NCBI GenBank assembly: GCA_947624445.1
Contig: CANQKF010000001.1
Coordinates: 1 to 64,000, forward strand
Origin: an uncultured Clostridia bacterium
GTDB lineage: Bacteria; Bacillota; Clostridia; Christensenellales; Borkfalkiaceae
Length of the DNA: 64,000 nucleotides
Direction of reading: 5' to 3'
Both the position numbers and the translations under genes were made by a program. The notes below the pieces were generated by a model that saw only the letters and a program-made list of their open reading frames with translations, was not told the origin of the DNA and ran no database searches. This document shows, in pieces, positions 1 to 64,000 of this stretch (positions are counted from its first letter, which is position 1; every line of letters begins with the position of its first letter).

Positions 1-69
1 TGCTCATAGATAAAAAGTAAATCCGAACCATTCACTCGTTACGAGTATTTGGTTCGGATTATACTGACT

Positions 70-149
70 TGGTGCGGATGACAGGACTTGAACCTGCATG
101 GTCTCCCACAGGAACCTGAAACCAATGGGAGGCCAGTCCCACCGTCCGC
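70..149 (-). tRNA. tRNA, class II-like, probably tRNA-Leu (anticodon tentatively CAG)
   Basis: Reverse complement GCGGACG...GGGA/TCCC D-stem...GCAGG-TTCAAGT-CCTGT T-arm...CATCCGC-A-CCA; acceptor pairs with one C-A mismatch; short variable arm TGTGG-GAGA-CCATG. The anticodon stem is imperfect. Confidence 0.6.
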
Positions 150-383
150 ACCACAAGATATGAACACAAGATATTGCGTTCGGATAAGAAATTTAACGCA
201 ATATTTTGTGTCTTATATTTTTGCTCAGGGAAAACCCTGCCGATAGTCCCAAAATTGGTCCCAATTCAGTCCCAGATAAAACCTATGTTACCCAAACAAA
301 AAGGAAGGCGACCCGTGGAAATCAATCCATAGGTCGCCTATTTTTTTACCTTAAACCGCAGCCAACATTCATTGGCAAAAATA

Positions 384-416
384 ATGCCCTCGTGTAAACG
401 GGGGCATTATCTTCGG
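384..416. terminator. Hairpin/bidirectional terminator candidate
   Basis: Inverted repeat ATAATGCCC...GGGGCATTAT in an intergenic region. Confidence 0.4.
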
Positions 417-435
417 CCGGGATTTCTTTTTCAGG

Positions 436-600
436 TGTTACCCTCACACCATATCTTCGTTCAGAATTTCTTTTAGGTGCTATCCTCGCGCCAAATCTTT
501 TTTCGCTCCCACTCATGGTAGGGTACACCGCTTTTTTAATTCCCACTCTACGGTAGGGTACACCTTCTTTTTTCGCTCCCACTCATGGTAGGGTACACCG
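436..600. repeat. Short tandem/degenerate repeat cluster
   Basis: Exact 34-nt direct repeat CTTTTTTCGCTCCCACTCATGGTAGGGTACACCG at 497-530 and 567-600, a partial copy at about 538-564 (TCCCACTCTACGGTAGGGTACACC), and more degenerate copies upstream. Confidence 0.75.
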
Positions 601-620
601 CAGCAATTATACAGCAAACA

Positions 621-1044
621 TCATTGGAAATACTTTGTTCCAAGGGCCGTCGCCCACCCCTCAAACCATATAGAGTCGTATGGCGGGAGTTCCCATGACA
701 GCTTCTTCCCATCACGCACAAGGTATTCGCGATACCAGTAGCGTACTGCGGATGGAATACTCACGATGAACGGCATAAAGAAACCGAGCATAATGTTCTG
801 TAGACCATGCCCCCGCTTCGTGTTGTTTAAGGGCGAGCGTGGCGCCTTTATTTACAACAAAAAAGCAGCCGCACTCAAACCCGCCCCAAAATTCTCCAAC
901 TTCAAAGTAGATGAAGTGGTGAAAACGATGCGGTTTGCATCCAGCAATAAGCAGGCATAACGCGACGATGCAGCCGACGAGCGTCATCGGCAAGCCCCAA
1001 GTAAATGAGGCAATGTAAAACCCAATAGCTTTAATTGCCTTCAT
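621..1044 (-). pseudogene. Small membrane protein with HEAGH motif, interrupted by an apparent 1-nt frameshift in a 5-G run (plus-strand C 810-814)
   Basis: ORF 712-1044 runs ...LKQHEAG|AWSTEH. Removing one G gives ...LKQHEAG|HGLQNIMLGFFMPFIVSIPSAVRYWYREYLVRDGKKLSWELPPYDSIWFEGWATALGTKYFQ*, ending at 621. Confidence 0.6.
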
Positions 1045-1459
1045 CGGTTGTCACCTCCCCTCCGCCAGTGCCATTTTTTAAGTCGTAAATAGTCGCTTCG
1101 ATTGTGCTATTCACCCATGCTTCGAGGTCGCCAAAGTTCTGCTGGACGAAATTCTTGACCTCATCGGAAAGCTGTGAAATAGCGGCGTCACGTGCCATCT
1201 TCAACGCTTGCAGCTGAGCATCGGAGGTGAACATATCCTTCCCCTTCAGCCCTTCGACATATGTCTGATATGTCATCTTCACGGAGCGAACGACTGCGTC
1301 AATCGCACTCGTGAGATAGGACTGTGTCTTTGTGTTCTTGATTTTCGAGTTCACCCATACGGTGATGCGCTGCCCAAGCCACGACAGCAACGCCGTGAGG
1401 GCAACCCCGAGTACAGAGAGCAAAACTTCCTGCCAATTCATAATATCCTCCTCGGGCAA
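1031..1459 (-). CDS. Phage holin (LLH-like)
   Basis: 142 aa; N-terminal TM helix (LLSVLGVALTALLSWLG) and charged amphipathic C-terminus; sits in the lysis/tail-proximal position. Confidence 0.6.
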   Translation of the reverse strand: MPEEDIMNWQEVLLSVLGVALTALLSWLGQRITVWVNSKIKNTKTQSYLTSAIDAVVRSVKMTYQTYVEGLKGKDMFTSDAQLQALKMARDAAISQLSDEVKNFVQQNFGDLEAWVNSTIEATIYDLKNGTGGGEVTTDEGN

Positions 1460-1503
1460 CTTCTTCTGAAGTTCGCCCTATTTTTTTATATTCCGCCGAT
1501 TTT

Positions 1504-1776
1504 TTACTCCTCGACGACCGAGCATACAGGTTCGACGCCCGTAAGCCCGCCTTCGCGGAGCGCATATACAGTATCCTCGTAGACCGTCATAGTCTCCGTG
1601 GTCTGCACGCCGTCCTCTCCTTCGACTTCTCGGGAAACCTCCCGCGGAAGCTTTACGCAGATCCCGTCCGCTTTATCCTTTTCACAAGGAATATAGCTGC
1701 CGTTCGACCATGCGATAATATAAACAAGACCGTCAAATGTACCGACGGTCTCGCCATTCACGATGACTTTATACAT
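1504..1776 (-). CDS. Small hypothetical phage protein (90 aa)
   Basis: ORF in operon order, RBS-like AAGGAG upstream on the minus strand. Confidence 0.6.
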   Translation of the reverse strand: MYKVIVNGETVGTFDGLVYIIAWSNGSYIPCEKDKADGICVKLPREVSREVEGEDGVQTTETMTVYEDTVYALREGGLTGVEPVCSVVEE

Positions 1777-1799
1777 CCTTTTTGTCTCCTTGTTCTGGT

Positions 1800-2225
1800 T
1801 TACGCTTTCGCCCCGACGAGCTTGGCGATATAACGCAGCGTCTCGATGTCCGCGTTATAGAAAGTGTGGTTCCACAGCCAGTGGTCTTTATGTTCCGTCC
1901 GTTTGTATGCCTGACAGGTCGGGTCGTCCCAGACCTTGTCCCACCGCTTCTGATATGCCTTGTACTCCGCCTCGGTGCATGATGTGGGGCTGAGGGCAAG
2001 ACGTGCGATGATTGCCTGCGTGAGCTTTCCCCTCTCCATCCCGTTGCCGTCGTCGTTGCGGGCGAAGTATTGGTGCGCATTTTCGCTATACATCAGGCAG
2101 ATGGGTTTGTGGTCGTAGTAGATCATTCCGTTGATTTCCTCGCACTCTGTCATAGCGGGAAGATTGACATCGCCGCAAATTGCCTTTTGTTTGAATCTCC
2201 TGTGCGTAATATATTTCATCTGCAT
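1800..2225 (-). CDS. Hypothetical phage protein (141 aa)
   Basis: ORF in operon order next to the DGR RT gene. Confidence 0.6.
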   Translation of the reverse strand: MQMKYITHRRFKQKAICGDVNLPAMTECEEINGMIYYDHKPICLMYSENAHQYFARNDDGNGMERGKLTQAIIARLALSPTSCTEAEYKAYQKRWDKVWDDPTCQAYKRTEHKDHWLWNHTFYNADIETLRYIAKLVGAKA

Positions 2226-3379
2226 AAACTCCTTTCTCTGAAATTTTCGATTTTCTCCGGTGAGAATTTGAACAATGAATAGAAGAGCCGCCGAAGTTTC
2301 AGCACCCTATTGTGGTCATTATAGTTATCGAGGTAGGCAAGCATCCCGTTTGTAGAAGTCCACAAGTCCTCGTAGCCCAGCTCGCCATCCATGACCTTCT
2401 TGTAGAATGACCGTATCTTATGGCGGTCGCGTTTCATGGCGCCGCGGTTCCCATGGACGAGTACCTTCCCCGTCTCTGTAATGGCGAATTTTGCCTTGCA
2501 ATATTTGAAGTACTGCGTCAGCGGCCTTATCCTTGTTTTACTTCTGCTGATGTGTAGGCCGAGGCTCGTCGCCTTCTCGATGAAGATTTCGAGAATGTGC
2601 TTCGCGTTCCTATCTGGCGGCACCAGTATGTAGTAATCATCCATATAGTGTCCGAATCCTTTCAGCGACAGCTGGCACTTCATGTAATTGTCGAGCGGCG
2701 ATGGCAGAGCTATCATCTCTGCTTGGCTCGGTTCTACACCAAGGGGCATCCCAATGTCACCCGAGATAGACGAGATAACCGCGTCACCGAACGCCCGTAG
2801 CTGTTCATTCGCGATATACATCTCGTGTCTGCGGTACAATTCCGAATGTGGCGCAGATGGGAAGAACTGTTTGAAGTCAATCAAGATAACCTTCCCCTCC
2901 CTCCCGTATTTACGGTAATGACGATGCAAGTCTTCTTTGAGTCGGTTCAGAGAGAACTCAAATCCCTTGCCCTCGAGGCTTGCTCCATTGTTCCAAATCA
3001 TTCCCGGTCGGTAGAGCGGCAGCAGGACATTCTTTGTATATGCCTTTTGCACTTGCCGATCTTGGACGCGCGGGGCGTCGATTGGTCTCGTCTTCCCTCT
3101 CTCATTCAGCATGAAGTGAACATACTTGTCGAATTGGTATTTCCCTTCCGCGACTTGTTTGCTTCTGACCGCCGTCCCGGAGAAAAGATGAGCTTCGAAG
3201 CGCTGCACACTATGTTTCCAACGTACACCGTTGCAGCATTTCTTCCCCGCTTTGTATAGTTCGTTATACGACAGAGCGGTCTCTATGCCGCCTATCGCAT
3301 CACATCGTTCCTTGCGCTTTTGTTCGCGCTTAGCCCGCCTTCGAAGATAGCGGGCTTCATGTCTTTCTTCACTTGTCAT
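2216..3379 (-). CDS. DGR reverse transcriptase
   Basis: 387 aa; YMDD catalytic motif (GHYMDDYYIL), DGR-type motif IGMPLGVEPSQ (SQ rather than QGxxxSP), N-terminal RT motifs (GKTRPIDAPRVQDRQVQ, ILIDFKQFFPS); adjacent to TR. Confidence 0.95.
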   Translation of the reverse strand: MTSEERHEARYLRRRAKREQKRKERCDAIGGIETALSYNELYKAGKKCCNGVRWKHSVQRFEAHLFSGTAVRSKQVAEGKYQFDKYVHFMLNERGKTRPIDAPRVQDRQVQKAYTKNVLLPLYRPGMIWNNGASLEGKGFEFSLNRLKEDLHRHYRKYGREGKVILIDFKQFFPSAPHSELYRRHEMYIANEQLRAFGDAVISSISGDIGMPLGVEPSQAEMIALPSPLDNYMKCQLSLKGFGHYMDDYYILVPPDRNAKHILEIFIEKATSLGLHISRSKTRIRPLTQYFKYCKAKFAITETGKVLVHGNRGAMKRDRHKIRSFYKKVMDGELGYEDLWTSTNGMLAYLDNYNDHNRVLKLRRLFYSLFKFSPEKIENFRERSLCR

Positions 3380-3642
3380 ATTTTTCTTAAAATAATTCGT
3401 CTCCCGTACAGTTTGATATCGTGTGCAGCTAAACTGCGTAAGCTTTACACATAAAATGGGGGTTTAGCACCTTCCTCCCACTATGCAAGCAGCGTCCGTG
3501 CAAAGCTATCAGGACCCGGGTTCGTTTCATACAACGAACCGACTGTTTTGGAACGCGCACGAGACGCGTTCACCGGAAACATCTCTCCTTTCACAAGGGT
3601 CCATTTCGTTACCTACTTTTCGCGACCCATTTTTTATGAGAT

Positions 3643-3759
3643 CCGGAGCCACGCCATTAGAATTATTAGCGTTGTTATTGTTGGCGTTGCCGTTGTTGTT
3701 GACATTGCAGAAATTGTTGCTGTTGTTGTAATTAGCAGAACGCTCCCACCAATTCGCCG
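3643..3759 (-). repeat. DGR template repeat (TR), 117 bp
   Basis: Aligns gaplessly over 117 bp with VR 4372-4488; differences only at TR adenines (coding strand); AAY-codon rich. Confidence 0.95.
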
Positions 3760-3799
3760 ACGACAAGGTTGACAGAGATGCACCGTTTATCGTGACTGA

Positions 3800-4255
3800 T
3801 CAGCGCTTTTTATCGCCTTTCAGAACACTCGTGAGTAAAGTATTCTCCTTATCTATTTTCTCCCCGAGAGACTGTGCCATATACTCCAACTTCTTTATAG
3901 CTTCGGAGGATGAAACACTGTTCCCGCTTTGTGTTGTGAAACAGCCCTGCGGATTCAACATCATGATGTTGTAGCAATGGCTGAGTTTTACGTCCAGCGC
4001 CATGAGCGAGGCGCGACCCTCGAGCAAGTGTTGCTCTCGGAGCTGCCTCCTGACATCGCCGGATGGATAGATACTGTTCGCCTTCTCGGCATTGTCGACG
4101 ACCTCTGACGCCAGACGGATGACATCATCCGCAAGCAGTCTTGCATATCTCGACGAAAGCCGCGTGAGGAATTGAAGGGTTTCGAAGTAGATGTCGTTTG
4201 CCGTGTTGACAAACTCCGCCTTGCTTTCCCCTCTCTTGTTTTTCAATACTGACAT
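3800..4255 (-). CDS. avd: Avd-like DGR accessory protein (four-helix bundle)
   Basis: 151 aa, helical and charged; lies between the VR-containing gene and TR/RT, the canonical position for Avd. Confidence 0.8.
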   Translation of the reverse strand: MSVLKNKRGESKAEFVNTANDIYFETLQFLTRLSSRYARLLADDVIRLASEVVDNAEKANSIYPSGDVRRQLREQHLLEGRASLMALDVKLSHCYNIMMLNPQGCFTTQSGNSVSSSEAIKKLEYMAQSLGEKIDKENTLLTSVLKGDKKR

Positions 4256-4317
4256 TTTTCACCTGCTTTTTCTAAATTTTTTGTTCGCTAACAAGCCGTT
4301 CTCAGTCTGCGGGAATA

Positions 4318-4337
4318 CCGCCCACTTTCGTGGGCGG
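4318..4337 (-). promoter_or_regulatory. DGR target-site hairpin downstream of VR
   Basis: Perfect 8-bp inverted repeat CCGCCCAC-TTTC-GTGGGCGG (GAAA loop on the coding strand), about 34 bp past the 3' end of the VR. Confidence 0.85.
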
Positions 4338-4357
4338 ATTTTCCCAGATCAGAAAGA

Positions 4358-7300
4358 TTAGACTTTGAAAGCCGGAGCCACGCCAAAAGAATAAGCAGCG
4401 GCGGCACTGCCGGCGTAGCCGTCGTTGGCGACACGGCAGAAAGAGCCGCTGGAGTTGAAAGAAGCAGAACGCTCCCACCAATTCGCCGCGTCACCGATGG
4501 TGCCATTAAAGCGCTTCTTGATCTTCGTGTTGCCCGCGGCGTAATAAGCGTACTGCGCCTGACGGTTCCTCTCGTAGTTATTGGCATAGCTACGCGACCC
4601 GAAGATTTCGTATTCGGCAAGAAGGGGCAAGTAATCGGTCGTCTCCGTAACGTGGTCTTCGGTATTGCTGCTGTTCCCGTAGTTGTCCGTGAATTTCGTC
4701 ATCGGCTTCATGACCTGACGGAGGTCGAACGGAAGCGCCGCCATAAGCGTGTTCTCGACGGGGCTTGTAGCCGTCGTCTCTGCCGCGTTCTGAGCGCCTT
4801 TCTCGTGAACAGACCCGAGGATGTCGTAACGAAGGTCGCAGCCCTGCCATCCGCCCACATTGGTATTGCTACTGTGGTTCATGTTAAACCACTTAGAGCC
4901 ATTCGATGTGTAGTTGCTGTAGTGACTGTCTGTCAAGCAGAGGCTCTCGCCGTCAATCTGCGCGCTCTTAAAGGTACCGAAGTGGATACCCTTGCCTTCG
5001 TATCTCTCGTTGTGGTCGAACCCAAGGATATAGACGTACAACTTCTGTTCGAGAAGTTCGAGTGTGCCAATCGTGCCATTGAGTGTGACCTCTTTGCAAT
5101 CGCCGACCGAGAAGTAGTTCGCGCCCTGCCCTTTCTCGGAAATCTCGGAAATTACAGACCATGCCGTAGAGTTGAGTACATTCGGGTTCGTGAACGTCGC
5201 ACGGCAGGTCGTATCCTCTTGAATGTTCTTGTTGGACGGAATCCAACCGCTGAACCTGTCGCCTTCCTGAGAAGGTTCGGGCGTTTGCGAGCATTCCGCA
5301 TCCGCACCGTAGTCGACGACGACGCTTTCGATGAAGCTGTCTCCGTTGTAGAACTGAACGGTGTACTGCCTGATTGTCGCGATGAACGCTGCATAGACCG
5401 TGAGAGGCCCCGTAATCTTGTCGAGAACCGCGGGTGATGCCGGTGCGCCGTTGATTGTCGCCCAGCCGCTGAACGAGTATTTGTACTGAGGCGTCTGATC
5501 CTTTGTGGGGTCTTCGCCGCTGAAAGTTGCCCTGCCGCCGTTCTCGACCCAAGTCGTGTAGAGCAGGACGGTGTCGTTGTAGAAGAAGACGGCATAGGTC
5601 TCGTCGTACTGAGCCGTGACTACCTCGTCCTTCTGAACGTTAGTGGGCAGCTTATCCCACCCTCTGTAGGAATACTTCGTGTCCTCGGCGTCGTCCATCT
5701 TGGGTTCGCTGATGTAGCCCTGCTCGACGGGGTCTTCCGCGTTCGCGCCGCCAACCAGCTCTGCCGTATAGAGGATGGAGCCATCTTTGTTCTTGTATTC
5801 CACCTTATAGAGAAGGTTTTCGTATGTGAAGTTGATGTCGGGGTACTCACTCTGAAGCCGTTCGAACTCCGAGTAGCGCACGTTGACGATGTTCACGTTA
5901 CCCGTGACCTGTGCGTTTTGCGTGTTGCCGCCCGACTCGTCGATACCACGCATTGTATCAAGTGCGTCGAAGACTTCCATAAGCGCCTTCGTGTCCTGGA
6001 AGTTCCAGTTCACGCCGATGAGGCGCACGCGGCTTCCTTCATCGAGGTCTTTGACGATGTTTGCGCTGTCGACCGCAACGCCGCTATTCTCGATCCAGAA
6101 TGACGTCACGTGTTCGTAGCTCGGCATAGAGAAGTCCGTCAGCGCCGTCTGGTTCAGGAGCTTGATGCTCGTGACAGTTTCGGGCAAATGGAGCGTTTTC
6201 AAGATGCCGCCGTTCGGAAGCACGACACCCGAAATCTTTGTCCCCTCGAGATAGATTTCCTCGATATTGGGGCTTGCAGAAACGTTGACCTCGGACGCGA
6301 GGTTGATGCAGTTGCGCAGGTCGAGCGTCTTAAGAAGGACGTTGTTCCCAAGTGTAAGCGTAGTGAGGTTGGGGTTCGTGTACCCTTCCGCGGCGTCGCC
6401 GAGCTTCAAGTATTGCAGCTTGGTTGCCTTGGAGAAGTCTGCACGACCGACCTTAAGTCCGCTCAAATCCCCCGTACTCTTGATCTGCGACGCGGAATAG
6501 ATGTGGATTTCCGTATCGTTCAGATTGTCGACGGGACACTCGATTTCATAAGACTTCCCGCGAAGTGCGCGTACCTGACGAAGGTATGAACCGAACAGGA
6601 TAGATGCGTAGATGTCTGCATACGGCTCAATAGAGATGTTGCTCTTCGCGTAACCGCGGAGAACAATCATATCCGACTGCGCGTCGCCGGCGTTGTATTT
6701 GCTGTCGATATAGCGGAAGCGGTTATAGAGCCACCACTTTCTCTGTTCCGACTTGCTGCCCTGAAGCATCTGAAGATAATCGGCGCCCTCTTCGAGAAGC
6801 GGTTGCAGATACTTATAGTAGGCGTCCTCGTTCCAGATAGCTTCCGACCATACGGCCTGATGCTCTTCAAACGCCTTCTCCACGATTTCATAGGAGAGCT
6901 TGTTCTGAGAGCGAAGTTCCTGATACATAGAACGGATTTCGTTGCCGAACGCCTCACGGAGGTTAATCCAGAAGACGGACTGCTGACCGTTGTAAACGTC
7001 GGCTTCATCCACCTTGTCGATGTCCTCAAGCTCATAACCGAACACGAGCGAACCTTCGTTGTTGATACCGATTGCGGTATCCATGTCGTAAGGCAGCCAG
7101 CATACTTTTCCGCTCCCGAATTTGGACGGGAAGGCGTTCTTTGCACGGCTATCCACCATCAGGAACAGCTCTGTGAAGAGGTAGTAATAGATGGCGCTCT
7201 GAAGCTCAGCGTGTTCCGAGAACTCGTTCTTGAACTTCGCGAGACGGTATTCCTTGGTGTCGCTTTCGTACTTCACCCCGCCCCATGTTTTTGCCTCGGG

Positions 7301-10300
7301 TAAAGGCGCGTTCGTCGCCGCGGTCTGATCTGTCGACGCAACCCATGCAACAAACGGTTGCAGATTGGAGATGTCGGGTTCTTGTTCGTCCTCGTATTCG
7401 GGGTAGCGAGCCTCGAAGTCCTCTTTCCAGAGCTTTTCTCCGTTCTCGTCTGTGGCGTCAAAGTCAGCAGATTTGAAGAGTGTGCGGTTCGAAGTGTTGT
7501 TGAGGATTTCCCACGATTCGTCTCCCTCCGTGAAGCCGTAGACTTCGGGGGTTCCCTTGTCGTTATTGAAGTTGTATTTCCCGAGGAAGGTCGTTGTCTG
7601 CCCGTCGTTGTGGAATATGACGATAGGCAAGCCGTCGATGCCCTGTCGAACGTTGGGGTTCTCTTCCTGCGGGGGTGTCTTGTAAGGGCAAGTCTCGTTA
7701 TAGAGACGCACAAGCTCGACGTTGTTCGCGCCCTCGGATGAAGCGACGTCCGCCTTGAAGGTGAATGTTTTCGTCGGGATGCTGTTTGCACGAAGCTGGT
7801 AGGTTTCCTGATCCACATCGTTGTGCTTGAAGCCCTTGAACTTAATTTTGTAGTTCTTCCTCGCATAACCCGCCGAAGATGTACCCTGCACGTCTGCCGA
7901 AGCGCCCTCAAACTCGAAAGATTTCGCACTGTCGTTCTTGTCGGTATAGGACCCGTCGACGTCGACTTTGTTCCCTTTGTACTGGGGGAGCGTCTCTGCT
8001 TGCAGAATGAGATACGGGATGTTCGTCGGAAGTTTGTCCGCGACGATGGAGCCGTAGTCATCATAGACGGCGTTACGGTTGTATCTCGCGAGCCGCTCTT
8101 CGACGTCCTGCGTGTCGGCAATCCAGTTGTCGAGGATCTGATAGCGCGTCAGGTCATTGCTGTAGACGCGGATATTATAGATATCGATTGTGCAGTCATT
8201 GCTGCCAACCGTGATGTTGACAGGTACGCCCTGTGAGAAGTCGTCGTTCTCCGAATAGCGCGCGGCGCCGCACATGATGCCGTTAAGGTAGATGTAGATG
8301 AGACGGTTCTCTGCCGCTTTCTCGACGACGAAGCTCAGACGGATATGCTCGTCTTCCTTGTACTGCGTCGAAATTTCAGACATCTCGGACTTGAGGAGAG
8401 CTTCCTGAGCCGTGATTTCGAACCCCCTGTTCCCAGAGAAACAGGACATTACGACCGCGTCATAGTCAAGCACGTCTCTCGTCGCGAACTCGATTTCGAT
8501 TGTCTTGCCTGTGATACGGAAATCGTTCTCGAACACCTTGAGCGGAATCGTGAGCCGTGCGTTACCCGTAACGCGATGGACAGGGATGCCCCTCGCATCA
8601 ATTTGCCAGCCGTCGTTGACCCAGTTGTATCCCGCGAACGTGCAAGCGATGTCGTTGAACTCCCACTTTGCGGGTTCAAGCTCGCTGTTGCTTCTGCCTG
8701 TACTCGTAAGGTAGAGGTCGAGGTCGCGCGTTTCCGCTTCGACATCGATTGAACTTCCCGCGACGTTCACCGTGAAGGTCTTCTTGGCCTCGCCACAAGC
8801 GATTTCAAGCTGTACCTCGCCCGACGTGTCGGCACGGTACGTCCAAATCTGCTCCGTTCTGCCGACGGTAAGCGTGGAGACCACGCGCCCATTGACAGAG
8901 AGCGTAACGGTAGATGAAACGCTGGCGGGGTTGTAGACGATATAAGGGATATTGACCGTCTCAAACTGTTCAAGCTCTTCACGGTTGAAGGAGCTTGCAA
9001 TGATGGGCGTGTTGTTGCCCGCCTCGGTGCAGATGAGGTCATAATATAGGTGGTTCGATTCGACGTCTTGCCCGTCGACCATGGCCGTGAAATACACCTC
9101 AAAGGTGTGAGACCCGTGTGTCTGCTTTTCAATGATGTATGTCTGCTGCCGCCCTGAAACGAGAACCGTTTCTGTCCCCTCCTCCTCACCGTCGATAATG
9201 AAGTGGACAATTTTGCTGACATTCCCGCGGGGAACATATGTATAGTTGATTGCGTCGCTGTATGCCCTGTTCGCATTGAAAGTCGACGACAATGAAAGCG
9301 CGACCACCGTGACCGTATAGCTGATGGTACGTTTGTTGTTGTAGACGTCCGTGACGCTGATGCGGATTGAGTTAGTACCTGTTGTGAGATACTCGCCTAC
9401 CGAAATCGAGAAAGGTCCCTGCTCGATATTCGTCGTCCGCTTCACAATCCCGCCGACTGTCACGGTGAGCGTGCCTGCACCCGTGGGAAGGTCGCCTTCG
9501 AGAGAACTCCATATACCCGTAATCAGGCACTCTTGGTTCTCGGCAATCGACTTGGTCAGCCAGCCCGTCGTGCTTTGCAGCGTGAGGATAGCGTTGTTTG
9601 AACTGCCGCCACCGCCGCCACCACCGCTGGTCGCGACCGTCACGCCGTCGCCGATTTTCTCGCCCTCGGAAAGCAGATAAAGCTTGCCGTCCTCCGTATC
9701 GAAGAACAGGTTGTCGGCCTTTGTGAGGAGTTTCGCCTCTATCGACGCAAAATTCTCCTGCATGGCATCCTGCGCAGCTTCTGCTCTTTCCGCGGCGGAT
9801 TCAGCAGCCGTCATCGCAGTTTCTGCCCTTGCAGCATCTTCCGCGGCGGTCATGTTGTACTCTTCAAGCATGGCAAGCCCGCGCTCTACCGCTTCTTTGT
9901 CTGTGTCGTACTTCGTGACAAGCTCCTCTGCCCTGTCAAGTGCCTCTCCCGTCTTCTTCTCTCTTTCCGCCTCTGCCGCCTGACGCTCTTCCTCTGCCTT
10001 GACGCGGGCATTCTCGCTCTCTTCGAGTTCTTTGAGCATCTCTTGCAGCGAGTTGTATTCGGGCGTCGCTTCAACGGCTTCGTTACTCGCCTGCGATTTG
10101 TACACGACGACGTAGAAGGTCTTTGAGGTGAGCCACATGGTTTTCCCTTCATCGAACACCGAGACCTCGCACGGCACTCTCCCTTCTGCCGCCAAGAGCG
10201 AACTCCCGATTCCGACGAGAACCGTATTCTTCCGCGTTCCATCCGTGGCGCTGTCCGCTTTGATGACATCGCAGTTGATGAACATGGGCGTCTGGTCTGG

Positions 10301-10495
10301 CAACGTCGCGTTCAGGATTGCTCCCGAGTAGGGAGTGAGGTCAATCACCCCCCTGTCATCGAAGAGCGCGACCTCAACATAGCGCGTTTGGACGTCGTTC
10401 TGCTGGGCGGGGATAACGACGACGGGCGAAGCGTTATAGTCCACCGTAGGAAGCAGAATCCGTTTAACAGCTTTCCCGACTAAGTTTATCTCCAT
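4358..10495 (-). CDS. DGR-diversified tail fibre/receptor-binding protein (2045 aa): BppU-like N-terminus, CotH-like region, leucine-rich repeats, InlB-type B-repeats, C-type-lectin-like VR domain
   Basis: N-term MEINLVGKAVKRILLPTVDYN; GTSSAGYARKNYKIKFKG (CotH-like); about three 'VxFYNxDxxx...YxFSGW' repeats; C-term NWWERSASFNSSGSFCRVANDGYAGSAAAAYSFGVAPAFKV. Confidence 0.85.
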   Translation of the reverse strand: MEINLVGKAVKRILLPTVDYNASPVVVIPAQQNDVQTRYVEVALFDDRGVIDLTPYSGAILNATLPDQTPMFINCDVIKADSATDGTRKNTVLVGIGSSLLAAEGRVPCEVSVFDEGKTMWLTSKTFYVVVYKSQASNEAVEATPEYNSLQEMLKELEESENARVKAEEERQAAEAEREKKTGEALDRAEELVTKYDTDKEAVERGLAMLEEYNMTAAEDAARAETAMTAAESAAERAEAAQDAMQENFASIEAKLLTKADNLFFDTEDGKLYLLSEGEKIGDGVTVATSGGGGGGGSSNNAILTLQSTTGWLTKSIAENQECLITGIWSSLEGDLPTGAGTLTVTVGGIVKRTTNIEQGPFSISVGEYLTTGTNSIRISVTDVYNNKRTISYTVTVVALSLSSTFNANRAYSDAINYTYVPRGNVSKIVHFIIDGEEEGTETVLVSGRQQTYIIEKQTHGSHTFEVYFTAMVDGQDVESNHLYYDLICTEAGNNTPIIASSFNREELEQFETVNIPYIVYNPASVSSTVTLSVNGRVVSTLTVGRTEQIWTYRADTSGEVQLEIACGEAKKTFTVNVAGSSIDVEAETRDLDLYLTSTGRSNSELEPAKWEFNDIACTFAGYNWVNDGWQIDARGIPVHRVTGNARLTIPLKVFENDFRITGKTIEIEFATRDVLDYDAVVMSCFSGNRGFEITAQEALLKSEMSEISTQYKEDEHIRLSFVVEKAAENRLIYIYLNGIMCGAARYSENDDFSQGVPVNITVGSNDCTIDIYNIRVYSNDLTRYQILDNWIADTQDVEERLARYNRNAVYDDYGSIVADKLPTNIPYLILQAETLPQYKGNKVDVDGSYTDKNDSAKSFEFEGASADVQGTSSAGYARKNYKIKFKGFKHNDVDQETYQLRANSIPTKTFTFKADVASSEGANNVELVRLYNETCPYKTPPQEENPNVRQGIDGLPIVIFHNDGQTTTFLGKYNFNNDKGTPEVYGFTEGDESWEILNNTSNRTLFKSADFDATDENGEKLWKEDFEARYPEYEDEQEPDISNLQPFVAWVASTDQTAATNAPLPEAKTWGGVKYESDTKEYRLAKFKNEFSEHAELQSAIYYYLFTELFLMVDSRAKNAFPSKFGSGKVCWLPYDMDTAIGINNEGSLVFGYELEDIDKVDEADVYNGQQSVFWINLREAFGNEIRSMYQELRSQNKLSYEIVEKAFEEHQAVWSEAIWNEDAYYKYLQPLLEEGADYLQMLQGSKSEQRKWWLYNRFRYIDSKYNAGDAQSDMIVLRGYAKSNISIEPYADIYASILFGSYLRQVRALRGKSYEIECPVDNLNDTEIHIYSASQIKSTGDLSGLKVGRADFSKATKLQYLKLGDAAEGYTNPNLTTLTLGNNVLLKTLDLRNCINLASEVNVSASPNIEEIYLEGTKISGVVLPNGGILKTLHLPETVTSIKLLNQTALTDFSMPSYEHVTSFWIENSGVAVDSANIVKDLDEGSRVRLIGVNWNFQDTKALMEVFDALDTMRGIDESGGNTQNAQVTGNVNIVNVRYSEFERLQSEYPDINFTYENLLYKVEYKNKDGSILYTAELVGGANAEDPVEQGYISEPKMDDAEDTKYSYRGWDKLPTNVQKDEVVTAQYDETYAVFFYNDTVLLYTTWVENGGRATFSGEDPTKDQTPQYKYSFSGWATINGAPASPAVLDKITGPLTVYAAFIATIRQYTVQFYNGDSFIESVVVDYGADAECSQTPEPSQEGDRFSGWIPSNKNIQEDTTCRATFTNPNVLNSTAWSVISEISEKGQGANYFSVGDCKEVTLNGTIGTLELLEQKLYVYILGFDHNERYEGKGIHFGTFKSAQIDGESLCLTDSHYSNYTSNGSKWFNMNHSSNTNVGGWQGCDLRYDILGSVHEKGAQNAAETTATSPVENTLMAALPFDLRQVMKPMTKFTDNYGNSSNTEDHVTETTDYLPLLAEYEIFGSRSYANNYERNRQAQYAYYAAGNTKIKKRFNGTIGDAANWWERSASFNSSGSFCRVANDGYAGSAAAAYSFGVAPAFKV
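4372..4488 (-). repeat. DGR variable repeat (VR), 117 bp
   Basis: 27 substitutions versus TR, all at TR adenine positions; encodes the C-terminus of the 2045-aa protein. Confidence 0.95.
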
Positions 10496-10497
10496 TC

Positions 10498-10878
10498 TTA
10501 TTCCTCCTCTTTAATAAATTCATCGAGCGCGAATATCTCCGACATGGATAATTTCAACCCGGAAAGTTCGTCCGGAGTGAATTTTATATTCGGAGTTTCA
10601 ACATCCGTACTTTCAATCACGGCGGCAGCATCTTTACATTCTTGGACCCTCGCAGGGTCAATCTTAATGTTGCCTCCATTGTCCACGATGCACTTCCCGT
10701 TCTCATCGCGCTCAGCGTAAATTTCTATAAGTTCTTTGATTTTTGTATTATAAAAGACGTCCTCGTCTTCGGACGCCTTAATGAACTTAGCCATCTTATA
10801 CGCCACCTTTGCAAACACTTTATCATTCGCGTGCGACAAGAAGACGCTTCTCGCCCGAATGAGTTTCCGTAGCTCCAT
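10498..10878 (-). CDS. Hypothetical tail-module protein (126 aa)
   Basis: ORF between the two tail fibre genes. Confidence 0.6.
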   Translation of the reverse strand: MELRKLIRARSVFLSHANDKVFAKVAYKMAKFIKASEDEDVFYNTKIKELIEIYAERDENGKCIVDNGGNIKIDPARVQECKDAAAVIESTDVETPNIKFTPDELSGLKLSMSEIFALDEFIKEEE

Positions 10879-13800
10879 TTATTCGTTTTTCTCCTTATTT
10901 GATTCCAAATCGCGAACGCGCGACTTCAATTTTTGTATTTCTTTGACGCACAAAGCAATAAATTCGTCATACCTCAGACAACACGTCTTTTCTCCATCGA
11001 CGTGCGTTATATCAAGGTACGCAGCAAATTCATCGGTGTCCAGTCCGCAAATGGCAACCGCCTCCTTGACATCTTGGGCAATAAACCCCGTGTGGTACCT
11101 ACCAGATGTTCCTCTGTTATACTTAAACCGAACCGGCCTCAAAGCATCGAATAACTGTTCATATCTGTCCCCCAATGCCTCAATGCTGTTTTTGTATTGC
11201 TTATCAGAGGTGATTGCGGCGCCATCGCTCATTTGCCAAGTACCCCTCAGCTCACCACTATCGGCATAAAGTGTCATCCAGCTCTTCGCTTGACTATTCG
11301 CAGAAGCGGACATGGTGATATTTGAAACCGAAAAGAAGTCGTTTTTTGCTCCAACGGTTAAACTCGCTATGTGGTCGCCTTCTGTGGTTGCATATATGAA
11401 TGAGCCTAATGGAGTATATTCTCCATCCCCCCGCGTATTAATGTTTAGGTAGTTTGTGCCTCCGCCATATAATTCAAGGGCATCTGTGTTGTGCATATTA
11501 AGGCTACCATACGACAGCGTAGCTCCAAAGCTGTCTTTTTTATTTCCGTCGTAAGTCGTTTCAAGTAAGGTTGTAAGCGTCCCTGGCATCAACCTAACGT
11601 AGTAATCATCTACCTTATCTGTGGATGTGCTTTTTTCTCCAAGAAGGATTTCCCCCTTTTTAGTTTGAAGCACGCCACTTTTGCTTATCGTGAAGTTCCC
11701 TCCACCAATGTTAATGCCATCAACGCCAATGTATACACCATCGGTGCCGTCCGAACGCGACATCGAATCGCACCCATTGTACAGAGAAGTCGTTCCTATG
11801 GTAAATCCACCTATGGAACCGCCCTCTGCCTCAATCTCACCCTCAATGTGCGCTCCTTTTGCTGTGATTTTTCCATCGGCGTCGAGCGTAAAGTTCGTGC
11901 TTGCGATGCTAAGCTGCCCAGTGGAAAACGCGATTGAGTCAGCATGAGCATTGAGTGTTGCGCGCTTGTTATTGTCAACGGAGAAAATAAACCCCTTGGG
12001 GTCTGGGGCATCGCTCACATGGTCATAGCCTATTGTAACGCCATCCTGAAGCGTAAGTTTTGTGGCCACAATCTCGCCGACAATCGTCAAGTTGCCGTAT
12101 CTGTCTGCCTGAAAAACGGCATCGCCATAATCATCCCTGATCAATATCCCATCTTCGTTTAGAAGTATTGTGCCAGACGCATTGCGGATTTGCAATTCTC
12201 TCCCGAGCATCAAATCCCCAATAATAGCTTCGGCAATTAGCCCATAGGCCTGCACATTCTCCCCTTTGTCGTTAACGTAAGTTACCCTTCCAAGCGCAAG
12301 GGATGCCGTCTCCCAGTTATCGCTCGTAAAGAGAATTGTGTTGTTCATGATGCGGATTTGTTCATCCTCAAATGTTGTCTGTGAGTTATCCGTCCATTTC
12401 CTGCCGAGAATACCCGTAGCATCGACGATGAACTCTTGATTGTACATATTCCCCTTTGCAATGCGAAGGGTTGCGTCGAGCGGATCCATGACAAGATTTG
12501 AAATCTTTTCTTTGTTTCTTGTGTAATCGGTCAGGTTTGACCAGTTGGCAGCAACTGTTCTGGAGACCGAAGATGTCTCTTTGAGAAGGTCTGCAAAGGT
12601 CATCGCGGTGTCCTCAGGCCTCGAAGCATTAGAGAACGTCATTGAAAACGTATCCGACTTATCGAGGTCGTACTCGAGTGTCATGAGCGCGAGATGGTAC
12701 AAAACCCCGTCCGCTTTCTCTATTGTAATGCTCCGTCCAAGCTCGAGTTCATCCGTAAACTGCTTGAACTCTATGAGACGGATGAAGTTGATGGCATCGA
12801 CCGTCAGTTCAAATTTCGGCTGGCATGACTTCGCGAGGTCCGCCTTCGCCGCGGTCATAAGCTCTCCCGCAAGCGAGATGCGCTCTGCCATTGTTGTTGT
12901 ATCGTATGTCGCAAAGTTGCTGCTCGAATAGCTACCCTCGATCCAGTAGTTAGAAAGTTCGTTATAGATCGGCAGCCCGAGTTCTTGTCCGCGACGGGAA
13001 ATGAACTTCTCCACGTTGCAAAGGTTCGTGATGTACTCGAGCTTCTCTTGAAGCGCACCAATGTCGCTCGTCAGCCTCTCCGCAACGCTGTTCAGGTCCT
13101 TGCTGATATGGTTCTGCCAAAGCGTAATCCACGAGCCGGACTCGATATACGTTGTGTAGCGGTCAAACCCAGAGACGTAGAAGCAGTAGATGGAGACAAT
13201 CCCATCCGCGCTGATGACTGCTCTGTAGCGCACTCCATCGTAAACAAAATAACCGTTTGATTGAGAGAGGGTTATTGTGTTTCCGTTTGGCATAGTAACC
13301 TTGCAGCCACCCGTCGTCGCCTCAACCGTGAATTTAACGCCGCGAACTTCGACTGTTCCGCTACCAGATATCGAATCGTTTTCGTCCTTGACGACACCGA
13401 CCTCAGACGAAACAACGAGCTTGCAATAGCTCCTCGCGTCCCCGTCCATGAAATAGAAGCGAACAGCGCTGTTCGCCACGTCATCTTGGTCGAAGTAGTT
13501 CGTGATGAATGACCGCGGCGTTCCGTTCATCCCAGAGCCGCTGAATACGAACTCATAATGAAACTTGTCGTCAGTCCCAACCTTTTTCGGAGTCGGGGCG
13601 GTTGTGTAACCATTGATGGTCGACAGCTCTGTGAATGCGGTATTCCAAAATGTCGTCCCGCTCTTCATACTCTTCGCGCCAGCGTCAACCGTCTCCGCCG
13701 TAACATATCCAGAGCCATTCAAAGCTTCTTCCCGTTTCGTTCGCCACTGGTCGCAAGCGGCCTGCAAATCCGTTAGTTTCAGATTTGCGTATTGAATATC

Positions 13801-14889
13801 GGCATCAGACTGCGCCTGCTGCGCGTAAAGTTCTTGTAACTTTTCAACAAGCGTTCCGTATGCCTCCGTGTGTCCTGTTCTCGAAGGGTCGTCCTTCTGC
13901 CACTTTTCAAACTCAATCTCCCATGCGTCAAGAGCCTCGATAAGCTCCTTGGACATCCACGGGTACTCCACCCCGTCATCGTCGACGAGGCGCTTATAGT
14001 ACGAAAAGTCAACGATATAATTCGTACCCATTGGGTTGACTGTTGTGATGTCGAGGTCGTTCCCTTCGCAATCCAGAACCGTCACAATGTCCTCCGCATC
14101 CTCGTTTATCGTGATTGAGTTGAGGACATTTTGAAGCGAAAGGTAGATGTTGGTCGGCTTCGTGATCGCCTCAAGGGTCTTCACCTTGATTGCGTGATGC
14201 AGGATATCGAACTCAAAGACGACCTCAAACGCTTTCTCGACGTCGTTGACGATGAACTCATAGCCGTTCGTGTCGGTCTTTTCTTCGAAGCTCCTGCAAA
14301 TATTGTCCGCATCTTCTGCTGACGTGTAGATATCGGAGCTACTCCGTGAACGGAATCGCAGGGAAGGGTCTATGTATGTCAATGTCCATTCTTTGTAGTC
14401 CTCGGTGGGTTCCATCTCCGACATGGTAAGTGCGACCTTGATGCCGAGCTGCTTGCTCAGCTGACCGACAACGGACGGTATCGCAGAAAGGTTGCTGCTG
14501 TCATATATATCGTCGTAGCGGTCGTTCGGATTATAAAACATATAGACCCTGTTTTCCGTCACAAATCCCCTATCGAAAAGGACGGTCTGGTGAGATTTTG
14601 CCGTAACATTTTTCTGACACTTATCCCCTTCGACGACCTCCTCCGCTGTCTTGATTTGGAACCATCCGATGTTGTCGACATAGACAAGCCGCTTCGACTT
14701 GATGAGGTTGTAGCTTTCTTCCGTGCCTTCGATTTTGGGAACGGTAAAAGACAGTTCTGACAGGTCGTTAAAACGCAACGTGAGCGTTCTGTTCACGCCG
14801 TGAAGCGCACACAGAAATCTCTGGTCTGGATTACACAAGTACATATCCGGACTTTCGATGCGCTTGTAGTAATCAAAGCTGTTCTTCAT
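10879..14889 (-). CDS. Tail-associated protein (Tal/endopeptidase-tail-like) with C-terminal S74-type intramolecular chaperone
   Basis: 1336 aa; N-term resembles phage tail endopeptidase; C-term SDKQYKNSIEALGDRYEQLFDALRPVRFKYN...HTGFIAQDVKEA typical of peptidase S74 chaperone domains. Confidence 0.85.
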   Translation of the reverse strand: MKNSFDYYKRIESPDMYLCNPDQRFLCALHGVNRTLTLRFNDLSELSFTVPKIEGTEESYNLIKSKRLVYVDNIGWFQIKTAEEVVEGDKCQKNVTAKSHQTVLFDRGFVTENRVYMFYNPNDRYDDIYDSSNLSAIPSVVGQLSKQLGIKVALTMSEMEPTEDYKEWTLTYIDPSLRFRSRSSSDIYTSAEDADNICRSFEEKTDTNGYEFIVNDVEKAFEVVFEFDILHHAIKVKTLEAITKPTNIYLSLQNVLNSITINEDAEDIVTVLDCEGNDLDITTVNPMGTNYIVDFSYYKRLVDDDGVEYPWMSKELIEALDAWEIEFEKWQKDDPSRTGHTEAYGTLVEKLQELYAQQAQSDADIQYANLKLTDLQAACDQWRTKREEALNGSGYVTAETVDAGAKSMKSGTTFWNTAFTELSTINGYTTAPTPKKVGTDDKFHYEFVFSGSGMNGTPRSFITNYFDQDDVANSAVRFYFMDGDARSYCKLVVSSEVGVVKDENDSISGSGTVEVRGVKFTVEATTGGCKVTMPNGNTITLSQSNGYFVYDGVRYRAVISADGIVSIYCFYVSGFDRYTTYIESGSWITLWQNHISKDLNSVAERLTSDIGALQEKLEYITNLCNVEKFISRRGQELGLPIYNELSNYWIEGSYSSSNFATYDTTTMAERISLAGELMTAAKADLAKSCQPKFELTVDAINFIRLIEFKQFTDELELGRSITIEKADGVLYHLALMTLEYDLDKSDTFSMTFSNASRPEDTAMTFADLLKETSSVSRTVAANWSNLTDYTRNKEKISNLVMDPLDATLRIAKGNMYNQEFIVDATGILGRKWTDNSQTTFEDEQIRIMNNTILFTSDNWETASLALGRVTYVNDKGENVQAYGLIAEAIIGDLMLGRELQIRNASGTILLNEDGILIRDDYGDAVFQADRYGNLTIVGEIVATKLTLQDGVTIGYDHVSDAPDPKGFIFSVDNNKRATLNAHADSIAFSTGQLSIASTNFTLDADGKITAKGAHIEGEIEAEGGSIGGFTIGTTSLYNGCDSMSRSDGTDGVYIGVDGINIGGGNFTISKSGVLQTKKGEILLGEKSTSTDKVDDYYVRLMPGTLTTLLETTYDGNKKDSFGATLSYGSLNMHNTDALELYGGGTNYLNINTRGDGEYTPLGSFIYATTEGDHIASLTVGAKNDFFSVSNITMSASANSQAKSWMTLYADSGELRGTWQMSDGAAITSDKQYKNSIEALGDRYEQLFDALRPVRFKYNRGTSGRYHTGFIAQDVKEAVAICGLDTDEFAAYLDITHVDGEKTCCLRYDEFIALCVKEIQKLKSRVRDLESNKEKNE

Positions 14890-14908
14890 ATTTACCTCCC
14901 ATTATTAT

Positions 14909-15691
14909 TTAGAAACTGATTTTTACGTACTGCGGGCAAGTGATCTTCACCGTCCCTTTGATTTTGATTTTGAGCATATTTAACCCGCTACGGAGCCTGA
15001 GCCACCGCTTTGAGAATTTGCTGAGAAGCGTTGCGCCGTCACCCGTGATGACTTTCAACTCGTTATCGACAACATATGACTTTTTGGGTGTCAAATCGTC
15101 AAAAGAAAAAACTCTCGACGTATCGTCCGAAATGTTCGTTATCGACACACTTCCGTCATCTGCCGTAAACTCGACCACGGGATAGACATAAGCGTCTGGA
15201 ATGTCGGAATGATTGACAAACCGTATATTCTTTTCGGTGCCATCTCCCGTAAACTTTACAATAGTAGGCGAACCATAGCAGTATTCCGAGTCGAACGTCG
15301 CTGAAACATTGATGCCGATACACGCGCCCATGTGGTAAATCAAGCCAGAGACGGTAAACACGCACTTGTATTTCAACCCGTCATATTCGGGCTGCATAAG
15401 CACAAGCTCGCGAAAACCATGCCGTGCGTCAAGCCATCTAAGAATATCGCGAAGAACTTCTTCGCAGATCGGCATCTCACTTACCAAAGTAAAGTCATAT
15501 GTTGGCGGACTGTCAAGCGACACGTCCGTGTAGAAGTATTTATGCGACAGCGGCGGTTTCTCCGCGGAAACGGTATGCGTCACATACGGTGTCTCGCTCG
15601 TCCCGCCGCCTCCGTCATCAAAGCTTGCTATTTGCAAGCCGTATTTCCCGGAGTGTACGCCGTCGTACATAAATTCGGTTGCCGTTAACAT
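14909..15691 (-). CDS. Distal tail protein (Dit-like)
   Basis: 260 aa; position between tape measure and Tal; N-term EFMYDGVHSGKYGLQIASFDDGGG. Confidence 0.7.
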   Translation of the reverse strand: MLTATEFMYDGVHSGKYGLQIASFDDGGGGTSETPYVTHTVSAEKPPLSHKYFYTDVSLDSPPTYDFTLVSEMPICEEVLRDILRWLDARHGFRELVLMQPEYDGLKYKCVFTVSGLIYHMGACIGINVSATFDSEYCYGSPTIVKFTGDGTEKNIRFVNHSDIPDAYVYPVVEFTADDGSVSITNISDDTSRVFSFDDLTPKKSYVVDNELKVITGDGATLLSKFSKRWLRLRSGLNMLKIKIKGTVKITCPQYVKISF

Positions 15692-15747
15692 AGTACCTCC
15701 TGTATGCTACGAGAGCGGGAGAAATCCCGCTCTCGGTCGCGTTGTTA

Positions 15748-18700
15748 TTATTTCTTGAAGCCGCTCCGATGAAGGGCGCTCTCCATATTCTCGCCCACCT
15801 TTTTTACAGCGGCGTTCACGATATCCTTGAACCGCGGAAGGGTGTCTTCGTCTATGGCGCCGCAGCGAATTTCAATGAGCGGTGAATTGTTGTTAATGGT
15901 AGCTGAACCGGTGCCACCAGAAACCATGGCTGGAAGGGTTTTGCGCATAAATCTATCCATTTGCGACGGGGTAGTCACAAATTCTCCCTTAAGCAATTTT
16001 GCAAACTCTTCATTGCTTCTGAGTTCGGATAAATCTCCAACGAAGCCGCCACTATGGTACATGCCAGTTGCGCGCTTGAGGGCTTCCCAGCCGTTGTTGT
16101 TCCCAACACCATTCCAGAATCTTCCCCATCCGTCCTGCTCGCGCAGACGCACGATGGTTCCGTCGAGACATCCATACAGATTATCCTTGTAAAAGAAGAT
16201 GTCGCGATCTCCGTACCCGTTGATGTCATAGGCTGCTTTATATAATGACGAATCGTCGCCGTCACTCTCAACGTGATAAGTCGTTCCGTTTAGCACAACC
16301 TCGCCATTGTCCCCTTCGCTGTTGCGAGAAATGCCACGACCCCACGCCCCTTTAATCTTGGTCATTTCCTGAGCTTTTTTCTCGTCTTCGCTCAACTCGG
16401 GCGTAGGTGCCTTCGGGGCCTCGTATGCGTCTGATGCGGTTTTTGCGGCTGAGTAGTATTGATCCGCACCACTGTAATCGCCGCCAGACACCCTATTCAT
16501 AAACTCCTTGGCGTCTCCAGAGACGGCCATGCCAGCCTCCTCTTTCTGCTTAAGTTCCGAGTAGAGGTTATACATCTCCTCACCCGTAAACCGCGTGTTT
16601 GTTAGTCCTTCCACACCAGACAAGATGTCTTTAAGGGTTTGCGCGATATTTTCGATTTGTGCGGATATCTTTTCTGTCTCCGCGGTTATAAACGCTTCAT
16701 ATTCTGAGTATTCGTTGTCTAAGGCGGATGTGATATCCTCTATCGCCCTTTCGAGAGTATATTCGTCGAGTTCCTCCTGAGCCTCTTGGAGCTGGCTTTC
16801 CAACTCACGCGCCCTTGCCTGCCCAGACGCAGATCTGTCAAGCCGCGCCACCGCGAGTTGCGTCTGTAAGTCAGCAACATCTTTCTGCTTCTTCGCAAGT
16901 TCCTTTTGATAATCCAGCTCATCTTTATATGTCTCGAGCAAGTCCTTTCGAATGTCAATGAGTTCTTTATATACGTCCAGCTGGTTTTCGAGTTGATCCC
17001 GCAACGCTTCAAGGCGATCCGTTTCCTCATCAATTTTTGCTTCTCGAAGAATGGAGGCCCACTCAATCTCTTTCATGTTGAGGTTATCTTGCGCTATCGC
17101 AAGATTTTTCAAAGCCGTTTCGTAATCATCGTCTTCTTGCGTAAGTCCCCTAAAGGTTTCCTGCGCTTTTTCAAGCGCGATTTGATATTCTTTAAGTGAC
17201 GTAACCGCCATCTCTTGCAGAATGTCGAAATTTGAGGCACCAGAGTAGTTTTCTTGGAGTTTATATCCATCAAGATCTCTGCTAAAATATGTACTTAGCA
17301 ACGAAGGATATTTGTCCATGAGAGTTTGGAGCGTCCCAAGCGATACAATTCCGTTGTCGGAAACATCTTTAAGTGCGTCACTAAGGGCGTCAAACTTGTC
17401 TGTTATCGCCTCAATGTCGTCGACAATGGAAACGCTGGAAAGCTCTTTGAGTTTTGTACGAAGTTCTCCAACAAGCCCCGTCAGGTTGTCCCAGTTCTCC
17501 CCATCCCACATACCAACGGTTGTGAGATAGTCAAATAAATCTTTGACGTCCTCATTCTGAGCCGCTAAGTCCTTCAAGGAATTTCCCGTGATCTTTGAAG
17601 TGTCTGTGAAAGTATTCGCGAAATCCCTAAGTGCCTTTACCGCATCCTTGTTTTGGGTGCGGGAAATAATGCCAGCCCAGGCAGAAACCGCGCTATCCGT
17701 GGATGCCGTGTACATATCAAGAAGCTTATAATAATCATTGAAGTAACTGTCAAGCTTCTCGTTCATGCCATACTCGAACCCACTTAACAAATCCTGATAT
17801 TGCCGGATGGTTTCTATCGCCCACTCCCTGTCGCCGCTATTGCGATAGTCCTTGAGGGCATCCGCAATGCGGCTGTCGAATGTCTGTATAACTTCTCCAC
17901 GGTCATCGCGAATTGTGTTTTGGCTTTTCCATTTATCTAAGGCCTTTTCCGCGGCGTTCATTGCGTCGCGTTGTGCCGTCGTCTCTTGCTCCTGAGCAAC
18001 GGCTTGCTCTTCCCTGAGAAGCTCTAACTCTGCATTCAGCCTATCGAGGTCTTGCTGTTCTGTAAGGGTAAGACCGCCCTTTGCATTAAGCTCGTCAATG
18101 GCCTCTTGAACCTCTTTAATCTTATCTGTGACTTCTGTCAGTTCATCTTTTGCCTCTTGCCAAGCGTCCTTAGCTTCTTTCGCCTTCTCCTTCAAGTTGT
18201 CGAAGCTTGGAACAAGCGCCTTGCAGGCCTCAACGATCATCATTATCGCAGAAAACGCAAGGGATATTGCGGCGAAAATTATATTCGTTTTCATCGCAAG
18301 ATCCATTTGTTTTATGCCTATTATGACCGCAGTTACGATGGCACCGATTGCCACGACGATGCCCGCGCAGAGTTTGACTATATCGTTACTCGTCGAGTTC
18401 GCAATAGACATAATTATGCCAGCGGCGGTCATGACGCCGGCAACAATCGCCTGCATATAACGAGCCTGCGCAGCTGTCGCGGCATTGAGCTTTAACGTGA
18501 GTTGGTCATTCTGAGCAGCCCATTGAGCCATCGCCTTAGCTCCATCGTCGGTCAGGTCGTATGTCGCCTTCAGGTTGTCGACCATAACAGCTGCCTGTTT
18601 ATTGGACTGGGCGTACATCGTGCTCAAGTCCTCTGTCCGAAGACCGGTCGTAGAAAGCGCCTGTCCGAGAGTTGAGTCGGGATCGATATTATTCAACGAA

Positions 18701-20715
18701 GCGAGAGCCGCTTTCGTATCGTTTATATCTTGGATTGCCTGTTGATAATTTTGACGAAGCCCTTTGAAAACTCCATCGTGTTGGGTTTTGAACTCTTTCA
18801 GCTTCGTAATCCATTCGGTTATTCCTAAGACAATACGCTTCCCGAGGGTTAGTACAACCATGCTAAACGCCACGATGATCGCCTCATTCGTGGGGAACCA
18901 GCTTCCAATCCAGTTCAATACGGCCATAAGCCCATTCAGCACTCGAATAACGACTTTGACAAGGTCGCTCTTAAGCACATTTGCGGAAAAGCTTTCGAAC
19001 GTGGCATTAAGCTGTTGCATCCGCCCCTCGACGGAGTCTATGTATGTTCCCTGCGCTTCCATCAGCGAGCCAATGCCATCACTTTCTTCTGCGACAACAT
19101 CCCTCGCTTCCTGCCAGTTGCTCATTATGCTGTAGAAAGCGTTCTGCTGCCTTGTGCCAGCAAGTGCTTCAACGATTGCTGCCTGGTCAGTATCTTTCAG
19201 ATCGTCCCACTTTTGTGCCAAGTCATTGAGTATGTCGTATGTAGAACGCAGTTCGCCATTTGCCTTAGCGATAGCTATGCCAAACCCGCCCATTAAGGCT
19301 TCAAGCTTCGCCGTTGACATGACTTCTCCCGCGTTTTCGCCAAGTTCCTCAAGTTCAGCATAACTTCTCGAAATACGGGCTGCTACTGTCCTTACGGCGG
19401 TCGAAGCCTTGCTTACATTCTGCAAGCTCGCGTTAGCAGCTGTTAAGATGCCAATCGCTTCTTGCAGGGAGTTGCCATTTGCCGCGAGCGCGCTACCGGC
19501 GTTGTTAATAGCCTCGCCGATTTCTGCCTGTGAAATCGGGAAATTGTTACCAACATAGATGAGTTGGTCGAGAACGTTCTCAAGCCCATCCGCACCAATA
19601 TTGAACGCCTTGATTAAGCCAGTAATGTTCGTCGTTGCCTCATCGACGTTCACGCCGGAGATGTTAGCGTACATCGTCGTCTTTTCAGCGAGGACCTGCG
19701 CATCGGCAAGAGAATACCCGAGTCGAGCATACACGGTCGTCGAGTCGATAAGGTCTGAAACACTTGCGCCTATTCTCCTCGCCGCTCTCGTGATGTTGTC
19801 TGCCGCCTTATCGATTTGGTCTGATGTGGCCTGCGTGACGATCTTCAACTCCGTCATGGATTTGTTGATGTCGGCAACGTTCTGATAGACTTGACGCAAT
19901 GCGCGAACAAGTTGAAGTATAATGATCTGCGCAATGCGCTGGACAAGGCGGGCGCTGAATGCCTCGCGGATTTTGTTCCCGACAGTATCTGTCTGGGCGC
20001 CTATTCGTTTCAGCGCTTCTTCCGTCTGAAGAAACTGTGTATTGAGCCTATTTAAGTCTGTTTTCGAGATGCCGTCGGGGTTCGCAAGCGCCTCCCTAAC
20101 TCTTGTGTTATAGTCGTCTACAAGCCTAAGCGCTTCGGTGCTTCTCGCGATAATTTTGTCGAACCCGTTATCCGTATAAAGCGACTGCGCCTTAAGCCCA
20201 ATCTTCGAAAGTTCGGTAATGGACGCCATTTTCGGCGCGGCTTGCGCTTCGCTTGCACTTCTAAGAACCTTATCAAGCTCATAGGCTCCTTGCAACTGCT
20301 GCTTGATTTCTTCTGTGCGAGCCGAGTCGAGCGCACCAATTTTTTGCATTTCTCGGATTTGCTCTTCAATCGAGTTCAGAAGCTCTTGTTGCTGCATTTT
20401 GAGCAGCTGACCACGCACGGTCGCCTGCTCCCCCGTCGCCGTAACGGGCATTTTGTTAAGCTGTTCCTGTGCTTTATAATAAGTTTTCAGCTTTTCTATG
20501 AGCGCATCATACGCATCCTTCTGCGCCTCAACGCCGCGGGTAATGGCACCATTTCCATCCTTCGCGGCTTTAACGTTGACTTTTACGGTAAGGTCAATTT
20601 GATTTGCAATGGCATCAAGTTCTCTTTTGATTCTGGCGCCAGAATCGCCATTGATGTCAGTTCCGCCCTTGACACCAAACGATATGCCAATTACGTTGTT
20701 GCTTTCGTCTGCCAT
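15748..20715 (-). CDS. Tail tape measure protein
   Basis: 1655 aa, long coiled coils, internal hydrophobic segments, TMP family-like MTELKIVTQATSDQIDKAADNITRAARRIG. Confidence 0.95.
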   Translation of the reverse strand: MADESNNVIGISFGVKGGTDINGDSGARIKRELDAIANQIDLTVKVNVKAAKDGNGAITRGVEAQKDAYDALIEKLKTYYKAQEQLNKMPVTATGEQATVRGQLLKMQQQELLNSIEEQIREMQKIGALDSARTEEIKQQLQGAYELDKVLRSASEAQAAPKMASITELSKIGLKAQSLYTDNGFDKIIARSTEALRLVDDYNTRVREALANPDGISKTDLNRLNTQFLQTEEALKRIGAQTDTVGNKIREAFSARLVQRIAQIIILQLVRALRQVYQNVADINKSMTELKIVTQATSDQIDKAADNITRAARRIGASVSDLIDSTTVYARLGYSLADAQVLAEKTTMYANISGVNVDEATTNITGLIKAFNIGADGLENVLDQLIYVGNNFPISQAEIGEAINNAGSALAANGNSLQEAIGILTAANASLQNVSKASTAVRTVAARISRSYAELEELGENAGEVMSTAKLEALMGGFGIAIAKANGELRSTYDILNDLAQKWDDLKDTDQAAIVEALAGTRQQNAFYSIMSNWQEARDVVAEESDGIGSLMEAQGTYIDSVEGRMQQLNATFESFSANVLKSDLVKVVIRVLNGLMAVLNWIGSWFPTNEAIIVAFSMVVLTLGKRIVLGITEWITKLKEFKTQHDGVFKGLRQNYQQAIQDINDTKAALASLNNIDPDSTLGQALSTTGLRTEDLSTMYAQSNKQAAVMVDNLKATYDLTDDGAKAMAQWAAQNDQLTLKLNAATAAQARYMQAIVAGVMTAAGIIMSIANSTSNDIVKLCAGIVVAIGAIVTAVIIGIKQMDLAMKTNIIFAAISLAFSAIMMIVEACKALVPSFDNLKEKAKEAKDAWQEAKDELTEVTDKIKEVQEAIDELNAKGGLTLTEQQDLDRLNAELELLREEQAVAQEQETTAQRDAMNAAEKALDKWKSQNTIRDDRGEVIQTFDSRIADALKDYRNSGDREWAIETIRQYQDLLSGFEYGMNEKLDSYFNDYYKLLDMYTASTDSAVSAWAGIISRTQNKDAVKALRDFANTFTDTSKITGNSLKDLAAQNEDVKDLFDYLTTVGMWDGENWDNLTGLVGELRTKLKELSSVSIVDDIEAITDKFDALSDALKDVSDNGIVSLGTLQTLMDKYPSLLSTYFSRDLDGYKLQENYSGASNFDILQEMAVTSLKEYQIALEKAQETFRGLTQEDDDYETALKNLAIAQDNLNMKEIEWASILREAKIDEETDRLEALRDQLENQLDVYKELIDIRKDLLETYKDELDYQKELAKKQKDVADLQTQLAVARLDRSASGQARARELESQLQEAQEELDEYTLERAIEDITSALDNEYSEYEAFITAETEKISAQIENIAQTLKDILSGVEGLTNTRFTGEEMYNLYSELKQKEEAGMAVSGDAKEFMNRVSGGDYSGADQYYSAAKTASDAYEAPKAPTPELSEDEKKAQEMTKIKGAWGRGISRNSEGDNGEVVLNGTTYHVESDGDDSSLYKAAYDINGYGDRDIFFYKDNLYGCLDGTIVRLREQDGWGRFWNGVGNNNGWEALKRATGMYHSGGFVGDLSELRSNEEFAKLLKGEFVTTPSQMDRFMRKTLPAMVSGGTGSATINNNSPLIEIRCGAIDEDTLPRFKDIVNAAVKKVGENMESALHRSGFKK

Positions 20716-20733
20716 AACCCCTCCTTTTAATTA

Positions 20734-21321
20734 TTAGCTTGGATTCTCGGAATCCTCTTTATATTTTCCAAGCAGCTCCGCGGTTGCGGTGCCATCCGCA
20801 CCATGCAACGCGTTGAACTCATCGACAGCGCGAATTAAGAAATCGCTACCCGCTCTGTCTTTTCTGCTTTTGATGCGCTTCGCAGAGCTACTGTTTTTCC
20901 ATACCCCATATACATAATTTTTTGCGTGATAGCCCTTCGCAAAGAGTAGCACGATATTGGCAAGCCCATTTTCGTACTCACCGTTTGCACCAGTATAAAG
21001 GGAGTCGCGGTGGAGTGAGCCGTTTCGGAATGAGACCGTAAGGCTCCAGTTCCCCTCCTTGTCCTTCTTTGGGCGACCAACGACTATATCGTCAAACGAG
21101 ATAGACTTTATCAAAGGGTTTACGTGCGCAAATAATATAGACTTCATCTCTTCGCCATACCTTGTAAGCTCCTCAATCGTCACGTGCTTTTCTCCAGCTT
21201 TCGGCGCAGTAATACGTTCTCCCTTTGGGATGTCAACCCCTTGTCTTTTCAACTCTTCTCTGCCGGCTCTGCTGTTCGCATAGCGTTCAAGAAGCTTCAT
21301 GATGTATTCTTCGGTTAACAT
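20734..21321 (-). CDS. Hypothetical virion-module protein (195 aa)
   Basis: ORF upstream of tape measure. Confidence 0.6.
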   Translation of the reverse strand: MLTEEYIMKLLERYANSRAGREELKRQGVDIPKGERITAPKAGEKHVTIEELTRYGEEMKSILFAHVNPLIKSISFDDIVVGRPKKDKEGNWSLTVSFRNGSLHRDSLYTGANGEYENGLANIVLLFAKGYHAKNYVYGVWKNSSSAKRIKSRKDRAGSDFLIRAVDEFNALHGADGTATAELLGKYKEDSENPS

Positions 21322-21395
21322 GATACATCCCCCTGTTGTGTAATCATAGAAACAGAGCTGGGCAAGACCGCCCAGCTCCGTCTATGCAGAACTCT

Positions 21396-21719
21396 TTATC
21401 GGATAACATTCCAAGTGTCTTTGACCTCTTTCCAGATTTTATCGACAAAGGAGTTACCCTGAAGATATTTATATTGGTTGTATAGCCGTTCCATGTTTTC
21501 GTACTCGTAGATATCGATGGTTTTTGTATCGCGGTGTTCGTAGTAGATGGATGTAATTCTATCTCTCAGCAAACACTTGTCTGTTTCGTGCGAATTTTCA
21601 CGATCCTCGCGCCGCCCCATCAGCCACTTCCGGAACGGCTTACACAGCGTTGTAAGAAGGACAAACAGGGCGCTCGGTATCCCGATGATAAGATTTATGA
21701 CTTGTAGCGCATAAAGCAT
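21396..21719 (-). CDS. Small membrane protein (107 aa)
   Basis: N-terminal TM helix (VINLIIGIPSALFVLLTTL). Confidence 0.55.
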   Translation of the reverse strand: MLYALQVINLIIGIPSALFVLLTTLCKPFRKWLMGRREDRENSHETDKCLLRDRITSIYYEHRDTKTIDIYEYENMERLYNQYKYLQGNSFVDKIWKEVKDTWNVIR

Positions 21720-21775
21720 TGTGTCTCCTTCGATATGCCGAGCGGCACATCCAATGTTTTCTCGCCTTTTACTCC

Positions 21776-22348
21776 TTATTTTTTAATGAACGCCTTCATG
21801 AGGTCGCTCGACAGTATACTGCCGACGCCGCCCTTGATGCTGTCCATAATTTTTGCGATGTCTTCTTGTGGAATCCTATCCTCGAACTTTTGAAGGGCAT
21901 CCGAAAGCTTGCGGACAATCGCATTGAAATCCGCTTTGTTTTCGAGATAGTTGCAATGCGCCTCGATGCGCTTGTCAACCTCGTCGAAAATCTTTCCGAG
22001 TTCCTCTCCGAGGATTGCGGCGACATCGTCGTAGATTGGTGTATAGTTCAAGAGAAACCATGCCTCATCTACCGTGTCGGGGATTTCGAGATCTGTAAAG
22101 TATTTGATTGTCGCATAGCGCTTCGCGAGGTCGATATAGCACGGGACAAATGACGCGATGTTGTCCGCATCGCCCATGAAGACATCGTTGAAGATTTCCT
22201 TCTCCATTTTAATTCTCTCGCTGAGCGGCAAAACGGGGTAAACCTTTACCGAAAACTCCCCTTCTCCTTCGCCGTACCTTAGCTCCTGCATTTTTGGAGC
22301 CTCACGCTCAACAAATTCCTTAAGCAAATTCTTCTTATTTTCGTCCAT
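21776..22348 (-). CDS. Tail assembly chaperone-like protein
   Basis: 190 aa; position between major tail protein and tape measure. Confidence 0.5.
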   Translation of the reverse strand: MDENKKNLLKEFVEREAPKMQELRYGEGEGEFSVKVYPVLPLSERIKMEKEIFNDVFMGDADNIASFVPCYIDLAKRYATIKYFTDLEIPDTVDEAWFLLNYTPIYDDVAAILGEELGKIFDEVDKRIEAHCNYLENKADFNAIVRKLSDALQKFEDRIPQEDIAKIMDSIKGGVGSILSSDLMKAFIKK

Positions 22349-22814
22349 CCTTGTTCTCCTTTAATCTCCTTAATTTCTTTCTCTCCCTTCTGCCCTGGAG
22401 AATGTTCTCATATGTTGTCCAACCGCCATCGGCAACACAGTACCCAATCCAGACATACTCGATACTCGGGAACAGATACCAAAACATTTTCCGTTTAAGA
22501 AGGGCGACCGCATCTGGACATCCCTTGATGTCGATTACACGCTCTTTCCCATACTTGTCAACGGTATAGAAGTCCGCCTTATAGGTTATGGCTTGAACAC
22601 TTTTGCCGCCGTGCTTAAATGCGGGCTGCAGAGTATAGGATTTCTGCCGCTCGCAATGCGTTATCTCGCCGCTCGCGAGTTGTGGGGTGATTACATCCCG
22701 ATAGTACCTCATTTCCATGGCGCTGTCGAAGACAATACCGTCGAAAGTCCTGTCGGAACAATCACCCCTTCCCACGTTATATTTTGACCGGTTACTGGGT
22801 TTGCTTTTATTCAT
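22335..22814 (-). CDS. DUF1064-like endonuclease
   Basis: SNRSKYNVGRGDCSDRTFDGIVFDSAMEMRYYRD...YKADFYTVDKYGKERVIDIKG: conserved restriction-endonuclease-like core. Confidence 0.75.
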   Translation of the reverse strand: MNKSKPSNRSKYNVGRGDCSDRTFDGIVFDSAMEMRYYRDVITPQLASGEITHCERQKSYTLQPAFKHGGKSVQAITYKADFYTVDKYGKERVIDIKGCPDAVALLKRKMFWYLFPSIEYVWIGYCVADGGWTTYENILQGRRERKKLRRLKENKDGRK

Positions 22815-22878
22815 ATTGTAGAAAAATAGCCGCGACTGTTATGCCGCGGCTACTGTATTCGGCCATGAGAGACGAGGC

Positions 22879-23634
22879 TTAGCCGCCCGCCACGATCTCA
22901 AATTCAACGGCCTGTTCGCCCGTGTAGTTGCTGCCCTCTTTGCCTTTGATTGTTGCCTTGCCCGTTCCAGCGCCCGTGTTGGAGCTATACTCGACGGTAT
23001 AGTCGACGTTCTTCTTGAGCGCAACACCGTTATACGTAACGGTGAGTTCGGGAGTGACGGGCGCATCCGTGTACGTCTGCTGCTCGATAGGAGCGATGAC
23101 GGCGTAGGCAAGGTCGCCTGCGTCGTGACGCTCGATGTCGAGGAAGTTGCCGTCCGCGTCCGTTGCGAGTTCGAACTCGATTTCGAGGCTGATGGGATCG
23201 CCAGAGCCGTTGTACGTTGCGTTGTAGTTGGGCTTGACAAGGCACTTATACGCTGTGATGTGTTCCTCGTATGTGGTACCTTCCTCATCCTGCCACACAG
23301 TATCGCCCTCGATCTTGTAGTACTTGAGCGCCACGCGGATGTCGTCCTTGAACTTCGCGACGCCGCCCTCGTCGGTGAGCTTGCCGCCCGAGATGAGGTG
23401 CATGAGCCGCATATCTGTGACCTGAGTCGAGATCGAAAGTGTCCCTTCGCGAGGGTCTTTGAAGCCGATCATCTTCCCATGCGCCTGCCCGCCGGTCGCC
23501 CATGTGATTTCGCCGGTCACTTCGATAGAGACTTCGTTGACGAAGTCAATGACCGCCGTATCGGTCTCGTCCTTGATGTTCGTGAACTTGAGGTTCAGAC
23601 CGTACCGGTTTGCCATTTTGGTAGTATTCTTCAT
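22879..23634 (-). CDS. Major tail tube protein with C-terminal Ig-like domain
   Basis: 251 aa; C-term VTYNGVALKKNVDYTVEYSSNTGAGTGKATIKGKEGSNYTGEQAVEFEI is Ig-like. Confidence 0.75.
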   Translation of the reverse strand: MKNTTKMANRYGLNLKFTNIKDETDTAVIDFVNEVSIEVTGEITWATGGQAHGKMIGFKDPREGTLSISTQVTDMRLMHLISGGKLTDEGGVAKFKDDIRVALKYYKIEGDTVWQDEEGTTYEEHITAYKCLVKPNYNATYNGSGDPISLEIEFELATDADGNFLDIERHDAGDLAYAVIAPIEQQTYTDAPVTPELTVTYNGVALKKNVDYTVEYSSNTGAGTGKATIKGKEGSNYTGEQAVEFEIVAGG

Positions 23635-23646
23635 GACATTTTCTCC

Positions 23647-24411
23647 TTATAGATTTGTTATTGGTTTCAACCATCCCTGTATGTCAAAGTCCTTCCCGCC
23701 GTGAGTCGAGTAGGCGCGTTCGCCTATGCCAATGGCTCTCAAATACCCGTATTGGAAGAATTGGTCATATAACTGAAAAATGGTTAAATTGTATATATTC
23801 AGCAGGTTGTATCCAGTCCCGCCACATGATAGTTTGGAAATGATGTTACCGAGGTCCATTCTCCTGTCGGTTGCAGTCTTTTTCGCCTGAGCCTTCAAAC
23901 ACTCCTGCGCCTTCTCCCACAGCGCCTTTGACGCCGCAGAAGAGTGCCGTGTCGGCTTAGCCGACTTCCCGACATTGATGTAGTTGACTTGCAGCATCAT
24001 GTCTCGCACGTCATCGAAATTGTCGCGGTCAATACAACCCACCGCGCCGTCACTTGTCTTCGCCTTCGCGATGAACACACGCCTCTTCCCGTCCCAAACA
24101 AGCTCCTCATCCATAAAAAAAGCCATTGCTTCTTGCAATAGCTTTCTCGGCGCATCCAAAACCGTCAACACGTCAAATGAATTTAGTTTCTCGTTGTTGC
24201 TGAGAGCCTTTAGTGAGCGACCGCTCACGGTCCTCATGAACTTGATAAGGTCATTTTTGTCCCACGATAGGATGTTTAGGTAGAGATAGTAGCCAGTGGT
24301 GCCGATTCCCTTTGTTGGCTTAAGCTCGTATAGAAACGGTGAGCGAATATGTCCAATCCCGCCGACGGGGATAGAATCTCCGCTCAGCAGGTCTTCGTAG
24401 GTGAATTTCAC
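23647..24411 (-). CDS. Hypothetical tail/connector-module protein (254 aa)
   Basis: ORF in structural operon. Confidence 0.6.
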   Translation of the reverse strand: MKFTYEDLLSGDSIPVGGIGHIRSPFLYELKPTKGIGTTGYYLYLNILSWDKNDLIKFMRTVSGRSLKALSNNEKLNSFDVLTVLDAPRKLLQEAMAFFMDEELVWDGKRRVFIAKAKTSDGAVGCIDRDNFDDVRDMMLQVNYINVGKSAKPTRHSSAASKALWEKAQECLKAQAKKTATDRRMDLGNIISKLSCGGTGYNLLNIYNLTIFQLYDQFFQYGYLRAIGIGERAYSTHGGKDFDIQGWLKPITNL

Positions 24412-24914
24412 TCGTTGATCTCCACAAGGTTGAAGTCGGGGACTTCATATGTGATTTCTCTTACCGCGAAGCCATTGATCGGCGACAACGTTCTCACGGA
24501 TTGCAGCTTGAGTATTCCGATGCCCATGAACATAGAGCCATTCAAAACCTTATCGATGTACCGCACGAGATTGTCTCGACGGTTTCCAATGACGCCCTTG
24601 AACGTCGGCTTATCGAGCTTCATGTAGTTCTTGTGGCACGCTATTGTGACGTACAACTTCATCCCCTTGATGGCTTTGTTCTCCACGCGGTCAACCTCTG
24701 CCTCAACCCACACGTAGGCGCCAACCGTCTGCGTTGTCTCGTCGATGTATTGATAGTCCTTGATGAAGTTGTCAAGCACATTGTCGAAGTCGTCCTCGGA
24801 AACGGTATCAAACGCCTTGTTGACGAGTAATCCAGCACACTCCTTGCTCTGCGCGATACGAAGCATGACCTTCGACGGATATTCCACGATTTGGTCCAAG
24901 TACGTCTTCGCCAT
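24408..24914 (-). CDS. Hypothetical tail-completion/connector-module protein (168 aa)
   Basis: ORF in structural operon, overlaps the next start by 4 nt. Confidence 0.6.
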   Translation of the reverse strand: MAKTYLDQIVEYPSKVMLRIAQSKECAGLLVNKAFDTVSEDDFDNVLDNFIKDYQYIDETTQTVGAYVWVEAEVDRVENKAIKGMKLYVTIACHKNYMKLDKPTFKGVIGNRRDNLVRYIDKVLNGSMFMGIGILKLQSVRTLSPINGFAVREITYEVPDFNLVEINE

Positions 24915-24915
24915 A

Positions 24916-25956
24916 TCACATCACCTCCACTTCGAGTTCTCCCGGCGCATAGCTCCCGTCTTGGCTTAAACACCTAAGCGTGAACCTTTCCCCGGACAGG
25001 TTGTCGTCTTCCTTCACGCTCACAAAGCACGTAGACCCGAGGGGTTGGATCGTTATGCCTTGTACGTCTGAAACGACCTCCCAAAGAAGGTTTTCTGGCG
25101 ATGCGATGGTTGTCCCGTCAACGCCGACGACCTTCGCGGAATACGTCCTCCCGCTTCCTATTCGCATGGACGCACGACCATCGATTGTGATTGTGCCGCC
25201 CGTGCTTTCGTCGGGAGTACTTGTCTCCTCTCCCGTCGCCGCACGATAATCGCAGATGAGTTTTTCGAGGTTATCGGCCTCGGGATTGTAGGCGTCATCA
25301 TTGATGCCAAACAGCATCAGATGGCTCCCTTCGCCGAAATTTCTGCTCTTCATGTCAATCCACTTAATCTTTCCGACTTCGAGAATCGGGGCGCCGTTTG
25401 AGTCGTAAATCACCCCGATAGCGAGGCGCTTGTCGATAAACAGCGCACGGCTCTCATCGTCCAAAGAGATGTAGCAACGGAAGCTGTTGTCTGTGACGAG
25501 AATTGGCTTATCGTTTCCGCTCGTGTATGAGCCATCGTCAAGGATGGCATACTTGGATATTTCCTTGAGATTATGGTCTTGGTAGTGGAAAATCTGGTTG
25601 CACATCCATAGAACACCGTATTTCATGCCGTATTCGTCGATATAGAGTTCGACACAAATCCAGTATTCATTGAAGACGTACACCAAGTCTCCGATGTGAA
25701 TGTTCCCATCCGGAGACAGCGTTACCTGACATTTCTTCGTCGATTTGCGCGTCGCGACCATCGGCTGCGGTTCCCCGTTTACGAGAGCATCCGACTGATA
25801 TGCCGACGAAGATTCGAGGTCATCGGTGTAGCTTTGTAGCACAAAGTCCTTCTCCTCGTCCTTGTCGGCGCGCGCCTTACACATCAACCACCAGCGGTAG
25901 TAATCCAAGTCCTTATGCACCATTGTCTTTACCTCCAAAATGCCCGTAGAGGTCAT
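24916..25956 (-). CDS. Structural-module protein with Ig-like C-terminal segment (346 aa)
   Basis: ORF; C-term ASMRIGSGRTYSAKVVGVDGTTIASPENLLWEVVSD... resembles a bacterial Ig-like fold. Confidence 0.55.
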   Translation of the reverse strand: MTSTGILEVKTMVHKDLDYYRWWLMCKARADKDEEKDFVLQSYTDDLESSSAYQSDALVNGEPQPMVATRKSTKKCQVTLSPDGNIHIGDLVYVFNEYWICVELYIDEYGMKYGVLWMCNQIFHYQDHNLKEISKYAILDDGSYTSGNDKPILVTDNSFRCYISLDDESRALFIDKRLAIGVIYDSNGAPILEVGKIKWIDMKSRNFGEGSHLMLFGINDDAYNPEADNLEKLICDYRAATGEETSTPDESTGGTITIDGRASMRIGSGRTYSAKVVGVDGTTIASPENLLWEVVSDVQGITIQPLGSTCFVSVKEDDNLSGERFTLRCLSQDGSYAPGELEVEVM

Positions 25957-26230
25957 CTATGAACCGCGTCGAACCCAAAATAATTTTTCTCCATTTCGGG
26001 AACTCAACGCTGTTCGAGTGTATAAAGTTCATATTATTCAGCGCATAAATGTATAGTTTTTCTTCTGCAAGGGCTGGATATGTCAGCATGGCTCCGCTCA
26101 TGCTTGTGATGAGCGAGTCAAGGTATTCATCGAGGTGGTTGTCGGCGCCAGCGAGTTCGTCCTCCTTCATCGGGAGGAGCCGATATACGTCGCCGCGGAG
26201 ACTGAGCAAAAAACTTTGTAACTGTTTCAT
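25913..26230 (-). CDS. Hypothetical head-tail connector-like protein (105 aa)
   Basis: Short ORF in connector position. Confidence 0.5.
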   Translation of the reverse strand: MKQLQSFLLSLRGDVYRLLPMKEDELAGADNHLDEYLDSLITSMSGAMLTYPALAEEKLYIYALNNMNFIHSNSVEFPKWRKIILGSTRFIDDLYGHFGGKDNGA

Positions 26231-26238
26231 GGCTCACC

Positions 26239-26673
26239 TCACACCTTTAACTTGTCGATTGAGCCGTGCCTGAAGGAATAGGTGTTGATTTTTCCTCTGT
26301 ACTCCTGCTCGAGTGTTTCCCGCAGCCCCCTTGCCTCGTTCAGCAAGTTGCCGGGGGAGTATGATGTGTAGTCCTTGTTATGAATGATGTTTCGCAGTAG
26401 CTGCCTATTGAGAACCTGCGCGCTCAACCAGTAGAAAGCAATCCCAAGTCCAAGAATTTCGATGATCTCATTATCGAGGTCGACATTGAACTGCTTCGCC
26501 TCGAGGTCGTAGTCGCTCAGGTTGACAGCGCACGCTGGTTGAAAATCAACGATAGCGGACATCAGGTACTTTTCCAGAACCTCTTGTTTCAGTTCGATGC
26601 ACGTTGTCAAAAACGTGTGGTCAGTAAACCTGAAAACTGCCCGCCCATACACGTCCTCAAATTTTGTAGGCAT
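26239..26673 (-). CDS. Hypothetical head-module protein (144 aa)
   Basis: ORF in structural operon. Confidence 0.55.
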   Translation of the reverse strand: MPTKFEDVYGRAVFRFTDHTFLTTCIELKQEVLEKYLMSAIVDFQPACAVNLSDYDLEAKQFNVDLDNEIIEILGLGIAFYWLSAQVLNRQLLRNIIHNKDYTSYSPGNLLNEARGLRETLEQEYRGKINTYSFRHGSIDKLKV

Positions 26674-26682
26674 ACTCCCTCC

Positions 26683-27201
26683 TTAATCTTCAAGAAGGTT
26701 GCAGCCGAGAGCCTTTTCGAACGCCTTGATTTTCCGTCTGGAGTCGAGGGTGCCGTTTTCGATGAAGCCTTTGAGGGCAACCGTGAGGTTCTGTTTCGCC
26801 CCTTCGGCAAGCATGGGAACACGCTCTGCAATTTCTGCTTCGCTCCACTCGCATACGGACGTGAACGACGCAGGGTCGATATAGTCCTTGTAGTAGTGGT
26901 CGATGGCGAGATATTTGCAGATTTCTGCCGCGTTCGCCGTACATTCCTCACCATCCGCGCACCCGAGGATGATGAGCCAGTTGTTCCGGAAGTACCCGGG
27001 GCATTGCGCCTTCATGGTCTTCAGGTCCCCGACCGTCATGAACTGAACATCCCCTGCTCCGCTCCACGCGAAAGGCTCCCCGCTACGCGGGTTCTTGAAA
27101 TAGAGTTTCCCGTAGAAACCGCTCCGAACCTTGACGGATACACCGTCATGGAGGGCGACTGTCTTCGGTGTTTTCTTGGTCGTTTTGGTTTCTTCTGTCA
27201 T
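26683..27201 (-). CDS. Hypothetical head-module protein (172 aa)
   Basis: ORF adjacent to major capsid gene. Confidence 0.6.
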   Translation of the reverse strand: MTEETKTTKKTPKTVALHDGVSVKVRSGFYGKLYFKNPRSGEPFAWSGAGDVQFMTVGDLKTMKAQCPGYFRNNWLIILGCADGEECTANAAEICKYLAIDHYYKDYIDPASFTSVCEWSEAEIAERVPMLAEGAKQNLTVALKGFIENGTLDSRRKIKAFEKALGCNLLED

Positions 27202-27275
27202 TCCTTGTTTCTCCTTGTAATTCTTTTACTTAGAACCCCGTAGGCATGTCTGGTGCCTACGGGGCGCAGGTGAAA

Positions 27276-28271
27276 TTAGTCGCTGAACGTGAACACGCCC
27301 ATCTTCGCGGAACACGCAACGGCAACGCCGACCCCCTGCCCGTACACGTATTCCTTCGTGAGGTCGTTGTTGGCATAGGGATCCCCGTCGATGAGAAGGC
27401 CAGTGCCTTCGTTGACCACCTTGACGGGTTTGTCGTTGCCCGCGAGTACGAAGAGCTTCGTGTCGTTCAGGGCGAATGTGGATGTGCCGGCTTTGTGGGT
27501 CTGTCTGAGGCAAATCATATCTGTCCCGTTGAACTTGCCGAAGTACCCGAGATTGTAGAGGTCGCTCTTGGCCTCATCGGACAGGACGGCATTGGGAACC
27601 TTGCGGAGCGCCGCCTTGGTCCCGTAGATGCGGGCGGGCATACCCGTCGCAGCCTCGACGTGGTCGACGAGGGCGAGAAGCGCTTCCTCCGCACCTTCCT
27701 TGTTGGAGGACACGACGTACTCGGAAGAAAGCCCGATGGTGTCGGTCGAAATGGCGTCGAGCGCCTTGTATGCGTCGCTGAGAATTTGCTGCTTGAAGGA
27801 CTTCGCAACGTTCTCAACGAACTTGTTGAAGTCGATCTTACCGGCGAGAAGGCGATTGAGTTCCTCGTACACGCGAACGATCTTGACGGTCGTCTTGACG
27901 GGAACGCTCTGCGTAGCGTCGATGCGCTGACGTCTCACGCCCTTGATACCGGCCGCAGCGTCCGCGACCATGAAAAGCGAGTCGCCCTCGATTTCGAACT
28001 CGGCCTCGTCGCCGTCAGCGATGTTGCGATAGTCGACGAGCGAGAAGATGACGTCAGTATCCTTGAACCCTTCGTCAACGATGGCAGGAATAAGCTCCTC
28101 GATGAGCGAGAAAATCTTGCTGCCGCGATATGCGGTCTTGATGTTGATCTTCGTGGAGCCGCCGTTGGCCTCGACGAGCGCGTTACGGATGGCTTCGGAG
28201 GTCTGACCCTTTGTGTAGTTCTCCATTGCGTTGCCTTTCACGGCATCGAGCATAACCTGTAAAAGTTCCAT
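27276..28271 (-). CDS. Major capsid protein
   Basis: 331 aa; MCP-like composition and position downstream of protease and decoration-like genes. Confidence 0.8.
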   Translation of the reverse strand: MELLQVMLDAVKGNAMENYTKGQTSEAIRNALVEANGGSTKINIKTAYRGSKIFSLIEELIPAIVDEGFKDTDVIFSLVDYRNIADGDEAEFEIEGDSLFMVADAAAGIKGVRRQRIDATQSVPVKTTVKIVRVYEELNRLLAGKIDFNKFVENVAKSFKQQILSDAYKALDAISTDTIGLSSEYVVSSNKEGAEEALLALVDHVEAATGMPARIYGTKAALRKVPNAVLSDEAKSDLYNLGYFGKFNGTDMICLRQTHKAGTSTFALNDTKLFVLAGNDKPVKVVNEGTGLLIDGDPYANNDLTKEYVYGQGVGVAVACSAKMGVFTFSD

Positions 28272-28334
28272 ATTTTTTCTCCTTGAATTTGTTATTTTAG
28301 ACCATAGACAAACGAGATGCCGATTTTCTTCTCG

Positions 28335-28667
28335 TTAGCTCTTAGGGTCGAATGTTGCCTTCGTAAAGGCAAGTTTGATGACTTCTTTCTGATCGACTTC
28401 CACCGAGACGACAGTGTTCTTGTCCTCAAGGCGGAAGATGATATCGGAATCGAAATCGATATTAGTCCTCCCTTCGACAACGGTGCCGTTCTTTTTAAGG
28501 GTCATCTTGCTACCCTTAGCGGAAAGACGGAGCGGGAAGTAGTATCCCGATTGCTCGTCGGGGATGTCGCTGAACCCCGAGAAGTCCTTGACGTAGTGTA
28601 CAGTTCCGAGAACGGTACCATCTTGCAGGATTTTGGTATCCGCGCTTATGAGTTTACTCACAGGCAT
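28335..28667 (-). CDS. Hypothetical head protein (110 aa)
   Basis: ORF in head module. Confidence 0.55.
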   Translation of the reverse strand: MPVSKLISADTKILQDGTVLGTVHYVKDFSGFSDIPDEQSGYYFPLRLSAKGSKMTLKKNGTVVEGRTNIDFDSDIIFRLEDKNTVVSVEVDQKEVIKLAFTKATFDPKS

Positions 28668-28726
28668 GGAAAGAACCTGCTCGGAACTGCCAATCGGACT
28701 CGCCGCGGATGATTCCCGAGGTTTAG

Positions 28727-29221
28727 TTACTGACAGTCGGCAACCTCAACGACGTACCAGTCGCCCTCAACGCGGACGATTTTGCCGATTGTCGTGGTCT
28801 CCTCGGTCGCGGACGCCACGGCATTGAGCTTCGTGGAGCCTTCCTTGACTTCGACCACGCCGCCGACTTTGAGCTGCGCGGACGCGCCCTCGTCAAAGGC
28901 TTCCTTCGTGACGGAGAAGTAGTCCTTGGGAGTGAGGCGATAGCCACGGATAGGCGTACCCTTCTCGTTGATGAACTCGCTCAGCCCATAGTAATCCTTT
29001 CTCTTGATGACTTCGGGCGTAGCCACGAGCGCGAGGTCGCGGAGTGGCGTGTTCTTCTGGGGGACGGTACCGGTGCGGAGTTCGCGCTCGCCCTCGATGA
29101 AGGCGCCGATCGCGAGGACGTTGCCGTTCTCGATGTCGCCATCATACATAAGTGATACGAGGTCCTTGCCCTCGATGGTGCCGGACATATTGTCTGTTCT
29201 CACACATGCGTATTTTGTCAT
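28727..29221 (-). CDS. Possible capsid decoration/head protein (164 aa)
   Basis: ORF between protease and MCP. Confidence 0.5.
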   Translation of the reverse strand: MTKYACVRTDNMSGTIEGKDLVSLMYDGDIENGNVLAIGAFIEGERELRTGTVPQKNTPLRDLALVATPEVIKRKDYYGLSEFINEKGTPIRGYRLTPKDYFSVTKEAFDEGASAQLKVGGVVEVKEGSTKLNAVASATEETTTIGKIVRVEGDWYVVEVADCQ

Positions 29222-29245
29222 ATTGCATTTTCTCCTTGTATTTTT

Positions 29246-30808
29246 TTATTCTTTGCGAAGATAGCGAGCCATGAACTCGTCCTCTTCCTCTTTACGGGTG
29301 GATTTCTTCTCGCTGAAACCGACGGGGATTCTGATTGAATCCACGGATTTCTTAGCGGGCTTCCCTGTTGCATACTTCCCGCGGATAGCATACAGCTTCT
29401 CCGTGAGAGTGTCCTCGCTTTCGAAGGTCATCGCGTCGCGCATGACAACCTGATATTCCTCGATCTCAGCGAGATCCGAGAACTTCTCGAGAATTGCCGC
29501 ATACGACTTGCGCTTGTCATCTTCGATTCTGTCTGCCTTGTACTTCTCGAGGGCGGCATAGCGAGCTTGATTGTCCGCGAGTTTGTCCTCGTCTTCCTTG
29601 GTGAGCCACACGAGACGGACATGCTCACCAGCATCGGTGGCAAGAACCGCCTTGTTCTCTTCGTTGAGCGTATAGGGGATGCGAATTGTTTCTTTGTTCT
29701 CCTCTACGCCGTCGACGCCGAAATGATGCCGCACGTACACATATTCATTGTCAAAGTCAATCAGACAATACCATGAATACGAAGCATGATCATAAGCGTC
29801 GAGCGCGTGAAGCGCATCCCAAAGCGCGTCACATCTCTCTTGGTATGTCGTCCTGATGGCATACGTAATCGGCTCATCCTCGGATGCGGGTTCCTCGGCT
29901 TCGGCGCCGTCAGAAGGTTCTGCGGCAGGCTCCGCAACGTCGGTCGTCTCGTCGGCAGTAGCATCTTCATGCTCTTCTGCTGAAAAGTAGACTTCTTTGA
30001 TTTTGTCGCGCAGCTCGTCTTCCGTCATTCCCTCGGTGACTTCAAAGGATAATGCTGTGTCTTCTGCCATGCCAAACCCCAGCAAAATCTTTTTGATAGT
30101 TTCCGCTTCCATCTTTCCTCCTTTCACGACGTTTTCCGCCGAGTAATTTTTGGTAAATTGCTCCTTAAACTCCGCGAAGAGTTCCGTCCACGTTCTCCCC
30201 TCTGCGAACTTGTACGGCTCAACTCTCGCGGACTTAAAGCATGGTGTAACGTTCTTGCTCTTGTCGTCACTCTTTCCGAGCAGGCAGAGAGCAGAGAACT
30301 GAAATCCCTTGACGTCCAAAAACTCACCTTCTTTCTTGGTTTCAAGGGGAAGGATTTCCATACTCTGTGAGAAGAATATGTCCTCGTTGTACTTGGCATC
30401 AAGCAGCTCGGGGTATCTTCCCGTCCAGAGGATGATATCGGCAACCAGATATGTCTGTTTCGCGCCGTTCTCTTCCACTTCCTCATAGTGGACGTCTTCC
30501 TGTGCGGGAACAGTCCCGTAAGGAATGGTGATGTTTGTGAAATGATAGTCGCCGTTCTCGTCTTTATTGAGCGAGACGTCGTGTCCCCCCATTCTGATAT
30601 TCCCGTCTTCGTCGACGAAGATGTGTCCAACGACTGGGATGTTGAACAACGTGGGGAGTGCGTTGTCAACGGCATTTTTGGATAGAATTGTCCTGTTCCC
30701 GTTTTTCCCAAGTGCCAACACGTAACACTTGCAAAGCGTGAGTTGGTCATTGATTGGCTTGACGGGGACTATTTTGCTTGTGAAGTCTATCTTGATGATT
30801 TCATCCAT
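29246..30808 (-). CDS. Prohead protease/scaffold-type protein
   Basis: 520 aa; VVGHIFVDEDGNIRMGGHDV... protease-like N-terminus and acidic, scaffold-like middle (EEHEDATADETTDVAEPAAEPSDGAEAEEP). Confidence 0.55.
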   Translation of the reverse strand: MDEIIKIDFTSKIVPVKPINDQLTLCKCYVLALGKNGNRTILSKNAVDNALPTLFNIPVVGHIFVDEDGNIRMGGHDVSLNKDENGDYHFTNITIPYGTVPAQEDVHYEEVEENGAKQTYLVADIILWTGRYPELLDAKYNEDIFFSQSMEILPLETKKEGEFLDVKGFQFSALCLLGKSDDKSKNVTPCFKSARVEPYKFAEGRTWTELFAEFKEQFTKNYSAENVVKGGKMEAETIKKILLGFGMAEDTALSFEVTEGMTEDELRDKIKEVYFSAEEHEDATADETTDVAEPAAEPSDGAEAEEPASEDEPITYAIRTTYQERCDALWDALHALDAYDHASYSWYCLIDFDNEYVYVRHHFGVDGVEENKETIRIPYTLNEENKAVLATDAGEHVRLVWLTKEDEDKLADNQARYAALEKYKADRIEDDKRKSYAAILEKFSDLAEIEEYQVVMRDAMTFESEDTLTEKLYAIRGKYATGKPAKKSVDSIRIPVGFSEKKSTRKEEEDEFMARYLRKE

Positions 30809-30820
30809 TCCCGTCCCTCC

Positions 30821-31057
30821 TTAAAGTCGAAGCACCTGTTCGCGCACGATGGTTATGTTGTCACCAGCCGCTTCGAGAAGTCCGCCGAGAACGTTAATAA
30901 GCTCGGGAGACTCTGGGAAGCTGTAAAGGTGGATATCGTACCCGCCATCCGCGTTATTAACAGTCACGTACTCTTCCGCGCACGCAAACCCGCTCTCGCG
31001 AAGTGCATCAGCTATTGGTTTTTCCTGTATTTTGATATAAAAATTTGCCTGTTCCAT
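30821..31057 (-). CDS. Small hypothetical protein (78 aa)
   Basis: ORF between portal and protease genes. Confidence 0.5.
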   Translation of the reverse strand: MEQANFYIKIQEKPIADALRESGFACAEEYVTVNNADGGYDIHLYSFPESPELINVLGGLLEAAGDNITIVREQVLRL

Positions 31058-31068
31058 GTCGGTTTACC

Positions 31069-32568
31069 TCATCGATTGGCGTTCGTGTCATTTGCCCGTG
31101 TGTTCTCGCCAGACTTTGACAGGTCTTCATCTGCGCTCTCTGGTCTCCCAGCATCATCGGAAGCACCATTCGTATATGTACTCTTCAGCGGAGTGAGGCT
31201 ATCGAAGTCGAGAAGATTGTCCTCCATGTAGACCTGTCCCGCGATGTCGTACTGATGGATACCGAGCGCAGCGGCATATTGTGATTTCCCAAGCCCGAAC
31301 GCCGCGGCTTCCTTATAGTACTTGATGTACTCCTCGCGGTTGAAGACGGTGATGGGAAGAATTGTGATTTTGAACTTCGTAGCTCCAGAGAGAGCGATTT
31401 TCAGATACCTGTTGATACAGCGCTCAATCTGTTGCACCATGCCAAGCACATAGGTCTCGTCGTTCTTGACGGCGAGCTTGATGACTCCCGCGGTGTCATT
31501 GTCCTTGCCATGAAGCAAGCCAGACGTACCAGCGTTTGACCAGAAGTTTGAAACCGCTCTGCTAAGATCGTCGACATCCGATACGCCGCTCTTATTCTCG
31601 AAGGTGAACGTATCGAACTTGAACGGCGTAAGCGCAAGCCCGACATCGTCGCCAAGAGCGTTCGCGACGTGGTTATAATACTTCGTAACCATAGGCTCGT
31701 CCATGAGCGGATTGCCCTTGTCGTCCACGGGGATTTGCCCCGCGAGCATCTTATAGTTCTTCAGCTCCGTCGCCGTTTCTTGAAGCTCTTCCGTATTCGC
31801 GATGGTATAAAGTGACGGCATCACCGCCGCGAAGGGCGGTATTGTGTAATCGAGGACTGAACTGTCCCCTTTGACGCAGATGGAGATGTCAAGCGGCACC
31901 TCCTGCCATTGGTCCCCCGTCGCGAGATAGTCGTTGTACATCTTCGTGAACTCGGGTGGATAAAACTCCAGTTTGCTTGCGATCTTGGTCATATCGACCT
32001 TATACACGAAGCACCCGTCGCAAATCGCCGTAATTTTGCAATAGTCGGGGTCAATCTTCTGTATAAATGCGGAATTGCTGTCTGTGAGCCACACGCCGTA
32101 AAATGCCCCTTCGCGAAGCGCTATGAGCTGAACCCACCGCACAACATACGGCACGTTGATAAGCTCAAGCACTCTGGCGGCTTTACGGAAGTTCTTCTTG
32201 AAATTGTCTTTAACATCGTCTTTGCTGAATCCGAGCGGTGAAATCACATAGGCGCCGACGTACAGCCCAGCGTAGTAGTTAAGAAGCCTGTTATAGTGCA
32301 TCGACGACACATACATGTAGTTCGATGCGTTACGCAAGCTCTTTTCGTTGGTGTCCGTCGTAGGATTTTTCAGCCAAGAGAGGATGTTCTCCTTTGAGTA
32401 GACGGAGAAGTTGCTACTCTTTTTCGACGATGGATCTCTGGGATTGTACGTAAGCTGGCGTACCATCTCCCGCATGTACCACAACGGAACATTGACATAC
32501 TGCGCATCGTTCGAATGGCTTTGAGTACCGCGTTTCTGTCCTTGGTTCCGGTTCCGATGTTTCGCCAT
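31069..32568 (-). CDS. Portal protein
   Basis: 499 aa; follows TerL; portal-like sequence (NYYAGLYVGAYVISPLGFSKDDV...). Confidence 0.8.
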   Translation of the reverse strand: MAKHRNRNQGQKRGTQSHSNDAQYVNVPLWYMREMVRQLTYNPRDPSSKKSSNFSVYSKENILSWLKNPTTDTNEKSLRNASNYMYVSSMHYNRLLNYYAGLYVGAYVISPLGFSKDDVKDNFKKNFRKAARVLELINVPYVVRWVQLIALREGAFYGVWLTDSNSAFIQKIDPDYCKITAICDGCFVYKVDMTKIASKLEFYPPEFTKMYNDYLATGDQWQEVPLDISICVKGDSSVLDYTIPPFAAVMPSLYTIANTEELQETATELKNYKMLAGQIPVDDKGNPLMDEPMVTKYYNHVANALGDDVGLALTPFKFDTFTFENKSGVSDVDDLSRAVSNFWSNAGTSGLLHGKDNDTAGVIKLAVKNDETYVLGMVQQIERCINRYLKIALSGATKFKITILPITVFNREEYIKYYKEAAAFGLGKSQYAAALGIHQYDIAGQVYMEDNLLDFDSLTPLKSTYTNGASDDAGRPESADEDLSKSGENTRANDTNANR

Positions 32569-34349
32569 TACTTACCTCCTTTGTCTTTTCTGCCGAATTT
32601 CGGCGTTCTGAAATAGAGCGTCAAGTTCTCCATCTTGTTCTTGGAGGATGTTGCACGTTCCCTTTCAATTTGTTTTGCAACGTATATGTTGTAGCTCAAG
32701 CTACTGTAACGGTCTTTGCGCATACCAGATTTCTCTTTGACGCGCACGACGCCATTCTTCGCCTCGTACTCGAGGTTGATCAGCTCGTTGACGAGAAGCG
32801 TCGTATGGATATACGGAAGCTTCAAGGCGACCTGATCCTGCGGAGATAGCGTACCATAGCTCTTGATGCTGCCTTCAAGCGCCTCATCCGCGTCGTACTC
32901 CGAAATGAGGAACTTGACATGCCCTTGGTTGAGTTCCTCGCGCAACCCGAGAGCGCACCGTGAGTTGAACTCTGGAGCGCCGCGGATTGCCCAAATCACC
33001 TTGGGCGCCCCTTGGGTGGTACACCGTTTGGCAACCTCGTCATCGTTGCAGCATGACAAGGCGCCGAACGCTTCACCTGTGGTTTGGTCGTAGATGTCTC
33101 CCATCAATAGATCTGTCACAGGAAGACCGATGCCGTTACTATCGATTACGAGATAATCGCAATCGAAGTCAGAGAATAGACGCCTTATGGCCAGTGCTTG
33201 GTCGTCGGCGCGCAGGCCTTCGTTGTTCTCCGTGTACACTATGTTCTTGATGTACCGCCCGCCGTATGGGGCCGGCAGCATCTGATTGATGAAGATTGAA
33301 GTCGCGTCGTTCTTATTTTTCGCAGACGACATGAGCGCAATGTCCGCGGATAGAATCCGTATCTCCCCCTCTTTCTTCGGGGGGATGCGGAGTGCCTTAT
33401 CTGGGAAACGCTGTGTGATTGCCCGAGGATAGAACGGACGACGAATGACCCTGTTCTTGTCCACCTCGTCGTACTTGTATAGCCCGCTTGAGGCTTGCGA
33501 CCAGAACAGAGCCTGCATTTCCATGTAGAATTGCAATTCGTTGAAGTCGCTCTCAGACATTTCGTCCTCAATGCGGTCACGGTCAAGTAGGTCTTCCTTG
33601 ATGGCAAGCTGATACGGCATCGCACAGCAGAAATAACTTCTGCCGCGAATCATATTAACGACATAGGACCTGACTTGTTCGTAACTCCAATGCCCTTCGT
33701 ACCAGCAACTGCTTGCATACAATTCCTTCGTCCTCTCCTTGGGATACCCTGCGTATTCTGGCCTATCGAGATACCCCGGGTGGCGGGGGGCGGTCAGGAA
33801 CTTCTTGAGAACCATGTCGATCACCACCTTATCCAGCAGGCGGAACTCATCCACTATTAAGATGGTGGCTCTGTTATGTCGTGCGCTATCGGACGCCGTG
33901 ACAACCTTGATGATTGAACCGTTTCGAAATGAGAGGAATGATTCTGCTTGATTGATTTTCACATCAGCAACCTCGAGACGGAGATTTGCCGACTCTGGCA
34001 TCAAGATGGTCTGTATCTTCGTGATAACCTCAACCGCTTGTCCCCTCGTTTTGGAGGCGAGACAAATTGTTGAGCCGGGGTAAAGGATACAATAGCAGGC
34101 GCAAAAAACGGCGAGAAGGAACGATTTTCCCCCGCCGCGGCTTGCTAAGTATATGGAATTTACCTTCCGAAACATCTCAAAGAGGATTATCTGCTGGAAC
34201 CTCTTGAGGGTAAGCCCAAGATAGTCCCTTGCAAACCTATGCGGATTCGCCCTGTAAAACGCCGCCCATGCAGCCACGCCGTCCATGACCCGCTTCCGTT
34301 TTTCCAGTTTGATTTCGGCATCTGTCTTCTTAACCTCTGCTGGCGTCAT
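32568..34349 (-). CDS. terL: Terminase large subunit
   Basis: 593 aa; Walker A-like SRGGGKSF, VDEFRLL Walker B, nuclease Asp motifs. Confidence 0.9.
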   Translation of the reverse strand: MTPAEVKKTDAEIKLEKRKRVMDGVAAWAAFYRANPHRFARDYLGLTLKRFQQIILFEMFRKVNSIYLASRGGGKSFLLAVFCACYCILYPGSTICLASKTRGQAVEVITKIQTILMPESANLRLEVADVKINQAESFLSFRNGSIIKVVTASDSARHNRATILIVDEFRLLDKVVIDMVLKKFLTAPRHPGYLDRPEYAGYPKERTKELYASSCWYEGHWSYEQVRSYVVNMIRGRSYFCCAMPYQLAIKEDLLDRDRIEDEMSESDFNELQFYMEMQALFWSQASSGLYKYDEVDKNRVIRRPFYPRAITQRFPDKALRIPPKKEGEIRILSADIALMSSAKNKNDATSIFINQMLPAPYGGRYIKNIVYTENNEGLRADDQALAIRRLFSDFDCDYLVIDSNGIGLPVTDLLMGDIYDQTTGEAFGALSCCNDDEVAKRCTTQGAPKVIWAIRGAPEFNSRCALGLREELNQGHVKFLISEYDADEALEGSIKSYGTLSPQDQVALKLPYIHTTLLVNELINLEYEAKNGVVRVKEKSGMRKDRYSSLSYNIYVAKQIERERATSSKNKMENLTLYFRTPKFGRKDKGGK

Positions 34350-35494
34350 TCTTCATCACCGCCCTCTCCGCCTTCGTTGTCGTCTCGTTTGCTGCTGTAT
34401 CTGTCGAGCAAAGACATATCAACGGCATCTTCGTCCGCCTCGTATGTCGGCGGCTTGACGGTATACTTCTCAAGCTCCTCGCGGTATGCCGCCTCGTTAT
34501 CATTAGTGACGTGAACGAGGTTGCACAGATGCCCAAGGAACCATGTATCGATGTATTTTGCAATCCCGTCGACATCTTTCCACTCCTCATCCGCTTCTCC
34601 GACGGGGCGCTCGTTCTCATACATCTTGATGAGTGTGCCGAACGTCTCTTGGTCTGCGAAATCATCGGTGGGATTTTGACGCGGTTGCAGGTTGCAGGCG
34701 CCGAGCAAATCTTGGAACGCCTTCATGGCGTCCGCGACTTTGCCATTCCCTTGCTGCGCCTTCTGAACGTTAAGCTGCGCGAGACAGATCATGCGGATAA
34801 GCTCTTCCTGAGCCTTTGACTTGCACTCTACGCGCGAGCGCCAATCCTTTTCTTGCTCTTGGAGCCATTCATAGTCCTCTGGTTTAAGCCCGAATCCCCA
34901 GTTCTTTGTCATCTCCCTCGTGACCTCGAACGTGCCTTCCTCTGCCTCGCTTGCACGAGATACGATGTCGTTCATAGTGTTGATACGCGACGCCTCTCCC
35001 GACTCGTATTTCACCGTGTCGAGGAAGTTGCGCCCCCGCATCATCACCTGCTTAGTGTTCAGCTTCGACGGATAGAGAGAAAGTCTCGACCTCGTCGATG
35101 GAATATATCCCGCCGTCATTGAGGACGCCTCGATGTCGTAGGGATAGTCGAACGTTGCGCACCAATGGCGCAAAGCGTGTTCTTCGTTGCCGCTGTAGAA
35201 ATCTACGAGAGCGGCATATATCGTCTCGGCACACTCCTTGCACACTGGGAGATAGCCGTTATTGCCCCTCCATAAAATGGAATTGCTTGCCTTGTAAAAG
35301 TTCCTGTCCTGTGTGCCGTATGACTTCCCGCAACACGTACAATAGTACTCCCGCGAGCTGCGTCTTTCTTGCACGGGGATTTTCGGCATTTGGAAATCCT
35401 TGTTTACCTTGATCGGGGCATAGCGCATTATCTTTACCTGTTCGAGCAATGAGCCGCCAAGCGGCTTTCCGCCCCCAGGTTTCAATTCACTCAT
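34346..35494 (-). CDS. Putative terminase small subunit-like/zinc-ribbon protein
   Basis: 382 aa; CTCCGKSYGTQDRNFYKASN...VCKECAETIY zinc-binding; directly upstream of TerL. Confidence 0.55.
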   Translation of the reverse strand: MSELKPGGGKPLGGSLLEQVKIMRYAPIKVNKDFQMPKIPVQERRSSREYYCTCCGKSYGTQDRNFYKASNSILWRGNNGYLPVCKECAETIYAALVDFYSGNEEHALRHWCATFDYPYDIEASSMTAGYIPSTRSRLSLYPSKLNTKQVMMRGRNFLDTVKYESGEASRINTMNDIVSRASEAEEGTFEVTREMTKNWGFGLKPEDYEWLQEQEKDWRSRVECKSKAQEELIRMICLAQLNVQKAQQGNGKVADAMKAFQDLLGACNLQPRQNPTDDFADQETFGTLIKMYENERPVGEADEEWKDVDGIAKYIDTWFLGHLCNLVHVTNDNEAAYREELEKYTVKPPTYEADEDAVDMSLLDRYSSKRDDNEGGEGGDEE

Positions 35495-35519
35495 TATGCT
35501 TCCTCCTTATCTCCCTCAG

Positions 35520-36509
35520 TCAAAACAAACCCTCGACGGCATCATCTTCCTCGCGCACAATATAGAAATTCATCGTTGTACTCGAGTCTTCATGCCCAAG
35601 AAGCTGTCTGACCGCCTCGACGTCCTTCCCATCTTCGACCACGGCTTGTGTCGCACGAGACGCGCGAAGCGTATGCGGATGGACACTTCTCCCGACGATC
35701 GGTGATATTGTATTTGTGAACCAGTTGTTGAAGGTCGTCTCACCTATCTGCCTTACGCCACCGCCGTACTTAGTCACAAACATGTACGGACAATCGTCAT
35801 CGCCGCGGATGGCGAGCCATTGCTTCATGGCATCCATGGCTTCCTCGCCAAAGGCAAGGCGACGTATCTTTCCCCCCTTGCAGCGAATTGGCTTCGTGTA
35901 ATAGACCTTGACCTCTTCGGTGGCGTCGCAATCCCCGCCGTCCACCGGACGCTTTTTTATAATGGGCGGCAGGGCAACGATGTCTTTTGTAACCTGTCTG
36001 CTCTCCTCTCTGCGGCAACCCGCCTCAAAGGTGAACAACACATACGCGAGCATCTGATATTCGTTCATACTTCTGAGCGTATCAACCAGATGGCGAAATT
36101 CCTCTTTTGTGAGAGGAATTTTCTCGCGAACGATATTTTTCGGAGGTCTTTTTATCGATTTGTTGATGAAGTTTCGGAACGTGGGATAGTCATCATGGTA
36201 ATATATTTCGATATACCCATTGAGTGACGAGATCGCTGCCCGCTTGTTGTTCGTGTCCGCGGACGAGCATCCGCGGTTCACCATCCAGTTCTGAAACCTC
36301 TTATATTCAAGCGGCTTGATGTCGATCTGCCGCTTGTTGTTTAGATTGTCTTTCACCCACACAAACCAAATCTTGAGGTTTGACTCGTAGGCTTTCTTGG
36401 ATTTTGGGGAAAGCTCTACGGAATCAGCCAAGAAGGATTGCAGGATGTCGCGATTGAACTCGCACACTTCTTCCCATTGTTCTTGCGTTACCGCATTAAG
36501 CTTTTTCAT
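35520..36509 (-). CDS. Tyrosine recombinase/integrase
   Basis: 329 aa; C-terminal HTLRASRATQAVVEDGKDVEAVRQLLGHEDSSTTMNFYI (R..H..Y box). Confidence 0.9.
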   Translation of the reverse strand: MKKLNAVTQEQWEEVCEFNRDILQSFLADSVELSPKSKKAYESNLKIWFVWVKDNLNNKRQIDIKPLEYKRFQNWMVNRGCSSADTNNKRAAISSLNGYIEIYYHDDYPTFRNFINKSIKRPPKNIVREKIPLTKEEFRHLVDTLRSMNEYQMLAYVLFTFEAGCRREESRQVTKDIVALPPIIKKRPVDGGDCDATEEVKVYYTKPIRCKGGKIRRLAFGEEAMDAMKQWLAIRGDDDCPYMFVTKYGGGVRQIGETTFNNWFTNTISPIVGRSVHPHTLRASRATQAVVEDGKDVEAVRQLLGHEDSSTTMNFYIVREEDDAVEGLF

Positions 36510-36527
36510 TGCTCCCCTCTCTGTGTC

Positions 36528-36806
36528 TTATTCCTTTCTTGTGTTGAGCATCTCCGACGGGGTGAACTTTACGAAGTCACGCGCCGGCTTTGTTACGACC
36601 TCGCCAGTTGCGGGGTGTCTGACCCGCTTCGGCTTTGCGGTCTTGTGCTTGAAAGCGCCGAAGCCGGGGATTGTGAGATCTTCGCCTTCCACGAAGACGA
36701 CAGTACCGAGGTACTCGAAGATGTCTCTAACGATTTGGTCGGCAGATTTGTATGTAATGCCATACGCCTCCGCGAACCCTCTTCCGAATTGTTTCCTGTT
36801 TACCAT
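36528..36806 (-). CDS. HU/IHF-family DNA-binding protein
   Basis: 92 aa; VEGEDLTIPGFGAFKHKTAKPKRVRHPATGEVVTKPARDFVKFTPSEML. Confidence 0.9.
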   Translation of the reverse strand: MVNRKQFGRGFAEAYGITYKSADQIVRDIFEYLGTVVFVEGEDLTIPGFGAFKHKTAKPKRVRHPATGEVVTKPARDFVKFTPSEMLNTRKE

Positions 36807-36836
36807 TCCTTTTCTTCCTTATATCCTTATTTTCTC

Positions 36837-38051
36837 TTACACTTTGAGATTGTACTGTTCCACGATGCCACGCCCCGCTTCAAGGAAGAAGAGCAACGCA
36901 CCCGGGTTCGATGTTTTGCCGAGTTGAAGCGCGTAGTCGTCGATGCCGATGATGGATGGGATGCTTACGACCTCGCGGTTTCTGCCTACGGTCTCTGCGC
37001 TGAAGTGGTGTTTGTGGGCGCCGACAAGAATGTCGACCATGACGTCATATGTGTTGCTGAACGTCCGCAGCGCGGACTCCATGTTCTTCACCTCTCCATG
37101 GATGCCGAGAACGTTGTACCCACAGATTGAGTCGAAAATCAGCCCGCTTTCGTTCGTATGGAATGTGAAGTTTGGATTGCCGTGCAGGCGCACCTTAATG
37201 AACTCGTTCACCACGGTACTCATGTTCTCGTCGGTGAACGTACCCTTCGGCTGGTTGATGAGACGAAGTTCGCTGTGGTTGCCCTTCACCGTATAGAAAT
37301 CGACGTGTACATACCGCGAAAGCTCGTTCAGCCAGTTGCAGATATACTCAGCGTATTTCACCGTCGACTCGACGATGCCGTAACGGAGCTTCATAAGCTG
37401 CGACACGCGGAGGATGCCGTCGATTTCGTCCCCGAGGGAGAAGACGCGAATGTTCGTCAAGCCCTTCGAAACGATAATGTCGATTGTCTGCGTCAGTAGA
37501 GACGACATTCTATCCTCGAAAATCTCAGGAGTGTACTCATTGATGATGTCACCAAAGAGTCCTTTGATGCAAAATTCCGCCCCATAGTGCGTGTCCGCGA
37601 AGCACAACACGGCTTCCCTGTCGCCCTCAACCGGCGTGATATAACGCGGGATAGTGAGCGGTTGCAACTCTCTCACGGCGTCGCAAATCTTCTCACAGAT
37701 CAGCTCGTCGCGAGACTGTTCTCTGAGCCAGCGGTTGTACTCCAGCTTCTCGTCACGCAGCTTTTGACGTTCGAGGAGAAGCCCTCTTCTTTGGTCGCGG
37801 AGAATCCCAGAGTATGCTTCGCTCGTGAGGTCCTTGAAAACATTCGCCTCGTAGAACCTTTTCGCTTGCGAGTACGGCTTGCGATACGCGGATTCATTCC
37901 GATACTCGCTGTCGTCCTCGCGGAACTCTTTATTGATGAGGTCGGCGATTTGGTCCCAGCTCAGATCCAGCTCCCCCGAATCCTTCGCTTGTCCGAGGCG
38001 CCAGATGTACTGTTCCTCGTTCTCGCCTTCCAATTTATGAGTGTCTATCAT
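36837..38051 (-). CDS. Metallophosphoesterase
   Basis: 404 aa; FADTHYG...SLGDEIDG...VKGNHSE...GIHGEV calcineurin-like motif series. Confidence 0.8.
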   Translation of the reverse strand: MIDTHKLEGENEEQYIWRLGQAKDSGELDLSWDQIADLINKEFREDDSEYRNESAYRKPYSQAKRFYEANVFKDLTSEAYSGILRDQRRGLLLERQKLRDEKLEYNRWLREQSRDELICEKICDAVRELQPLTIPRYITPVEGDREAVLCFADTHYGAEFCIKGLFGDIINEYTPEIFEDRMSSLLTQTIDIIVSKGLTNIRVFSLGDEIDGILRVSQLMKLRYGIVESTVKYAEYICNWLNELSRYVHVDFYTVKGNHSELRLINQPKGTFTDENMSTVVNEFIKVRLHGNPNFTFHTNESGLIFDSICGYNVLGIHGEVKNMESALRTFSNTYDVMVDILVGAHKHHFSAETVGRNREVVSIPSIIGIDDYALQLGKTSNPGALLFFLEAGRGIVEQYNLKV

Positions 38052-38130
38052 ATTCCCTCCTTGATGTGTTTGCCTCTCAAAGTGGGCGCCCTTTCCATTT
38101 CTCTTCCTATACGGTCGCGTTTTTCAATTT

Positions 38131-38158
38131 TTGCTATTGTCTAAATATGACGTATAGT
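38131..38158 (+). promoter_or_regulatory. Promoter-like/operator site 1 (TTGCTA-16-TATAGT) with shared 20-nt core
   Basis: TTGTCTAAATATGACGTATA at 38137-38156, identical to the cores at 42908-42927 (-) and 49149-49168 (+). Confidence 0.6.
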
Positions 38159-38232
38159 AGGGATTTTTTTGCCACCCGTCTAAAACGGATGGTGTACCGT
38201 GGAGCCGATTTTTTGTATGTTTTTGACGAAAA

Positions 38233-41037
38233 TCATCCTTCTGAACAGACTCTTTTGAAGTGAAATCCATAGTAAATTTCGTCCCCGTCCGCATCTTCTT
38301 CGAGCATATAAACGGGTTCCTTGCTCCCCTCTATCATGCGCATGAAGGTCTCGTTCGGCTTGCAAAACATCGTATCAAACATCAGGCTCTTGATCTGCTG
38401 ATTGTCCTTCTTTTCAACCTCGCGCAGAACGAGATACATCAGGTACTCGTGCGACGACATCTTCTCAATAGCGGCGACACATTGCTGCTTTAATGAAGAC
38501 GCAATCTCTCGCGTGAGGAGTCGTGCCGTCTTGTCCTTGTCATCGTAGCCGATATAGGTCTCCGCAATCTTTGTTTTGTAGAACCGTATCATCTCGATGA
38601 CCTTATCGCGGATGATGTTGTACTTCCCCGTCTTAATCTCCGCGGACGGCTTGCGAACAATATCCATGAGAGGAATGATTTTCTTGCTTGCACGTCGCGC
38701 CTGCTGGTATTTCGCCGATGCGATTATCTTCTGAAGGTAGTCCATCGGTGTCTCGAAGTAGCGGTAGTGCGTATCGGGCGGCAGTTCAAACCCATTCTCG
38801 GTCGTTATCATCTTAAAGAACATCGGCTTGATGGTCTTCCCGTCCTCCTCAATGTGGTACTTCCGCTTGAGGATTTCGATTTCCTTGGCGCTATCGATTG
38901 TGAACTCCCGCTTTGCCTTGTCGATTTCGACCCCTGATAGCACGTCGAGCTTGCAGATGTCGTTATACAGCTCCTCAACCATCTCGTGGGTCGCCCCCTT
39001 GTGGCGCCGCTCCCAATAGAGACTGTTAAGCTGCTGCGAGAGGTTGACGATCTCCCCTATCTTATTGACGCTTGTCTTCACATCCAAGTCGGCTTTATCT
39101 GCGGAGTTGTAATGGCGTCTCGTCTTTTGGGCGCTCACGCAGTTTGTGGGAACGCGATAGAGGCCGTAGTTCTTCCTCGCGGCGCGGATGAGAAGTTCAT
39201 TATCCGTCAGTAGGATAGTGTCACTATCCATGTCGGCCCCGGAAAGGCGTTGCAGTATGTTCTCCCCGATTGAGTTTATGTATACAATCTCGTTCGTCAG
39301 GTTGAAGTACCTGTCAATCTCCTCACTCGCAACATTTTGAGCGAGAAGAACGTTCCCCATCGTCACGTGCGGACTTCTCGAGCCGAGGAGCGTCTTCCCG
39401 TAGGCGAACCTGTGCGAGTGTATATTCCCAACCCCAATGCCGCTCTCTCCGTGAAAGGCTCCAATAGACTGTTTTAGAAGCTCTACGCCATTTCCGAGGA
39501 GCGTTGAGTAATTCCCATCAAGGAGAACGTGTCCTCGCTTTAAGTTTCTAAAAAAGCCTTTTACTATGGCGTCGCGGAACTCCTTGTAAATCTTCGTCTG
39601 GCTGAACTTGTCGTTGATGCCAAGGAGTTTGAAAACGATTTCATTCTTCGTGACGAGTGGCGCGAACGCTTCATCCTCTGCCTCTGGTTTGAAAGCATAT
39701 CCGATGTGATACCGAAGAACCGCGGGATCCGTTCTGACGGCGTTGATATACTCGAGCGACGGGCGAAGAATCTCCTCCATGTCCTCATAAGAGAGTTGCA
39801 GGGTGTTGAGAAGCTGATAATGACATTGAACCATCCTGCCGCCGAAGAAGTGCGTCGCCTTCTCGAACTTCACAATGCCGAACGTACTCTCGATGTTCGC
39901 GAGCCATTGGTCTATCGTCCCGAACTTCAGGTACTTGACGCTGCTCGGCGTCGTGATGAGTTTGATTTGCGAAACATCCTTAGCAAGAGTGAAGCCGTTG
40001 AGCTGCTTGACGTCCGTTATACCGTTGTCCGCAAACCACTTCTGAATGTTCGTGTTAAAGGCACACGTTTTGAAGAAACGGTTTCGAAGCAGCAGCATCC
40101 CCTTCGCGGAATACTTGCCGAACATACTCTCATCCAGCAGCGACTCGCCATCCCAGATGCAGTTAACGACCTCGACATCTTTCTTTGTGGCGACGAGGCG
40201 GTTATCCACTTCCTCAACGGCGACGACATTATCCATGAACTTGCTCTCGAAGTCGTCTACGACGAGAATACTCTCCGGGGGGATGTCAATCGTGTCGATG
40301 ATGCTGCTCATCGGAAGCGCCGTATACGCTTCCCATGACGCGAGATCGATAGGCGCGTTCTCTCGAATGGTCAAGCCGCATCTGTCCCACCGCGCCATTC
40401 TCTTAGAGATCAGCTCGTTTACGAACAGGCACTTCCCGACGCGACTGCTCCCCGTGCTGCGCTTGTAGCGAACATAGTAGATGCCGTCGCAATAGAACCC
40501 ATTCTCGTAGAGGTCTTGCCGAAGCTCCGCCTTATTCTTTACGACGGGCGGCTCGCCCGCAAGGATATAGCAGCCGTCGACGAAGCGAAAGTACGGCGGG
40601 AGAATGTCTGCGCCGAGCGGCGTCTTGATCTCCACGTTCGTCTGTATTCCGATGAGAATCCCGTCCGCAATGCACACGCCGTCCTCAAACTCGCAATCCC
40701 GGAAGTCATAGCCGGCGCGAACATAGGTATTCTTCCCCGCCTTGTTGAACTCCTTATAGGAATAGGAAAACTTGACGTTGATGGCGACTTGGGTGTATCG
40801 GCGCCCGCAAAGAGAGAAGGAGAAATCCTTCCGACGGGCGGCGCGCTCATATTCATCCTGCATCTTCATCGTGTCGAGGCTCCAATCGAGGGTGTTCTCG
40901 AACTTCTTGAGATTCAGGGCGCCGTCCTTTGTGCGGATGTTGTAGCCGCAAGGTGACGGCGTGACCATGTGCATTGCAGCATAGAGGTCTTTTGCCTCTA
41001 CCGATAAAATGCGTAGCCCCTTACTCTTCATCTGCAC
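38233..41037 (-). CDS. Putative DPBB RNA polymerase (YonO/eukaryotic-RdRp-like superfamily)
   Basis: 934 aa; GSRSPHVTMGNVLL...INSIGENILQRLSGADMDSDTILLTDN resembles the RdRp 'RxPxxxPGD...GSDLDGD' signature. Confidence 0.55.
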   Translation of the reverse strand: MQMKSKGLRILSVEAKDLYAAMHMVTPSPCGYNIRTKDGALNLKKFENTLDWSLDTMKMQDEYERAARRKDFSFSLCGRRYTQVAINVKFSYSYKEFNKAGKNTYVRAGYDFRDCEFEDGVCIADGILIGIQTNVEIKTPLGADILPPYFRFVDGCYILAGEPPVVKNKAELRQDLYENGFYCDGIYYVRYKRSTGSSRVGKCLFVNELISKRMARWDRCGLTIRENAPIDLASWEAYTALPMSSIIDTIDIPPESILVVDDFESKFMDNVVAVEEVDNRLVATKKDVEVVNCIWDGESLLDESMFGKYSAKGMLLLRNRFFKTCAFNTNIQKWFADNGITDVKQLNGFTLAKDVSQIKLITTPSSVKYLKFGTIDQWLANIESTFGIVKFEKATHFFGGRMVQCHYQLLNTLQLSYEDMEEILRPSLEYINAVRTDPAVLRYHIGYAFKPEAEDEAFAPLVTKNEIVFKLLGINDKFSQTKIYKEFRDAIVKGFFRNLKRGHVLLDGNYSTLLGNGVELLKQSIGAFHGESGIGVGNIHSHRFAYGKTLLGSRSPHVTMGNVLLAQNVASEEIDRYFNLTNEIVYINSIGENILQRLSGADMDSDTILLTDNELLIRAARKNYGLYRVPTNCVSAQKTRRHYNSADKADLDVKTSVNKIGEIVNLSQQLNSLYWERRHKGATHEMVEELYNDICKLDVLSGVEIDKAKREFTIDSAKEIEILKRKYHIEEDGKTIKPMFFKMITTENGFELPPDTHYRYFETPMDYLQKIIASAKYQQARRASKKIIPLMDIVRKPSAEIKTGKYNIIRDKVIEMIRFYKTKIAETYIGYDDKDKTARLLTREIASSLKQQCVAAIEKMSSHEYLMYLVLREVEKKDNQQIKSLMFDTMFCKPNETFMRMIEGSKEPVYMLEEDADGDEIYYGFHFKRVCSEG

Positions 41038-41232
41038 CTCTTCTTCATCAGCCCCTGCTGTTCCGCAACGACCTTCTTATATTCCGCAACGCGCATCCGC
41101 AGGTCTTTTTCGTATTCCAACTCCGCAATGTCGCCCTCGAGCGGAACGTAGTCTTCGCAAGTCCCGCGCTCATCGCGACATTTATCTCCCCACAGGCAAT
41201 TATCACAAGCTGTCATTGTCTGTACCTCCATA

Positions 41233-42567
41233 TTACTTTCTGTATTGCCTCATCACCGCGGCTTCTCTCTTGCCACTCTTCGTCTTCGGTGCGCGATGAT
41301 GGTATCTTATCTCTTTGAGGTCCTCTCCCGCCGCGAGATTGGAAATCCAATGCTCGAGAAGGTATCTCATCCGCTTGCTCGGGACATATATCCAGACCTC
41401 CTCGCCCTTGCGGATAGCCGACCTGAAAATCCATTGAACGAGAACCGAGAGCGCGTACATATCCTGATTGATCTTCTCGACGCCGAGGCGATGGAGATAG
41501 TTCTTCATCCACGGCATCATGAACACGTTGATACAGTAGGCGAGGTATCGCTTGTCAGCGAACTCATTGCTTGCCCGACGGTTGAAGGAGACGAAGGAAT
41601 TTGAGTACCCTTTCCCCTTCAGGTTCGAGCGGTATTTGGCGAGCGTCGTCCACATTCGGGCGTCATACGCAGAAGGCGCCATGTGGCGGAAGACATTGTA
41701 GATGTTCTTCTTGATGGCTTCAAGCTTCGGCTTCCCCTCTTCTTGGAAGGCTCGGTCAAACCAACCCGACGAGAGCGAATAATTGTCTCTTCCGATGGCG
41801 TTCTGCTTCTCGGTGCCGACGATGTGGATGAGGCCGCTCAGGTCACGTTTCCTGTCCATCTCGGACATCTCGCAGAACTGATAGATACCATTCACCCGCC
41901 GCGTCCCTATCAGCTCGTACTCAACTCCGTGGACATCGAAGAAATACTTCAGAAGCTGGTACTCGAACATATAGGTCAGCACGTAGGCCTGCTCGAAGCA
42001 TTGGAAGATGTCGATAGGCAAAGCCCAGAAATAGAACCTTCCGTCGTAGTTGACCATGTCGCGGGACTTGGAGATCCTCATGACGTCGCTGAACACAACG
42101 CCGTTATAGTCGTCATCTTTCCAGACGATGCCGTCATTCTCCTCGCGGGCAATGTTGTTCCGCTTGAGAAACTCGATGTCTCCCGTCGCGATATTGACGG
42201 GCTGGAAGAGGTCAATCACCTCGTCAAGCACCAATATATAATGTTGCGCGCGTATGAGTTCCTTGATCTCATCCGTATAGCAAGCAAACAAGGCGTGTGT
42301 GCTGGCGATGTTCTTGCCTTGCCGTATGAGGTCAGGGAGATCTTTCAGCTTAGAGTAGCTATTGTTGGGGCGCCGCTCGGGGGAGATGAAGCCCCTCCCA
42401 GAGCAAGAGTCCTTAATGCGGTCAACTTCGTCGAGATACGGCGTGATGAAGATGTATTTATGCTCCGTATCGGAGTTCATCATATTGATACAGCTCAACG
42501 TTTTCCCCGCGCCGCAGAGGGCGTCACAGACCTTGACCTTCGTCTTTTTCGGTTCTTCTTCGTACAC
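41233..42567 (-). CDS. SF2 helicase-like ATPase
   Basis: 444 aa; CGAGKT Walker A, VLDEVIDL Walker B, YIFITPYLDEVDRIK. Confidence 0.75.
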   Translation of the reverse strand: MYEEEPKKTKVKVCDALCGAGKTLSCINMMNSDTEHKYIFITPYLDEVDRIKDSCSGRGFISPERRPNNSYSKLKDLPDLIRQGKNIASTHALFACYTDEIKELIRAQHYILVLDEVIDLFQPVNIATGDIEFLKRNNIAREENDGIVWKDDDYNGVVFSDVMRISKSRDMVNYDGRFYFWALPIDIFQCFEQAYVLTYMFEYQLLKYFFDVHGVEYELIGTRRVNGIYQFCEMSEMDRKRDLSGLIHIVGTEKQNAIGRDNYSLSSGWFDRAFQEEGKPKLEAIKKNIYNVFRHMAPSAYDARMWTTLAKYRSNLKGKGYSNSFVSFNRRASNEFADKRYLAYCINVFMMPWMKNYLHRLGVEKINQDMYALSVLVQWIFRSAIRKGEEVWIYVPSKRMRYLLEHWISNLAAGEDLKEIRYHHRAPKTKSGKREAAVMRQYRK

Positions 42568-42743
42568 CTTAAAAAATCCTCCTATGGAAGCCTCTAAAAG
42601 AGGCGAATGAAAACAAAAAATGCAACCCCCGGGGTTGCAAATCGACTTTTGGCACCCCGTATAGTACGGGGGATTCTCACTCGCGCCTAAAAAGGAAGAG
42701 ATAAAACCAAAGACATTAAGACATGTACGAAGTCGGAAACATA

Positions 42744-42779
42744 GGCTCCTCGCAAGAGGCCCTCGATTAGCGAGGAGCC
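42744..42779. promoter_or_regulatory. 10-bp perfect stem-loop in leader of the leftward operon
   Basis: GGCTCCTCGC-16 nt-GCGAGGAGCC. Confidence 0.7.
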
Positions 42780-42905
42780 GCGTGGCTTCAAATGACTTAA
42801 AGCGTTGTCGATTGCACCCCCACGCGGGAGTGGGTACCGGCAGAGCCGGTGTCGCGTAATGTGTCTTGAGGTTTGGTCTTATCTGTAACTTTCGGTTGTA
42901 CCTAT

Positions 42906-42941
42906 ATTATACGTCATATTTAGACAAGGTGTCAAACATTT
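42906..42941 (-). promoter_or_regulatory. Leftward sigma70-type promoter
   Basis: Reverse complement AAATGT-TTGACA-18 nt-TATAAT; identical over 36 nt to the + strand site at 49135-49170. Confidence 0.85.
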
Positions 42942-43018
42942 AAGCCAGTAAAAGGAAGATTTGTGAGCAAAATCTTTTCTTTTTTTCTATTTTTTCTTTT
43001 CTTTTTTCTTTCGTTATA

Positions 43019-43175
43019 TAAGTATGCGTACCTAAGGTATGCGTACTTATATAGATTTTGCAAATACGCTTCTATAAACCATTGCGTTATATTGCATACT
43101 TAATTAGGTATGCAAACTTGCTTCCTGTATAAGTACGCGTACTTATATATAATAGTAATAGATATGCGTACTTAA
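43019..43175. promoter_or_regulatory. Cluster of palindromic operator-like sites (GTAC/GCATAC family)
   Basis: TTGCATAC-8-GTATGCAA (43092-43115), AAGTACGCGTACTT (43131-43144), and repeats of TATGCGTAC(C/T)TA. Confidence 0.55.
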
Positions 43176-44043
43176 AAGAAGGCGCGGGGCTTTGTTCGGA
43201 GCGCGCTCAAAAGAAGCAATTTTGCCACTTTTGCGATCTTATCGAGAGTTCTCTCCTTCTGTACGGGCTTTTTACGAGCTTAGAATAGTTAATATTTTTT
43301 TCTTGCAAAATTGATCTATTAGAGTTCTCCCCTTCCTTGCGAGGATTTTCCGAGGTGAATGCCGAGGAGTTCGTTCGGGTAAATGGGGCGTTGAGAGTGA
43401 GGAGTAGCAGACATTAAAATTTATAGGTCGCGTGTGCGCGCTTGGTATGTAAAACTCCCCCCTCCCCCACGGCGATGTTATCAACGCCAAAAAGATAATA
43501 TTCCTTTGACCCATATATTTTGCGCGTTCCCTATTTTCGCGCTCGCGGGCGAAATTTGGAACGCACGCGCGAATAGAATGGACTGCGCAAAAAGTAAATC
43601 GTTTGCGCAAAATAAATCGTTCACCACCCCTTCCCCCCTCTCCCTTCCCTATTCATTTTCCGCCCGTACTATTTATTCGCGCACGTTGTATAATTGTATT
43701 CACGTGAAGTAAGGGGTTCGCGCAAAATGTATTTGTTTGCCCTCGCTGTCAAGGGGGCTTCCCCCTCTGCACTCCCCCTCCAAGTCGCCCATACGCGCCC
43801 CAGCACGTGCGCGTACAATCTACTCGCCTGCGCGCAAAATAAATAGTACACACCCACGTGATGTAAAGGGTCGCTTGCTCGCGCAAAATAAAGTGTTCAC
43901 CCTGCCCGCGGTTCAAGGTCGCCCCCAGCCCCTTGCGCGCCCGCCTGTCACTATTACGCGCATAACACACGCTCGCGTTCACAAATTTCGCGCCCGCGCC
44001 CGCCGTTGCCGACCGCCGAAAAATTTTTCAAAAATCGCCCACC

Positions 44044-44060
44044 TTCCCCCTACGGGGGAA
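44044..44060. repeat. Hairpin TTCCCCC-TAC-GGGGGAA
   Basis: Perfect 7-bp inverted repeat with triloop. Confidence 0.85.
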
Positions 44061-44088
44061 AAAATTTTTTTCGAGGGGGTCAAAACGC

Positions 44089-44116
44089 TTGACAGCAACC
44101 GCGCGCGAGATATAAT
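44089..44116 (+). promoter_or_regulatory. Sigma70-type promoter of the hairpin-dense gene
   Basis: TTGACA-16 nt-TATAAT. Confidence 0.8.
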
Positions 44117-44220
44117 CAAACCGCCGACGGCAACCCCGCCGACGGCAGCCGACCGCTCCCCCAAAGGGGGACGCAAGCCACGGACGGTCGGTTCCCCCCT
44201 ACGGGGGGAAGGAGAAACCC

Positions 44221-45009
44221 ATGAGAGCTACCACCACCACCGCAACCGCAACCGTTGCCCCCCTTGACGAAGTCAAGACCTCGTTCATGCAAGCCGAGCT
44301 GTCCCGCATCGTCGCCGAAGTCGGCGTATCTCATATCTGCGATATGAGATACCGTCGGTTCGACAACGTCCTCGCATGGCTTGGTCACGTAGTGACCAAG
44401 AAGGCAATCCTCGCTCGCCCCTACCTGCCCGACGAGTACGCGGACCTCGCCCAGCGTCTGGGTGAAACCCAGACGGAAATCGACGATTGGCGGGAGGACG
44501 TAGTCCTCGCCGTTTGGACGGCTATCGCCGAAGGCGATACCGACCACGCCGTCACCCGTGCGTTCGAGGCGCTCGCGAGAGAGCTTGACCGCCGAGACGA
44601 CTACAAAGCCCGCACCAACAAATCTCTCCCGAAGGGAGAGATTGTTGACCGCGACTTTCGTCACGTTGCCGCCGTTTTGACGTCCCTTAACCCCGAAGGG
44701 GTTAAACCCGAGGACGACGGCTGCGAAATCCCGCCCGAGAGCGTGGAGGCGTATGCAGGCGAAAAGCTCGCCGCGCTTTTTGACGAAGTCAAAAAAGCTC
44801 ACCCCTATGCCCCGCAAAAACGCTGGAAGTGCTTTGAGTACTTCGTACTCAACGTTGCGAACGGTGACATCGCCGATTTGCTTGCTATAAGCAAGCAAAA
44901 AGCAAGCAAGAACAACCGCGAAACCGTCGAGTGGCTTCTTGACGTAGTCAAGAAGAACCCCGAGTTGCTCGAACACTTCCGCTCCCACCTCGCGAAAAAC
45001 GCCCTGTAA
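44221..45009 (+). CDS. Hypothetical protein (262 aa) encoded by a hairpin-dense gene
   Basis: Promoter 44089-44116, RBS AAGGAG, ATG 44221, terminator 45028-45060; about 16 perfect short inverted repeats within the CDS. Confidence 0.75.
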   Translation: MRATTTTATATVAPLDEVKTSFMQAELSRIVAEVGVSHICDMRYRRFDNVLAWLGHVVTKKAILARPYLPDEYADLAQRLGETQTEIDDWREDVVLAVWTAIAEGDTDHAVTRAFEALARELDRRDDYKARTNKSLPKGEIVDRDFRHVAAVLTSLNPEGVKPEDDGCEIPPESVEAYAGEKLAALFDEVKKAHPYAPQKRWKCFEYFVLNVANGDIADLLAISKQKASKNNRETVEWLLDVVKKNPELLEHFRSHLAKNAL

Positions 45010-45027
45010 GGGCGTTCGACCCGACCG

Positions 45028-45060
45028 ACCCCGAAGGCAACCCCTTCGGGGTTGTTTTTT
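45028..45060 (+). terminator. Rho-independent terminator
   Basis: ACCCCGAAGG-CAACC-CCTTCGGGGT followed by a T-rich tract. Confidence 0.9.
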
Positions 45061-45225
45061 TCTACGCGCGCGCACATACGCGCCTATACGCGCCCGTCGC
45101 GCTGCGCCCCTCCGCCCGTGTCCGTGTGCCTGTACGCCCGTGTGTACGCGCCCATACGCGGGAGCGCGTCCTCTTGGGGGGAGCACGAGGGGGGGTGCTT
45201 CTCCGTGTGTCCGTCGAGCCGTGAG

Positions 45226-45296
45226 GGCTAACCCCTAAAGGGGTTGACAGCTCGCCCTGTGTAGTGAACGACGGCGACCCCGCCGCTCGGCTCGCC
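45226..45296 (+). repeat. 71-bp direct repeat, copy 1
   Basis: GGCTAACCCCTAAAGGGGTTGACAGCTCGCCCTGTGTAGTGAACGACGGCGACCCCGCCGCTCGGCTCGCC, identical to 45338-45408. Confidence 0.95.
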
Positions 45297-45337
45297 CCCT
45301 CACGGGCGCGGGTCACGGCTCGGCTCGGCGGCTCGGC

Positions 45338-45408
45338 GGCTAACCCCTAAAGGGGTTGACAGCTCGCCCTGTGTAGTGAACGACGGCGACCCCGCCGCTC
45401 GGCTCGCC
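45338..45408 (+). repeat. 71-bp direct repeat, copy 2
   Basis: Identical to 45226-45296 (offset 112 bp). Confidence 0.95.
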
Positions 45409-45446
45409 TTGGGCTGCGTTGCGTAAAAATCCTCGTGGAGGTGCAA

Positions 45447-45716
45447 ATGAACGTTTATGTCCGTCCAAGCAAGCTTTCTCGGAGTACTTGCTTCATCTTG
45501 GCTCATGCCGAAAACTTCGAGCAAACAGGCGTTTATGCCTGCGTATGGCAAGATAACTACGACATCACGTTTGCCCGTGAATGCGTCAAGTATCTCGGGT
45601 ATGACAAGATTTTCGTCGACATCGGCGAAGAATACGGCAACTCGGTATGGGTTGACGTGACGGAAAAAGTCCTGCGTGACGAACACATGCAAGTGACATC
45701 GGCTAATGCCGCGTGA
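45447..45716 (+). CDS. Small hypothetical protein (about 89 aa)
   Basis: ATG preceded by GTGGAGGTG; MNVYVRPSKLSRSTCFILAHAENFEQTG... Confidence 0.6.
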   Translation: MNVYVRPSKLSRSTCFILAHAENFEQTGVYACVWQDNYDITFARECVKYLGYDKIFVDIGEEYGNSVWVDVTEKVLRDEHMQVTSANAA

Positions 45717-46440
45717 TTGCGGAATACATAGCCCCACCGTGTGGGGCAAGCGCACGGGGTCACGCCCACCGACGGGCAATGTGGACGGCATGACGTCCCA
45801 AACCAATCATGACCCGCCTCCGTCGGGACATCAACGGATAATTACCTCCGATGGGGTCGTAGCGTGACGACCCCGAACGCTCTCAATGCTCGTTCCTCCT
45901 CGTGGTGAGAGTGGGCAGCTCCGAATGGGGCTGGCTGATTGCGGGCATAGCCGACCATGGACGGCGATAGAATTTGCATGGCGTTACCTTGACGACAAAA
46001 AGGCGTCGGTTAAGCCGCATGGGAGTAGACCTACGGCGAGTCGGATAGTGAAATCGGCAACAGGTATGGCATCAAACCTAAACTCGGCTTGTGCAACGTG
46101 TGCCTATGCGTGATGTCGCAAGTACGATCCTCGCATGATAATACGTCCGTTAGGCGTCGCCATGCCCCAAGGGGCGTGTGGTCAACGTCGTCTCGCGGTC
46201 AAATGGAAGGTAATCCCGTCCTGCGTGATGTGCATAGTCGCGCCCCAAGGGGTGGCGTTATGTACTTGTCCTGCGTCGATACGATTTGCGGATAGCGTGA
46301 ATACAATCAACCTCTAAAAAACTATGGGCGTCGCCTGTGTTTGCGGGCGTCGCCCTCTTTACGCCCATGGGCTACCTCCTCGCGGTGGGCGCGGATACCC
46401 AACCAACAGCCCGAAAAATCTATACTCAAGGAGTAACATT

Positions 46441-47223
46441 ATGGCAGAAGCAATGAAAACCCCCCTCGAAGTCGCACGCGACAAGTTCGACGTGGCGTTG
46501 AAAGACGCAAACGCCGCCCTCGAAAAGAACCCCGTAGACATGACGGCATACAGCGCCGCCATCGCCGCCCTCGACGAAGCGGAAAAGCAGTACGCTAAAC
46601 TCGCCGCGGAAGCGAAATACGCCGAGTTCACGACGAAGGACAACCCCATCGTCGAAATCATCAAGGCACGGACGTATACCATCCTCGGGCATAAGGAAAC
46701 CCGCGGCGGCACGAAGGAAAATCCCCGCGTCATGTCCGTCGACATGGTCGAGAAGTCGAGAGACATCGACCTCCTCGCATTCTGCGAGAAAGCAAAGCTC
46801 GATACAAATTGGGCATTCGTGGCGTCTCGCGTCAACCAGCTCATGTGCCTCCGCGCCGCGACCCAGCTCGGGGCGGACGTGAAGAAAATCGCAACGTCGT
46901 ATTTCCTCCGCGACAAAGTGAAGGAAATCAATCTCGGCAAAACGCCGACCAGCAACACACAGGTATGCAAGCTCCTCCAGACGGTCATCGACGAAATCAT
47001 GCCGAGCGACATGACGGAGGGCGGCGTCGCATACAAAGTCAACAGCCACGACGTGGCATACCTCGACGACCTCTACGGGAAAAAGAGCGGCAAGCATGAC
47101 CTCACCGTGAGGGTATCGAACGACTCCTTCTTCCGTCGCATCCTCGTGGACATCTGCTACCGCCTCGTGACGAACGGCAAATACGGCGTCGACGGCTACA
47201 AGGGATACAAGGACGAGGCGTAA
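46441..47223 (+). CDS. Hypothetical protein (about 260 aa)
   Basis: ATG preceded by AAGGAGTAACATT; MAEAMKTPLEVARDKFDVALKDANAAL...; trimmed from ORF 46324. Confidence 0.75.
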   Translation: MAEAMKTPLEVARDKFDVALKDANAALEKNPVDMTAYSAAIAALDEAEKQYAKLAAEAKYAEFTTKDNPIVEIIKARTYTILGHKETRGGTKENPRVMSVDMVEKSRDIDLLAFCEKAKLDTNWAFVASRVNQLMCLRAATQLGADVKKIATSYFLRDKVKEINLGKTPTSNTQVCKLLQTVIDEIMPSDMTEGGVAYKVNSHDVAYLDDLYGKKSGKHDLTVRVSNDSFFRRILVDICYRLVTNGKYGVDGYKGYKDEA

Positions 47224-47226
47224 CCT

Positions 47227-47403
47227 ATGCGAAAGGGCGGCGACATTTACGCAGTAGAGTATAACGTCCGAGGGGCTGTCGTGATATACGGCTCCTTGGG
47301 TGTAAGACAATACTACTACTATACGAAGAAGCAGGCTATGGCGGCATATCGTGAAGAGTGCCGCCATACTCTTTTCTACAACGAGCCGCGCCGTCTGACG
47401 TGA
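47227..47403 (+). CDS. Small hypothetical protein (58 aa)
   Basis: MRKGGDIYAVEYNVRGAVVIYGSLGVRQYYYYTKKQAMAAYREECRHTLFYNEPRRLT. Confidence 0.5.
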   Translation: MRKGGDIYAVEYNVRGAVVIYGSLGVRQYYYYTKKQAMAAYREECRHTLFYNEPRRLT

Positions 47404-47416
47404 CATGGAGGCGAAT

Positions 47417-47557
47417 ATGGCTGCCTTGCCGCATCAAATGACCATCGACGAATATCTGCAGGAACAGAAGTTGCGTGACGAAGAAACAGCGTCATACGAT
47501 CCGTGCGACCATTGCAACCGCGGCTGGTGTTACGGCTGCTCGTACCGTGGGGGATAA
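47417..47557 (+). CDS. Small Cys-rich (putative zinc-binding) protein
   Basis: MAALPHQMTIDEYLQEQKLRDEETASYDPCDHCNRGWCYGCSYRGG. Confidence 0.5.
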   Translation: MAALPHQMTIDEYLQEQKLRDEETASYDPCDHCNRGWCYGCSYRGG

Positions 47558-47584
47558 AAATTTTGCGGAATCATGCAATTCCAC

Positions 47585-47614
47585 TTGACACCCCATGGCG
47601 TCATGTGATATACT
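47585..47614 (+). promoter_or_regulatory. Sigma70-type promoter
   Basis: TTGACA-18 nt-TATACT. Confidence 0.65.
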
Positions 47615-47832
47615 AACTCACGACAGGTCGGCGTGGTGGCTAACCTGTTATACCATCCGCAACGTGGTGGTTGTGGTATGGTAGCTTTCATGGGGCTGGA
47701 TGGTACTACGTATTGTCCAGCCTATCTTTTTATCAGGGCATCACGCCCTCACAGGCAATCGACGGTTGCCGCGCGGAAACAATCAAATAATCGGCGTGGC
47801 ATCGTTTAGCCGTGCTCACGCAAAGGAGGATA

Positions 47833-48215
47833 AATTGGATATCATCGAAGAAGAATTTTGCAAACTGGTCGGGCGCGCATATTTCGAGAAGTGCCGCGAC
47901 GGGGACGACGGAAAGGAGTATGTCGTGGATAGCGAAAAGGCGAAGAACGTCTTACGCATCCTCGATTACTGCGATGCGTTCGCCAAAAGAAACGGCGGGA
48001 AAATCGAGTGCTTGGTCATCAAGAAGCGTGACGAACCCGTCGCAATCGAAATGCGTTTCGTTGACGATCTCACAATCGGCGATGAAGAAAACGCAAAAGA
48101 CGAGTTCCTCAGCGTCCTCGCGAACTGCAAGGCGCTAACCCTCAGCGGGACTGGTCTCGAAGATGGGTCGTTCCTGATGTCGCTCTTCATGGATAACCCC
48201 TATCAGCCCAAGTAA
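47833..48215 (+). CDS. Hypothetical protein (about 127 aa), probable TTG start
   Basis: AAGGAGGATAAA-TTG; LDIIEEEFCKLVGRAYFEKCRDGDDGKEYV... Confidence 0.6.
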
Positions 48216-48220
48216 CGCCA

Positions 48221-48730
48221 ATGCCCTATCTGGCACAAAAGGACAAAATGATGGACGCGAATAACGATTTTGACAATCAGATACGCGTGGCGGTAGCGAA
48301 TGGCAAGAAGTGGTGCTACGATTGCATCCACTATCTTAGGTCTACATTCGGTGGTTACAACGCCAGCGACTGCGAGATCTTCGGTTCGCTTGATGCGGAT
48401 CAATCCGAGCGCCACCCGGACAAGTCGGCGGATGTATGCCAAAGATATTTCCAAAGGGCGGGTCACCGCTGGTATGAGAAAGGCGCGGCAAAAACCGCCG
48501 AGATCGACCGTACAGCATTCGATCTCTTGGTGGGCGTACCGAAGCCGCTCGAAAAGGTTCGGCGCGGCGACTACTTCAAGTTCGATGACGCTATATGGAG
48601 AGTCGTAGAAGTTACCGTCGCGAAATCGGTCAAGGCTCGCATAGCGAGCGACTATAACCCCAGGCGAGAGGTCTGGGAAAGCAAAATTCAATGCGTGCCG
48701 CTTGACAAATGCTTGTTCGTTAAGATTTGA
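48221..48730 (+). CDS. Hypothetical Cys-containing protein
   Basis: ORF; WCYDCIHYLRSTFGGYNASDCEIFG...VCQRY; exact start uncertain (48221-48251). Confidence 0.55.
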   Translation: MPYLAQKDKMMDANNDFDNQIRVAVANGKKWCYDCIHYLRSTFGGYNASDCEIFGSLDADQSERHPDKSADVCQRYFQRAGHRWYEKGAAKTAEIDRTAFDLLVGVPKPLEKVRRGDYFKFDDAIWRVVEVTVAKSVKARIASDYNPRREVWESKIQCVPLDKCLFVKI

Positions 48731-48747
48731 GAAAGCGCCCCGTGTAG

Positions 48748-48778
48748 CACTCCCTTTTGGGGGTGCTTTTTTTCATTC
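48748..48778 (+). terminator. Rho-independent terminator
   Basis: AGCACTCCC-TTTT-GGGGGTGCT plus T7. Confidence 0.85.
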
Positions 48779-48795
48779 TAAAAAAGGAGAATCGT

Positions 48796-49071
48796 ATGGA
48801 TAACATCACCGCCGACTTCATCGGCAAGAAGGCAAGGGCACTCAAGTTCCTCGACAGAGTCTTGGACGAAGTCGACAGAGACGGACAGGCGCGGGTTTTG
48901 TTTAATAACACTGGCGCGTCTTTGGTCGTCCGTAAAGGCGACGCGGTATATCTCCGCATCCAAGCGCAGAAGTATGCGCTTATCGACGAGATCCATTCCT
49001 ACGAACTCACCCACCCTATCGTGAGTGATGAGTTCTTCGCAAAGCCGTGTCAGGTTCAGAAAAGAACCTGA
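48796..49071 (+). CDS. Hypothetical protein (91 aa)
   Basis: RBS AAAAAGGAG; MDNITADFIGKKARALKFLDRVLDEV... Confidence 0.65.
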   Translation: MDNITADFIGKKARALKFLDRVLDEVDRDGQARVLFNNTGASLVVRKGDAVYLRIQAQKYALIDEIHSYELTHPIVSDEFFAKPCQVQKRT

Positions 49072-49134
49072 GTGGAGCTTAGCCCCAGCAAGGGCTAAGG
49101 TGAAATAAAAAAAATAATTCCAGAACATACGTTC

Positions 49135-49170
49135 AAATGTTTGACACCTTGTCTAAATATGACGTATAAT
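49135..49170 (+). promoter_or_regulatory. Rightward sigma70-type promoter
   Basis: AAATGT-TTGACA-18-TATAAT, identical to the reverse complement of 42906-42941; a related inverted core lies at 49228-49244. Confidence 0.85.
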
Positions 49171-49597
49171 GGCACCATCGAACAGCAGCCGCCGCCTTTT
49201 TTTGCGGCGGTAAACAAATCGATGCGTTATGTCACATTTAGACATACACTCATACTCGCATTCAAAGCCTTGCTTTGGCTTTTGACTACGTCAGAAGTAT
49301 CAAAATGTCGGGGAAGAAGAGGCATCCAAGGAAGCTCACTGAAACAAGCTTACATCAGGAGAGATTTAACTGCGAAGAATTGGCAACTTGGACAGGCACG
49401 CAATGGATAGTCCATCAAAGAAAGCGGCCTAAAACCCCACGGCGGGGAAAAGAAACATTAACAAATCCAAAAGTTGCTGACCTAAAACGCTTGACAACAA
49501 ACCAAAGCAATGTCAACAAGAAATCCACACCTGCGATACCCAGAATCCCAAGATCCCAGATTTACTCATAGGAGTATGAACGCATTGGGAACGCCAA

Positions 49598-49745
49598 TTC
49601 CCTCCGTAAAATCGGACGTCCCCATTTCCCCTCTATCGGTGGTGCGGTAGCGGGCATCATATGGCGTCAAGCACGTCGGGGTTTAGGTACGATAAACCTA
49701 ATTTATACACGGGAATAACCGCTTTCCTCCGTGAAATCGGACGTC
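49598..49745 (+). repeat. Pair of about 22-nt direct repeats in non-coding DNA
   Basis: TTCCCTCCGTAAAATCGGACGTC (49598-49620) and TTTCCTCCGTGAAATCGGACGTC (49723-49745). Confidence 0.8.
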
Positions 49746-49801
49746 ACTCCAACGGGGCGCGTGGGCCGGGAGTTGCGTGGCTACGATAAAGCTGCGCTTA
49801 T

Positions 49802-49891
49802 GGGGAATAGCCAAAGCAATGGACGCGAAAACCACAGTGGGGCGCCTATTTGCACGCGCTCTCAGTGGTTCAAGTCCACTATTCTCCACCA
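49802..49891 (+). tRNA. tRNA-like element / degenerate class II tRNA (possibly Ser-like)
   Basis: Acceptor GGGGAAT/ATTCTCC, T-arm AGTGG-TTCAAGT-CCACT, discriminator A, CCA; long variable-like stem GGGGCGC...GCGCTCT; D and anticodon arms not canonical. Confidence 0.4.
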
Positions 49892-50174
49892 GCGCCTTGT
49901 CGGTTAATAAACGGTTAAACCGTCCACCAGAAGGGGCGGGTGATTATCAGACCCCAAGACAGTAAAGGCTCCCCCTCCTCTCGCAAGGGTGGCATGAGCG
50001 GGTAAGGGCTAAACTCGAGATGGCTCGGCTGGCACCATGCTTGGGCAGCTACGGGGTCTCACTTCAGAGGAGGAGCGAGATCGACTGAGCGCGATAGCGG
50101 AGACCAGCACTTATGTATCCGCGCGGGGAGATACCGTTAGGATGCACCAAACAAATTTAACAGGAGGGTTTCGT

Positions 50175-50519
50175 ATGAAAGACATTTCGGCTGGCTTGCG
50201 GTACTACAACTACATAGGCGCCGTAAAAGTCAAGAACCTGTTCAAAGGGTTGCCGTTCCAGTGTGACATCAAGAACATCAACATCAACAGGCAGAAGCAT
50301 GGGTGTTCTGGCTTCATCACTAATCTCGAAACGGGCAAAGTTTGCTACATCACGACGGAACCCTTCTGGGACGAAAGAAAGGGGTCTGGCTTGTGGGGTG
50401 ACAGGAATAAAGCGGTCATGATGAGGACGGCTGCGAACGCGAGAGACTATCACGGCGGTCCCAATAATTGGCTTCCAGCCGTCGACATAGTGTCGACAGC
50501 TCGGCGCCTGACAGCATAA
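50175..50519 (+). CDS. Hypothetical protein (114 aa)
   Basis: AGGAGGG RBS, ATG 50175; MKDISAGLRYYNYIGAVKVKNLFKG... Confidence 0.65.
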   Translation: MKDISAGLRYYNYIGAVKVKNLFKGLPFQCDIKNININRQKHGCSGFITNLETGKVCYITTEPFWDERKGSGLWGDRNKAVMMRTAANARDYHGGPNNWLPAVDIVSTARRLTA

Positions 50520-50532
50520 CAAGGAGAAAACA

Positions 50533-50997
50533 ATGAAGAAGAGAAGCGTGATTGCCCGTCCGGGGCATAGGAAAGTTTATCTTCTTGGTGTTGGGAAAGA
50601 CGGCATCCCACGCTGGCTCGAGAAAAGCTCGTGGGATTGCGACTGGTATTGGAGCGCTGGGTACATCGAAACATACACCCACCCCAACCATCCCGAACTT
50701 GCCGCTGACATCGCTTCACATACGCACTTCGACTACCAATTCTTGAACAAGCAAGACAAGTGCGCTTTCGACGCGTTCAAGGATTTCTTTGCAGAGACGC
50801 CGTTCTCCGATAAGGAGATATGGAAGATTGTCGAACTCATGCAATCGATTTACACAGCTAAGTCCTACTCCGCTTTGCTATACCGCGGCGGTTCATGGCA
50901 AACAGAGATCCCCGAAGAGAAGCCGCTCATCAAGTGTGAAGAAGAATATCGGCGTATCAACGACATCGTCGTCCCGGGGCTATTGGAGGAGCTGTAA
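50533..50997 (+). CDS. Hypothetical protein (154 aa)
   Basis: AAGGAG RBS; MKKRSVIARPGHRKVYLLGVGKDG... Confidence 0.65.
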   Translation: MKKRSVIARPGHRKVYLLGVGKDGIPRWLEKSSWDCDWYWSAGYIETYTHPNHPELAADIASHTHFDYQFLNKQDKCAFDAFKDFFAETPFSDKEIWKIVELMQSIYTAKSYSALLYRGGSWQTEIPEEKPLIKCEEEYRRINDIVVPGLLEEL

Positions 50998-51009
50998 GGA
51001 GCACAAGTC

Positions 51010-51420
51010 ATGGATACATATTACAAACTTAACGCGATCATGCCGTTCACAATAACGGCAAGAGACATCGACGACCTTATGTGCCTCGCCTATTGGTGGG
51101 GAAGGTCAAAGTGGTGCGACGACATTGCATGTCCGCACGGGTACAGCAACGACTTTGCATATAGGCAAATCGCAAAAGGCGGTACGCTGCTTTTTCACGA
51201 GGCGGCTAAGGACAGGTGGCACACATTGACGTTCGGCAAGCTCCTCGACGGCATCACAAGGTACCTTGTCCTATATGGATGCGTTCCACGCAAGGACCCA
51301 ATCTCCGCCGCCGCAGACCATGCCATCGTTTGGAACGGACGGTTTTGCGCGGGAAACTTGACCGAGGAGATCGCGGACAGAATTATTCAGGTTGCGATCT
51401 TCGGGTGCGCCGTTGCCTGA
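51010..51420 (+). CDS. Hypothetical protein (136 aa), paralogous-looking to 59101-59502
   Basis: Shared pattern ITxxDIDDxMCxAxxxG...WC.....Y.......QIxxGGxLxFxE. Confidence 0.7.
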   Translation: MDTYYKLNAIMPFTITARDIDDLMCLAYWWGRSKWCDDIACPHGYSNDFAYRQIAKGGTLLFHEAAKDRWHTLTFGKLLDGITRYLVLYGCVPRKDPISAAADHAIVWNGRFCAGNLTEEIADRIIQVAIFGCAVA

Positions 51421-51430
51421 GGAGATTGCT

Positions 51431-51802
51431 ATGAACTATAAAGAATACGGATACAACGAGTTCATGAATAAGGTTGCTGACGGAGTCTACATCATCACGG
51501 AGCTTGAGCTGCGCGAACAAAAAAGCGTCATGACAACCAAGTCTCTGATGGGGACAGGTGAGAACTGGGATTATACCGAACACTACCCCGAGGAGATTGG
51601 GATATATTACGATATCTGCATCGAATACGTTGTCAGAGAAGACCTAACCAAAGGTAAACTTGCTTTCCTCTGCGAGGCCATAGCCTTTTCCGCACCGGGG
51701 AAGGATATGCACAACGACAAGGAAGCGTATCAAAAGGCGCGTGAAATTTACGATGAGCTTCTCAGGAAGCGCGTTCCGAAAACGCCGAACAAGAAAGAAT
51801 AA
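51431..51802 (+). CDS. Hypothetical protein (123 aa)
   Basis: GAGGAGATTGCT-ATG; MNYKEYGYNEFMNKVADGVYIITELEL... Confidence 0.6.
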   Translation: MNYKEYGYNEFMNKVADGVYIITELELREQKSVMTTKSLMGTGENWDYTEHYPEEIGIYYDICIEYVVREDLTKGKLAFLCEAIAFSAPGKDMHNDKEAYQKAREIYDELLRKRVPKTPNKKE

Positions 51803-51816
51803 TCCACGGAGGAGCT

Positions 51817-52017
51817 ATGCCAAAATTCAAGGTATGTATCGAAGAAACTGTATCCGAGGAGTTCGAAGTCGAAGCTGAATCGGCCGAAGAAGCTCTCGAG
51901 ATTGCAGATGAAAAATATCACAAATGCGAGTTCGTCCTCGAGCCGGGCAACCTCGTTGCCAAGCAAATGTGCATAACGTCTCCAGAAGACGAATGTACCG
52001 AGTGGACGGAGTTTTAG
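51817..52017 (+). CDS. Small acidic hypothetical protein (66 aa)
   Basis: GGAGG RBS; MPKFKVCIEETVSEEFEVEAESAEEALEIADEKY... Confidence 0.6.
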   Translation: MPKFKVCIEETVSEEFEVEAESAEEALEIADEKYHKCEFVLEPGNLVAKQMCITSPEDECTEWTEF

Positions 52018-52039
52018 CCCCCCCACAGAAGGAGTCTTT

Positions 52040-52447
52040 ATGGAAAACGAAATAAAAGAGGAAATCTTTATTATCAACCATGTTGTTGCAAAGAAAACCG
52101 CTTACCCTCCTATCACTCCGGCCCAGACGGCGGTTGTTTATAAGACAGAGCGGGAAGCAAAAGAAGCAGTTGCAAGAATGGTTACTCGCGAATTATTTGA
52201 ACGTCGTTCAATAGAAGCTGGCGAGCCTGAGAACGAGTGGACGCCCTCAAATCGCCATTGGTATGTCTACTTCTCTAAAAATAATGGGCTTCAGTATCGC
52301 GTTGTCAGCTGTGCCTACATCGATGGAACAATTTACTTCCCCACCCGCGAAACGCTTCATGCTGCGGTTCAAGAGGTTGGCGCAGACAATATTAAGCGAT
52401 ATTTACTCAATGTTGTAGCGACAACCACCAAGGAGCCATGTAGATAA
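52040..52447 (+). CDS. Hypothetical protein (135 aa)
   Basis: GAAGGAG RBS; ORF in operon order. Confidence 0.6.
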   Translation: MENEIKEEIFIINHVVAKKTAYPPITPAQTAVVYKTEREAKEAVARMVTRELFERRSIEAGEPENEWTPSNRHWYVYFSKNNGLQYRVVSCAYIDGTIYFPTRETLHAAVQEVGADNIKRYLLNVVATTTKEPCR

Positions 52448-52973
52448 TAAAGAAACAGATACAAACTTCTACACCTATGTTCAAGGTTGGTGAAGCAACC
52501 AATACACAAGCATTTGTTGCAGAACTTTTTAGACAAATGCGAATAGGGGTCGGGATGGTGTCTGATGAACACAGGCACACCTCGGGGGGATCCGTAACCA
52601 CCCTGCGCAGCGGAGTCGCCGCGAAGCGCAGTAATAATCGGATTGTTTGGGCGTCGTGAACGTCGTAAAGCGCACGATACCGGTGTGTGATGATGACCAC
52701 GCCCAAGCGAGCAGGCGAACGGCTGATACTTCGCTATCCGCCACGAGAACCGTGGCTGCACCTATGCTCTCCTATCGGAGCGTATGGCTAAGATACTACT
52801 GCCGGGAGACGGAGCGAGATAGGACAACGAAATCCGTAACCCACCGTGGTTCCCGCTCGCCACGGTGACTCTCCCAGAAATTGAGATCAGCCCAGCGCAG
52901 GGGCGGGGCAATGTGCTGGGTTCCTCGTATCCAATCCGAAAGGTTGAGATAAAAAAAGAAAAGGAGAAAAGAC
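52448..52973 (+). ncRNA. Structured intergenic region / candidate ncRNA or leader
   Basis: About 526 nt without a convincing ORF; stems CTGCGC-A-GCGG...CCGC-GAA-GCGCAG, GCCACG-AGAAC-CGTGGC (52740-52756), CACCGTGG-10-CCACGGTG (52842-52867). Confidence 0.35.
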
Positions 52974-53372
52974 ATGAAGGTATCTATCACGGCAGACACC
53001 TACGCACTCGTTTCCAGCATCAAGGTGGACGACATCTCGCTGCTCAAGAAACACAACCCCTCCGCGCTCAAGATTGTCGACGAAAAGACGAAGAACACAC
53101 TCTTCGCGGTCGACTATGCGGAAGGGAAGAACGATCTCGTGAAGTTCGGCATCACGTTCGGCAGCACATCGAGAGACGCGAACGGAACCGCGGTGTTCAC
53201 GGGTACTTTGCCGGCGGGTCTCACGGCGGATGAAGCGAAGGCATACATCGCGGACAAGCTCGGCACGGTTCAGGGGTATCTCGCCACCCTCGAGCAGACG
53301 ATCCCCGCCGAAGCGCAGAAGGTGGCAGCAGCACGCAAGGCGCTCGTCGATTCGATTTCGGTCAACGCCTGA
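52974..53372 (+). CDS. Hypothetical protein of the Ub-like operon (132 aa)
   Basis: AAGGAG RBS; MKVSITADTYALVSSIKVDDISLLKKHNPSALKI... Confidence 0.7.
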   Translation: MKVSITADTYALVSSIKVDDISLLKKHNPSALKIVDEKTKNTLFAVDYAEGKNDLVKFGITFGSTSRDANGTAVFTGTLPAGLTADEAKAYIADKLGTVQGYLATLEQTIPAEAQKVAAARKALVDSISVNA

Positions 53373-53434
53373 CACACGACATCGGGGCGCCCAATAAGCG
53401 CCCCACCAACTTCAAAAATTCAAGGAGAAAATAT

Positions 53435-53695
53435 ATGATACAAGTTCACGTTCACACCAATGTCATTCGCCAGACCGTCGTTGTCGACATCAACACAACG
53501 CCCAATCAGGTTTTCAAGGACCTCGACGCCGATGCTACGGGAACGATGGTCAACGTCAACGGGACCATCATCCAGAGCGGCGATGTCGACCTCCCCTTCT
53601 CCGATCTCGCCACGAAATACCCGAGAGCAGGTATCGGCGACGGGCAGGAAATCGATCTGACCAGCATCGTAAAAGCGGACGGCGCAGCAGAATAA
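53435..53695 (+). CDS. ThiS/ubiquitin-like beta-grasp protein
   Basis: 86 aa; MIQVHVHTNVIRQTVVVDINTTPNQVFKDLD...VNVNGTIIQSGDVDLPFSDLA...GDGQEIDLTSIVKADGAAE. Confidence 0.65.
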   Translation: MIQVHVHTNVIRQTVVVDINTTPNQVFKDLDADATGTMVNVNGTIIQSGDVDLPFSDLATKYPRAGIGDGQEIDLTSIVKADGAAE

Positions 53696-53716
53696 TCCCA
53701 AAGGAGCGCACGGGAT

Positions 53717-55099
53717 ATGGAAATTTCGAACAACAGGCTTCTGTCAGCAGAAGCGGATGTGTTCTTCGATGGGCGCAAGCACAGAGAATCGTCGTTCCTC
53801 AATGACAACGTCGTTGAAACGGTTCTTCGATATGCCGCCCTTCGGAGTCGCACGGGAGACCTTGGCACGGTTGCTCCGATCAAGGCGGAGAGCCGCTCCG
53901 GCATGTTGTTCATTAACAACGACTGGAATAAGCTCGCGACGGATTGCGATTGCGAGCTGCTCATCGTCGCCCATACATCTATGCGTCCCCCGAAGATTAC
54001 GCTTGAGGGCTGGGTGTCTCTCGATAAGCCTCCGTACCCCGTTGCGCTCCTGTTCGCAAAAGCCGGTGAAACGCACATCTTTATCAACGAGCAACTGAGG
54101 AAGGCGGTTATCATCGTAAAAGACGTGGTACTCCCCTCGTTTAGAAAATTACTCGCGTCGTGCTTGCTCAGGATTCTGCCGTGGCGTTTCCACGACGACG
54201 AACTCGACAAACGCCTCATGACAGCCATCAACAAAGGGGACGAAGCGGCTTTCCGCTCTGTCATTGATAGCGTATGTAGCGACGTCGACCTCAGGGGCGC
54301 CGCCCTTCAAAGAATACTTGCGGGGTGGGAAGATGAACTGCGAAAAGCAAAAATCGTAAACACTCAAAAAGCCCTCGAGAAAATCCAAGGAGAACTTGCT
54401 TATCTGCAGGAAGACATTGCGCAAAAGCTCGATGAATACGACAAGGTCAACGTCGAGCTTCAAGATGCAATGTTCGCCCAGAAGCGCGGCAACGGAGACG
54501 TTCTCAGATTCTTCCAGCGCCATCGGCAGCTGTCCATTGTCGATACTGGCGATGTGGTGGAGTTGGACGGCAGATACCTCGATTACGCAATCACGGAGAC
54601 GATTGAATATTACAACGAGGAGCAGTTCTTGCGTATGTTCAACAATGCAGATTCCCCGTTCAACAGTCGCGCCATTTCCGATGAGACAAGGGGCATCTGT
54701 TATGCGATCTTCAAGGAACATCTCGGCGTTGTAAGAGCAGAGGCTGTTTTCCGCCTCACAAACCTCTCCTCTCTCAGGCCCAGAATGAACGGGCGTTCCG
54801 GGAACACAGCATCAACGTGCATCATCCATCCTCACATTGGACACTACGGTTGCCTTGGCGGAAACGAAACGCCGATCAACAGGTACATGAAGGATGGACA
54901 GTGGGATTTGGCAATCGAGCAAACGATTGCCGCGGCAAAGAATCTCAATATGGGAGATATCGCGGTGTTGAGTTCGTTCCTCGTTGACTTGAAGAATGCG
55001 TCAACGAGCATCAAGTGCATCATCGCCGACAACGGAGTCGAAATGACCCCCCACGAGTTCTATGAGTACGTCGAGGAAGCCCACAAGAAAGCATCATAA
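53717..55099 (+). CDS. Putative E2-like protein with central coiled coil
   Basis: 460 aa; C-terminal IIHPHIGHYGCLGGNETPINRYMKDGQWDLAIEQTI resembles the E2 HPNI...CL...W..A signature. Confidence 0.5.
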   Translation: MEISNNRLLSAEADVFFDGRKHRESSFLNDNVVETVLRYAALRSRTGDLGTVAPIKAESRSGMLFINNDWNKLATDCDCELLIVAHTSMRPPKITLEGWVSLDKPPYPVALLFAKAGETHIFINEQLRKAVIIVKDVVLPSFRKLLASCLLRILPWRFHDDELDKRLMTAINKGDEAAFRSVIDSVCSDVDLRGAALQRILAGWEDELRKAKIVNTQKALEKIQGELAYLQEDIAQKLDEYDKVNVELQDAMFAQKRGNGDVLRFFQRHRQLSIVDTGDVVELDGRYLDYAITETIEYYNEEQFLRMFNNADSPFNSRAISDETRGICYAIFKEHLGVVRAEAVFRLTNLSSLRPRMNGRSGNTASTCIIHPHIGHYGCLGGNETPINRYMKDGQWDLAIEQTIAAAKNLNMGDIAVLSSFLVDLKNASTSIKCIIADNGVEMTPHEFYEYVEEAHKKAS

Positions 55100-55115
55100 G
55101 CGAGGAAAGAAACAC

Positions 55116-55898
55116 ATGGCAAGGAAAATCTACATCACCCCAGAGGATGTTGGAGCGCTCATCGGTACCGCGACCGCGGTGGACAACAGAAAAGCGACGC
55201 TACTTCTCTCGGTAGCAGCTTGGGCGAAAATCCAAGCGCTGGTTTCAAAGTACACGACGGAAGTCCAATGGCACGGCACAGTCGAACGTGTGGATGCGAC
55301 GACGTTCCTCGTAAAGGACATCATCCTCTTCCCACACACCGTTACCGGTGCAACCGTAACCTCTGACCAAGACGATTATGAGGAATGGATCAACTTTCTC
55401 CCCGACAACATCTTCAACCAGATGCGGTTTCACGGACATTCTCACGTCAACATGGCGGTATCGCCGTCGGAAGTCGACATGAAGTACAGGCGTGATATAA
55501 TCCGCAATTTTGGGTCCAAACGCAGTAAGAACAGGGATGACTTCTATATCTTCCTCATCATCAACAAGAGCGGGTGCGTGAGCGCTCAAATCTACGACCT
55601 CAAAAACAACTCTTTGTACACAAAGGACGACCTCCACACAGAGATAGTGCTTGACGTTGTATTCGGCGACGGTTCACGCATTTCGGACTTTTTGGAGGAA
55701 GCGGCATCGGTCGTCAAAACGCCAGCACCCATCCCCTCCACCTCCCCCACCGCGGCACCTTTGTCCAAGGGAAAGGGTGGCAGCAAACCGCAGGAGAAGA
55801 AAGACAGACACCCCGTCAACGGGTATGGTATCAAAGACTATGACGGCTATGATTATAGCTACGGTTACAAGCACTACAGCGGGAGATACGAGGAATAA
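55116..55898 (+). CDS. JAB/MPN-type metalloprotease (deubiquitinase-like)
   Basis: MRFHGHSHVNMAVSPSEVDMK (HxH...S...D-like JAMM motif) with upstream Glu residues (TTEVQWHGTVERVDATTFLVKDII). Confidence 0.75.
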   Translation: MARKIYITPEDVGALIGTATAVDNRKATLLLSVAAWAKIQALVSKYTTEVQWHGTVERVDATTFLVKDIILFPHTVTGATVTSDQDDYEEWINFLPDNIFNQMRFHGHSHVNMAVSPSEVDMKYRRDIIRNFGSKRSKNRDDFYIFLIINKSGCVSAQIYDLKNNSLYTKDDLHTEIVLDVVFGDGSRISDFLEEAASVVKTPAPIPSTSPTAAPLSKGKGGSKPQEKKDRHPVNGYGIKDYDGYDYSYGYKHYSGRYEE

Positions 55899-55916
55899 CT
55901 TCCCAAGGAGAAGAAA

Positions 55917-56588
55917 ATGGATCTCACAAAATCGCAGGACTACTTCAATCCCATCGGCGTTGACCGCTGCCACATCATCGGCTGTGGTTCGGTCGGCTCG
56001 ACGGTAGCGGAGCTTCTCATCCGCCTCGGCCTCACAAAGATTTCTTTGTATGACTTTGATACGGTTTCGGCTCACAATCTCGCCAATCAGATGTTCGTGA
56101 ACTCCGACATAGGTCGTCCGAAGGTCGAAGCGGTCAGGAGTTTACTAACTGTAATCAACCCCGAATCGAAAATCGACATCGAGGTTCATCCCGATGGGTG
56201 GACGGAGAAAACGAGGCTGAGCGGATACGTCTTCCTCTGCGTCGACAACATCGAGACAAGGCGTAAAATCGCCGAAAAGAACAAGCAGAATATGTCCATC
56301 AAAGGGATGTTTGATTTCAGAACGACGCTCACTGGTGGACAGCATTATGCAGCCGACTGGAAAGACCCGGACGCGGTAAACAACCTCATCAACAGCATGG
56401 ACTTCACTCATGAGGAAGCGAGGGAATCGACGCCAATGACTGCGTGTAATGTCGAAATGGGCGTTGCCCCTACCGTAAGGGTCATCAGTTCATATGGCGT
56501 CGCCAACTTCATGAACTTCGTGAGAACGAAGAAGCTCAGGAGCATCATTGTCGCGGACGCATTCTCATTTGAGACATACGTCTGCTAA
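55917..56588 (+). CDS. ThiF/E1-like adenylyltransferase
   Basis: HIIGCGSVGSTVAELLIRLGLTKISLYDFDTVSAHNLANQMFVNSDIGRPKVEA: E1 nucleotide-binding motif. Confidence 0.9.
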   Translation: MDLTKSQDYFNPIGVDRCHIIGCGSVGSTVAELLIRLGLTKISLYDFDTVSAHNLANQMFVNSDIGRPKVEAVRSLLTVINPESKIDIEVHPDGWTEKTRLSGYVFLCVDNIETRRKIAEKNKQNMSIKGMFDFRTTLTGGQHYAADWKDPDAVNNLINSMDFTHEEARESTPMTACNVEMGVAPTVRVISSYGVANFMNFVRTKKLRSIIVADAFSFETYVC

Positions 56589-56646
56589 ATACACAACACT
56601 AATAAAGCAATTCTCATTTCGCATGAGGCTATGGATCAAATTCATA

Positions 56647-56690
56647 GTACCAAAATGATAGGAAGAAAAGGGAGGAAGACCGCACGCCGC
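56647..56690 (+). repeat. AGTAYCAAAATG element, copy B
   Basis: AGTACCAAAATG-ATAGGAAGAAAAG after stem CTATG...CATAG. Confidence 0.5.
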
Positions 56691-56928
56691 CCACAGTGCG
56701 AAGAGAAGAGAGGCTCTTGGCAACCGCGGACGACCTGTAAAGCCCCAAGTAAGAGTCGCAAGAAGCCAATTCCAACAAGAAAATCAGCAAATGGGACTCC
56801 GAAAGTGAGAAAAATCGATTGCGATCAAACCTTAAATGGACGCACCGCGAACCACAGAACCCGTGTGGAGGTAACGATGCGCATTCTCAGATGATTCCTA
56901 TGCAACACATAGTTTATTAGGAGAAATT

Positions 56929-58080
56929 ATGCCTTACATTACAATCCCAGTAAAGCAAGCGGGATATCAATTATCCATCGATGACATCATCTACGGCATC
57001 GATGAGGCGACCTTTCAGGCACAGCTGAACAAAAAAGATATGAATGACACGAGAACGGCATACCGTAGGTCGACGCCCGGTCGTCTGCTTGAGCAGATCC
57101 ACTTTGACGAAATGGTTGACGCTCTCAAGGCTTTCAATCAGAAGTACGAAACTCTTATCGCGATGGAGGACAAGACGCCCCTTTACAGAAGTTTCAAAAT
57201 TCCTAAGAGGAGCGGCGGCCTGCGCCCCATTGATGCGCCAAAGGATGAGTTAAGCATCGCGCTGTATGAGCTTAAGTCCATCCTCGAACACAAAATGTTT
57301 GCAAGCCACCATACGTGTGCGTTTGCTTATGTGTCGAGGAGATGCGCCATTGACGCGGTAAAGCGCCATCAGGCGAACAGATCGCGGTGGTTTCTGAAAC
57401 TCGACTTCCACAACTTCTTCGGTAGCACTACCTTGGAGTTCGTGGAGTCTCAGCTCAAGATGATTTTCCCGTTCAACGAACTGTATCTCCGCGCCGATGG
57501 AGCAGAGGAACTTCATAAGGCATTGTCTTTGTGCTTCCTCCGCGGCGGGCTTCCGCAGGGAACCCCCATCAGCCCCATGCTCACAAATCTTTTCATGATT
57601 CCCATCGATCACGCAATCGCAAAAATTGCTCGCGGCAATACGCCCTACCTCGTATATACGAGGTATGCAGATGACATTCTCATATCGAGCGACATCTCTT
57701 TCAAGTGGCGCGAAGTGCAGGATACGATTTTGGGCATCATCGATGCGTTCAAGGCTCCCTTTACGCTCAACACAGCGAAGACGCGCTACGGCAGCTCCGC
57801 GGGGCGCAACTGGAACTTGGGGGTTATGCTCAACAAAGACAACAAGATCACAATCGGCCACGCAAAGAAGAAGCTCTTCAAGGTAAAGGTATACTCCTTC
57901 ATGAGAGATTTTGCGGAGAATAACCCGTGGAGTATCGGCGACACACAATCGCTCAGCGGCGAAATCGCTTATTACCGCATGGTAGAAAAGGATGAGGTTG
58001 ATAAAATCATCAAGTTCTACAGCGAGAAGTTCAACCGCGACGTCATGGCTACCATCAAGAGCATCCTCACGGCGGCTTAA
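56929..58080 (+). CDS. Second reverse transcriptase (non-DGR, retron/group-II-intron-like core)
   Basis: 383 aa; YTRYADDILIS, GLPQGTPISPMLTN, FLKLDFHNFFGST, IPKRSGGLRPIDAP. Confidence 0.9.
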   Translation: MPYITIPVKQAGYQLSIDDIIYGIDEATFQAQLNKKDMNDTRTAYRRSTPGRLLEQIHFDEMVDALKAFNQKYETLIAMEDKTPLYRSFKIPKRSGGLRPIDAPKDELSIALYELKSILEHKMFASHHTCAFAYVSRRCAIDAVKRHQANRSRWFLKLDFHNFFGSTTLEFVESQLKMIFPFNELYLRADGAEELHKALSLCFLRGGLPQGTPISPMLTNLFMIPIDHAIAKIARGNTPYLVYTRYADDILISSDISFKWREVQDTILGIIDAFKAPFTLNTAKTRYGSSAGRNWNLGVMLNKDNKITIGHAKKKLFKVKVYSFMRDFAENNPWSIGDTQSLSGEIAYYRMVEKDEVDKIIKFYSEKFNRDVMATIKSILTAA

Positions 58081-58161
58081 TACAAGCTCAAATAGCTATT
58101 CCATCGCTTACATAATCCATTGGCGCTTGGGCACCAGACAAAGTCGGGTGTGACGCGAAAG

Positions 58162-58311
58162 TCGTCAGTTTTCAACTCAAGCTGACGAACGGATCTCATC
58201 CTAAAGGACGAGATCCCATTGGGTATTTGGGCTTGGACAAACAAAAAATAGGTGGTTTACAATCGTCATTTCTATTGCCCTACACAATAGAGCTTTTGGC
58301 GACGCCAAAAG
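58162..58311 (+). ncRNA. Hairpin-rich non-coding segment downstream of RT2
   Basis: TCGTCAG-13-CTGACGA (58162-58188), GGATCTC...GAGATCC (58191-58216), CTTTTGGC-GAC-GCCAAAAG (58293-58311). Confidence 0.4.
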
Positions 58312-58615
58312 TACCAAAATGCTGGGGAAGAAAGAACGAATCCAGAAGGCAGCGCCTGCTGGTCATCCAAGAAATAAGGGTGGATGTAGCAGGAGCGCAC
58401 CGTCCGAAGACGAGACAATCCCCACGAAGTTAAACCGATGCGAGCAATTCGAGCATCAGATACAGTTAAGCCTTGAAGCATTGGCGGATAAGAGGCGACT
58501 TGATACGACGGAACTCGTTCAAGAACATAAACCTTAGCGCGCATGTCTCGACCTCCAGTACATCATTCATACCATTCGAAAGGATTGCAAACCAAACCAT
58601 CCACAAGGAGAACCA

Positions 58616-59104
58616 ATGTCTACCAGAAGCTATATCTGCAGAGAAAACGAAGACCATACATACACGGGAATATACTGTCATTGGGACGGATACCCGTTGC
58701 ATCATGGACCAATTCTTACAAAGAATTATGATACACGGCAGAAAGTCAATGAACTTCTGATTCTCGGCGAACTTTCATCGCTCGATGAGACGCCTGAGAA
58801 ATGCTGCGCATACCACAGGGATAGAGGAGAGCCATATGAGCCGCCCTACCCCATCACCGTCAAGGGCTTCATGGAGAGCTTTGCCGAATATATGTATGTA
58901 TTTTGCTTGGACTCCAAGTGGAGATATTTCGATAAGAAAACCTGCGACGAATACTCATCACCGCTTTCTATCGAAAAGAACTTAGTGCCACACAATTACT
59001 ATTATTACCCCGTTTGGGAATCGCCTGAAAAATATCAGGTTCTGAGGAACGGCGATGAAGTCTATATAAACGTTCCAAGGCGGAGAAGAAAGGAGGAAAA
59101 ATGA
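58616..59104 (+). CDS. Hypothetical phage protein (162 aa)
   Basis: AAGGAG RBS; MSTRSYICRENEDHTYTGIYCHWDGYPLHHGPIL... Confidence 0.75.
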   Translation: MSTRSYICRENEDHTYTGIYCHWDGYPLHHGPILTKNYDTRQKVNELLILGELSSLDETPEKCCAYHRDRGEPYEPPYPITVKGFMESFAEYMYVFCLDSKWRYFDKKTCDEYSSPLSIEKNLVPHNYYYYPVWESPEKYQVLRNGDEVYINVPRRRRKEEK

Positions 59105-59502
59105 ACACCCCCAAAGAAACAATAAGCCTCAAGTATGAAATTGCCGTAACCAACGAGGACATCGACGACATCATGTGTATCGCTCTCGAGGGCGGCATCA
59201 CTCCCATGTGGTGTACCGCCGTCAAGCCTGTTGGCGGGTATCTCGGACAATTCGCGAGCGAACAAATCTCCCGCGGAGGAAAACTCGAGTTCATTGAAAA
59301 CGACGGGTCGTCCTCGTTCCTCACGAAGAGCAGCTTACTGAATGCCATCGGGAAATATCTGCACGCCTATCCCGAGGTTTTCAAACGGGCTGTGCATCGC
59401 GATAAGAATGGCGTATACTGCCTCGATTGTGCGAATATCGACGCAGCGGACGCCGATGCAATCGTGCAATGGGGGCTGTTCGGGGAGGTAGTATACGGAT
59501 AA
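59101..59502 (+). CDS. Hypothetical protein (133 aa), related to 51010-51420
   Basis: AVTNEDIDDIMCIALEGGITPMWC...EQISRGGKLEFIE. Confidence 0.7.
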   Translation: MNTPKETISLKYEIAVTNEDIDDIMCIALEGGITPMWCTAVKPVGGYLGQFASEQISRGGKLEFIENDGSSSFLTKSSLLNAIGKYLHAYPEVFKRAVHRDKNGVYCLDCANIDAADADAIVQWGLFGEVVYG

Positions 59503-60419
59503 TGAAATTTCTCATGCTCATCGGACTTCCCGGTTCGGGGAAGTCTGCATATGCTACGCGGCGCGCGAGAGATGATTTTCGCCTTAACAAGAACGTAAAA
59601 TACATATCTTCCGATGCTATTAGGGGTGAGCTTTACGGAAACGAGGCCGACCAATCCAATCCCGCTAAGGTGTTCGACACCATGTACAAGAGAACGGTAG
59701 CCGCACTTAAAGATGGCTGCGATGTAATTTACGACGCAACCAATATTTCGCGGAAACGCCGTCGCGATCTCCTCTCTCGCCTCCCCTCTTCAACGGAGAA
59801 GTTTGCCTGCGTCATCTGGGCGAGATACGAAACCTGCATCGAAAGGGATTCGCATCGCGAAAGAACCGTCGGACAAGCCGTCATCAAGCGTATGCTTCTT
59901 GCCTTTCAGCCACCCTACTACGACGAGGGATGGAAGCGTATTGAGTTCAAGATGAACGATAAGCCCTATACCATGTCTGAGCTTGAGGGCTGGTTGTCTG
60001 TTCGGAACGATAATCCTCACCACAGCGGGACGGTTGGAGATCATACGAGGCGCGTTGTGCGTGAAGTCACAAAACGAACGTCTGGCCGTGAGTTCGACTT
60101 CAACGTGTGCAGTTCCCCCACTATGGCTATAGCGGCGTATCTGCACGACATTGGCAAAGGATTCGTCAAAAGCTTCGCGGATTGCCGCGGCAACGAAACG
60201 GAGATTGCTCATTTCTACGGACATCATAACGTTGGGAGTTATTTCTCCATTGGTTGTGAGGAATGTTGCGGAATGGCAACGAAGGCACGGGCAACGGTCG
60301 CATGGCTCGTAAACGTCCACATGGATCCGTTCTTCGACTCGCGCTACTACAGAAATCTCTCCGATGATCTTCGGGGCGTCGTCGATTTCTTGCATCAGTG
60401 CGACCTTGCAGGGGCATAG
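59502..60419 (+). CDS. P-loop kinase (polynucleotide kinase-like) fused to HD-domain phosphohydrolase
   Basis: GLPGSGKSAYA Walker A; VIYDATNISRKRR; C-terminal HSGTVGDHTRRVV...AAYLHDIGKGF HD motif. Confidence 0.8.
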   Translation: MKFLMLIGLPGSGKSAYATRRARDDFRLNKNVKYISSDAIRGELYGNEADQSNPAKVFDTMYKRTVAALKDGCDVIYDATNISRKRRRDLLSRLPSSTEKFACVIWARYETCIERDSHRERTVGQAVIKRMLLAFQPPYYDEGWKRIEFKMNDKPYTMSELEGWLSVRNDNPHHSGTVGDHTRRVVREVTKRTSGREFDFNVCSSPTMAIAAYLHDIGKGFVKSFADCRGNETEIAHFYGHHNVGSYFSIGCEECCGMATKARATVAWLVNVHMDPFFDSRYYRNLSDDLRGVVDFLHQCDLAGA

Positions 60420-60426
60420 AGTGCAT

Positions 60427-60514
60427 GGAAGGTTGGCAGAGCGGTCGAATGCGGCGGTCTTGAAAACCGTTGAAGCGCAAGCTTCCGGGGGTTCGAATCC
60501 CTCACCTTCCGCCA
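60427..60514 (+). tRNA. tRNA-Ser (anticodon UGA)
   Basis: Acceptor GGAAGGT/ACCTTCC-G-CCA; anticodon loop CTTGAAA; long variable arm; T-arm GGGGG-TTCGAAT-CCCTC. Confidence 0.93.
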
Positions 60515-60546
60515 AACAATAAACGAAAAAATATACAGGAGGAAAC

Positions 60547-61449
60547 ATGTCACACTTTTCCGTTGCGGTAATTACAAGCGGGAAACCGACGAGGGCTACG
60601 CTTGAGGAAATTCTCGCTCCCTACGATGAACAGCTGGAGTGCAGGAATGTCATTACGAGGGAGCAACTCATCGCTTCACGAAAAGAAACGATTGCGAAAC
60701 TCGCCAAAGACTACGAAGAGTACAAAAAAGACGAGGAAGCTTTCTTCGCGAAGAATCCCTTCTCGGATAGGAGCAGTCTTGAGAAAGTCCCTCAGATGCT
60801 CAAATGGACGGATGAGCAATGCTACCAGGCGGAGCTGTCTTGTTATGACGATGAAGAGTACTACGAGAGAACTCCCGATGGCGGCGTCATCGACCCCTAC
60901 AATCCAAACTCAAAGTGGGATTGGTGGGAAATCGGAGGCCGCTGGGCAGGATACCTGTATGTAAAGTCCGGCGCCTTGCGTGGGAGGCAGGTGACTATCG
61001 GAAAGAAGAGCTGGGTTCACGGTGAAAGCGACCCATACGTCTCTCAGTATGTGGACTGCATGAGAGTCGACGGGGCGAAGATCAAAGACCTCGTGTTCCC
61101 CACGTGCGAAAGAGACAGGAAGCGAGCCGAACGCTTCTGGGAGCTTTACATCGATGGGCAAGAGCCACAGAACGACGAAGAACGCGCAATGCTCAAAGAT
61201 GTCTTTTACCGAAAAGAATACTTCATCGACAACTACAAGACGAAGGAAAACTATGCAAAAGCCGTTTCCATGTTCACAACCTACGCCATTATTACCAAGG
61301 ACGGCAAGTGGCACCAGCAAGGTCAAATGGGCTGGTGGGGTATGTCAACGGACGAGGATATTCTCGGGTGGGTTGACGGATATGATGACCTCGTATTCAA
61401 AAATGCAGACGAGGACGACTACATGACGATCATCGACTGCCACATCTAA
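60547..61449 (+). CDS. Conserved phage protein of unknown function (300 aa)
   Basis: MSHFSVAVITSG...SKWDWWEIGGRWAGYL. Confidence 0.75.
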   Translation: MSHFSVAVITSGKPTRATLEEILAPYDEQLECRNVITREQLIASRKETIAKLAKDYEEYKKDEEAFFAKNPFSDRSSLEKVPQMLKWTDEQCYQAELSCYDDEEYYERTPDGGVIDPYNPNSKWDWWEIGGRWAGYLYVKSGALRGRQVTIGKKSWVHGESDPYVSQYVDCMRVDGAKIKDLVFPTCERDRKRAERFWELYIDGQEPQNDEERAMLKDVFYRKEYFIDNYKTKENYAKAVSMFTTYAIITKDGKWHQQGQMGWWGMSTDEDILGWVDGYDDLVFKNADEDDYMTIIDCHI

Positions 61450-61674
61450 AAAACCGATTTGCTTCTGCCGCAAATAGCGGATTCTGACATACATAACCTT
61501 GTTGTTGGGCGTCCGGTCATACCGAACGTATTGCGATGAGAGAGCTTCTCTCCATCTTCTTGTTTTTCCATAGTGTTTGCTACCGCAAAGCATATTGAAA
61601 AACAACTTCATGGAGAGGAACGCCGAACATGCCTTAAGTATTTGCGGGGAAGCGGAATAGGAGAAAGAAACGAT

Positions 61675-61986
61675 ATGACAACCATCGAAGAATACAAGGC
61701 GGCAATTAAGGCCGCAACCACCAAAGAAGAGCTTGACAAAATCAGCTATACCGCGTTCATACAGGATAACAAGCCCATAGTCCTCCCTCCCGACAACCTC
61801 ACGCCGCGGCCGAAAACATTCGCGGAGCGAGTAGACCGCCTCATCTACAAGCGGGAACATGAACTCGGGCTGCTCGAAGACGATGCGTATATCCCCACCG
61901 ATGACAACGGCAACTATATGGACAGGGCGCTGCTCGCGAAGATGAAGAATGACTTCTGGGCGCAGATGAAAGACATCTTTGCCTAA
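61675..61986 (+). CDS. Hypothetical protein (103 aa)
   Basis: AGGAGAAAG RBS, ATG 61675; MTTIEEYKAAIKAATTKEELDK... Confidence 0.65.
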   Translation: MTTIEEYKAAIKAATTKEELDKISYTAFIQDNKPIVLPPDNLTPRPKTFAERVDRLIYKREHELGLLEDDAYIPTDDNGNYMDRALLAKMKNDFWAQMKDIFA

Positions 61987-61998
61987 GACGGAGGGATT

Positions 61999-62265
61999 AT
62001 GCTAAAAAAGGAACAGTACGAACTGATTGACAAAATCATTGGTCGGGCGACTGAACTCAATATCCTTTGCAGCTCCCGCGTTACAGCGCTCATCGACATC
62101 GAGAAGGCCACAGAGCATTTCAATCTCCGCCTCGAGGATTTTCTCGCGGCGGATGTCGCCAATTTTGCCCATGATTTCATCGGCATACAGGCAAATATCG
62201 ACAGGCAGAGCGACGGGAAGAACTTCAATTTGTTCGTTCCGCGGTTTTCTGGGGAGGAAAGATGA
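61999..62265 (+). CDS. Hypothetical protein (88 aa)
   Basis: GGAGG RBS; overlaps the next start by 4 nt. Confidence 0.6.
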   Translation: MLKKEQYELIDKIIGRATELNILCSSRVTALIDIEKATEHFNLRLEDFLAADVANFAHDFIGIQANIDRQSDGKNFNLFVPRFSGEER

Positions 62266-62561
62266 CAGACCTCGTTTCAAAATACTTGAAACTGCAAGAG
62301 CAGTATCCAGACGCAATCGTAATCGTTCGCCTCGGTGACTCCTATGAAGCCCTCGGGGAGAGTGCAAAGCGATTGGTCGAGCAATTCGATCTCACGCTCA
62401 CAAGCCGCTCTATCGGGCTTCAGGAAAGAACTCCGATGTGCGGATTCCCATATCACCTTTTCGATTCGTATGTCTCGAAGCTGGTGAACAATGGGAAAAG
62501 AGTTGTCATTGTCGAGAATATCGATGACATACGCATTCAGACAATGGAGGAGGACAGCTGA
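62262..62561 (+). CDS. Stand-alone MutS N-terminal (domain I)-like protein
   Basis: 99 aa; YLKLQEQYPDAIVIVRLGDSYEALGESAKRLVEQFDLTLTSR...PMCGFPYHLFDSYVSKLVNNGKRVVIVE. Confidence 0.8.
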   Translation: MTDLVSKYLKLQEQYPDAIVIVRLGDSYEALGESAKRLVEQFDLTLTSRSIGLQERTPMCGFPYHLFDSYVSKLVNNGKRVVIVENIDDIRIQTMEEDS

Positions 62562-62806
62562 TGGAGCATGAAAGATACATAATTCAACTGAATATCAAGA
62601 GCAAAGTTTCTAAGCGCCCCGGCAACAAGCCGTGGAGGTGCAGGGCTTGGTGCGCCGAATGCGGAGACGAGATTACGGACCTTGAAACCTTCAACTACTA
62701 CGAGGGCTGGGCAAAAATCCAAGCCCGTTGCAAAGCACTCAAAGTGTGTCATAAATGTGGAGCGCCACTTGTTCTCGAGGAGAAGCGCGAAGTCTTATCA
62801 GAATGA
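62561..62806 (+). CDS. Small zinc-finger protein (81 aa)
   Basis: WCAECGDEITDLETF...VCHKCGAPL. Confidence 0.65.
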   Translation: MEHERYIIQLNIKSKVSKRPGNKPWRCRAWCAECGDEITDLETFNYYEGWAKIQARCKALKVCHKCGAPLVLEEKREVLSE

Positions 62807-62829
62807 TAGCGGGGAAACCCCTATCACAT

Positions 62830-62904
62830 GCTGGCGTAGCTCAATGGTAGAGCAGCTGATTTGTAATCAGCAGGTTGTGGGTCCAACCCCCACCGTCAGC
62901 TCCA
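62830..62904 (+). tRNA. tRNA-Thr (anticodon UGU)
   Basis: Acceptor GCTGGCG/CGTCAGC; anticodon loop TTTGTAA; T-stem GTGGG/CCCAC with atypical TCCAACC loop; CCA encoded. Confidence 0.85.
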
Positions 62905-63151
62905 GCCGTGCAGATAGGCGCACGTAAAACCCAGTCTATCGGTGGACGCACCACCGCCATTTTGGTGCGCGGGTTGCCTTTTCCCTTGTGAAGCAAGAGG
63001 CGCGCGTTGTGATGTTCCTGCGAAATGGGAAGTCTCCGTTGCTCGTGCACGGCTCATACAGGGTACGTTAAGCCCTTCCATGGTTCATTATAGAAAACGG
63101 GGGCCATCCCCTCGGTGAGCCTCCAACATTAAAAACAGAGAGGAAAGTATT

Positions 63152-63841
63152 ATGCCTAATTGGTGCTTCACAGGTATCACTTTTTATTCCGAGTATGAGG
63201 AGCAGCTTCGCGCTATGCACGACCGCTTCGAGGAAATCCGCAATGGAAAATCTACCGTAGAGAACGACTTTGGCCATGGGTGGATGGGTGACTACGCCAA
63301 TGTGTTTCTCCCCGAATATGGCCACGAAAAAGTAGACTGCCGCGGTTCTGTTACATATATCGGCGATGTCGAAATAACTTTCGGAAACGACTTGGTCTTC
63401 TTTAAGATTGAAACAGAAACCGCATGGGATGCAAAAGTCGGAATGTGGCAGAAAATCGTCGAAAAATATTATCCCGACGTTAAAATCGCATACGTTGGCG
63501 AAGAATGCGGATGCGGATATTTCGTCAAGTATGATGAAACGGGTCAATTCTACGGGGAAGAGTACTATCTCGATGGATGTCTCCCTGCCAAAGATAAGGC
63601 GGACGGAGATTATGTCTATCTCTCCGATGAGTTCGACGGCTGTGGGACGAGGCTTGACCTTGAAGAAATCCAAGAGCATCTCGACCTCGTAACAGACCTC
63701 GAATACAAACACGCCAATACTTATCAAGAGCTTTCAAAAAATATCGACGACGCCCTCTCCGTCATTGACGATGAGGAGTTGTACTTCAGCGTGGACGAAT
63801 ACGCCATCGTCCCCCCTGCCGATTTTGACTTTCTCATATAA
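63152..63841 (+). CDS. Api92-like ferredoxin-fold phage protein
   Basis: 229 aa; MPNWCFTGITFYSEYEEQLRAMHDRFEEI. Confidence 0.7.
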   Translation: MPNWCFTGITFYSEYEEQLRAMHDRFEEIRNGKSTVENDFGHGWMGDYANVFLPEYGHEKVDCRGSVTYIGDVEITFGNDLVFFKIETETAWDAKVGMWQKIVEKYYPDVKIAYVGEECGCGYFVKYDETGQFYGEEYYLDGCLPAKDKADGDYVYLSDEFDGCGTRLDLEEIQEHLDLVTDLEYKHANTYQELSKNIDDALSVIDDEELYFSVDEYAIVPPADFDFLI

Positions 63842-63861
63842 ACAAAAAAGGAGCAAGAAAT

Positions 63862-64000
63862 ATGTTTGCCGTTAAAGACTGGAACATCGAAGCGATGACG
63901 GGTTATGCGCCAATCACAACGTACTATACCGACTTCGGTATTGCCGAGCGGTTCGGCACCAAAGCAATTCGCGACACCTATCAGAACGCAAAAAGGAACT
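63862..64000 (+). CDS. Partial CDS running off the window end
   Basis: AAGGAGCAAGAAAT-ATG; MFAVKDWNIEAMTGYAPITTYYTDFGIAERFG... Confidence 0.6.
   Translation, partial: MFAVKDWNIEAMTGYAPITTYYTDFGIAERFGTKAIRDTYQNAKRN

Follow-up and report, generated by a model that had tools for sequence, protein, structure and literature searches.

The window is a stretch of 64,000 nt from a contig of 153 kb, which belongs to a metagenome-assembled genome of 1.84 Mb. The genes of the contig include a phage integrase and members of other phage families, and its GC content climbs towards host values beyond about 100 kb, so that a prophage is likely. The gene at 44221-45009 on the plus strand codes for a 262-aa orphan protein with an Ala/Thr-rich N-terminus and a conserved C-terminal block (FEYFVLN...LAISKQ...). 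No Pfam, PHROG or NCBIfam family and no solved relative was found for this protein. Its AlphaFold model was of low confidence (mean pLDDT 47), and it is our impression that the C-terminus contains a helix-turn-helix. The gene is divergent from an operon encoding proteins of 444 aa and 934 aa. The 934-aa protein (38233-41037, minus strand) belongs to PHROG 8308, has an invariant DxDSD motif and shows distant similarity to phage proteins, one of which, from a Thomasclavelia phage, is annotated as an RNA-dependent RNA polymerase. It had no match in the PDB and its structure model (pLDDT 42) was too poor to use; it is possibly a candidate YonO-like RNA polymerase.

A search through the polymerase neighbor revealed diverged homologs of the 262-aa gene in L002, L003 and L005. 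An alignment search then gave L020 (from a rabbit Clostridia metagenome-assembled genome), L021 (from a sheep colon metagenome-assembled genome) and later L059. We compared the window, L020, L005, L021 and L059, which represent four phage lineages. Amino acid identity was 29-95% among the homologs and 29-62% between lineages; the five sequences are not independent, since L005 and L021 are 95% alike. No further homologs were found among annotated phages and plasmids, and of about 1000 related genomes searched, only those of the window and L020 gave a match. A weak match in L035 turned out to be an unrelated bacterial locus without hairpins, and a search with a 16-mer from the leader apparently gave chance matches only.

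A predicted sigma-70-like promoter (TTGACA-16-TATAAT, 12/12 consensus) is located at 44089-44116 (+), and the unit ends with a terminator-like hairpin followed by a T run at 45026-45062 (+). All hairpins listed here are given for the plus strand. The hairpin TTCCCCC-TAC-GGGGGAA (44044-44060) lies upstream of the promoter. The leader forms a structure CCGACCG ... CGGTCGG (44149-44191), which encloses the hairpin TCCCCC-AAA-GGGGGA (44157-44171) and the conserved CGCAAGCCACGGA; both the outer stem and the enclosed hairpin covary with L020. The hairpin TTCCCCCC-TAC-GGGGGGAA (44192-44210) overlaps the RBS region and has a GTA loop in L020. Within the coding sequence we found CTTGAC-GAA-GTCAAG (44263-44277), GTATCTCATATC-TGC-GATATGAGATAC (44326-44352; TAACCTACCTC-GTA-GAGGTAGGTTA at the same place in L020), CTTGGTCAC-GTA-GTGACCAAG (44380-44400; CTTTGCTAC-GAA-GTAGCAAAG in L005), CGTCTGGGT-GAA-ACCCAGACG (44455-44475; CGTAAGTTC-GTA-GAACTTACG at about the same place in L020), GAGGAC-GTA-GTCCTC (44494-44508; 9 bp with a TTC loop in L020) and TATCGCC-GAA-GGCGATA (44523-44539). 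These are followed by AATCTCTCCC-GAA-GGGAGAGATT (44621-44643), with a central stem that is kept in all five sequences (CTCTTCC in the others), TTAACCCC-GAA-GGGGTTAA (44687-44705), TTTTTGAC-GAA-GTCAAAAA (44777-44795), TTGAGTAC-TTC-GTACTCAA (44834-44852; in all five, with the arms TTCAGTGC/GCACTGAA in L059), TTTGCTTGCT-ATA-AGCAAGCAAA (44877-44899; in all five, with the core CTCGCT/AGCGAG in L021 and L059) and CTTCTTGAC-GTA-GTCAAGAAG (44935-44955). Finally, AACGCCCT-GTA-AGGGCGTT (44998-45016) runs across the stop codon.

Two identical 71-bp repeats, 112 bp apart, are present at 45226-45408 (+), each with the hairpin AACCCC-TAAA-GGGGTTGAC. The element GTTATC-AACGCCAAAAA-GATAA(T) at 43477-43499, to which no strand is assigned, recurs in the homologs as an exact or near-exact copy some 600-740 bp before the ATG, and was seen directly in L020. 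Four copies of an iteron-like GCGCAAAATAAATNGTNC lie upstream of the hairpin gene (43587-43901), and none were seen by eye in the homologs. Repeated near-palindromes AAGTACGCGTACTT near the divergent promoter (43018-43178) are likely operator sites. The roughly 600 bp at 45717-46320 lack a clear gene, contain several GC-rich inverted repeats and gave no Rfam match. The window also harbors a diversity-generating retroelement on the minus strand (TR 3637-3759, VR 4366-4488, RT 2216-3379). Its TR and VR form a 123-nt repeat pair with 28 of 29 differences at an A of the template copy, the VR is the 3' end of a 2045-aa gene, and an Rfam RT-2 RNA is found at 3379-3630. A second reverse transcriptase gene (RVT_1) lies at 56929-58080 (+). 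The protein encoded at 2593-3315 of L036 (about 66.6-67.3 kb of the contig) ends in a variable-region-like stretch (YWWGRSASSDTSLTFCFVSYYGSAYSHSAYYSYGVAPAFGF) and is possibly a second retroelement target.

The initial annotation had reported about 16 perfect inverted repeats inside this one coding sequence, with further ones in the leader, and proposed an inverted-repeat scan. When the whole 64-kb window was scanned for perfect stems of at least 6 bp with a loop of 3 nt, 17 of the 49 hairpins fell into the bin from 44 to 45 kb, as did all six sites with stems of at least 9 bp. The coding sequence 44221-45009 contains 12 such hairpins with 102 base pairs, and a 13th is the hairpin over its stop codon. 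Codon-preserving shuffles that kept the protein and the codon counts (n = 2000) had a mean of 0.81 hairpins and a maximum of 5. The observation of a hairpin-dense gene is therefore confirmed and is stronger than first stated, and the leader hairpins starting at 44044, 44157 and 44192 are real. Some details of that list did not hold: AATC-GAC-GATT and CGAG-TTG-CTCG have stems of only 4 bp, which are trivial and carry no weight, the loop of CGCCGA-AG-TCGGCG has 2 nt, and two of the listed starts fall on loop positions or deviate by ten, with arms that begin at 44621 and 44687. No kilobase exceeded 5 hairpins in a host sample of 300 kb or in about 89 kb from the remainder of the contig; the host sample rules out a host-wide hairpin habit.

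Equally dense codon shuffles, or homologs lacking inverted repeats, had been named as results that would refute selection or directed generation of the structure. Neither was observed. With stems of at least 6 bp and loops of 3-4 nt, we counted 12 hairpins in the window gene, 13 in L020, 17 in L005, 16 in L021 and 15 in L059, compared to about one in codon shuffles, and the array was present in every homolog found. A hairpin at the stop codon is present in every homolog, as are 2-3 hairpins AACCCC-TAAA-GGGGTTGAC or close variants downstream of the gene. From leader to terminator the density was about 4-5 hairpins per 250 nt despite turnover, and outside it was at background. In the window and L020 there is little difference between the extent of the dense part and that of the transcription unit. 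The dense part of the L005 group starts at about -690 and reaches some 550 bp beyond the sole promoter predicted in that direction (at about -120), with 7-9 hairpins on its upstream side; a further upstream promoter is possible in this group. The centers of 8 of 12 hairpins matched within two columns between window and L020, 7 of 12 between window and L005 and 12 of 17 between L005 and L059. The remaining hairpins shift or turn over.

The triloop was a whole codon (frame 0) in 11 of the 13 hairpins of the window gene, and GAA or GTA in 10 of the 13. For loop codons with a synonymous choice in the window, L020 and L059, 25 of 26 ended in A, versus 105 of 587 codons elsewhere (p = 4e-17): GAA was never GAG, GTA was never another Val codon, and ATA was never ATC. 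A 5'C-G3' closing pair was present in 80-90% of the hairpins versus 24% of background hairpins, and 70-88% versus 15.5% had GNA or TNC triloops; in the window alone the closing pair was C-G in 16 of 19, and 15 of 17 triloops were GNA or TNC. GNA loops closed by C-G form extraordinarily stable DNA minihairpins with a sheared G-A pair (PMC4686876, PMC11101458). In N4 promoters, extrusion at physiological supercoiling requires exactly this C-G closing pair together with the 5'G and 3'A of the loop (PMC4496689). In RNA, too, GNA triloops may be favorable. The GNA was found on either strand outside the coding sequence (8 vs. 12) and mostly on the coding strand inside (32 vs. 7), a bias that may be explained by codon choice. 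The preference for frame 0 is no separate puzzle, since in the window and L020 synonymous choice alone favors this frame. A CsrA-type sponge was ruled out, as the loops are not GGA.

RNA helices normally use G-U as a pair. Among one-sided stem changes, G-U and A-C were about equally frequent. At the first pair beyond the perfect stem G-U occurred once and A-C 15 times (binomial p = 5e-4), with base composition explaining some of the skew, and a single stem had one internal G-U versus about 70 perfect stems. In the five sequences, stems of 7 bp or longer were perfect in 70 cases and had exactly one internal mismatch in 2, compared to about 12.7 of the latter in shuffles, although the fair expectation is lower because the count omits one-mismatch stems that overlap a perfect hairpin. 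In the upstream regions of L005, L021 and L059 there were 15 perfect stems and none with one mismatch. A few hairpins carry a mismatch near the outer end. Mutation-selection balance should put near-misses above chance, most of all if whole hairpins can be lost; their absence could also stem from very strong selection. The RNA folding energy was far below that of codon shuffles (z of -5 to -11) and as extreme as for DNA folding. The ViennaRNA DNA parameters lack a GNA bonus, so that energies do not tell the loops apart. No Rfam family matched at 43-46 kb.

We looked for compensatory stem changes in a codon alignment, as the initial annotation had suggested. Many hairpins are located at homologous codons with both arms rewritten. 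Different stem letters at a homologous place are seen for VSHICDMRY (GTATCTCATATC/GATATGAGATAC) and LTYLVEVGY (TAACCTACCTC/GAGGTAGGTTA), for FEYFVLN (TTGAGTAC/GTACTCAA) and FQCFALN (TTCAGTGC/GCACTGAA), and for AKCPKTLE (CAAGTGTC/GACACTTG) and HNDLKVVA (CAACGACC/GGTCGTTG). From L005 to L059, 127 stem pairs showed 28 changes of the left side, 36 of the right side and 23 two-sided changes, versus 7.9 two-sided changes expected from the single-side rates, and 19 of the 23 were Watson-Crick pairs again. When the partners were slid by 1-3 columns as a control, only 1-4 were re-paired. The compensated pairs lie mostly in codons with a changed amino acid, often on both arms (12 of 19 for L005/L059, 13 of 15 for window/L020). 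Homologous hairpins mostly differ by substitutions and not by insertion of a unit, which rules out insertion of mobile palindromes. In every comparison the stems changed less than the rest of the gene (2.0 vs. 6.2% for L005/L021, p = 0.007; 22.9 vs. 34.9% for L059/L005, p = 6e-4). This slower evolution points to selection on the stems, and the lack of near-miss hairpins, though whole hairpins come and go, indicates correction from arm to arm. The earlier suggestion of selection on the structure, or of a directed mutational process behind it, is thus supported, with the data pointing to both together.

The array has been maintained over deep divergence, with a loop selected at synonymous sites, stems of Watson-Crick pairs only and near-perfect hairpins missing despite turnover. 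Our preferred reading, to which we give a probability of about 0.45, is a maintained array of DNA-level hairpins in which selection, together with correction of one arm by the other, keeps the two arms identical. The hairpins would form in DNA, either when it is single-stranded or when negative supercoiling extrudes small cruciforms, and the C-GNA-G loop would lend them unusual stability. A mismatch in the stem of a formed hairpin, G-T included, would be handled as damaged duplex by mismatch repair; alternatively, template switching may copy one arm onto the other. The arms would stay identical in this way while the stem letters and the encoded amino acids drift, and selection would retain the overall hairpin density. 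Least certain is the role: the array may act in cis, as a DNA structure within the region of early phage control, where it lies between divergent promoters and beside repeats. Our best guess is that it serves as a platform for a hairpin-binding protein, which could be the product of the gene itself, a phage polymerase or HU.

The hairpins could instead act in the transcript, by protection against RNases, by tuning of translation or by binding of the encoded protein for autoregulation. The dense part about coincides with the span from promoter to terminator in the window and L020 and the leader fold covaries between these two, both as expected if the RNA were functional. Hairpins lie at the RBS and stop codon in the homologs, pairing is preserved by covariation in the stems, and the RNA folding energy is far lower than in shuffles. 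We nevertheless regard such a role as rather unlikely, because G-U was not accepted as a pairing state in three tests, near-miss hairpins are absent, hairpins of the L005 group lie upstream of the sole predicted promoter, and the loops are DNA-stable GNA loops rather than GNRA or UNCG tetraloops, without an Rfam family. The pure Watson-Crick stems would be explained if plus and minus RNA strands both had to fold as templates of an RNA-dependent RNA polymerase, since such stems fold equally on both strands, and the neighboring 934-aa protein with its DxDSD motif has the distant match to an annotated polymerase of this kind. We consider an RNA replicon very improbable, however: more distant relatives of the polymerase had no hairpin-dense stretch in their 10-kb flanks, the model of the polymerase structure is of low confidence, and the upstream hairpins are outside the predicted transcript.

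Mutation without any benefit is a further alternative, in which recurrent template switching during replication makes and keeps perfect hairpins at this locus. Single events of template switching are documented to create, fix or repair hairpins (PMC8794818), and the process would fit hairpins that are perfect or absent, the abrupt ends of the stems and the replacement of whole stems, in which the two arms and the amino acids change. We judge this explanation to be improbable, since the stems evolve more slowly than the rest and the density stays steady in spite of turnover; the process would also have to be confined, in four lineages, to this one unit, sparing the rest of the prophage and the host sample.

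The dense-hairpin stretches may form a wider class. A search with the motif AACCCCTAAAGGGGTTGAC gave additional phage contigs rich in hairpins, for which no relation to the window gene was detected, and the dense stretches lie at 5300-6500 in L062, 4470-6871 in L066 and 300-1271 in L069. Because they were fetched by a hairpin motif, these contigs are uninformative on how common the phenomenon is. Their closing pairs are mostly 5'C-G3' (65-100%). L066 harbors an ORF of 343 aa with 16 hairpins, compared to 1.7 in shuffles, for which no relative was found, and has 23 perfect stems versus 2 with one mismatch; the contrast is not clear for L062 (12 vs. 4) and L069 (5 vs. 3). In L062, consensus-like promoters have an element AACCCC(C)TAAA(G)GGGGTT directly adjoining their -35 region. 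We tentatively propose, at somewhat less than an even chance, a class of phage genes and early regions that are kept as dense arrays of small extrudable DNA hairpins, in which the arms are proofread against each other as DNA and the protein sequence bears the cost. If this is true, a structural code is layered over the coding sequence, recognizable by hairpins that are perfect or absent, and selection on the secondary structure of DNA can prevail in a coding sequence. The evolutionary signature (no G-U, no near-misses, fixation of the loop at synonymous sites) would then tell DNA hairpins from RNA hairpins by sequence alone.

The initial annotation had stated that the structure matches no known feature class. 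This applies to the dense array inside a coding sequence, for which we found no precedent; the grammar of the single unit is known from C-GNA-G DNA minihairpins and N4 promoters. A literature search of incomplete coverage gave no earlier reports of dense hairpins in phage genes. REP/BIME-type palindromic repeats are also short and several per locus, but they share their sequence and are mostly intergenic, whereas here every stem differs, the hairpins lie within codons without indels, and only short cores such as TTGACGAAGTCAA recur. Template-switch hairpins (PMC8794818) likewise have perfect arms and compensatory double changes without a G-U intermediate, and perfect arms with paired changes of several bases are found in the array as well. 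They are described as scattered and for RNA genes, however, while the array is concentrated in a single phage gene, its loop type is selected and its stems are conserved beyond what mutation alone would leave. The hairpin or cruciform at the target of the BPP-1 diversity-generating retroelement also lies in phage DNA, has a stem of 7-10 bp in which structure and not sequence matters, a G..A loop, and may overlap a stop codon (PMC3240598). Unlike the array, it consists of a single hairpin that closely follows the variable region and has a GRNA loop of 4 nt. In our gene triloops dominate, four-base loops are TAAA, TTTA, TTAC, GTAA and similar, and the window retroelement is 40 kb away, so that the hairpins do not lie 4-34 bp behind its variable region. 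Promoters of the N4 virion RNA polymerase have stems of 5-7 bp or slightly longer, a 3-nt loop with 5'G..A3', a 5'C-G3' closing pair and stem letters that are largely free if paired (PMC4496689). The stems of 6-12 bp and the mostly 3-nt loops found here agree with this, but in N4 the hairpins stand singly, at three promoters, and have conserved flanks, and the array has 12-17 per gene inside the coding sequence, with stems and flanks that differ from hairpin to hairpin and no common sequence from -17 to +1. The array thus belongs to no described class that we found, and its unit resembles the N4 promoter hairpins without their defining flanking sequence. If our reading is true, the locus offers a natural test system for the extrusion and correction of short hairpins in living cells, for which single cases such as N4 promoters and retroelement targets have so far been the reference.
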